Virus record (IMG/VR): IMGVR_UViG_3300045973_000386
Span: 1-29,922 of that record
Strand: one strand, 5' to 3'
DNA: 29,922 nucleotides
Source of the DNA: a virus
The translations under genes were made by a program, and so were the position numbers. The notes beneath the pieces were generated by a model. The model was not told the origin of the DNA, did not search any database, and saw only the letters and a program-made list of their open reading frames with translations. Positions 1 through 29,922 of this stretch are shown here, piece by piece. Numbering within the stretch: position 1 is the first letter of the stretch; each line of letters begins with the position of its first letter.

Positions 1-1
1 C

Positions 2-1258
2 GACTGGGCGAAGGCGTACAAGGAACTGCTCGAGGACTACAAGAAGACGGTCAAGGCGCTGGCGAAGTGGGCGATGGTGCTCAAGAAAGAGGGCGCCAGC
101 CAGGCGCAGATCACCGCTATCCAGCAGCGCCTCCAGAGCACGCTCGGCTCAGTCAGCTCGAGCGAGACCAACCCGCCTCCGGCGACCGGTTCGACCTTCG
201 TCGCCAACGACTCCATCGACCTGAAGGCGCTGGACGTCTCTAAGGCGTCTGTCGACCCCGCCAAGTTCAAGTTCATCATGCTCATGGCCTGCGCGGCGAT
301 GAACATGCCGAGCAACTTCTACGGCGACTCCTCCGACGGGAACCAGGCGTCGGCGAAGACGCTCGACCGCCCCACAGAGCTCGGCTTCCGCAGTCGTCAG
401 AACCTTTGGGGCGAGGTCTTCGTCGACTGCTGCACGATCGCCATCGAGGCCGCGGCGCTTGCGCCCAAGTCCAAGAAGGTGCAGTCGGCAGGGTACGACG
501 AGGACACCGGCCTGATGAAGATCAAGGCCGACCGCGTGCTCACCAAGGTCGACATCGACATGAACTTCCCGCCCATCCTGCAGCAGGATGTGCAGTCGGT
601 CGTGCAATCTCTGGTGACTGGAATTACGTTGAACGGCCAGCCGATCCAGGTGATGAATGACGGCCCGACCATCCTTCGCATCCTGCTCAAGGCGCTGGGC
701 ATCGACGAGATCGACGACATCGTCGAGGTCTTCTATCCCAAGGACGGATCCAAGTCTACGGCCAAGCCGATCAAGACTTATGCGAAGCCTGCTGCGCCTG
801 GTGAGAAGCCTGCCCCCGCCGATGGCCCTGCCTCCACGCTCCCCTCCGGCGCAGACGGTGCGACTTTGATCCCGGCGCAGCAGGCTGCGCAGAAGAACGA
901 GCCCACCAAGGCCCCCAAGCAGTCCGGGCCACCGCAGGCTCCTGTTCCTCCGGCCGTGAAAGAGTCCAGCGAGTTGCTCGACTCTGTGCGCCTGCTCTCG
1001 GAGACGGTGGCGAAGCAGGGCGATCGCCCGATCTCCATCCAGGCGACTATCGAGTCGCAGCCCGCCGCCCCCGTGACGGTGAACGTGCCCGAGCAGCCCG
1101 CCCCGGTGGTCACCGTGAACGTGCCCGCCGCTGAGGCCCCGGTCGTCACTGTGAACGTGCCCGAGCAGAAGCCGCGCCGGGTGAAGCGTGAGTCCAAGTT
1201 CGTCACCGACTCCGCAGGCAAGATTGTCGGCAAGTCCGAGACTGAGACTGAGGAGTAG
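2..1258 (+). CDS. Portal protein, C-terminal part (partial at 5' end)
   Basis: The frame is open from base 2, so the true start lies upstream. The portal forms the dodecameric ring at the capsid vertex through which DNA is packaged and ejected. The portal call rests on the stretch with NMPSNFYGDSSDGNQASAKT followed by a conserved helix (LDRPTELGFRSRQNLW), which resembles the late core/stem of siphovirus portals where a glycine/serine loop precedes a long helix. After the core (to about base 770) comes a long low-complexity Pro/Ala/Lys tail with three 12-residue repeats beginning VTVNVP, then a basic patch (KPRRVKRE) and an acidic end. Position before protease, scaffold and capsid genes agrees with a head module. 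The extended C-terminus is unusual in length. Portal identity is fairly sure; the role of the tail is unknown. Confidence 0.8.
   Translation, partial: DWAKAYKELLEDYKKTVKALAKWAMVLKKEGASQAQITAIQQRLQSTLGSVSSSETNPPPATGSTFVANDSIDLKALDVSKASVDPAKFKFIMLMACAAMNMPSNFYGDSSDGNQASAKTLDRPTELGFRSRQNLWGEVFVDCCTIAIEAAALAPKSKKVQSAGYDEDTGLMKIKADRVLTKVDIDMNFPPILQQDVQSVVQSLVTGITLNGQPIQVMNDGPTILRILLKALGIDEIDDIVEVFYPKDGSKSTAKPIKTYAKPAAPGEKPAPADGPASTLPSGADGATLIPAQQAAQKNEPTKAPKQSGPPQAPVPPAVKESSELLDSVRLLSETVAKQGDRPISIQATIESQPAAPVTVNVPEQPAPVVTVNVPAAEAPVVTVNVPEQKPRRVKRESKFVTDSAGKIVGKSETETEE
1073..1168 (+). repeat. Three 36-bp in-frame repeats encoding VTVNVP units in the portal tail
   Basis: Copies begin at 1073, 1109 and 1145, each starting VTVNVP followed by a short Pro/Ala/Glu spacer. 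The period is exactly 12 codons. Alternating small beta-branched residues suggest short beta strands separated by Pro-rich linkers. The unit is at the disordered-looking C-terminal extension of the portal. Confidence 0.8.
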
Positions 1259-1261
1259 ACC

Positions 1262-1666
1262 GTGGCTACGAACCTGAAACTTGCCGACGCCCATGTGAAC
1301 GCGCAGGCCGACGCTCTCAACGCGCTCTACAACGGCGGCAAGCTGCGCATCTACGACGGCACTCAGCCCGCGACGTCGGACACTGCCGTTGTCGCCCAAG
1401 TCAAGCTCGCCGAGTTCACGCTGCCGACGCCGTGCTTCGGAACCGCAGCGGCCGGGGTGCTGGCGGCCAACGCGATCACCGATGTGGTGGGTCTCGGCGG
1501 AGGCGGTGCTGCGGCCTGGTACCGCGTCGTCAAGGCCGATGGAGTCACCAGCCTGCAGGACGGCAGCGTGGGCACGTCGCTCGCGAACCTCAACATGGAT
1601 ACGACGACCATCACGGCCGGGGTCACGCAGCACATCAACTCGTGGGGCTTCACGGTGACCAAGTGA
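1262..1666 (+). CDS. Small probable virion protein (unknown function)
   Basis: A 134-residue protein starting at GTG 1262, four bases after the portal stop, with GAGGAG inside the portal end as ribosome binding site. The N-terminus (LKLADAHVNAQADALNALYN) is helical, followed by a short beta-type segment (GGKLRIYDGTQPAT) and an alanine/glycine-rich middle; the C-terminus ends INSWGFTVTK. Proteins opening with ADALNA-LYNGGKLRIYDGTQP occur among phage structural genes as I recall them, but no biochemical function is known to me. Its place between portal and protease, and the absence of catalytic motifs, suggest a head or tail-fiber-associated virion component. Start and frame are well supported; function is not. 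Confidence 0.75.
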   Translation: MATNLKLADAHVNAQADALNALYNGGKLRIYDGTQPATSDTAVVAQVKLAEFTLPTPCFGTAAAGVLAANAITDVVGLGGGGAAAWYRVVKADGVTSLQDGSVGTSLANLNMDTTTITAGVTQHINSWGFTVTK

Positions 1667-1679
1667 ACCGAGCGAGCAG

Positions 1680-2588
1680 ATGCTAGTCCTCGCCACAGCC
1701 GATTATCTCGCCGGAGACGCCGACGTAGGCAGCAAGGTCACGGCGACGATCTTCGGCATGGAGCTGAATGGCTCGACCGAGGTCTACAAAGTCCTCTACC
1801 AGGGGCAGCTTGCTGCCTCTGCGGCGACCATCTACACGGCACCGTCGTCAAACGTCGCCTTCGTCAAGTCCATCACGGTCGTGAACCCCGACACGGTCTC
1901 TCACACCTTCCAGTTGTTCCGCGGCGGGACCGCGGACGCCAACGCAATCACCCCGTCTTACACTCTGCTGCCCGGAGGGATGGCTATCTATGAGGACGGT
2001 CGCGGCTGGACGTTCTACAGCGCCAGCGGCCAGCAGCTTCAGGCCAACTTTGCCGCCATCAGTCCGATCGACAACTGGGGCATCTCCGGCTGCAAGGGCG
2101 AGACGATGGACCGCGTCTACTGCCCCGAGGTGAACACTACGGCTGGAACGACGGGACAGGTCCGCCTGCAAGCCATCTGGCTCACTGCCGGGACCATCGT
2201 CTCCAACATCGCTTTCTGTTCGGCTACCACCCTGGCGGGAGTGCCGACGCACTACGTCTTCGGCCTCTATGACATCACCGGAGCGTTGCTTGCTACCACG
2301 GCCGACCAGACGTCGACCGCGTGGGCAGCGAACACGCTCAAGACGCTCCCGGTCACTGCCGCCTACACCATCCCCACGACCGGGCTTTACTACCTCATGT
2401 TCAGCATGGTGGCGACGACCGTCGTCACGCTCAAGGGCGGCACGGCGCGGACGGACGGGGCGCTCAACTTCGCAACGCCGATCCTCTCCGGCCTGTCCGC
2501 CACCGCCTACGCGACCGGGACCGCGCCGACCTCTGTGGCGCTGCCGTCGGCCAAGTCCACCGCCTCCATCTGGGGCTGCGTGACCTGA
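1680..2588 (+). CDS. Putative virion fiber/decoration protein with two beta-rich domains
   Basis: A 302-residue protein starting at ATG 1680; the RBS is weak (GAGCGAG), so a later start such as ATG 1758 cannot be excluded. The N-terminal half contains a beta-sandwich-like module ending LLPGGMAIYEDGRGWTFYSA, a motif seen in phage structural proteins that present a small domain on the particle surface. Residues from about 150 on form a second Thr/Ala/Gly-rich module (VFGLYDITGALLATTADQTS) resembling jelly-roll C-terminal domains of phage fibers. No enzyme motif is seen. Its stop overlaps the start of the next gene (TGATG). Family resemblance is from memory and function is inferred as surface exposed, perhaps host or matrix binding. 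The placement between portal and protease genes is unusual for a fiber. Confidence 0.65.
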   Translation: MLVLATADYLAGDADVGSKVTATIFGMELNGSTEVYKVLYQGQLAASAATIYTAPSSNVAFVKSITVVNPDTVSHTFQLFRGGTADANAITPSYTLLPGGMAIYEDGRGWTFYSASGQQLQANFAAISPIDNWGISGCKGETMDRVYCPEVNTTAGTTGQVRLQAIWLTAGTIVSNIAFCSATTLAGVPTHYVFGLYDITGALLATTADQTSTAWAANTLKTLPVTAAYTIPTTGLYYLMFSMVATTVVTLKGGTARTDGALNFATPILSGLSATAYATGTAPTSVALPSAKSTASIWGCVT

Positions 2589-3616
2589 TGGCCCGCCTCA
2601 ACGCCAAGTGGAGCGACTTCTCGCAGCGCGGACAGGCATGGTACTCGTTCTGGATGGACGGGCCGACCGCCGCCGCCGCGAACAACGGTACGGCCTCTGG
2701 TAGTCAGGTTGCACAGGCTTCCGCCGTTGGAACAGTCCAGCATGAGCACATGGCAGCCACGGGCGCCCAGGCTCAGCAGGCGTCCGCGATCGCCGCCGCG
2801 CAGCATGAGCACGATGCAGTCGTCGGGATCCAGGCGGCGCAGACGTCTGCTCTTGTTTCGTCCTCGCACGAGCATCTTGCTGTGGCAGGTGCTCAGCTCG
2901 CTCAGACCTCTTCCGTCGCCGCCGACCAGCACCAGCACGCGGCCGTGGTTACAGTGCAAGCCGCCCAGGACTCCGATTCTGACCTTCACAGCCATGTCCA
3001 CTCCGAGGGAGAGGCCCAGCAGGCAGCGCAGCAATCAGCGGCCCAAGCGGCACAGCATCAGCACTTGAGCGGAGCGGCGAGTCAGCTCTCTCAGGCGTCT
3101 TCTCCGTCAATCCAGCAGACTCAGTATGTGGAGGTCGTGGGCGCGCAGCACGCCCAGGCTGCGTCCGCTGGCTCAGACCAACATCAGCACGCCGCTCTCG
3201 ACGCCGATCAGCCCGGACAGACTTCCGTTGTCTTCTCTGGCGCGGTGGTTCCTGCCAACGTCATTTCAGCTCAGGCTGCTCAGGCTACGCAGGAATCTAC
3301 ACTCGAAGTCGCCGCTTCGACGCAGCCTGCTACCAACGGCGGGGACATGGAATCCGCTCAGATGCAGCAGGATTCTGCTGCTTACTTGGTAGCAGAACAG
3401 CCGCAAGAGCTATATGTTGGTGGCTATGTACCGCTCGCGCAGGAACCGGCAGCTCGCAGTCTCTCGCCGAAGCGGCCGGAGATCGCGGTCAACTCTGGGC
3501 GCCTCGATGCGGCTCAGGAACCTCAACTTTCGAGACTCGAAGGGTTCGTCGATCCTCTCTATCTGTCGGCTCTCTTCGACCTTGACCCTGATCTCTACGC
3601 CGCGGTTGCGGCCTGA
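2588..3616 (+). CDS. Histidine-rich 21-residue-repeat protein, probable virion protein
   Basis: I start this gene at ATG 2588, which overlaps the preceding stop (TGATG), giving 342 residues; the frame is open further upstream but only inside the previous gene. Residues 1-37 form a short Trp-rich head (WSDFSQRGQAWYSFWMDG). From residue 38 there are about ten tandem 21-residue units with the pattern G-x-Q-x-A-Q-x-S at positions 1-8 and H-x-H at positions 15 and 17. H-x-H is present in units 1-6 and 8 and lost in 7, 9 and 10. The C-terminus (about 270-342) is non-repetitive, ending PLYLSALFDLDPDLYAAVAA. Strict periodicity suggests a solenoid or trimeric fiber; H-x-H pairs could bind metal, as in iron-binding tail spikes and T4 gp12, but that is inference. 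No catalytic motif is visible. Confidence 0.75.
   Translation: MARLNAKWSDFSQRGQAWYSFWMDGPTAAAANNGTASGSQVAQASAVGTVQHEHMAATGAQAQQASAIAAAQHEHDAVVGIQAAQTSALVSSSHEHLAVAGAQLAQTSSVAADQHQHAAVVTVQAAQDSDSDLHSHVHSEGEAQQAAQQSAAQAAQHQHLSGAASQLSQASSPSIQQTQYVEVVGAQHAQAASAGSDQHQHAALDADQPGQTSVVFSGAVVPANVISAQAAQATQESTLEVAASTQPATNGGDMESAQMQQDSAAYLVAEQPQELYVGGYVPLAQEPAARSLSPKRPEIAVNSGRLDAAQEPQLSRLEGFVDPLYLSALFDLDPDLYAAVAA
2699..3328 (+). repeat. Array of ten 63-bp in-frame units (21-residue H-x-H repeats)
   Basis: Units begin every 63 bases from 2699. At protein level the pattern GxQxAQxSxxxxxxHxH recurs without a single length change over ten units. At DNA level the units differ considerably (for example cagcatgagcac, tcgcacgagcat, cagcaccagcac for the H-x-H part), so the repeats are old and kept by protein-level selection rather than fresh duplications. 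The last units (9 and 10) lose the histidines but keep the AQ part. Confidence 0.88.
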
Positions 3617-3632
3617 CGCGAGGTGATGAGAA

Positions 3633-4802
3633 GTGACTCCTGAAGAGATGCAGCAGATCATCGGCGTGATGACGCCGGAGGAGCTCAAGAAGATGAAGGA
3701 TCGCCTCGCCGCGGAGGACGCGGCTGAGGAGTCTTTGGAAGGCGACACCGTCGACCTGATCGAGAAGGCCGTCGCCGAAGACGACACGATCGACGTCAAG
3801 CTCATCTCTCCTGGCTGGGGATCCTCGGGCTACTACTCCCGTGAGGTTCTCGAGCGCGACGGGCCGGGCGCTTGGCCGGTGGGCACGCACATGCACCTCG
3901 ACCACCCGACGGAGTCCGAGAAGCGTGAGCGGCCCGAGGGTTCCGTAAAGGACCTTGCCGCGGCAATCGCGACCGTGCCCGTCTACCAGGAGAGCGGCCC
4001 GGCTGGTCCGGGCCTCTACGCGAAAGCAGCGGTGGTGCCCGAGTACAAGGGCCTCATCAACGCGCTGCAGCCGCACATCGGAGTTTCCATCCGCTCCCCC
4101 GGCACGTTCAACGAGGGAGAAGCAGAGGGACGCAGGGGTCGCATCGTCAAGGCGATCTTCAACAGCCCCATCCATAGCGCCGTCGACTTCGTCACCAAGG
4201 CCGGTCGCGGCGGACAGGTGCTCGCTCTCATGGAGAGCTGGCGCGACCCCCACGACACGACCGTCCCCGACCCGACCGACCGGAAAACCACCAAGGACGA
4301 CCCATCACACGATACCGAGGAGAATCAGAACATGGATGAGCTGCAGAAGGCTCAGGAGGCACTCACCGCCTCCGAGGCAAAGGTCGCCACGCTGACGACC
4401 GCGAACGAGGCGATGAGCACCGAGCTGGGCAGTCTGCGCGAGTCCGTGGCTCTGTCTGAGGCACGCGTGCTCGTCGGCGCAGAGGTCAACAAGGCCGAGC
4501 TGCCCGAGATCACCAAGGCACGCCTCATCGAGACTCTCGTCAAGTCGGCCCGTCTCGGCGATGACGGCAAGCTCGACGCCGCCGCGCTGACCGAGTCGGT
4601 CACCGAGACGATCACCAGTGAAGCCGACTACGTCGCCAAGCTGACGGAGTCGGGCAAGGTCCGCGACCAGGGCAAGACCAAGGCCGCGACCAGCGATGAT
4701 GCACAGGCCAAGCTCGAGGAGTCGTACCACGCCCGCTACCTGGGTGAGGGCTACTCCGAAGAGACGGCGAAGAAGATGGCGGCAACCGCCGCCGGGAGGT
4801 AA
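3633..4802 (+). CDS. Capsid maturation protease fused to scaffold domain
   Basis: A 389-residue protein from GTG 3633 with a good RBS (GAGGTGATGAG). Residues about 50-215 look like a prohead protease: ISPGWGSSGYYSREVL leads into G-T-H86-M-H88-L-D-H91-P and, 60 residues later, IGVS152IRSPG. A His followed by a Ser at this distance fits the Ser/His arrangement of HK97-type (S78-like) prohead proteases; which His is catalytic is not certain. An acidic, disordered linker (residues 216-233) leads to a coiled-coil, Glu/Lys/Ala-rich C-terminal region (234-389) typical of scaffolds. The protease would cut the scaffold and itself out of the prohead during maturation. The order protease-scaffold, decoration, major capsid protein supports the call. 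A probable internal start makes the scaffold separately. Confidence 0.85.
   Translation: MTPEEMQQIIGVMTPEELKKMKDRLAAEDAAEESLEGDTVDLIEKAVAEDDTIDVKLISPGWGSSGYYSREVLERDGPGAWPVGTHMHLDHPTESEKRERPEGSVKDLAAAIATVPVYQESGPAGPGLYAKAAVVPEYKGLINALQPHIGVSIRSPGTFNEGEAEGRRGRIVKAIFNSPIHSAVDFVTKAGRGGQVLALMESWRDPHDTTVPDPTDRKTTKDDPSHDTEENQNMDELQKAQEALTASEAKVATLTTANEAMSTELGSLRESVALSEARVLVGAEVNKAELPEITKARLIETLVKSARLGDDGKLDAAALTESVTETITSEADYVAKLTESGKVRDQGKTKAATSDDAQAKLEESYHARYLGEGYSEETAKKMAATAAGR
4317..4322 (+). promoter_or_regulatory. Internal Shine-Dalgarno for the nested scaffold
   Basis: GAGGAG lies nine bases before the in-frame ATG at 4332, within the coding sequence for the acidic linker of the protease (Thr-Glu-Glu-Asn). 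It decides the proposed internal start. Confidence 0.55.
4332..4802 (+). CDS. Nested scaffold protein from an internal in-frame start
   Basis: Inside the protease gene, ATG 4332 (protease residue 234) is preceded by GAGGAG at 4317-4322 with a 9-base spacer, as good as any RBS in the window. It sits exactly at the junction between the acidic linker and the coiled-coil segment. Initiation here would give a free 156-residue scaffold, rich in Glu, Ala and Lys with predicted coiled coil (ELQKAQEALTASEAKVATLT), in addition to the fusion. This is the arrangement of lambda C/Nu3 and several other phages, where the free scaffold is needed in excess over the protease. The signal is seen in the sequence; use of the start is inference. 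Confidence 0.6.
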   Translation: MDELQKAQEALTASEAKVATLTTANEAMSTELGSLRESVALSEARVLVGAEVNKAELPEITKARLIETLVKSARLGDDGKLDAAALTESVTETITSEADYVAKLTESGKVRDQGKTKAATSDDAQAKLEESYHARYLGEGYSEETAKKMAATAAGR

Positions 4803-4807
4803 TCACC

Positions 4808-5686
4808 ATGCTCAACGAAGTCTTCCATGACGCCTGGACGCTGTCGGTGGTCGTCACTGACCCGGCGACTCCGCAGGGCGGCGACCCGTGCCGCTGGGGC
4901 TTCCTCACCGGCGTGGCTATCGACGATGAGAACGCCGCTGGCGTGACGGTCGTCGATTTCGGACAGCGCGTCCACAGCCTCACGGTCACCGACCGGGTCG
5001 GCGGCGGCATCGCTGTCGGCGACACGCTCTACTACGCCGATGCCACCAACGACATCGACAACGTGACCACGGGGACGCCGTTCGGCTACCTCAAGGGCGC
5101 GCTGATCGGTGCGGGCGGCAACGGCACTCGTGAAGTGCTCCACGTCCCCGGCCACGGTGCTGCGACGCTGGGCGCTGGCCTCGTCGGCGCTGCCAACCTC
5201 GCCGCCAACGCGGTCGAGACGGCCAAGATCAACGCTCTGGCCGTCGAGACGGCGAAGATCAACAACCTCGCCGTCACGGCTGGCAAGCTGGCCGCAGAGT
5301 CGGTCACGGGCGCCAAGGTCGCCGAGTCGGCCGACAAGGACGTGCTGGGCGCCGTTCCGGTGCTCTACCACGCCGCCATCGCTGACGGCTCGGGCAACAC
5401 CGACATCGTCGTCACCAGCAAGATCCAGGTCGTCGACTTCTGGATCGTCTCCACTGGCCTCGCGGCTCACGCCGCCGACGACCATGTGAAGCTCACCAAC
5501 CAGACCGCCGGTCAGGACATCACGGAAGAGGTCGCCAAGACCGCCACCGTGAACTCCATCAAGCACGCCGGTACAATCCTCGCTGCGGGCGCCACGGTGG
5601 CCGACGGCGCAACGCTCCGCTTCACCGCCGTCAAGGCGACCAACGTGGCCTGCGAGGCTTACGTCCTCGCCTACCGGATCGCCTGA
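4808..5686 (+). CDS. Head decoration/fiber protein with DUF2190-like N-terminus
   Basis: A 292-residue protein with a strong RBS (GGGAGGT) before ATG 4808. Residues about 15-125 resemble the small capsid decoration (DUF2190-type) fold: a run containing GIAVGDTLYYADATNDIDNV and TPFGYLKGAL. Residues about 125-175 contain a 10-residue repeat (AVETAKINAL, AVETAKINNL, AVTAGKLAAE), a pattern found in trimeric fiber shafts. The C-terminal 110 residues look like a separate beta-rich head (VLYHAAIADGSGNTDIVVTS). It lies directly before the major capsid gene, the usual place of decoration proteins. I infer a capsid-surface trimer or short head fiber: base domain, shaft, knob. Confidence 0.7.
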   Translation: MLNEVFHDAWTLSVVVTDPATPQGGDPCRWGFLTGVAIDDENAAGVTVVDFGQRVHSLTVTDRVGGGIAVGDTLYYADATNDIDNVTTGTPFGYLKGALIGAGGNGTREVLHVPGHGAATLGAGLVGAANLAANAVETAKINALAVETAKINNLAVTAGKLAAESVTGAKVAESADKDVLGAVPVLYHAAIADGSGNTDIVVTSKIQVVDFWIVSTGLAAHAADDHVKLTNQTAGQDITEEVAKTATVNSIKHAGTILAAGATVADGATLRFTAVKATNVACEAYVLAYRIA

Positions 5687-5705
5687 GAAGGGAAGGAACA
5701 ACGCT

Positions 5706-6833
5706 ATGGCTGATGAACTGCAGACCTTCTCGGACGACGAAGGCTTCGTCCGCTTGAAGGAAACCCCACGCGTCAAGGCTGGGGTCACCCAGCTCAACGA
5801 GATCCTCGCGAATGACCCGTACATGGTCTCGCGCTGGGTCGACGACCTGCGTCACGACCACGTCAGGAACCTCACCGAGGCAATCGCCCCCGGCGACTTC
5901 CCGACGCTGTTCGGCTTCCTCATCCAGAGGGACATGCTGGCGAAGTACGCCGAGATGCCCTCCGAGTGGCGTCGGTGGATCCCCACCGGCACCGTGCCGA
6001 ACTTCAACGTCCACCGCAAGCTCAAGGTGTACGGCCAGGACAACGAGCTGTCGGTGGTCCTGCCGGGCGCCCCGTACCCCGAGACGGTTTCGGCGACCTC
6101 TGGGTACAACCGTTCGGTCGTCAAGTACGGCCGTCGGTTCGACATCCTCTGGGAAGCCATCGTCAACGACGCGCTCGGCGCCTTCAGCGACATCCCCGCC
6201 CGTTTCGCGACAGCGGTCAGCCGCACCCAGGCCAAGAACGCGACGCGGATCTACTCGTCCGCCGCGGGCCCCAACCCGGCCCTCTTCGGTACGCCGATCG
6301 TGGACGTCGATGGTCAGAACGTGACCAACCAGGGCGTGCTTCCGTTCAACGTCACCAACCTCGCCATCACGCGTCGGCTGCTGGCGAACCAGACCGATCC
6401 CAACGGCGAGCGCATCGGCCTCACGGCGAAGTACCTCGTCGTGCCGGGCAGCCTCGCCGACGCCGCCTTCATCGCTCTGCACAGCATGAATCTGCAGCAG
6501 GCTGCTTCGGCGACTCCGGTCCCGACGATCAACCCGGCCTCCAACTGGGGCCTGCAGCTCATCGTCGACGACTACCTCGAGACCATCGACCTGACCGGCA
6601 CCTCGGATACCACCTGGTACCTGTTCGCCGAGCCCGGTGGGGCCTCCGCTCTGCAGATGGACTTCCTCGCCGGTAACATCGGCCCGGACATCCGCATCAG
6701 GAGCAACGGCGCGAGCAGCGGCAACCCGATGGACGGCAGCTTCGAGACCGACACCATCGCCTACCGCGTGCGCGACGTGCATGGCGGCTCGTGCTTCGAG
6801 CCGCGCTACTGCTACGCGCAGGTCGGTCCGTGA
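5706..6833 (+). CDS. Major capsid protein (HK97-fold expected)
   Basis: A 375-residue protein with RBS AAGGGAAGGA before ATG 5706. It follows protease, scaffold and decoration genes and precedes the connector genes, the standard place of the major capsid gene. N-terminal helices (VKAGVTQLNEILANDP) are followed by an E-loop-like region (IPTGTVPNFNVHRKLKVYGQ) and a P-domain-like region with NDALGAFSDIPARFATAVSR; the last part carries LVVPGSLADAAFIAL and IDLTGTSDTTWYLFAEPG, common in capsid proteins of this group, where a peptide is recognised as FAEPG/ADP-type before the C-terminal strand. A strong hairpin directly after it is typical for a highly transcribed capsid gene. No second capsid gene is seen. 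Confidence 0.88.
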   Translation: MADELQTFSDDEGFVRLKETPRVKAGVTQLNEILANDPYMVSRWVDDLRHDHVRNLTEAIAPGDFPTLFGFLIQRDMLAKYAEMPSEWRRWIPTGTVPNFNVHRKLKVYGQDNELSVVLPGAPYPETVSATSGYNRSVVKYGRRFDILWEAIVNDALGAFSDIPARFATAVSRTQAKNATRIYSSAAGPNPALFGTPIVDVDGQNVTNQGVLPFNVTNLAITRRLLANQTDPNGERIGLTAKYLVVPGSLADAAFIALHSMNLQQAASATPVPTINPASNWGLQLIVDDYLETIDLTGTSDTTWYLFAEPGGASALQMDFLAGNIGPDIRIRSNGASSGNPMDGSFETDTIAYRVRDVHGGSCFEPRYCYAQVGP

Positions 6834-6858
6834 TCTGAAGGCTCGCTACCAAGGACCA

Positions 6859-6888
6859 CCCCGGGGGCGCTTCGGACGGCCCCCGGGG
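6859..6888 (+). terminator. Perfect 10-bp G+C hairpin after the capsid gene
   Basis: Arms CCCCGGGGGC (6859-6868) and GCCCCCGGGG (6879-6888) are exact complements; the 10-base loop contains C-UUCG-G (6870-6875), a very stable tetraloop. No T-run follows, so it may act as an attenuator, RNA-processing or mRNA-stabilising element rather than a full intrinsic terminator. It lies between the capsid stop and the RBS of the next gene. Confidence 0.65.
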
Positions 6889-6919
6889 AGTACCACTAGG
6901 TGAGAGAGGAGGTTGCTTG

Positions 6920-7228
6920 ATGGACGTTTTCCCGTTTGCCCCCCAGCACGAGCAGCCTGTCGTGAGTGACGAAGAAGCTTCGGAAGCGGCACACACCCTC
7001 GCCAACCCGAAGGCCGTGGCGTCTGAGGCTGGGCGGGTCCTTGCGATCCACCAGCATCAGGAGCAGGAAGCTGAGAAAGCGACCGAGGAGGTGGTCCTCG
7101 ATTCTGGCGACCAGATCATCCCGGACCCTGCCCCGGTGCAGGCGGAAGTGGTCGTCGATGAACCGGCTGCCAAGGAACCGGCTGCCAAGAAAGCGCCCAA
7201 GGCGAAGAGTGTGAGGAAGCCCAAGTGA
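6920..7228 (+). CDS. Small charged protein between capsid and connector genes (unknown)
   Basis: A 102-residue protein. I choose ATG 6920 over TTG 6917 because GAGAGGAGG ends seven bases upstream. The N-terminal half is acidic with a short helix (DEEASEAAHTLANPKAVA), the middle has QHQEQEAEKATEEV, and the C-terminus is a Lys/Ala/Pro tail (AAKEPAAKKAPKAKSVRKPK) typical of unstructured, nucleic-acid- or protein-binding ends. Many siphoviruses have such a small gene between capsid and head-tail adaptor; function is not known to me. Its last four bases overlap the next start (GTGA). Confidence 0.7.
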   Translation: MDVFPFAPQHEQPVVSDEEASEAAHTLANPKAVASEAGRVLAIHQHQEQEAEKATEEVVLDSGDQIIPDPAPVQAEVVVDEPAAKEPAAKKAPKAKSVRKPK

Positions 7229-7608
7229 CGTTCACGTTCGACCCCACTACCGATCTCGGAAAGATGCGCCTTCTCGTGTCTGACACTGACACGACGCGGC
7301 AGATCCTCCAGGACGAAGACTTGCAGGCGTTCATCGCGATCGCCGGGCACTACTGGCCCGGTGCGGCGATGGCGCTCGACTCTATTGCCACCAACGAGGT
7401 GCTGACGCAGAAGGTGCTCACCATCATGGGCACCTCGACCGACGGCGCCAAGGTGGCGAAAGAGCTGCGCGCTCGTGCGCAGCAGCTCCGCGCCGACTAC
7501 AAGACGTTCGGCCCGGTGGCGGAGCTCGGCTTCGCTACGGCCGAGATGCCCGACGGAGTGTTCTCGCGTGAAGAGATGCTCCTGAAGCAATACCAGCGAG
7601 GGTTTTGA
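7225..7608 (+). CDS. Head-tail connector (adaptor, gp6-like)
   Basis: A 127-residue, mostly helical protein starting at GTG 7225, overlapping the previous stop by four bases. The opening (FDPTTDLGKMRLLVSDTD) followed by an acidic LQDEDLQAFIAIAG helix and later helices (LDSIATNEVLTQKVLTIMG, AKELRARAQQLRADYKT) is the pattern of the adaptor that docks onto the portal in HK97-like phages. It would form the first ring below the portal. Gene order (capsid, small gene, adaptor, stopper, gp10-like, terminator) strongly supports the assignment even though sequence identity in this family is low. Confidence 0.75.
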   Translation: MTFTFDPTTDLGKMRLLVSDTDTTRQILQDEDLQAFIAIAGHYWPGAAMALDSIATNEVLTQKVLTIMGTSTDGAKVAKELRARAQQLRADYKTFGPVAELGFATAEMPDGVFSREEMLLKQYQRGF

Positions 7609-8021
7609 TGGCAGCAATGCACGCCACCCCCATTGGCGGAGCCCCCCTCCTCGAGGCCCTCGCTGGTCGCTTCACCGATCTGGTGACCATCTACACCGGT
7701 ACGGAAACCATTACCAAGGGTGATGTTGTCCAGGCGCACGCCAGCGCGCGTGCCGGGCACTCGAATATTCCGGCTATCGTCTCTCCCGGCAACGTCGGCA
7801 ATGCGCGCATGAAGCGCGAGGAGATGATGGCTTCTGGGGTCACGACCGAGATGGAGTACATCTACGTGCAGCTCTCCGGGGCGTGGCCGCTCATCGACCT
7901 GCAGGACAGCCTGCTGGTCGTTTCCACGGGGCTGTACTGGTCTATCGTCGCTCACGACGTCGACCAGACGCAGACGTTCACCAAGCTCTACTGCGAGCGT
8001 CTCGCTCCGGGTAACGTCTGA
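7608..8021 (+). CDS. Head closure / stopper protein
   Basis: A 137-residue protein from ATG 7608, which overlaps the adaptor stop as TGATG. After a short Ala/Met N-terminus it is beta-rich (DLVTIYTGTETITKGDVVQA, EMEYIYVQLSGAW, LYWSIVAHDVDQTQTFTKLY), ending with an ELYCERLAPG-like strand. The length, beta content and place immediately after the adaptor match stoppers (SPP1 gp16-like), which seal the DNA channel and connect to the tail. Identification rests mainly on gene order; no specific catalytic residues are expected. Confidence 0.65.
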   Translation: MAAMHATPIGGAPLLEALAGRFTDLVTIYTGTETITKGDVVQAHASARAGHSNIPAIVSPGNVGNARMKREEMMASGVTTEMEYIYVQLSGAWPLIDLQDSLLVVSTGLYWSIVAHDVDQTQTFTKLYCERLAPGNV

Positions 8022-8503
8022 TGGCCGTTATCGTCACCGGAGACGCCGCTCTGATCGCCAAGTTCCAGGCCGCTGACGCGGCGCTGCGCGCTACCGAGCG
8101 CGACTGGCTGGCCGAGGCAGGCGTCATCGTCGAGACGGCGATCGAGGCGAACATCGCCGCGCAGGGACTCATCGAAAGTGATGGTCCGCATCCTGGAGCC
8201 CTCGTCGGCTCGGGTCGCGTCTTCGGCGCGACCGCGCACGGCGTCACCGTCGGCTTCGGGCAGGGGCTCGATTACGCGGCGTCGCTCGAGAACGGCGCCG
8301 AGCCGCATCCCATCGACGCGGTCAACGCCGAGAATCTCAAGTTTCTCTGGAAGAAGATGGGTCTGCAGTTCTACGGCCCGCACGTCAACCATCCCGGGAA
8401 CCGGCCCTACAAGTTCATGCGCAACGGCTCGGAAGAGGCGATGGTGCCGCTGGTGTTCATGTTCATGGCTCGCCTGCGCGCCATCTTCGGTGGTTCGCTG
8501 TGA
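8021..8503 (+). CDS. HK97 gp10-like neck/tail-completion protein
   Basis: A 160-residue protein from ATG 8021, overlapping the preceding stop by one base. It opens with a helix (LIAKFQAADAALRATERDWL) and AGVIVETAIEANIAAQ, then LVGSGRVFG, and near the C-terminus has YAASLENGAEPHPI, HVNHPGNRPYKFMR and a final helix. The E-x-G-x-x-P-H-P-I followed by H-P-G-x-x-P-Y is the recognisable signature of the gp10-like family, which occurs in the neck of siphoviruses next to the tail terminator. Context agrees on both sides. Confidence 0.8.
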   Translation: MAVIVTGDAALIAKFQAADAALRATERDWLAEAGVIVETAIEANIAAQGLIESDGPHPGALVGSGRVFGATAHGVTVGFGQGLDYAASLENGAEPHPIDAVNAENLKFLWKKMGLQFYGPHVNHPGNRPYKFMRNGSEEAMVPLVFMFMARLRAIFGGSL

Positions 8504-8859
8504 GCTTCGAGAACACCCTCTGGGACTCGCTCACCGGCTATTCGTCTCTCTCGACGCTCATCTCGACGCGCCTCTATCGCAGTCGGGCAGAGCTGAAGCC
8601 GACGCTGCCCTACGTGCGCATGTACCAGGTCAAGAACAAGCCGGTGCAGGCGCTCAATGGTGCTATCTCTGTTGAGAATCCTGTGTTCGTCTTCCAGATT
8701 TTCGCCCTGACCGACGAGGAGACCATCTCCATCCGCAACGCGCTGCGCGGAGCTCTCCTCTCCGCTTCGTATCCGATCCTCTTTGAGGACGACGTCTCTG
8801 ACTCGGATGCGGGCAGCGGTCTGCGGCGCCGGGACATGACCGTGAGGATCGCTCACTGA
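8500..8859 (+). CDS. Tail terminator / tail completion protein (DUF3168-like)
   Basis: A 119-residue protein from GTG 8500, overlapping the gp10-like stop (GTGA). Residues 5-35 (LWDSLTGYSSLSTLISTRLY) are followed by PTLPYVRMYQVKNKPVQA and a beta-strand-helix pair (ENPVFVFQIFALTDEETISI, RNALRGALL). This alpha/beta pattern, with the start helix, a TLPYV strand and a paired F-Q-I-F strand, is that of DUF3168-type tail terminators, which cap the tail tube when its length is reached. Position just before the tail tube genes fits. Confidence 0.75.
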   Translation: MSFENTLWDSLTGYSSLSTLISTRLYRSRAELKPTLPYVRMYQVKNKPVQALNGAISVENPVFVFQIFALTDEETISIRNALRGALLSASYPILFEDDVSDSDAGSGLRRRDMTVRIAH

Positions 8860-9074
8860 TGGCCGACCTTACGAAGATGATGCCCTTGCTGGTCTCGATG
8901 CGCGCGATGTGCGATGCGCTGCTGCTCGAGATTGCTGAGGAGAAGAAACCGAAAGAGAAGAAGGGCATCCTGCCCGTCGGACCGCACGCGCATGAACTGG
9001 AGCCGGGTTTCGGCGCTACCGGCACTTGCAAGGTCTGTGGCGAAACCGTAGCGAGAGAGGTCAAGAATGGCTGA
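8859..9074 (+). CDS. Small protein with C-terminal zinc-ribbon-like motif (unknown)
   Basis: A 71-residue protein from ATG 8859 (TGATG overlap). The N-terminus is hydrophobic and helical (MMPLLVSMRAMCDALLLEIA), then a lysine-rich spacer (EEKKPKEKKG), and then HAHELEPGFGATGTCKVCGE. The two His and the CxxC pair could coordinate one zinc ion. I do not recognise a family. It lies within the tail-completion cluster, between tail terminator and tail tube, so a minor assembly role is possible. Overlaps at both ends support that it is a real gene. Confidence 0.65.
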   Translation: MADLTKMMPLLVSMRAMCDALLLEIAEEKKPKEKKGILPVGPHAHELEPGFGATGTCKVCGETVAREVKNG

Positions 9075-9315
9075 GACGGACAAGTATTGGGCGCTCGTTG
9101 ACCTTCGCTACCCCGCTGGCGATGACGAGTACGCCAAGGCTGTGAAGGGTGAGGAGTACAAGCAGATCGTGGTCAAGGCCGGGCACCAGCTCACGCAGGT
9201 TCCCGAGGAGACCATCAAGGCTTACGGGAAGATGGGCCGCAAGGTCATCTCCAAGAAGGACCCGAAGCCTCCGAAGCCTCCTGAGAAGGACGAGCCGAAG
9301 GCGGTGAAGGCATGA
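9067..9315 (+). CDS. Small lysine/proline-tailed protein (unknown)
   Basis: An 82-residue protein from ATG 9067 with GAGAGAGGT upstream, overlapping the previous gene by eight bases and the next by four. The first 60 residues are mixed alpha/beta (WALVDLRYPAGDDEYAKAVK, KQIVVKAGHQLTQVPEET) and the end is a Lys/Pro-rich tail (KKDPKPPKPPEKDEPKAV). No known family recognised. It precedes the tail tube genes and is probably a small virion or assembly protein; this is inference from place only. Confidence 0.65.
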   Translation: MAETDKYWALVDLRYPAGDDEYAKAVKGEEYKQIVVKAGHQLTQVPEETIKAYGKMGRKVISKKDPKPPKPPEKDEPKAVKA

Positions 9316-10064
9316 CCAAGCGTGGATCTCCAGATCTCGGCTACTTGCTGGTCGGGGCTCAGAACCTCACCTCGCTCAGCACCAAGTTCGAGTACGGGAT
9401 GTCGAGCCCGGTGCAGGAGGTGACACCGTTCGGTGTCACCGAGGCCACCTTTGAGCAGACGATAGTCAAGAAGTACGAGATCGGCGGACACGAGGCGTGG
9501 TACGACGAGGCCGAGTTCACCGCCGCATCGAAGATCGTCGCAGCGTCCGGGGGCAACGTCTTTATGATCGCCCCCGAGGGCAATGCGCAGGGCCGAAACG
9601 CCGTCTGCGCCGGTGAGGTCGTACATACCGGGTTCGCCGTGATGATGACGCAGGGTGAGTTCACGAAGGCCGCGATGGAGGTCTCCGTCAGCGGCGGCAT
9701 GGAGTCGGCGGTCATCATCGGGGCGCTCGTCAGCCGCGCCGGTAACCTGACTACCGAAGCGACCTACGTCGACCTCGGCGCCACGGGCGGCGGACCCACG
9801 GGCGGCAATCTCTACATGAGCTGTCCGGTTCTGGCTCTCACCGGCTCGACCAACCTCATTATCTCGACCGAAGACTCCACCGACCACGCCTCCTGGGCGG
9901 CGCACACGGCGTTCACTGCGCTCACCGCTCCCGGCGCCGAGAAGAAGGTCGCCGTCGATCAGACCATGAACCGCTACTGGTGCATCAAGACCGTCTACAC
10001 CGGCCTGGCCGGAACACCGTCAGCCACCTTCACCGTCGCGGTCAAGGTCAACGCCCCCCACTGA
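9312..10064 (+). CDS. Tail tube-like protein 1 (major tail protein candidate with C-terminal Ig-like/jelly-roll domain)
   Basis: A 250-residue protein from ATG 9312 (ATGA overlap). Residues 20-145 look like a tail tube fold: FEYGMSSPVQEVTPFG, then FEQTIVKKYEIGGHEAWYDE and a late VSVSGGMESAVIIGALV strand. From about residue 155 a second domain begins (LYMSCPVLALTGSTNLIIST ... EDSTDHASWAAHTAFTALTA), ending in TFTVAVKVN; this domain type decorates the outside of several phage tail tubes. The core is similar to that of the next gene. One of the two makes the tube; having the larger, decorated one first suggests that it is a second tube or tail-ring protein. Confidence 0.7.
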   Translation: MTKRGSPDLGYLLVGAQNLTSLSTKFEYGMSSPVQEVTPFGVTEATFEQTIVKKYEIGGHEAWYDEAEFTAASKIVAASGGNVFMIAPEGNAQGRNAVCAGEVVHTGFAVMMTQGEFTKAAMEVSVSGGMESAVIIGALVSRAGNLTTEATYVDLGATGGGPTGGNLYMSCPVLALTGSTNLIISTEDSTDHASWAAHTAFTALTAPGAEKKVAVDQTMNRYWCIKTVYTGLAGTPSATFTVAVKVNAPH

Positions 10065-10082
10065 GGATAGAGAGGAACCATC

Positions 10083-10505
10083 ATGGCAAAGCGCAGTTCA
10101 GTAGACGTCCTGTTCGAGGTGGATGTCACCGACGGTGGGGCCCTCTCCAGCGGCCTCACCCCGTACATCACCAAGTTCGGCGATCTCAAGTTCAGCAAGG
10201 GCACCATCCCGGCGACCGCCTTCGGCGACACGTCCGAGAAGTACCTGCTCGGCATCATCAGCAAGTACGACCCCATCGACCTCGAGTTCTGGTACGACGA
10301 TGGCGTGGCTCCGGCTCCCAACGCCATCTTCGACATCACCAAGTACGTCCACGCCGCGGTGCGTTCGTTCTCGCTCACGCTGGGCGGCACGCGCGTCTAC
10401 ACGGGCGACCTGTGGATCACCGACTACAAGGTCACCCCGGCGATCGGCGAGTACCACAGCTGCGTCGCGACCGTGCAGTTCACCGGCCCCGTCGCTGTCG
10501 CGTAG
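10083..10505 (+). CDS. Tail tube-like protein 2 (compact tail tube protein)
   Basis: A 140-residue protein with RBS GAGAGGAACC before ATG 10083. It has the compact length of lambda-gpV-type tube proteins, with an N-terminal strand (VDVLFEVDVTDGG), a loop (TPYITKFGDLKFSKGTIPAT) and strands FWYDDGVAPAPNAIFDITKY and SLTLGGTRVYTGDLWITDYK before the final VATVQFTGPV. Motifs FGDTSEKYLLGIISKYDP and EFWYDD align with FGVTEATFEQTIVKKYEI and EAWYDE of the preceding protein, at residues 47 and 40 respectively, so the two appear to be paralogs. It directly precedes the tail chaperone pair, as the tube gene normally does. Confidence 0.75.
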   Translation: MAKRSSVDVLFEVDVTDGGALSSGLTPYITKFGDLKFSKGTIPATAFGDTSEKYLLGIISKYDPIDLEFWYDDGVAPAPNAIFDITKYVHAAVRSFSLTLGGTRVYTGDLWITDYKVTPAIGEYHSCVATVQFTGPVAVA

Positions 10506-10519
10506 GAGAGGAGTCCTAG

Positions 10520-10873
10520 ATGGGATTTCTTGACCTGCCCCTTCGGGTGAAGCTGCCCGACGACGAGTGGATCGACGTCAAGCGAGTCTCGGCTGCCGAG
10601 TTCCGCGTGATGCAGGAAGACGCCGCCAAGGCGGAGCCGGAGTTCGAGGGAGACAACAAAGAAGCGGCCGAGAACTTCTACATCCTGAAGCAGGTCCGCG
10701 AGCTCATCGTGGCCTGGTCGGATGAGGCGCCGCTGACGCCGGAGAACCTCGAGCGACTGCCGCTCGACATCAACACGATGCTCGCCCAGAACATCGGAGC
10801 GGGAGCCTCCGGCATGGTCCCTTTGCCGAGTGGCTCGACCTGGAACGAATCCTCGCTGGACGACGAGGAGTAA
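10520..10873 (+). CDS. Tail assembly chaperone (G-like, unshifted product)
   Basis: A 117-residue acidic, helical protein with strong RBS (GGAGAGGAG) at ATG 10520. It lies between the tail tube and the tape measure genes, as the lambda G-type chaperone does. The N-terminus LPLRVKLPDDEWIDVKRVSA precedes a helical core (FYILKQVRELIVAWS, TPENLERLPLDINTMLAQNI). The C-terminus (SSLDDEE) is encoded beyond a CCCTTTG heptamer where ribosomes can shift to the -1 frame. Chaperones of this kind coat the tape measure protein before tube polymerisation. Confidence 0.8.
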   Translation: MGFLDLPLRVKLPDDEWIDVKRVSAAEFRVMQEDAAKAEPEFEGDNKEAAENFYILKQVRELIVAWSDEAPLTPENLERLPLDINTMLAQNIGAGASGMVPLPSGSTWNESSLDDEE

Positions 10874-11166
10874 GACCGCCACATGGCTACCTGCACTCGC
10901 GCTACTGCGATGAGTTCGGGGTCCTCCCCAGCCAGCTTGAGGGTGAGGATCCCGCGCTCCTCGAGCGCATCATCCAGCTCCGCGGTTACGAGCGGATGCG
11001 CGACCGGATGCGGACCGAAAAAGAGCGTGAACGCGATGCGGTCCCGAGCGGGCCGGTAGCCGAACTGGTGGCGAAGGTCCAGCACATGCTCCAGGAAGAG
11101 GAGTATGGCAGGCTGGCGGGGGCGGACGAGACCGAAGACAACGAGGGAGAGGTGAGCGGTGAGTAA
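10520..11166 (+). CDS. Tail assembly chaperone GT (frameshifted, -1 at 10819-10825)
   Basis: A -1 shift on CCCTTTG joins 10520-10825 to 10825-11166, giving about 215 residues: 102 from the zero frame and 113 from the -1 frame. The -1 frame is open with no stop until TAA 11164-11166 and encodes AEWLDLERILAGRRGVRPPH, then HSRYCDEFGVLPSQLEGEDP, a helical arginine/glutamate-rich part and an acidic end. The combination of a Y-C-D-E-F-G-x-L-P-S-Q-L helix with a charged tail is typical of T-domains of lambda GT-like proteins. The -1 frame has no good independent start. It overlaps the tape measure start by eight bases. GT recruits the tube protein to the tape measure complex. Confidence 0.78.
10819..10825 (+). 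other. Slippery heptamer C CCT TTG for programmed -1 frameshifting
   Basis: In the zero frame the codons are CCT (10820-10822) and TTG (10823-10825). After a -1 slip both tRNAs re-pair with CCC and TTT, the standard X-XXY-YYZ arrangement. The site lies 46 bases before the zero-frame stop, inside the overlap where both frames are open. Confidence 0.75.
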
Positions 11167-13915
11167 CTTCTACGGCGAGCTGCTCATCCGCATCACGTCG
11201 GATACCGCCGGGCTTTCCAAGGGGCTGCAGACGTCGGTCGCCGAGACCGGTGCCGCGACGAAGTCGATGGAAGCCGCGGGCAAGCGCGCGAAGGTCTCGT
11301 GGGAGCGCGTCGGCCTTGGTATGCAGAACGTCGGCCGCACCATGTCGCAGTTCGTGACCATCCCGATTGCCGCTGGCTTCGCCTTCGCTGCCTACTCGGG
11401 CTACAAGTACGAGAAGACGCTGCTGCAGATCCGCAACCTCACCGGCCTCACCGCTGCTGAAACGGTGAAGTACGGCGACGCGATGCTCAACATGAGCAAG
11501 TACGGTATCGGGCCGCAGAAGCTCGCCGAGAGCATGTACTTCATCTCGTCGTCCGGTTTTAAGGCATCGGAGGCCCTCAAGGTCCTCGACGTGGCTGCCA
11601 AGGCGTCCGCTTCCGGCATGGGCGAAGTCCAGCCCATCGCCGATGTGCTGACCAGCGCGATGAACGCCTACGGTCACTCCAACCTTTCGGCTGCCCGAGC
11701 CACCGACATTCTGATGAAGACCATCGAAGTCGGCAAGGCCGAGCCGCAGGCTTTGGCTACCTCGCTCGGACGCATCATGCCGGTCGCCGCCAAGCTGGGC
11801 GTGCCGCTCGGCCAGGTTGGCGGAGCAATCGCCGGTCTGACGCTGACTGGCCTCTCTGCGGCGGAATCTGTCACCTCTCTGCGCGGCACGATGATCGCTC
11901 TCTCGGCGCCTGCGAAGATGAGCATCGAGCAACTCAAGAAGATGGGCCTCTCCTACCAGGACGTGACGCGCTCCATCAAGCAGAAGGGCCTGCTCGCGAC
12001 GATGGAGATGCTCTACCAGAAGACCGACGGCAACATGCTGGCGATGCGCAAGCTGGTGCCGAACGTGCGCGCACTGAACGGCATCCTCTCGCTGCTCGGT
12101 CCCAACTACAAGAAGAACGTCGAGATCACTCAGCAGGTCATAAACTCCAACGGCAAGCTTGCTGCTTCATTCAAGGCGACCTCCGAGACGCCGATCCAGA
12201 AGTTCCGTGTCGCGATCGCCTCCATCCAGGCGTCGTTCACCAAGATGGGCATCCAGATCATGCCGACCATCGCTGCCATCGTCTCGAAGATCGGCGCGCT
12301 GTTCGATGCGGTCGGAAACCTGTCTCCTGGCTGGCGTGCGGGCATCATGTGGGCGGGAGCCTTCGTTGCTGCGCTGGGTCCGATCATCATGGTCGCGGGC
12401 TCGGTCATCCGCAGCGTGGCGCTCATCAAGGGCGCGCTCTCAGGGCTCAGCATGGTGCAGGGCATCGGTGCTACGACTGCCGCCTTCAAGGTCGGGGGCA
12501 TGGCAGAGGGGTTCGCCTCGCTGCTCGCGGTCGCCGGTCCGGTCGGTATCGCTCTGGCAGGCATCGCTGTTGCTGCAGCCGCGGTCTACGGCGCGACCAA
12601 GCTGTTCGACTGGCTCGACGGTACGACGGCGCGCATCGGCGCGATGCGCACCGCTGCCGAGGCGATGAAGAACGACAATTCGATCAAGGAATGGACGCAG
12701 CGTAACTTCGGCGGATCACTCGAGGCCAAGGGCAAGAATGATTTTGTCTTCAAGCCCTCGACCAAGGTCGACGCTCCGACGAACCTGCTCGCCAAGTGGG
12801 TCAAGACCTCTGAGGCCGAGGCACAGGTCGCGCAGCGTGAGGGCGAGGCAACGCGCCAAGCACAGGCAGCGAAGGGCATGGTCGCCTACTACCAGCAGGA
12901 GCTCCACGAGACGCAGGCAGCCCGCGAGCAGCTCGGACACGTCGCCGGAGGGGGCAACCCCTACGTGAAGGCTCAGCTCGCCGAATACGATGCCTACATC
13001 GCCTCGCTCAAGGGCAAGCTGACCGGCGCCGCTGGTATCTGGCGCAGCACGCAGGACAAGCTCAAGGCGATGAAGCCCATCGACCAGGCGATCGTCTTCA
13101 AGGCGAAGATGGCCGACGTGCGCAGCGAGATGAGCAAGGTCGAGAAAGAGATCGCTGCCAACGCGAAGAAGCCGCACAGCATTAAGATGCAGCTCCGCGA
13201 CGAGGCTCTGCGTCAGCGACTTTCCGACCTGCGTAACGGCCTCGGCAACCTCACCCGCAAGAGCTACTACGTGCGCCTTCAGCTCCGCGCTGAGAACCTG
13301 AACAAGAATCTCGACCTTGCCAGGAAGCGGCTTGAACGCCTCAAGGCGGGCGCCGAGGGTGGGCGTGGCCGGTACGATCCCAAGGTCAGCGCCGACATCA
13401 GCAAGCTCGAAAAGTACGTCGCGCAGGGAGAGAAGCGCGCCGCGGCGATGAAGGCAAAGATCGAGGGGACGATCCCGAAGATCGACGCCAACAATGCGCC
13501 CGCGCTCGCGGCCATCAATGCTGTCATCCAGATAAGGATCCCCGACAAGACCTTCACTATCCGTGGCGTCAAGGGGGCCAATACCGGGCCCGACCAGGCC
13601 AGGGGCGGCGTCCACATGCTCGCCGGGCCGACGCAGTTCCTTGCGGGGGAGGCGGGCCGCGAGATCGCCGCTTTCTTCCCGCTGAACGATCCCGCGCGCT
13701 CGGCAGGACTGCTAGCGCAGCTCAATGCGATGATGGGCGGCGGTCGCGGGGCGGCTACCGCTCCCGTGGCAGGGGGCGGAGCTGGGGGCGGGGGAATGGG
13801 CGGCGGTGTAGGCTTCATCCAGAACGACATCTACCTCGACGGCTCGCTCATCGCCTCGAGCGTGCTTGAGATTGCTGATGTCTCCGAAGATAGGGATAGA
13901 CGGGGGAACGCATGA
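11159..13915 (+). CDS. Tail tape measure protein
   Basis: The second largest gene in the window: 918 residues from GTG 11159. It opens SNFYGELLIRITSDTAGLSK and GLQTSVAETGAATKSMEAAG, then a TP901-like core around residues 80-300 with the phage_TMP pattern (YEKTLLQIRNLTGLTAAETV, SAMNAYGHSNLSAARATDIL, LGRIMPVAAKLGVPLGQVGG). Hydrophobic segments lie at about 392-420 (IMWAGAFVAALGPIIMVAGS) and 458-480 (GPVGIALAGIAVAAAAVYGA). Residues 530-740 are charged, Arg/Lys/Glu-rich coiled coil (KLKAMKPIDQAIVFKAKMAD). The end is Gly-rich, followed by FIQNDIYLDGSLIASSVLEI. Tail length scales at about 1.5 angstrom per residue, so a tail near 138 nm is expected. Its stop overlaps the next start (ATGA). Confidence 0.9.
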   Translation: MSNFYGELLIRITSDTAGLSKGLQTSVAETGAATKSMEAAGKRAKVSWERVGLGMQNVGRTMSQFVTIPIAAGFAFAAYSGYKYEKTLLQIRNLTGLTAAETVKYGDAMLNMSKYGIGPQKLAESMYFISSSGFKASEALKVLDVAAKASASGMGEVQPIADVLTSAMNAYGHSNLSAARATDILMKTIEVGKAEPQALATSLGRIMPVAAKLGVPLGQVGGAIAGLTLTGLSAAESVTSLRGTMIALSAPAKMSIEQLKKMGLSYQDVTRSIKQKGLLATMEMLYQKTDGNMLAMRKLVPNVRALNGILSLLGPNYKKNVEITQQVINSNGKLAASFKATSETPIQKFRVAIASIQASFTKMGIQIMPTIAAIVSKIGALFDAVGNLSPGWRAGIMWAGAFVAALGPIIMVAGSVIRSVALIKGALSGLSMVQGIGATTAAFKVGGMAEGFASLLAVAGPVGIALAGIAVAAAAVYGATKLFDWLDGTTARIGAMRTAAEAMKNDNSIKEWTQRNFGGSLEAKGKNDFVFKPSTKVDAPTNLLAKWVKTSEAEAQVAQREGEATRQAQAAKGMVAYYQQELHETQAAREQLGHVAGGGNPYVKAQLAEYDAYIASLKGKLTGAAGIWRSTQDKLKAMKPIDQAIVFKAKMADVRSEMSKVEKEIAANAKKPHSIKMQLRDEALRQRLSDLRNGLGNLTRKSYYVRLQLRAENLNKNLDLARKRLERLKAGAEGGRGRYDPKVSADISKLEKYVAQGEKRAAAMKAKIEGTIPKIDANNAPALAAINAVIQIRIPDKTFTIRGVKGANTGPDQARGGVHMLAGPTQFLAGEAGREIAAFFPLNDPARSAGLLAQLNAMMGGGRGAATAPVAGGGAGGGGMGGGVGFIQNDIYLDGSLIASSVLEIADVSEDRDRRGNA

Positions 13916-15144
13916 GCATGGTGCGCACGATCACGAAGGACGGCGTGACCGTCGATCTTTGCGCCGCCCCCTACGAGTTCACGGAGGAGCCCGACTTTGG
14001 CGGGGTGACACACTCAGCTCCGGTCTATCGAAACCCCTCTGCGGACCTCCCTCGATTCGGCCGCTCCGATCGCTCGTCTCCCCGATCGGTCCCCTTCTCT
14101 ATCACCGTGGTCGGAATCTCCGCCGACGACTGCGACAGCAACGTCTCGGCCTTGATTGACGTTCTCCCCGATGACGATGTCTTCTCCACTATCGCCATTG
14201 GCCCGGACGGCGGTTCTCACCTTGGCTTCATCGTCGCTCGTCGCATCGACGGGGCGATCAGCAAGCCGTACACGCTTGATGAATATCATCATCATCGCGC
14301 TCAGGTTTCGTTCACGCTCGCGTGCGACCCCTATGTCTATGCGGTCCGTGAGGACATCTGCTCGGTCCTTGGGATTTATGCTCCAGCGCTGGTTCCTCTT
14401 ACTGCTCAGACCGGTCAGTACAAGGCCCCTCTTGACTTGTTGCTCGAGGCCGGAGCGCTGGAGCTGGCTGGCTGCTACGTTGCTTACACCGCAGATGAAG
14501 CGGCCGTCATTGGCGACTTCGTGAAGCCGCTCGTGGCAGCTACATGGTCGGCTGGTGTCGCCGCCGCCGATGCGGCCGGGTATCCGGCTGGCGCGGGGAA
14601 CACCTGCTGGCGCCACAACGCTGCTGCCTACACCGACGTCGATATGACCGCCTACAAGCCTGGTGACTACCTGGTGCTGGTCAACTGCAAGGGTACGACC
14701 GCGAACACCGACACCGTGCAACACGCCTACTCGGGCTCGGTGCTTATTCCCACGACGACGCTCAAGTTGCTTTCGTTGGGCGTTGTCAAGTTGCCTCTCC
14801 GAGGTGTGCGCGCAGCGGCCACCAGCACGCTGCGCCTGACGATCACAGGCGGCGGCGGCGGCGAGTATGCCTATGCGAACCATGTCACGCTGCTGCCCGT
14901 ATCTGACGGTCTGACCGGATACGCTCGCACCAGCGGCCACGTCCACACGCTGCGCTGGGAAGACGGTACGCTGTATGCCGACGACGCGGTCGACCTGGAG
15001 TACGTGGTGGGCGGCGCGGATCCACTGCGCACGCTCGGCGGGCAGCTCATCGTGCTTGCTGAGAAGGCGACCCCGGCGCCGACCACGCACCTGCACGCAA
15101 CCGCCAGCGCAGACCCGCGCTGGGAGCAGTTCCCGAGCTTCTGA
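13912..15144 (+). CDS. Distal tail protein (Dit-like) / minor tail protein
   Basis: A 410-residue protein from ATG 13912 (ATGA overlap). The N-terminus (MVRTITKDGVTVDLCAAPYE, LPRFGRSDRSSPRSVPFSIT) and the repeat of long/short strands with LDEYHHHRAQVSFTLACDPY are similar in kind to N-terminal domains of distal tail proteins that form the ring under the tail tube. The second half (from about residue 140) is beta-rich and Gly/Ala/Thr-rich, with a Gly run (TGGGGGEYAYANH), suggesting a galectin-like or carbohydrate-binding extension. It is the first gene after the tape measure, the usual place of Dit. Assignment rests on place and size as much as on motifs. Confidence 0.65.
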   Translation: MSMVRTITKDGVTVDLCAAPYEFTEEPDFGGVTHSAPVYRNPSADLPRFGRSDRSSPRSVPFSITVVGISADDCDSNVSALIDVLPDDDVFSTIAIGPDGGSHLGFIVARRIDGAISKPYTLDEYHHHRAQVSFTLACDPYVYAVREDICSVLGIYAPALVPLTAQTGQYKAPLDLLLEAGALELAGCYVAYTADEAAVIGDFVKPLVAATWSAGVAAADAAGYPAGAGNTCWRHNAAAYTDVDMTAYKPGDYLVLVNCKGTTANTDTVQHAYSGSVLIPTTTLKLLSLGVVKLPLRGVRAAATSTLRLTITGGGGGEYAYANHVTLLPVSDGLTGYARTSGHVHTLRWEDGTLYADDAVDLEYVVGGADPLRTLGGQLIVLAEKATPAPTTHLHATASADPRWEQFPSF

Positions 15145-15159
15145 GACAGTGAGGACCCC

Positions 15160-16725
15160 ATGACACTTATCGCACCAACGGCAGAGGCGGGGACGGGCGG
15201 CTACACGGCCGACGGGCGGCAGTTCGCCCTCGCCACGAGCGACGAGCTTCAGTACGCGAACGCCGCTGGGGGCGCTCCTCTGCTCGACGCTTCAGACGGC
15301 ACTATCGCCTTCGTCTACACACCGACCTCGCTGGCGGCTGACTACCGGAGCTTCTTCTGGTGTGGCCCTCTGCGCATCATCGTGCAGGCCGACAGCTCCG
15401 ACCTCATCTACTACTTCACGCTCGACGATGTGCAGGCCACCCTTACCACGACACGCATCCCCTACGCGGTCGGCGATCACATACCAATTGTCGCTCGCTT
15501 TACTGAGGACTTCATCTACATGAACGTCAAAGGCGTCGAGCAGACGCCTGTCGCCAACACCCGTGCTGGCAGCCTGACCGTGCAGACGCCCATCAAGGTA
15601 GGCTTCGGCAACTCGATCATGGCCGAGGGCGCTATCAAGGGGCTGACGCTCTCGCCCCGGGCAAAGAGGCAGGAGTGGGTGGACGCAGTCGTCGCGGATG
15701 AGGGAGCACTTCTGAGCGACGTCGATGCGATGGTCACCGCCCACATGGTCCCCGGTGATTCTCACTTCCCGCTGATCGCCAACAGCGGCGGGTATGCGCT
15801 TGGTAACGCGGCTACGCCGCAGATCATTTGCGACGGCGATTCGCTGACGCGGGGATACGGGTCTGCGCCGGGTCAAGACTACCCGTCGCAACTGAGCCGC
15901 CTGCTGGACACGCGGCTGGTGCGCGCCTTTGGCGTGGGCGGGCAGTTCATCGACTCGATGAACGCCGACGCGGCGGCGCAGATCGACCCGCTGTACTCAG
16001 CGGCGCGCACGGAGAACGTGGTCATCTGCTGGGCAGGCGTCAACGACATCTACCAGGTCGACGAGGACCCGGCGACGATCTACGCCGCCGTGGTCGACTA
16101 CTGCCAGGACCGGCAGGCAGCCGGGTTCAAGGTCGTTGTCGCCACGATGCTGTCGTTCGGAGCTTCAGCGCCTCCCGACCACGAGGAGTCACGGCAGACT
16201 TTCAACGCTCTCGTCCGCGCCAACTGGGCGACGTTTTCCGACGGGCTGGCCGATCTGGCTGCCGACCCCCGCATCGGACTACCCGGGGCGTGCCACGACC
16301 GCGCCTATTTCTACGGCGACGAGGTTCACCTTATTGACGCCGGGTATGCCATCGTGGCGGGCATCTTCTCAGCGGCCTTGGTCACTGCCGTTCCGATCAG
16401 CGTCTTGTCTGCTGCCGAGGCGGTGCAGGGCAGCCTCAGCATCTCGTCCGGCGACACGGCCCCGATCCTTGAGACCATCCCCTGCGACCTGACGGGCTGC
16501 GTCGTGACGTGGGCTGTCGCAAGGAACCCGGGGAGCGCGCCACTGGTGACCAAGACGGCGGCTGTGCTGGACGCTGCGGCGGGTAAAATCGCGGTCACGC
16601 TGGCCTCGGGTGACACGTCTGCGCTGTCCGGACTCTACTACCGGGAGGTGCAGGTGACCGACGCGAGCGGTGCGGTGAAGACGCTTCTCTATGGCCGCAT
16701 CATGGTCCGGGCGGACAGCGCGTGA
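15160..16725 (+). CDS. Tail protein with SGNH/GDSL hydrolase domain
   Basis: A 521-residue protein with RBS GAGGA before ATG 15160. Residues about 20-180 look like a concanavalin/LamG-type lectin domain (GTIAFVYTPTSLAADYRSFF ... GFGNSIMAEGAIKGL). Residues 220-415 form an SGNH hydrolase: block I G226-D-S228-L-T-R-G-Y-G with the nucleophile Ser228, block II GVGGQ, block III G293-V-N295-D, and block V D387-E-V-H390. All four catalytic positions (S, G, N, H plus Asp) are present. The C-terminal ~100 residues (VPISVLSAAEAVQGSLSIS ... GLYYREVQVTDASGAVKTL) resemble the N-terminal module of phage baseplate upper proteins. It probably removes acyl groups from host surface glycans at adsorption. Confidence 0.82.
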   Translation: MTLIAPTAEAGTGGYTADGRQFALATSDELQYANAAGGAPLLDASDGTIAFVYTPTSLAADYRSFFWCGPLRIIVQADSSDLIYYFTLDDVQATLTTTRIPYAVGDHIPIVARFTEDFIYMNVKGVEQTPVANTRAGSLTVQTPIKVGFGNSIMAEGAIKGLTLSPRAKRQEWVDAVVADEGALLSDVDAMVTAHMVPGDSHFPLIANSGGYALGNAATPQIICDGDSLTRGYGSAPGQDYPSQLSRLLDTRLVRAFGVGGQFIDSMNADAAAQIDPLYSAARTENVVICWAGVNDIYQVDEDPATIYAAVVDYCQDRQAAGFKVVVATMLSFGASAPPDHEESRQTFNALVRANWATFSDGLADLAADPRIGLPGACHDRAYFYGDEVHLIDAGYAIVAGIFSAALVTAVPISVLSAAEAVQGSLSISSGDTAPILETIPCDLTGCVVTWAVARNPGSAPLVTKTAAVLDAAAGKIAVTLASGDTSALSGLYYREVQVTDASGAVKTLLYGRIMVRADSA

Positions 16726-19658
16726 CCGTCACCGCGATAAGAGCCGACACGGTCGACGGCCGGTGCCGCGGCAGTAGCGCGGTCTATCTGGACGCCAGGG
16801 CTGGCGCCAACATTATGACCGACTCCTACGGGTATGCCGGTCGCGACGTTGCAGCGGGCACCTACTACGTCTTCGACCTGTATGCCTCGTTCGACACGGC
16901 GGTGGTGCCTGATGACGATGTCATTACCGATGTCGTGCTGTCGCTGAACCTGGAAGAAGACGGCTCCACGACCGACTTCACGATGGAGGCACGGCTGTTC
17001 GACTGGGGTGCGTCTCTGACGACGGCCGACTGGGTCAATGGAGCAGACCTCGCAGCGTTGCCGCTGCTGGCGACGCTGCCGACTGCGGGGATCGGCGCGA
17101 CGGGCGCGTTCAAGGACTTCACCTCGGAGTCGGCGTTCATCGGCGCTATCAACAGCACCGGAAGCACGCGGATGCTCATCTGCTGCGCGGGCAAGCGCAG
17201 TGCAACCCCGAACGCTGATAGCGAATACCTGAAGTTCACCCCCGGCAACGACGGCACCGAGGCGTTACGTCCGTTGCTGACCATCACGCACGCGCCTGCT
17301 CCACCTGCTCCTGCACCTCCTGGAACGCCATACCCGGCGACTGGCTTCGTACCGTTCCAATCCGCCCGTCCGCGGCTGCTTGTCGGCTCTGCTGCGCTGG
17401 GATACACCGACCTGCCGCTGGCGGTTGACAAGCGCTGGGCACACGCGCAGCACGGGCCTCAAGATGCTTCGTTCAGGGTTCCGTGTCGCCCCTTCGAGGC
17501 TCTTGATCCGCGCCTGCGTCGAGATTCTCGGCTGTTCATTTCGAGCGGCGCGCGGTGTGTGTGGAGCGGCTACCTGATGCCGGTATCGAGCGCCCAGAGC
17601 GACGGCGAGTTCGTCACGGTCGAAGCGGCGGGGACCTTCGAGCGCGGCAAGCATGACGAAAGCTTCGTCAGGACCTTCATCGACTCCGATGAGAGTCGTT
17701 GGTGGCTGCGCAAGGGCAGCTCGCAGCGCGTCACGATCGAGAACAGTGGGACGCTGGTACTGCGCGCCGAGGGCGGCGGTTTTGAGCAGCCGACCAACTG
17801 GAAGAAGAACCTGAAGTCTGAGCTGATGTACTTCCTCGATGACGGTCTCGGCGATCCTGCGGACGTCATCACATTGCTCGACTTCATTTGGAACTGCGAC
17901 ATGCCGATCGACTGGGTCTCGTACGTCGACGCCTACACCGACCCGTCTGCGGTGACTCCCATCAGCCGCATCTGGACGAAGAATGAGACAGGGTCGGGGC
18001 GGGTGACTTCCCTAGCTTGCCCCGCTAACTGCCGAGCACTGGCTTTCGGGCTTCGCGTGGCTACCAACAACCAGCTCGAGAACGACGCCTTTGCCGAACT
18101 TTCGGACGTCTACGTGATGTCAAGCTACGGGCGCGTGAGAGTCGACGAGGCTTTGGTCATAATTGCGGCAGATCTGGCCGGAGGTGTCCGATGGGGAGAC
18201 TCAAGTCCCATCGGCAGCGACCTCGAGCATCTTGTTTGGCCGCTCGGGTCTGGGAGCCGTAGCTACGCCCAGGAGTCGATTGCTAGCCTGCACGATTCGA
18301 GAACAGACTGGCGCTACGTTCCTCCTGCAATGGCTCCCGGGGAAGACTCGTTTGTCGCGCAAGAACTGCCTACTGCACCGGACAACCGACAGCGCTGGTG
18401 GTTCGTCTCCGCTAAGGATCCCGGAGTGACCGTCAATCTCGCCTACCAAGACCCCGAGGGCATGGACATCGCAGCGGTCCTCTACACGTCCAAGGGCGGT
18501 AGCCGTATGCTCGTCCCGGTGCCAAACCCGGAAACCGTCAGTGTTTGGCCGTCTGGGTGGGACTATTCCGCTGGCGCTACCGTGACCAACGTGGCCTATG
18601 GCGGCTGGGGGTTCTTGCCTATCGGGTTTCTGCTCACCGCGGACGACACTGACTGGGACCCGCGCATCGGCTACGTCGGCGCCAGTGGCTACGGCGCGCC
18701 CGTAATCGCCGGGGCAGAGTACCGCGCCACCGCCGACGTCGAGCGTTGCACGACCTTTTGGCCGAACGGCGACTGGCCGGGGCCGCAGCTCAGCGTGCTT
18801 TGGTACGACGCCGCGCACGCCTTCATCAGCACCACGTTCGTTGACTGGTGTGCCGGAGTCGGCGGCGGTGAGTCGGGGCAGCAGATCGTCAGCCGCGGAG
18901 ACAGGTTCACGCTCGGGTCCTACAACGGCAACAACGTTACCGCTCCGGCTGGCGCCGCCTTCGGCAAACTGGACGTTCAGTTCATCAACGCGGTCGCGGG
19001 GGGTGCCGGGGGCCAGGTCGCTGTGAGCAACTGCCACCTCGATAGCGTGGTTGTCGAGGGGACCAAGCTGGCGACCGCCTACCATCCCACGCTTCCGACT
19101 TCTGTTGACCAGCGCGTGCGCGTCTTCGACTACTCCTCAGAGGTGCTCACCGACGCTGCGGCTGACAACGTGCTTCATCATGCCTACGCCTGGTACGGCG
19201 TTGAGGCGAACGAGCGCGATCGCGATCCGGTTGGCACTGTCGGCGTCGTCAACCCGATCAAGACTATTGACGGGGCCCCGGGGGACGTGGCGCAGGTCCA
19301 GACCGGTGACTGGATCACCGTTGTCGACGACGTCGACCATGTATCCTGGCCGCAATTCATCGTCGGGGTCGAGGTGACTGATGACGGAGATTCGGCCTCC
19401 ATTCAGATTGGAGGCGACGGCGGCGACTTCAACTACGTCGGACGCGCTGACGATCCGGCTCTGCAGAAGCGCAAGCGTCGCCGCGGTCATCATCGCCATG
19501 TTCTCTGGAAGGTCTGGGCGGAGAAGCGGCGCCGCAACGAGTACGCCAAGTATCTGAAGGAATCGCGCAGCGCGAAGAACCGCGAGTGGAAATCGTATTC
19601 GTCCTATGCGAAAGCACACCCGCTCGCCAAAAAGCACCCGAAGTGGGCTCCGGGATGA
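16722..19658 (+). CDS. Large tail tip/fiber protein with carbohydrate-binding-like domains
   Basis: The largest gene in the window: 978 residues from GTG 16722 (GTGA overlap). Residues about 45-190 look like a DNRLRE/CBM-type jelly-roll (VLSLNLEEDGSTTDFTMEAR ... EYLKFTPGNDGTEALRPLLT), followed by a Pro-rich linker (PAPPAPAPPG, 189-200). Residues 205-330 contain a tail-protein segment (DASFRVPCRPFEALDPRLRR, ARCVWSGYLMPVSSAQS) of the kind found in siphovirus tip proteins. A second jelly-roll at about 620-790 (GYVGASGYGAPVIAGAEYRA ... DVQFINAVAGGAGGQVAVSN) resembles CBM4/9-type modules. The last ~75 residues are very basic and aromatic (KRKRRRGHHRHVLWKVW). I infer host-surface binding plus an anchoring role at the tip. 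Confidence 0.75.
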   Translation: MTVTAIRADTVDGRCRGSSAVYLDARAGANIMTDSYGYAGRDVAAGTYYVFDLYASFDTAVVPDDDVITDVVLSLNLEEDGSTTDFTMEARLFDWGASLTTADWVNGADLAALPLLATLPTAGIGATGAFKDFTSESAFIGAINSTGSTRMLICCAGKRSATPNADSEYLKFTPGNDGTEALRPLLTITHAPAPPAPAPPGTPYPATGFVPFQSARPRLLVGSAALGYTDLPLAVDKRWAHAQHGPQDASFRVPCRPFEALDPRLRRDSRLFISSGARCVWSGYLMPVSSAQSDGEFVTVEAAGTFERGKHDESFVRTFIDSDESRWWLRKGSSQRVTIENSGTLVLRAEGGGFEQPTNWKKNLKSELMYFLDDGLGDPADVITLLDFIWNCDMPIDWVSYVDAYTDPSAVTPISRIWTKNETGSGRVTSLACPANCRALAFGLRVATNNQLENDAFAELSDVYVMSSYGRVRVDEALVIIAADLAGGVRWGDSSPIGSDLEHLVWPLGSGSRSYAQESIASLHDSRTDWRYVPPAMAPGEDSFVAQELPTAPDNRQRWWFVSAKDPGVTVNLAYQDPEGMDIAAVLYTSKGGSRMLVPVPNPETVSVWPSGWDYSAGATVTNVAYGGWGFLPIGFLLTADDTDWDPRIGYVGASGYGAPVIAGAEYRATADVERCTTFWPNGDWPGPQLSVLWYDAAHAFISTTFVDWCAGVGGGESGQQIVSRGDRFTLGSYNGNNVTAPAGAAFGKLDVQFINAVAGGAGGQVAVSNCHLDSVVVEGTKLATAYHPTLPTSVDQRVRVFDYSSEVLTDAAADNVLHHAYAWYGVEANERDRDPVGTVGVVNPIKTIDGAPGDVAQVQTGDWITVVDDVDHVSWPQFIVGVEVTDDGDSASIQIGGDGGDFNYVGRADDPALQKRKRRRGHHRHVLWKVWAEKRRRNEYAKYLKESRSAKNREWKSYSSYAKAHPLAKKHPKWAPG

Positions 19659-19671
19659 TGAGGAGTAGCCA

Positions 19672-20271
19672 GTGATCGTCTCCGTCGAAGAATCGAACGC
19701 CCTCAACGACCTCGTCAAGCAGATGACCGCGATGGTCGCCCGCGAGGAGCAGCGCGAGCGGGACCGCGCCGTCGAACACGAGCTGCGCATCACCTTGCGC
19801 AAGCAGGACGACGAGTGGCGCAAGGGGACTGTAGCTCGTATCGACCGCGTGCAGAGAGACCTCGGCAGCTTGCAGACCTCAGTGATGACTCTGATGAAGG
19901 CCGTGGACAACCGCGTCACCGAGACCGCCAACCGCGTCGCAAAGGAAGTGCGGGAGGATGCGGAGAAGACGGCCAAGAGCCTGCACGCCGAGACGCTTGA
20001 GACGGCCACTGAGCTCAAGAAGGCCACGACCGCGCTCGCGAAGATGAGGAAAGAGGCAGACGACCGCCGCTTCGAGTCCAGGGTCAAGGTGCGGCTCCTT
20101 GGGACGACGGCGCGGACCCTCGTGGCGATCGCCATCGTTGTTCTGCTTGCGTCACTGGCCTTCGCGCTGCTCGAGCACAGACACGACATCAGCGGAGACA
20201 TCGCTATCGGCCTCGCGGCAGCGGTAGGAGTGGCGGGGCTCGTCTACAACCTCAGCAAGAAGTCGGGATGA
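19672..20271 (+). CDS. Coiled-coil protein with two C-terminal membrane helices
   Basis: A 199-residue protein from GTG 19672 with RBS GATGAGGAG. Residues 1-140 are a long charged helical region (LNDLVKQMTAMVAREEQRER, TKSLHAETLETATELKKAT-like heptads). Two hydrophobic segments follow at about 147-167 (VAIAIVVLLASLAFALL) and 177-195 (IAIGLAAAVGVAGLVYNL), with a short KKSG end. No catalytic motif. It lies between the tail tip gene and the lysis genes. It could be a holin-associated or spanin-like protein, or a tail-associated membrane protein; the arrangement of a long cytoplasmic coiled coil and two C-terminal helices does not identify it. Confidence 0.7.
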   Translation: MIVSVEESNALNDLVKQMTAMVAREEQRERDRAVEHELRITLRKQDDEWRKGTVARIDRVQRDLGSLQTSVMTLMKAVDNRVTETANRVAKEVREDAEKTAKSLHAETLETATELKKATTALAKMRKEADDRRFESRVKVRLLGTTARTLVAIAIVVLLASLAFALLEHRHDISGDIAIGLAAAVGVAGLVYNLSKKSG

Positions 20272-20570
20272 CCGCTGCCATCTTCAGAGAATTGCAGCGG
20301 GCAGGAGTCTCGTCGGGACCGCTCAAGACGTGGATCCATTGCTCTGAACGCGGCGCTAAGGACGAGTGCGAGGAGTGCTGGCTACAAGGACCCGAGGGCT
20401 GCGCCGACACGGTCATCTCGTCTCTGGTCGAGAGGCTCATCATCTCCACTCGGCAGACCGATCAGGTCCTCGGACAGCGCGATTACTGGAAGGGCGTGGC
20501 CGACAACATGACGAACGTCGTGCTCGGGCGCCCAGAAGCTCCGGACAGCAACCAAAAACGGAGGTACTGA
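20268..20570 (+). CDS. Small Cys-rich protein (unknown), in lysis region
   Basis: A 100-residue protein from ATG 20268 (ATGA overlap). Residues 23-46 contain a Cys/His cluster: H-C-S-E-R, then C-E-E-C, then C (WIHCSERGAKDECEECWLQG, GC), which could bind zinc. The second half is a helix (DTVISSLVERLIISTRQTDQ). The cluster is preceded by a helix. It is translationally linked to both neighbours. I do not recognise the family; place in the lysis operon suggests an accessory or regulatory role, without direct evidence. Confidence 0.65.
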   Translation: MTAAIFRELQRAGVSSGPLKTWIHCSERGAKDECEECWLQGPEGCADTVISSLVERLIISTRQTDQVLGQRDYWKGVADNMTNVVLGRPEAPDSNQKRRY

Positions 20571-21313
20571 TGGCGACCTACATCCGCCGTGGCTCCAAAG
20601 GGCCCGCGGTCAAGCACTACCAGGAGCGTCTAAAGGCCAAGGGCTACAGCCCCGGTCCCATCGACGGACAGGCGGGCAACCGAACCTGTGCTGCCTTCGC
20701 TGAGGCCAAGTTCGGGTACGGCTACCCGATGAGCCAAGTCAAGCCGTTCTGCGGGCCGAAGCTGATGCTGTTGCTCGACGGCAAGGCCGTGATGACCGCC
20801 GACCAGAAGCGTCGTCACCTTGCTCGCGTCGAGGCCGAGAAGAAGCGCGAGGCCGCGGTGCCGATGCGCGTCAAGGCGTACAAGGAAGCCGAGACGGAGC
20901 TGGGCACCTTCGAGCGTGGCGGGAACACGAACAAGATCAAGTACAACGACTGGTGGGGCTGGGGCGCCGTGCCCTACTGCGTCATCGGCCTCTCCTGGTG
21001 CTATCTGCACATCACGCCGCCAAGCACTGCCTTCGTCAGGGGTTCACGCTGGGCCGGGACGGACAACATGCTTGCCGACGCCAAGGCTGGTCGCAACGGA
21101 CTGCGCATCACCGGCGATCCGAAGCGCGGCGACTGCGCCGTCATCGACTTCGACGGCCACGTCGACCCGGACCACGGCATACTGGTGGATCGTGTAGACG
21201 CCAACTGGGTGTGGACGATCGAGTTCAACACCGGTGGCTCGAGCGGGCGCGAGGGAGTGTGGCGCGAGAAGCGTCCGCGGCATCATTGCTGGTTCATCCG
21301 GGTCGAGAGGTAG
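20570..21313 (+). CDS. Endolysin: peptidoglycan-binding domain plus Cys/His peptidase-like domain
   Basis: I start at ATG 20570, which has GGAGGT four bases upstream and overlaps the previous stop (TGATG); the frame is open earlier but without support. The product has 247 residues. Residues 5-65 match a peptidoglycan-binding (PG_binding_1-like) domain: GSKGPAVKHYQERLKAKGY, GPIDGQAGNRTCAAF. A charged linker follows, then a CHAP/NlpC-like part with putative Cys137 (VPYC), His202 (DPDHGI) and Asn220 (IEFNTGG) as a Cys-His-Asn set. Such enzymes cut peptide or amide bonds of the host peptidoglycan at the end of infection. No signal peptide is seen, so release would depend on a holin. Confidence 0.82.
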   Translation: MATYIRRGSKGPAVKHYQERLKAKGYSPGPIDGQAGNRTCAAFAEAKFGYGYPMSQVKPFCGPKLMLLLDGKAVMTADQKRRHLARVEAEKKREAAVPMRVKAYKEAETELGTFERGGNTNKIKYNDWWGWGAVPYCVIGLSWCYLHITPPSTAFVRGSRWAGTDNMLADAKAGRNGLRITGDPKRGDCAVIDFDGHVDPDHGILVDRVDANWVWTIEFNTGGSSGREGVWREKRPRHHCWFIRVER

Positions 21314-21330
21314 TTGACAGGACTCGCCAA
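21314..21330 (+). promoter_or_regulatory. Element TTGACAG...CTCGCCAA, first copy (weak -35-like)
   Basis: TTGACA lies at 21314-21319, one base after the endolysin stop codon (TAG 21311-21313). The 17-base element TTGACAGGACTCGCCAA is 15/17 identical to 22368-22384. A candidate -10 (TATGAG 21332-21337) is only 12 bases away and CAAACT (21338) is poor, so this copy may be a weak or degenerate promoter or a protein-binding site. Confidence 0.4.
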
Positions 21331-21376
21331 GTATGAGCAAACTCACCGGGCACAGTCCATCCCCGGTTTGTGCGCA

Positions 21377-21415
21377 GGGGAGCGGGCAACGGAAAGGCGT
21401 CGTTGTCCGCTCCCC
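21377..21415 (+). terminator. Long 15-bp stem hairpin between endolysin and transglycosylase genes
   Basis: Arms 21377-21391 (GGGGAGCGGGCAACG) and 21401-21415 (CGTTGTCCGCTCCCC) pair over 15 positions with one G-U wobble; the loop is nine bases. Only a weak T-run (AGTTCTGT) follows, so it may terminate part of the transcripts or protect the 3' end of the late mRNA. It stands before the RBS at about 21430. Confidence 0.6.
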
Positions 21416-21443
21416 AGTTCTGTAGGCCAGCAGGAGGTAGCCC

Positions 21444-21863
21444 GTGAAGGTGAAACCAACAATCGCCATGTTCCTCGTAGTCAGCGTCATCGCACTTCTG
21501 TTCATCGTTCTCTCCGGCCCGGTCATCGCCCAGACCCGGCTTCCATCCCCGCTTCCCACATCGCGTTGCTCCAATCTCCACAACGACTCGCTCCACGGCA
21601 AAGCGCTGTGGAAGCACTGGATCTGGCATCTGCGTCGCTCTGAGTACACGCGCATCTGCAACACGATCACAGGCGAGTCGAGATGGGATCCTACCGCCGA
21701 GAACTCAGGCGGCTACGCCGGTCTCATGCAGTGGGGAAGCGCATGGTACGCCTGGCGCTGGTCGTTCAATCCGCACAATCCCGTGCTCTCGATCCGCATC
21801 ATGGTCTACGCGCTGCGCCACCCGCACGAGACCGGTGGGTGGTCGAACTGGGCTGGTCACTGA
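21444..21863 (+). CDS. Secreted or membrane-anchored transglycosylase-like lysis protein
   Basis: A 139-residue protein from GTG 21444 with strong RBS (AGGAGGT at about 21430). Residues 7-30 (IAMFLVVSVIALLFIVLSGP) form a signal peptide or anchor. Residues 70-95 contain GESRWDPTAENSGGYAGLMQ, the E-S-x-x-D-P...A-G-L-M-Q signature of lytic transglycosylases (SLT/lysozyme-like fold), with Glu78 as the probable catalytic acid. The protein is short for the family, with only a small C-terminal part. It would cut glycan strands, complementing the peptide-cutting endolysin. Presence of its own export signal lets it act without a holin. Assignment is moderately sure because the domain is minimal. Confidence 0.7.
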   Translation: MKVKPTIAMFLVVSVIALLFIVLSGPVIAQTRLPSPLPTSRCSNLHNDSLHGKALWKHWIWHLRRSEYTRICNTITGESRWDPTAENSGGYAGLMQWGSAWYAWRWSFNPHNPVLSIRIMVYALRHPHETGGWSNWAGH

Positions 21864-21877
21864 TGAGTGATGGTTGC

Positions 21878-21925
21878 GGGAACTTCCCACCAGGAAGAGG
21901 ATGCAGGTATACTCACGTCAACGTG
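21878..21925 (+). promoter_or_regulatory. Promoter with palindromes upstream of holin-like gene
   Basis: A -10-like TATACT (21908-21913) is preceded at 18 bases by TTCCCA (21884-21889), a 4/6 match to the -35 consensus. GGGAA-C-TTCCC (21878-21888) overlaps the -35, and CACGT-CA-ACGTG (21914-21925) is a second palindrome starting right after the -10. The arrangement suggests a regulated promoter for the gene at 21946; no experiment or search supports it. Confidence 0.45.
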
Positions 21926-21945
21926 TGTCTAGGAGGGTGCGCACC

Positions 21946-22281
21946 ATGAAGTCGCTCACAGAATGGGTCCAGCTCGCCGCTCTCGTCCTCATCGGAGGCG
22001 GCGGTCTCTCGTTCCTGGCCGTCCAGCTCGTCAAGCAGAACAAGTGGCCCAGCTACGTCAAGCTGATCCTCTCGCTCGTCATGGCCGCGATCTTCGGACT
22101 GCTCACCGCCTGGCTCAACGCCGACGTGTGGCACATCGTCACAGCCTGGGGATCGCTCACAGCCAGCGACATGCTGACCTTCGGCGCCTTCGTCTGGGCG
22201 GCTTCAACCGGCTGGTACATGCTCGTCTTCAAGAATGCCACTTGGGCCGTACACCTTGGAGAGTGGCCCAAGAAGGTCTGA
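21946..22281 (+). CDS. Holin candidate with three membrane helices
   Basis: I start at ATG 21946, with AGGAGG nine bases upstream; an open frame further upstream (from 21874) would run over the promoter and lacks an RBS. The product has 111 residues with three hydrophobic segments: about 7-29 (VQLAALVLIGGGGLSFLAVQ), 37-57 (VKLILSLVMAAIFGLLTAWL) and 75-96 (MLTFGAFVWAASTGWYMLVF), and a basic tail (KNATWAVHLGEWPKKV). Size, topology and place at the end of a lysis cassette fit a class-I-type holin. The end of the gene is followed by a terminator. Confidence 0.7.
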   Translation: MKSLTEWVQLAALVLIGGGGLSFLAVQLVKQNKWPSYVKLILSLVMAAIFGLLTAWLNADVWHIVTAWGSLTASDMLTFGAFVWAASTGWYMLVFKNATWAVHLGEWPKKV

Positions 22282-22310
22282 CCTCCCCGCTCCCCTCCAG
22301 GCGGGTCGCT

Positions 22311-22362
22311 GGCCCTCCACGCCTTGTGCTTCATCATCTTGGCGTGGGGGGCCTCTTCATTT
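22311..22362 (+). terminator. Rho-independent terminator after the lysis genes
   Basis: Arms 22311-22323 (GGCCCTCCACGCC) and 22341-22353 (GGCGTGGGGGGCC) pair over 13 positions with one G-U wobble; a 17-base loop separates them and TCTTCATTT follows at 22354-22362. It closes the late operon, a few bases before a new promoter. Confidence 0.75.
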
Positions 22363-22367
22363 GGGAC

Positions 22368-22395
22368 TTGACAGCTCTCGCCAAAGGTATATGCT
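22368..22395 (+). promoter_or_regulatory. Sigma70-type promoter of the second transcription unit
   Basis: A perfect -35 TTGACA (22368-22373) is followed after 16 bases by TATGCT (22390-22395), or after 14 bases by TATATG. The 17-base beginning TTGACAGCTCTCGCCAA repeats that at 21314. It directly follows the terminator and precedes the first small gene, with expected transcript start near 22402. Confidence 0.65.
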
Positions 22396-22405
22396 CTCTC
22401 TCGTG

Positions 22406-22432
22406 AGCTACGTGATGCTCATCACGGCAGCT
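22406..22432 (+). promoter_or_regulatory. Near-perfect inverted repeat just downstream of the promoter
   Basis: CGTGATG-CT-CATCACG (22411-22426) is a perfect 7-bp inverted repeat with a 2-base centre; AGCT follows on both flanks (22406-22409 and 22429-22432). It lies at about +10 of the expected transcript, so it could be a repressor operator or a 5'-leader hairpin ahead of the RBS at 22441. Confidence 0.5.
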
Positions 22433-22449
22433 AAGGACTGGGAGGGACC

Positions 22450-22527
22450 ATGCCGAGCGAGACACACCGTCGAGATGACAGCGGGCACCTCGCTCCCCTC
22501 GCAAGCAACGAGCAGTGGAGGCACTGA
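22450..22527 (+). CDS. 25-residue leader-type ORF
   Basis: ATG 22450 follows GGAGGGA with normal spacing, and the stop TGA (22525-22527) overlaps the next ATG (TGATG). The product is polar with many His, Arg and Ser. Good RBS and coupling suggest real translation; it may be a small peptide or simply promote translation of the next gene. It is too short for family recognition. Confidence 0.45.
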   Translation: MPSETHRRDDSGHLAPLASNEQWRH

Positions 22528-22670
22528 TGGCGAAAGAGAAGACCGAGGTCGGCAGCAACGGCGTGTGGCTCGTGACTCGCATTCACAAGGCGGAATCGGG
22601 CAAGACGTACAAGCGGCGCCGCAAGGTCGCGTCCCCCAACAGGGGTAATCCGATCATCGGCAGGCAGTGA
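22527..22670 (+). CDS. Small basic protein (unknown)
   Basis: A 47-residue protein from ATG 22527 with GGAG upstream. It is rich in Lys, Arg and Gly (VTRIHKAESGKTYKRRRKVA, PIIGRQ) and could be a nucleic-acid-binding or ribosome-associated small protein. No family recognised. Both ends overlap neighbouring genes by one base, which supports that it is translated. Confidence 0.6.
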   Translation: MAKEKTEVGSNGVWLVTRIHKAESGKTYKRRRKVASPNRGNPIIGRQ

Positions 22671-22876
22671 TGGCTCGGCTCCCCGTCGAGAGGATGATCC
22701 AGCCGCACAGCCCGACCGAGGCGTCGGCGTACTTCAAGAGCAAGGGCATCAACATCTCCGCGCGCACCGTCGACCGCATGTGCAAGCGCGGCGAGCTGGA
22801 CGCCTATGTGACCGCCGGAGGCTGGCAGCGCATCCGCCTCTCCGAGCTCGATCGCTGGATCGCTGACCACGCGTGA
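22670..22876 (+). CDS. Excisionase-like / MerR-type helix-turn-helix DNA-binding protein
   Basis: A 68-residue protein from ATG 22670, overlapping the previous stop (TGATG). The segment SPTEASAYFKSKGINISART followed by VDRMCKRGELDAYVTAGGWQ and RIRLSELDRWIADH is the pattern of the winged-helix excisionase/AlpA-like (HTH_17) family: a scanning helix, a recognition helix and a hydrophobic W-x-x-x-R-I wing, ending in a helix with ...ELDRWI. Members excise prophages or regulate transcription. No integrase is in the window, so an excision function cannot be tested here; a transcription regulator is equally likely. Confidence 0.8.
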   Translation: MARLPVERMIQPHSPTEASAYFKSKGINISARTVDRMCKRGELDAYVTAGGWQRIRLSELDRWIADHA

Positions 22877-22893
22877 CAACCCTGGAGGGGGAA

Positions 22894-23082
22894 GTGAATC
22901 GCTTTCTACACCGGCACCCCAACGTAGGCGCTCTTGTCGTCTTCGGAAGTTTCGTCGGCATCGTCGTCCTCGGCGGGAAGTTCGTCGACTACGTGGCTGA
23001 GAACGCCGCTGTCCTGGCGCTCATTATCGCCATCGCCGTGCTCATGGTCGTGGCTTTCTCGGGCAAGCGTGATCCCTCGTGA
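22894..23082 (+). CDS. Small two-helix membrane protein
   Basis: I choose GTG 22894 because GGAGGGG ends three bases upstream; GTG 22873, which overlaps the preceding stop (GTGA), is an alternative start giving 69 residues. The product (62 residues) has two hydrophobic segments, GALVVFGSFVGIVVLGG and AVLALIIAIAVLMVVAFSG, with a charged loop (KFVDYVAEN) and a KRDPS end. No known family. Such small inner-membrane proteins near the early region often have host-takeover or superinfection roles, but nothing here proves it. Confidence 0.6.
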   Translation: MNRFLHRHPNVGALVVFGSFVGIVVLGGKFVDYVAENAAVLALIIAIAVLMVVAFSGKRDPS

Positions 23083-23318
23083 GGCGCACGGCGAAGTGGG
23101 TCGAGAAGCATGGCGTCAAGGCGGGCTGCATGTTCACCGACAGCCCCTACTACGGCTCCCTGGCCGGGCACCGGCACCTACTCGTGGTGGCGGCACACCG
23201 CAACTGTTCCAAGCACGTCACGCTCGAGCTCGAGGGCGGCAAGACGATGCTCGTGGACGACAACCATCCCGTCGTGCAGGAGCACTACCCGATGAGCAAG
23301 GCGGGGCAGCTCAGATGA
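23079..23318 (+). CDS. Small protein with Cys/His pattern (unknown)
   Basis: A 79-residue protein from GTG 23079, overlapping the previous gene by four bases and the next by four (ATGA). It contains the cluster KAGCMFTDSPYYGSLAGHRH, AHRNCSK and DDNHPVVQEHYP: two Cys and several His, conceivably a metal site. No family recognised. Translational coupling on both sides supports it as a real gene. Confidence 0.6.
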   Translation: MRRTAKWVEKHGVKAGCMFTDSPYYGSLAGHRHLLVVAAHRNCSKHVTLELEGGKTMLVDDNHPVVQEHYPMSKAGQLR

Positions 23319-23524
23319 TCCTCTCCGTACTGCACACGCCGAACGGCAACCTCATCGAATTGCGCGTCAAGGGCGGCGTCTACACGACCACTCTCTACCA
23401 GCCGGTCAAGGACAGCGTGCGCGAGATCGGCGTCGAAGAGGCAAAGGACTGGCAGCGCAGCGTTCGCGACGTGCGCAACGTCGATCGCGAGCACGAGGCC
23501 GTCAACATCATGGATGTGCGTTGA
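23315..23524 (+). CDS. Small protein (unknown) before the helicase gene
   Basis: A 69-residue protein from ATG 23315 (ATGA overlap with the preceding stop). It is beta then helical (MILSVLHTPNGNLIELRVKG, VREIGVEEAKDWQRSVRDVR) and ends in DREHEAVNIMDVR. The stop overlaps the SNF2 start (TGATG). It is of the size of small DNA-module proteins, but no family is recognised. Confidence 0.6.
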   Translation: MILSVLHTPNGNLIELRVKGGVYTTTLYQPVKDSVREIGVEEAKDWQRSVRDVRNVDREHEAVNIMDVR

Positions 23525-24891
23525 TGCTCGAGCTGATGCCCCACCAGAAAACCGGCGTGACGTTCCTCAAGCAAACGCCTCGAGCTCTGCTCGCCGACGA
23601 GCCAGGGATCGGGAAGACCGCCCAGGCCCTCCTCGCCGCGGTCCCTCCGGTCCTGGTCGTCACCCCCGCCATGCTCTCCGGCGTGTGGGCCGACGAGGTC
23701 GCACTGTGGCGCCCGGAGTGGACCGAGGACGACTGGACCTGGATCAGCTACTCCTCGCTTTGTGAGCGCGTCACCGCGGTGGCTGAGTCCGGGCGCAAGA
23801 CGAGCAAGGCACTTGATCGCGCCAAGTGGCAGCTCCGCGAGCGTGAGTGGGGCACGATCGTCTACGACGAAGCGCACTACCTCAAGTCGCGCAAGGCGAA
23901 GTGGACGAAGGCGGCGCTGGGGCTAAGGTCCGAGCGCATGGTGATGCTCACCGGCACGCCTATCCCCAACTGGTCACACGAGCTCTACGTGCTTCTCCGT
24001 CTGCTGCACGGCGTGAAGGACGTCGACTATCGCTCCTACTGGCGCTTCATCGAGACTTGGTTCACCTGGTGGAACCCGCCGTGGGGCGACGGCCGTCAGC
24101 GCGAAATCGGCGGACTCAAGGGGGGCTTGACGTGGGAAGACTTCGCGGTCGGTACCGGGCTCGACAAGCTGATGCTCCGGCGCCTGCGGAACGACGTGCT
24201 CAAGGATCTGCCCCCGCTGACCGAGCAGACCATCCTCGTGAAGATGGGACCGGCGCAGCGCAAGGCGTACAACGAGCTCAAGAAGGACTACTACACGTTC
24301 GTGGAAGAGGCTGGCGAGGAGGTGGCTGCCTTCTCGGACGGCGGTTTGTACGTGAAGCTTGCCAAGATGACGACCGGGATCCCGGTAGCCCTCGAGCTGC
24401 CGACAATGCAGCACGGTTCGGCAAAGCTCGACGCGCTGCGCGAGCTGCTGCAGGAGCGCGAGGGCTCTCCCGTCGTGGTTTTCTGTCACTTCCGAGCTAC
24501 AGCCGCCTGCTGCGTTGACCTCGGCATCTGTGAGGGGCGCAAGGTCGGACTCATCATGGGCGGCCTGGCACAAGCGGAGCGCGACGAGACCTTGACCGCG
24601 TTTTCCGTCGGCGAGCTGGATATGATGGTGGGCACCTACGGCGCGATGTCTGAGGGGATCAACAAGCTCGTCGCTGCCGACACCGCCATTATGATCGAGG
24701 AGCAGTGGCGCCCCGACAAGATGGATCAGGCGATACGGAGGCTCCACCGCATCGGACAGAAGAGGCCCGTGAGCGTCATCCACCTCATCACCGAAGACTC
24801 GCTCGACCAGAACATCAGATCGCTGCGGTTCGCGAAAGAGGGGCAGCAAATCGCTACTCTCCGCGCTGCAGAGTTCGCTTCCCTACTCTGA
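23524..24891 (+). CDS. SNF2-type DEAD/H helicase-translocase
   Basis: A 455-residue protein; I use ATG 23524, overlapping the previous stop (TGATG), rather than TTG 23521. Superfamily 2 motifs are in order: Q-like start PHQKTG, motif I D25-E-P-G-I-G-K31-T (Walker A), motif Ia TPAMLSGVW, motif II D115-E-A-H118, motif III LTGTP, then in the second RecA domain VVVFCHFRA, GTYGAMSEGIN and motif VI Q402-A-I-R-R-L-H-R-I-G-Q. The W-x-x-E...Q-A-I-x-R-x-H-R-I-G-Q end is the signature of the SNF2 branch. It probably moves on double-stranded DNA and remodels protein-DNA complexes in replication or recombination; strand separation is not typical for SNF2 proteins. About 45 residues of linker lie between the two domains. 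Confidence 0.88.
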   Translation: MLELMPHQKTGVTFLKQTPRALLADEPGIGKTAQALLAAVPPVLVVTPAMLSGVWADEVALWRPEWTEDDWTWISYSSLCERVTAVAESGRKTSKALDRAKWQLREREWGTIVYDEAHYLKSRKAKWTKAALGLRSERMVMLTGTPIPNWSHELYVLLRLLHGVKDVDYRSYWRFIETWFTWWNPPWGDGRQREIGGLKGGLTWEDFAVGTGLDKLMLRRLRNDVLKDLPPLTEQTILVKMGPAQRKAYNELKKDYYTFVEEAGEEVAAFSDGGLYVKLAKMTTGIPVALELPTMQHGSAKLDALRELLQEREGSPVVVFCHFRATAACCVDLGICEGRKVGLIMGGLAQAERDETLTAFSVGELDMMVGTYGAMSEGINKLVAADTAIMIEEQWRPDKMDQAIRRLHRIGQKRPVSVIHLITEDSLDQNIRSLRFAKEGQQIATLRAAEFASLL

Positions 24892-24921
24892 CCATCACCA
24901 ACGCGACTGCCTGGAGGCACA

Positions 24922-25908
24922 ATGCGCACACCCATCTCCGACCTCAAGCCCGGCCCGGTCAGCCAAACCTTCCTGCTCGCGCAGGCTGAGACGCCCAAGA
25001 CGAAGACAGGCAAGCCCTACTTCCGCGGGATGCTGCGCGACACGACCGGGTCCATCACGGCGATCAACTTCGACCCGAGCCCCGGCCTGCTCGCGATGCA
25101 GCCCGGTCAGATCGTCACCGTCCGCGGCTCGTACTCTGTGGACGCGAAGTACGGGCCGCAGATGAAGGTCAACGGCATGGCTGGCTCGGTTGAGGGCGAG
25201 TACGACATCGCCGACTTCGCCGAGAGCTGCCCGAACGACATGGTCTGGGTCGACACCGTCTACTCCACCCTGCTCAGCGTCATGGAGGACCAGTCGCTTG
25301 CCACGCTCATCAGCGACGCCTTTGCGGAGCACGGGCGCCTGCGCGACTGGAAGACGCAGACCGCAGCCACGACCATGCACCAGGCGTACCGCTACGGCCT
25401 CTACGAGCACTCGGTACAGGTGGCGGACATCGCCCACTACGGAACGACGACATGGTGCAAGGAAGCCGACGGAGACGTCGTCATCGCTGCTTCGCTGCTC
25501 CACGACATCGGCAAGATCGTGGAGTACGATGACCCGATGACCCGGCAGCTCACGACCGTCGGCAAGCTGTTCGGCAACACGACACTCTCCTACGTGATGG
25601 CGCGCGACCTGTTCAGGGAATCCGGCGAGCTGGTCGGTAAGGTCTTCGACCGCGAGCTGGTGTACGGGATCCTGCACGCCATCCTCGCCCATCACGGCAA
25701 GAAGGAATGGGGTTCGCCGGTTGAGCCGCAGACCATCGAGGCGCTGCTCGTCCACCAAGCGGACCAATTCTCGTCGAGAATTGGTGGCTTCCAGCGGCTC
25801 CGCAAGGATGCCGTCCAAAATGGTCAGGGCGAGTGGACTGCCTATGACCGCATGTTCGGCTCGGCCTTGTGGCTGGGCTCAGGTACAGACCCGGAGGGGG
25901 ACGCATGA
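24922..25908 (+). CDS. OB-fold plus HD-domain nuclease (YhaM-like)
   Basis: A 328-residue protein with GGAG before ATG 24922. Residues 1-95 form an OB-type nucleic-acid binding domain (FLLAQAETPKTKTGKPYFRG, GQIVTVRGSYSVDAKYGPQM). Residues about 155-300 carry an HD phosphohydrolase: H163 (GLYEHS), H194-D195 (LLHDIGK), H257-H258 (LAHHGKKEWG) and D281 (HQADQF). This is the fold order of YhaM 3'-5' exonucleases, which degrade RNA or single-stranded DNA. In this place, between helicase and recombination genes, it may process DNA ends or messages. No nucleotide cyclase or synthetase domain is attached. Confidence 0.85.
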   Translation: MRTPISDLKPGPVSQTFLLAQAETPKTKTGKPYFRGMLRDTTGSITAINFDPSPGLLAMQPGQIVTVRGSYSVDAKYGPQMKVNGMAGSVEGEYDIADFAESCPNDMVWVDTVYSTLLSVMEDQSLATLISDAFAEHGRLRDWKTQTAATTMHQAYRYGLYEHSVQVADIAHYGTTTWCKEADGDVVIAASLLHDIGKIVEYDDPMTRQLTTVGKLFGNTTLSYVMARDLFRESGELVGKVFDRELVYGILHAILAHHGKKEWGSPVEPQTIEALLVHQADQFSSRIGGFQRLRKDAVQNGQGEWTAYDRMFGSALWLGSGTDPEGDA

Positions 25909-26777
25909 GCACACGGCACCACGTTTCGTATTCGGAGCTGTCGGACTTCCGGCAGTGCGCCCACAAGCACGACCTCGGCTACGTCCAGAAGTGGACCCCG
26001 GCAGAGGTTTCTGCAGCGCTGAACAAGGGGCGCCTGTGGCACGAGGTCATGGAGGCGCACTACCGCATGGGCCCGGGCGGCATCGACTCGCTCGCGATCG
26101 CCACGCTGCTCCACCCCGAGGACGGCGAGCAGTCCGAGGTTCAGTCGCTCGTCGAGTGGATGTACGAGGGCTTCTGCGAGCGCTACGGCCAGGATGAGGA
26201 GTGGGAGGTCCTCGAGGTCGAGAAGCGCGACGAGATCAACCTGCCCATTCCCGGCGGCAAGCGCCGCTCGCCGATCAAGCTGGTCATCAAGATCGACCAG
26301 CTCCGCCGTCACATCGCCACCGGCAAGGACTGGCTTTGGGACTTCAAGACAGGCTCCCGGTTCCCGGGCGAGCTCGGTCTCGACCTGGACGACCAGTTCA
26401 CGCTCTACCAGTGGGGCTACGAGCAGCTCGGCTACGAGATCGAGGGCATCGTCTACGACTTCGCGCGCACGCAGCGCAACAAGGGCTTCATGGAGCTGGA
26501 CACGCGCTTCGTCCGCATCCCCATCTTCCGCACGCCGGAGCAGCTCGAGAACACCGCCTACGACGCTTGGCGCACGGCACGGCGCATGTCGCACCTCACG
26601 CAAGGCGTCTCCGACCGCGCTACCGACTCCCGCCGCTGCGTCGAGCGCTGCTCGTTCACCGAGCCGTGCCTCGCGGGTCGCAAGGGCCTCGACGAGCAGG
26701 AGTTCATGCGCTCGCTGGGCTACACCATCTACGGCGAGGAGGTCGCCGCTGACACACAGACCGACGATGATGAGTGA
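25905..26777 (+). CDS. RecB/Cas4-like PD-(D/E)XK nuclease with probable Fe-S cluster
   Basis: A 290-residue protein from ATG 25905 (ATGA overlap; GGAGGGGG upstream); the frame opens earlier but without support. Motifs are those of the RecB-type nucleases: H46 (GRLWHEV), D131 (KIDQL), D146-F-K148 (WDFKTGS) and Q164-F-T-L-Y168. Cys18 (FRQC) near the N-terminus and C245-x3-C249-x5-C255 near the C-terminus would form a four-cysteine Fe-S site as in Cas4/AddB. The enzyme degrades or trims DNA ends; together with the next genes it fits recombination or end processing. No CRISPR array lies nearby, so a Cas function is unlikely. Confidence 0.86.
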   Translation: MSTRHHVSYSELSDFRQCAHKHDLGYVQKWTPAEVSAALNKGRLWHEVMEAHYRMGPGGIDSLAIATLLHPEDGEQSEVQSLVEWMYEGFCERYGQDEEWEVLEVEKRDEINLPIPGGKRRSPIKLVIKIDQLRRHIATGKDWLWDFKTGSRFPGELGLDLDDQFTLYQWGYEQLGYEIEGIVYDFARTQRNKGFMELDTRFVRIPIFRTPEQLENTAYDAWRTARRMSHLTQGVSDRATDSRRCVERCSFTEPCLAGRKGLDEQEFMRSLGYTIYGEEVAADTQTDDDE

Positions 26778-26795
26778 CAACGGAACGGAGGGCCA

Positions 26796-27698
26796 ATGAG
26801 CCCAGAGAAGGCCGACAACGCTCGGCCCACGCTCGACAAGACGCCCAGCTTCATCGACATGGTCTACCTCGGTGAGCCGGGTTCCGGCAAGACCACCGCG
26901 GCGGCGCACATGGCGCTGCTCGGCAAGGTGGTGTGGGTCTGCGGTGAGATGGGCCTCGAGCCCGATCGCCTCGCCGATCTCGGCATTCCAATCGCCAACA
27001 TCGAACTGCACGACCGCATCGACTACGACTCGCTGGTCGAGCTGGCTACCGAACTGCGCACGACGCTCAGGGCCACGCCCGGCGCCTACGCGGGGGTCGT
27101 GTTCGACACCTTCAGTGAGATCCAGGGTCGTCTCCTCGAGGCCAAGGCTAAGACGCTGCTCATCAGCCAGAACGAGTACGGCGTCAACACGTCAGAGCTC
27201 ACGAGGCTGCTGCGTAAGTTCACCGACCTGCCCTGCCACACCGCCTACGTGACGCACACCAAGCGCGAGGAGGACAAGAAGGCGGACGGCACGGCCGTGG
27301 CAGTCTACAAGTCGATGATGACCCCCAAGGTCGGCTCCACGCTGGACGGCTACGTCAGGATCTCCTGTCACATGGTCGCCCAGGCGCGCACCGATTCGGA
27401 TGAGGCTGACTACGTCGGCTTCCTCCGGCCGCACTTCGCACGCCGCGGCAAGGACCGTACCGGCACCCTGCCGCCGAAGCTCATCAGCCCGACGTTCGAC
27501 AGGATCGAGGCATACGTGTCCGGGCGCTACCTGCGATCGGCCATGAACAACATCGACGACAGTGGCGAGGTCCCCGACGGACTCGACCCACTGCAGTTCG
27601 AGTACCGTGAGCGCATCCGCGCTCAGAAGGCTGCCACAGAAGCGGTAGCCGCATCGGCCGCAACGACGGCCACGACTCCCCAGGAGGGACAAGCATGA
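26796..27698 (+). CDS. Sak4-like RecA-fold ATPase (annealase/recombinase)
   Basis: A 300-residue protein with RBS GGAGGGCC before ATG 26796. Walker A is G26-E-P-G-S-G-K32-T-T, Walker B is VVFD104; the D104-T-F-S-E segment agrees with the AAA_24 branch. The sequence after Walker B (YGVNTSELTRLLRKFTDLPC, HTAYVTHTKREEDK) is the pattern of phage Sak4 proteins, which anneal and pair single strands with the help of SSB. The next gene, overlapping by four bases, encodes a probable SSB, exactly this partner. The C-terminus is Ala/Thr-rich. Confidence 0.85.
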   Translation: MSPEKADNARPTLDKTPSFIDMVYLGEPGSGKTTAAAHMALLGKVVWVCGEMGLEPDRLADLGIPIANIELHDRIDYDSLVELATELRTTLRATPGAYAGVVFDTFSEIQGRLLEAKAKTLLISQNEYGVNTSELTRLLRKFTDLPCHTAYVTHTKREEDKKADGTAVAVYKSMMTPKVGSTLDGYVRISCHMVAQARTDSDEADYVGFLRPHFARRGKDRTGTLPPKLISPTFDRIEAYVSGRYLRSAMNNIDDSGEVPDGLDPLQFEYRERIRAQKAATEAVAASAATTATTPQEGQA

Positions 27699-28201
27699 GC
27701 ATCCTCGACCCCGACGAGCAGCAGGCAGCCGAGACGGCTGAACTCAAGACCAGCTTCGATCCACTCCCGGCGGGCAAGTACGCCTGCCAGCTCACCGAGA
27801 TGCACAAGCACACCAATCCGGCGGGCAACACGACGCTCAAGAACACTTGGCGCATCGCCGATGGTCTGCAGTACGGAGGGCGCCTGTTCTTCAACTACGC
27901 CTCGCTCAAGCCGGAGAACCTCGGTCGCGTGCGCGGCATCTACGAGGCGATCGGTGCCCCGATGTCGGCTGAAGAGTCCGACGTCGTCGGGCGCTCGGCG
28001 TGGGTCACCGTGAACGTCAAGGCAGACACCCGGTCCGATCACCTCGGTGAGTTCCAGAACAACATCCAGATCGTGACCAAGTACGACGGGGCGCCGCTGC
28101 CCACGTACATCGACCCCAACGCCGGTCCGTCCAACCCCGACGCCGACATCGACGACGCGTTCGGGCCTGCCGGTGGCGGGTCCGAGGAGGACCTGGTCTA
28201 G
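27695..28201 (+). CDS. Single-stranded DNA-binding protein (DUF669-like)
   Basis: A 168-residue protein from ATG 27695 (ATGA overlap). The core from residue 20 to 125 (FDPLPAGKYACQLTEMHKHT, NTWRIADGLQYGGRLFFNYA, DVVGRSAWVTVNVKADTR) has the pattern of DUF669 proteins, often placed beside Sak4 or RecT and acting as SSB. The C-terminus is acidic and flexible (DADIDDAFGPAGGGSEEDLV), like the tip of SSB that recruits partners. It probably protects single strands and guides Sak4 and the primase. Confidence 0.8.
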   Translation: MSILDPDEQQAAETAELKTSFDPLPAGKYACQLTEMHKHTNPAGNTTLKNTWRIADGLQYGGRLFFNYASLKPENLGRVRGIYEAIGAPMSAEESDVVGRSAWVTVNVKADTRSDHLGEFQNNIQIVTKYDGAPLPTYIDPNAGPSNPDADIDDAFGPAGGGSEEDLV

Positions 28202-28216
28202 CTGGTAGCCATGCAC

Positions 28217-28249
28217 GCCCGGGGGCCTGCGCCATGCAGGTCCCCGGGC
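28217..28249 (+). terminator. Strong 14-bp hairpin after the SSB gene
   Basis: Arms 28217-28230 (GCCCGGGGGCCTGC) and 28236-28249 (GCAGGTCCCCGGGC) pair over 14 positions with one G-U wobble; the loop is GCCAT. No T-run follows. It lies between the SSB stop and the RBS of the HNH gene, so it may lower downstream expression or act as mRNA-processing site. Confidence 0.55.
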
Positions 28250-28267
28250 CGGGGAAAGGGTGTGCGC

Positions 28268-28705
28268 ATGGCTCTGTACTGCTCAAAGTGCAAAGAGACC
28301 AAGCCTGAAGAAGACTTCTCCAAGAATCGGAGCAGCCGAACAGGGTTTCAGACTTGGTGCAAATCCTGTAGCAAGACCAGCAAGAGGCAATCGGTTGAGG
28401 CTCAGAAAGCGTGGTGGGACAACAACCGCGACGAGAGATACCGCATCATCATCGAGTGGTGCCCTGACGGGTGCTTGGTCTGTGGGTGGAAAGACGTTCG
28501 CGCTATCGACCAGCACCATGTCGACCCCTCGCAGAAGGACCGCGAAGTTTCTCGGTGGACGAACGCCGAAGCCTTGAAGGAAGAGTTGAAGAAGTGCGTC
28601 CCGCTGTGTGCCAACCACCATCGCGTTCTTCACGCGAATCTTCGCCTCGCTCCTGCTGGAGCAACCACTGATGAGATGATCGAGGTCATGCGGAGCGCGC
28701 TGTGA
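28268..28705 (+). CDS. HNH endonuclease with N-terminal zinc finger
   Basis: I start at ATG 28268; GTG 28262 is in frame and possible, and an earlier in-frame ATG at 28211 would lie before the hairpin without RBS. The 145-residue product has an N-terminal four-Cys zinc site (C5-x2-C8 ... C31-x2-C34), then a helix and an HNH domain: C69-x2-C72, D81-Q-H83-H84 (HNH His), and C110-x3-C114 with N116-H117-H118 and H122. The D-x-H-H ... C-x3-C-A-N-H-H pattern is typical of phage HNH homing-type or repair nucleases. It cuts DNA at one or few sites. Its place in the DNA module, not beside terminase, suggests a mobile or resolvase-like role. Confidence 0.82.
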   Translation: MALYCSKCKETKPEEDFSKNRSSRTGFQTWCKSCSKTSKRQSVEAQKAWWDNNRDERYRIIIEWCPDGCLVCGWKDVRAIDQHHVDPSQKDREVSRWTNAEALKEELKKCVPLCANHHRVLHANLRLAPAGATTDEMIEVMRSAL

Positions 28706-29922
28706 TCTCCCCACTGGAAGCCGCCCAACAGCTACGTGAGTGGAATCTCTGCGTACTCCCGGCGAAGTTCCGCACCAAGATGCCTGTCGTTCCGTGGAAG
28801 AACAGGACCACGCTGCCGACGGAGGCTGAGCTCGAAGAGTGGTTTGGAAGCATCGCGATTTCGTCGTATTGGCTGCTCTGCGGCCAGGTCTCGCGCCTCG
28901 CCGTGTTCGACGCCGACAACAAGGCAGCGATCGAGTGGGCCTACGCCGAGATTGGCGCGGAGATTCTCGACTCGACTCCGTGCGTGAAGACAGCCAAGGG
29001 GATGCACTGGTACTTCCGTCTCGACGAAGACGAGACGGTAGCATCTTGGTCACGTCACGATCTGGGCGCCGATCAGAACGGCGGGACCGCTGTCGCGTTC
29101 GACCTGCGAGCGGAGGGAGCCGGGGTCATCGCTCCCCCGTCGATCCACCAGACCGGCATCGTCTACAAGTGGCTGAGGACGCCAGCGGAGGGACTGCAGG
29201 CGCTTCCGGCAGTGCTCAGGCGGTCGGAAGATGTCCAGAGCCCTGACGACGCGAAAACGGCTCCTGCTGGGCCCGCCAAGGACACGCTCGCCAAGCTGCT
29301 CTCCGAGCCAGCCACAGAGGGTGGACGTAACTCATGGCTGACCAAGGTCTGCGGCCACCTCGCCAAGCAGCACACGTTCAAGGACGGCTACCTGGCGAAC
29401 GTCCACCTCGCCAATCGCTCGCTGAAGCCCCCGCTCTCCGGAGAGGAGGTCGAGAAGACGGCCGACTCCATCTGGTCGGCCGAGCACAAGGCGATGGCAC
29501 CCGCGCAGTACATCCCGCGGGAGCTCACCGAATCAGGCGCCGCTCACGTCTTCGCCGAGAAGCGCGCCGGGCAGCTCTGGTTCACCGGATCGGCCGGGTG
29601 GCTGGTCTATAACGAGGATGAGGGCAGGTTCAGGGCGGACGAGGACGAGGCGCTGCTGCTCATGCAGCGCACCATGTCCTCGCTGCGTGCTGAGGCCGTC
29701 CAGCGCGACGACAAGAAAGCGATCACCTTCGGCACCGCAGTGACATCTGCCAGGGGGCTCAGGGCGATCCTCTCACTAGCACAGCTCGAGCCCACTCTGC
29801 GCGCCGAGGATTGGGAGTTCGACGCACACCCGCATCTGCTCAACCTGAAGAACGGCGTGCTCGACCTCGACAAGGGCGAGCTGCTCGCACACTCAGCCGG
29901 GTACAAGTTCACCCGGCGCGCG
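28702..29922 (+). CDS. Prim-pol/primase fused to D5-like helicase N-terminus (partial at 3' end)
   Basis: The frame is open from GTG 28702 (GTGA overlap with the HNH stop) to the end of the window, 407 codons without stop. Residues 1-170 form a bifunctional primase-polymerase (AEP) domain: D70-x-D72 (VFDADNK), H102 (MHWYF) and D134 (FDLRAEGAGVIAPPS), the three AEP motifs. Residues about 200-260 match the primase C-terminal helical module (EGGRNSWLTKVCGHLA ... NRSLKPPLSGEEVEKTADSI). From about 375 the sequence NLKNGVLDLDKGELLAHSAG is the start of a D5-type N-terminal helicase module, so the Walker motifs lie beyond the window. It starts DNA synthesis at the phage origin and unwinds the fork. 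Confidence 0.85.
   Translation, partial: MISPLEAAQQLREWNLCVLPAKFRTKMPVVPWKNRTTLPTEAELEEWFGSIAISSYWLLCGQVSRLAVFDADNKAAIEWAYAEIGAEILDSTPCVKTAKGMHWYFRLDEDETVASWSRHDLGADQNGGTAVAFDLRAEGAGVIAPPSIHQTGIVYKWLRTPAEGLQALPAVLRRSEDVQSPDDAKTAPAGPAKDTLAKLLSEPATEGGRNSWLTKVCGHLAKQHTFKDGYLANVHLANRSLKPPLSGEEVEKTADSIWSAEHKAMAPAQYIPRELTESGAAHVFAEKRAGQLWFTGSAGWLVYNEDEGRFRADEDEALLLMQRTMSSLRAEAVQRDDKKAITFGTAVTSARGLRAILSLAQLEPTLRAEDWEFDAHPHLLNLKNGVLDLDKGELLAHSAGYKFTRRA

What the first reader, a model, noticed from the sequence alone, without database searches (positions are those of the whole stretch)
2588..3616. Virion gene with seven regularly spaced H-x-H motifs in a 21-residue repeat
Ten 21-residue units follow each other without length change; seven have H-x-H at positions 15 and 17 and all keep a Q-x-x-Q-type pattern at 3-6. 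DNA sequences of the units differ, so protein-level selection holds the pattern. In T4 gp12 and P2-type spikes, H-x-H triplets from three chains bind iron; here a trimer would bring six His per level at seven levels along a shaft, a possible metal-studded fiber. I know of AQ-rich repeat proteins in phages, but not of this His arrangement.
Basis: partly seen in the sequence, partly recalled or inferred. Interest (0 to 1): 0.78.

Follow-up and report, generated by a model that had tools for sequence, protein, structure and literature searches.

The report
Phage appendage protein with histidine ladder
A gene of an uncultured tailed phage encodes a probable virion protein made of ten 21-residue repeats, most carrying two fixed histidines; it is a histidine-bearing version of a widespread but uncatalogued phage repeat protein that nearly always sits next to a gene for a 'garland' protein of the phage's host-attachment machinery.

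Summary
In detail: residues 38-247 of the gene at 2588-3616 are ten exact 21-residue units, seven with H-x-H at positions 15/17 and all with Q-x-x-Q at 3-6, far above chance. In two distinct homologs (four IMG/VR contigs) all 13 histidines of units 1-6 are conserved, several through changed codons; histidines of later units are not. The repeat belongs to a large phage family with the same 21-residue period but no histidine (Thr, Lys, Val, Arg instead), so the histidines decorate a common scaffold. The scaffold gene is paired with a phrog_3758 gene in 20 of 22 informative loci and in mycobacteriophages (Charlie, Papyrus, Fowlmouth), Vibrio phage 367.14 and Agrobacterium phage OLIVR4. phrog_3758 is the garland protein of phage 7-7-1 (PDB 9rkv); here it is gene 1262-1666. 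Best reading: an appendage (fibre or 'string') protein working with garland beads in host attachment; the H-x-H pairs form a ladder of ligand sites for metal or partner. Metal-studded fibres are not new: T4 gp37 holds seven irons by H-x-H, and phage R22Y has six H-x-H. Trimer, metal and direct garland binding were not testable here. New variant of a known kind.

The parts
2588..3616 (+). Gene of the 342-aa repeat protein (ATG overlaps the stop of the upstream gene)
2699..3328 (+). Ten tandem 21-residue units (residues 38-247), Q3 and Q6 in every unit
2741..3064 (+). Units 1-6 H-x-H ladder: 2741-2749, 2804-2812, 2867-2875, 2930-2938, 2987-3001 (HSHVH), 3056-3064; 13 His, all conserved in the homologs of L047 and L013
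3182..3190 (+). Seventh H-x-H (unit 8), not conserved in the homologs
3560..3613 (+). C-terminal tail YLSALFDLDPDLYAAVAA, shared with the homologs (LTALFDLDADLAMAA, LTALCDLDEDLAWAA); possible docking peptide
1262..1666 (+). Garland-type protein gene (phrog_3758; homolog of phage 7-7-1 garland protein, PDB 9rkv_A); the repeat gene's regular partner
1680..2588 (+). Gene between the two (302 aa, no family match); the homologous loci have another small gene in this place
74..1258 (+). Portal protein, C-terminal part (window begins inside the gene)
   Evidence: phrog_10963 E=7.6e-19
3633..4802 (+). Head maturation protease/scaffold
   Evidence: phrog_15531 E=1.4e-28
5706..6833 (+). Major capsid protein
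   Evidence: PF25209 E=8e-33

Best explanation
The gene encodes an elongated virion appendage protein of the host-attachment apparatus. Shown: ten 21-residue units; membership by sequence in a phage-wide 21-residue repeat family; regular genetic pairing with a garland-type protein; purifying selection on the histidines of units 1-6. Inferred: the repeat runs as a beta-rich rod or string with one identical step per 21 residues, along or around which garland dimers assemble, as the garland wraps the tail fibres of phages 7-7-1 and Milano. In this subfamily each of the first six steps presents an H-x-H pair on the same edge, giving two columns of histidines, used as ligand sites, either for metal ions that tie neighbouring chains or levels together, or as the contact strand for the paired garland protein. 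The hydrophobic/acidic C-terminal tail may anchor the protein to the particle.
For: Repeat and chance tests. Homologs with the same gene order portal - phrog_3758 - small gene - H-x-H repeat gene and 13/13 His kept. Orthologous units are more alike (11.5/21) than non-orthologous ones (8.1/21), so the array is old and fixed. His-free relatives with the same 21-aa step. phrog_3758-like gene upstream on the same strand in 20 of 27 repeat loci (20 of 22 with enough upstream DNA) against 8 of 221 other loci. Reverse test from phages found through phrog_3758 alone: 21-aa repeat proteins nearby in Fowlmouth, Vibrio 367.14 and OLIVR4, none among 129 control genes; same arrangement in Charlie and Papyrus, whose repeat protein is annotated minor tail protein. 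Partner is homologous to the solved 7-7-1 garland protein (E=1.6e-37). Garland biology: PMC12796354, PMC10811340. Beta structure with 21-residue strand/turn period in the family-alignment model.
Against: No virion proteomics or structure for this phage or for any H-x-H member. The structure model is of modest confidence (pLDDT 60.9) and AF2 is known to give false beta-solenoids for repeats (PMC11795689); with the three close homologs only it gave pLDDT 34 and helices/coil. In the window the cassette lies in the head module, not the tail module. Gene pairing does not prove binding. Metal binding is untested.
Confidence: 0.6

Rival explanations
1. Metal-studded trimeric fibre: three chains wind together and at each of six or seven levels six histidines bind an iron or zinc ion, as in T4 gp37, stabilising the shaft.
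For: His conserved at a fixed step; T4 gp37 binds seven irons by H-x-H and R22Y gp12 is modelled likewise with H-x-H 22 residues apart (PMC11705849).
Against: Relatives of the same repeat lack His, so the shaft does not need metal; T4 gp37 spacing is irregular and the R22Y context (H-x-H followed by D/E-I-x-x-L) is absent here; no trimer model could be made.
Confidence: 0.25
2. String for garland beads: the repeat region is an extended chain and each 21-residue unit is a linear motif that binds one phrog_3758 dimer by adding a strand, giving beads on a string; the H-x-H strand is the contact in this subfamily.
For: Regular pairing with phrog_3758; garland-like A511 gp105 forms beads on a string on an extended chain and even on His-tags, and the string of the Milano garland is unknown (PMC10811340); the period is conserved while residues diverge and copy number varies.
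Against: No direct binding data; the family model is a regular beta fold; in phages 7-7-1 and Milano the garland contacts the distal parts of tail fibres and spikes.
Confidence: 0.25
3. Plain beta-solenoid spacer fibre whose surface H-x-H ladder has neither metal nor partner role (for example a pH-sensitive or sugar-facing surface).
For: Model with parallel beta-helix matches; residues of many kinds at the same positions in relatives.
Against: Strict conservation of 13 His in units 1-6 among proteins only 43-45% identical overall.
Confidence: 0.2

Closest known systems
21-residue-repeat minor tail/structural proteins paired with phrog_3758 (Mycobacterium phages Fowlmouth gp26 [phrog_553], Charlie gp22, Papyrus gp32; Curvibacter phage P26059A gene 7 and Vibrio phage 367.14 [phrog_38872]; OLIVR4 gp114)
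   Same: 21-aa period, partner gene of the phrog_3758 family close by, structural module
   Different: No H-x-H ladder; other residues at positions 3/6 (ExxD and others); often longer, with extra domains; for the most divergent ones (OLIVR4, Fowlmouth) only the period is shared, so common descent is not shown
Garland protein of Agrobacterium phage 7-7-1 (PDB 9rkv_A) and Milano gp125/gp127
   Same: 7-7-1 garland protein is a homolog of the partner gene 1262-1666
   Different: It is the partner, not the repeat protein; 7-7-1/Milano are myophages and their garland sits at the baseplate
T4 gp37 receptor-binding tip and Alteromonas phage R22Y gp12 (H-x-H iron fibres)
   Same: Several H-x-H motifs along one fibre chain
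   Different: Irregular (T4) or 22-aa (R22Y) spacing, other sequence context, no QxxQ repeat, tail fibre genes
Parallel beta-helix fibres and tailspikes (e.g. 7-7-1 long tail fibre, 9rkv_N)
   Same: Modest-confidence model aligns to them (VIA-align Z 11.9, 171 residues, rmsd 3.2)
   Different: No sequence relation found; Foldseek itself gave no significant PDB match

Membership tests
Phage 21-residue-repeat structural proteins paired with phrog_3758 | Tandem units of 21 residues | tested here: met
Phage 21-residue-repeat structural proteins paired with phrog_3758 | Polar pair at positions 3 and 6 (Q/E ... Q/D/N) in each unit, alignable in phase with other members | tested here: met
   Q3/Q6 in 10/10 units; in-phase alignments A4/A5
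Phage 21-residue-repeat structural proteins paired with phrog_3758 | phrog_3758-type gene close upstream on the same strand | tested here: met
   gene 1262-1666, phrog_3758 E=3.4e-26, 922 bases upstream
Phage 21-residue-repeat structural proteins paired with phrog_3758 | Present in virions | not testable with these tools
   no proteomics of this uncultured phage
H-x-H iron-binding tail fibres (T4 gp37 type) | Several H-x-H motifs along one chain | tested here: met
   seven in phase
H-x-H iron-binding tail fibres (T4 gp37 type) | Sequence context of the known members (R22Y: H-x-H then D/E-I-x-x-L every 22 residues; T4: short irregular spacing) | tested here: not met
H-x-H iron-binding tail fibres (T4 gp37 type) | Trimer with octahedral iron between three H-x-H pairs | not testable with these tools
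   no multimer prediction or metal assay
Parallel beta-helix/solenoid fibre | Coils of constant length stacked in parallel | tested here: inconclusive
   model pLDDT 60.9 with 21-residue strand period, matches to beta-helices; artefact known for repeats (PMC11795689)
Collagen-like phage fibre (G-x-y) | Glycine every third residue | tested here: not met
   sequence; collagen-like QGAQG hits separated

The most novel reading that the evidence does not exclude
The 21-residue repeat proteins are the missing strings on which garland (phrog_3758) dimers are threaded one per repeat, forming a beaded virion filament present across phages of many hosts; in this subfamily the bead-binding strand is H-x-H, possibly metal-bridged. 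The same class (7-7-1 gene 108) could supply the unidentified capsid fibre of phage 7-7-1.
Probability: 0.2. Interest if true: 0.8.

Novelty: new variant of a known kind. Interest (0 to 1): 0.5.

Why it matters
It ties an uncatalogued, phage-wide 21-residue repeat to the garland proteins whose scaffold is an open question in the Milano cryo-EM work, and it names cultivable test systems (Charlie gp22/gp24, Papyrus gp32/gp34, 7-7-1 gene 108). The H-x-H subfamily adds a natural, evenly spaced histidine ladder whose metal or partner role can be tested directly on a small recombinant protein.

Tried and rejected
tblastn of the window protein and its homolog against annotated phages gave nothing; the close-relative scan of viral contigs gave nothing, and the alignment scans added no new proteins in viral contigs and none in genomes. 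A degenerate H-x-H/QxxQ pattern was needed to find homologs; most of its 55 hits were His/Gln-rich low-complexity or read through stops. A genome-wide pattern scan gave nine hits, all low-complexity, interrupted by stops or coiled-coil-like, none related. A scan for the C-terminal motif found only the known homologs plus unrelated proteins. Pfam, PHROGs and NCBIfam hold no model for this protein; weak Pfam/PHROG hits (E 0.005-0.15) were treated as chance. Structure from three sequences failed (pLDDT 34). Foldseek gave no significant PDB match; viral hits were mixed and of low TM-score. The middle gene 1680-2588 was not linked by HMM to the small gene seen at other family loci. A collagen-like reading was rejected.

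Full report
Observation. The window is a 29,922-base uncultured-virus record with portal, head protease, major capsid, tape measure and tail genes. The gene at 2588-3616 encodes 342 aa. Residues 38-247 are ten units of exactly 21 residues; Q stands at positions 3 and 6 of all ten, H-x-H at 15/17 of units 1-6 and 8. Both the period and the common phase of the H-x-H motifs are far beyond shuffled controls. Units differ in DNA (identity 0.38-0.67), so this is not a recent duplication.

Homologs and selection. Sequence searches failed at first. A degenerate DNA pattern for H-x-H and QxxQ at the right spacing found true homologs in four IMG/VR contigs, two distinct proteins (L013; L008/L047/L057 share one). 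They have the same gene order: portal, phrog_3758 gene, a small gene, the repeat gene. Overall identity is 43-45%, yet all 13 histidines of units 1-6 are kept in both, 3 and 7 of them through synonymous codon changes; histidines of units 7-8 differ. Orthologous units resemble each other more (11.5 of 21) than non-orthologous units do (8.1; about 8.3-8.6 within one protein), so the array was already fixed in the common ancestor. The closest relatives by capsid protein show no H-x-H repeat gene between portal and protease, so it travels as a cassette.

A wide family. Scans for QxAQ repeated every 21 residues found many phage proteins with the same period and no H-x-H ladder: L093 (TFTGTETSAQAAQST), L084/L213, L171, L077, L225, L181 and others. 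In phase, the H-x-H positions correspond to residues such as Thr, Arg, Lys, Ser or Val. Some members carry other domains (L171 matches a virion structural PHROG). Curvibacter phage P26059A gene 7 is a member with ExxD in place of QxxQ.

The partner. The gene at 1262-1666 belongs to phrog_3758. A phrog_3758-type gene lies upstream on the same strand in 20 of 27 repeat loci, 20 of 22 when at least about 1.9 kb upstream is held, against 8 of 221 other loci, five of which were fetched through phrog_3758 or carry repeat proteins themselves. Some repeat loci are near-copies of each other, so the count of independent cases is somewhat lower; no correction for kinship was made. The reverse test is independent: of four phages found only by phrog_3758 similarity (MrMiyagi, close to Fowlmouth, not counted), Fowlmouth, Vibrio 367.14 and OLIVR4 have a protein with a clear 21-residue period nearby and Atu_ph07 does not; none of 129 control genes has one. 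Charlie and Papyrus, found by similarity to the Fowlmouth repeat protein, have a phrog_3758 gene (E about 1e-35) two genes after it; the period is strong in Papyrus and weaker in Charlie and in 7-7-1 gene 108. The Fowlmouth repeat protein is phrog_553, minor tail protein; P26059A and 367.14 match phrog_38872, unknown function.

What the partner is. A profile of the phrog_3758 genes matches chain A of PDB 9rkv (E=1.6e-37; that profile included the 7-7-1 and OLIVR4 genes), and the profile of the three closest genes alone also finds it (E=5.9e-9). PHROGs places 7-7-1 genes 103 and 105 in phrog_3758. The 7-7-1 paper describes 36 garland proteins around the distal parts of tail fibres (PMC12796354); identification of gene 103 with the paper's garland protein rests on its gene order beside the long tail fibre and on this chain match. 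In Milano the garland dimers resemble T4 gp8 and A511 gp105; the latter form beads on a string along an extended chain, or along His-tags in crystals, and the string of the Milano garland is unknown (PMC10811340).

Structure. AF2 on the three close homologs gave no usable model (pLDDT 34). With 18 in-phase family fragments it gave a beta structure for residues 38-226 with strands of about 18 residues and turns every 21, pLDDT 60.9; the turn ends at the first His of each H-x-H. Foldseek gave no significant PDB match; re-alignment favours parallel beta-helices, among them the 7-7-1 long tail fibre (Z 11.9, 171 residues, rmsd 3.2). AF2 is known to produce false beta-solenoids for repeats (PMC11795689), so this is only a hint. 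No coordinates were available, so His distances were not measured.

Mechanism. I read the protein as an appendage component of the attachment apparatus, working with the garland protein encoded two genes upstream. Shown: period, family, pairing, selection on His. Inferred: rod or string, one step per unit, garland dimers bound along it or around it, His pairs as ligand sites. Whether the ligand is metal or the garland protein is open. Metal-bearing H-x-H fibres are known: seven irons in T4 gp37 and six H-x-H in R22Y gp12 (PMC11705849), but with different context and spacing.

Verdict. Observation confirmed; interpretation partly supported; new variant of a known kind. The wider link between 21-residue repeat proteins and garland proteins is the more interesting result.

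Noticed in passing
L268:2932-3954 (phage 7-7-1 gene 108) and L266:9745-11109 (OLIVR4 gp114): Annotated structural/hypothetical proteins near the garland gene with 21-residue repeats (GDW-YP-Y and LPDAT types); no solved structure of 7-7-1 gene 108. Candidates for the unidentified 7-7-1 capsid fibre or the garland string.
   Followed up: partly
window 1262-1666 and phrog_3758: PHROGs files phrog_3758 under head and packaging, but the solved member (9rkv_A) is a garland protein at the baseplate and mycobacteriophage members lie in the tail module; the category looks misleading.
   Followed up: partly
L013:2936-3208, L171:64-372, L077:8580-8828, L225 about 6668-7072: Small genes with a cysteine cluster (such as CxxCGxCC) lie directly next to the repeat gene in several phages.
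   Followed up: no
window 15160-16725: Protein with a GDSL/SGNH-hydrolase-like motif (ICDGDSLTRGYG) in the tail module, possibly a tail-borne esterase; seen by eye only.
   Followed up: no
window 4808-5686: Gene between protease and capsid gene has a tail-fibre-like stretch (NAVETAKINALAVETAKIN) with a period near 10 residues.
   Followed up: no
L267:6413-8041: Vibrio phage 367.14 repeat protein has nearly identical 21-residue units (DEQPDELAASGTLTTSGQAAI), a recently expanded array directly after the phrog_3758 gene.
   Followed up: partly
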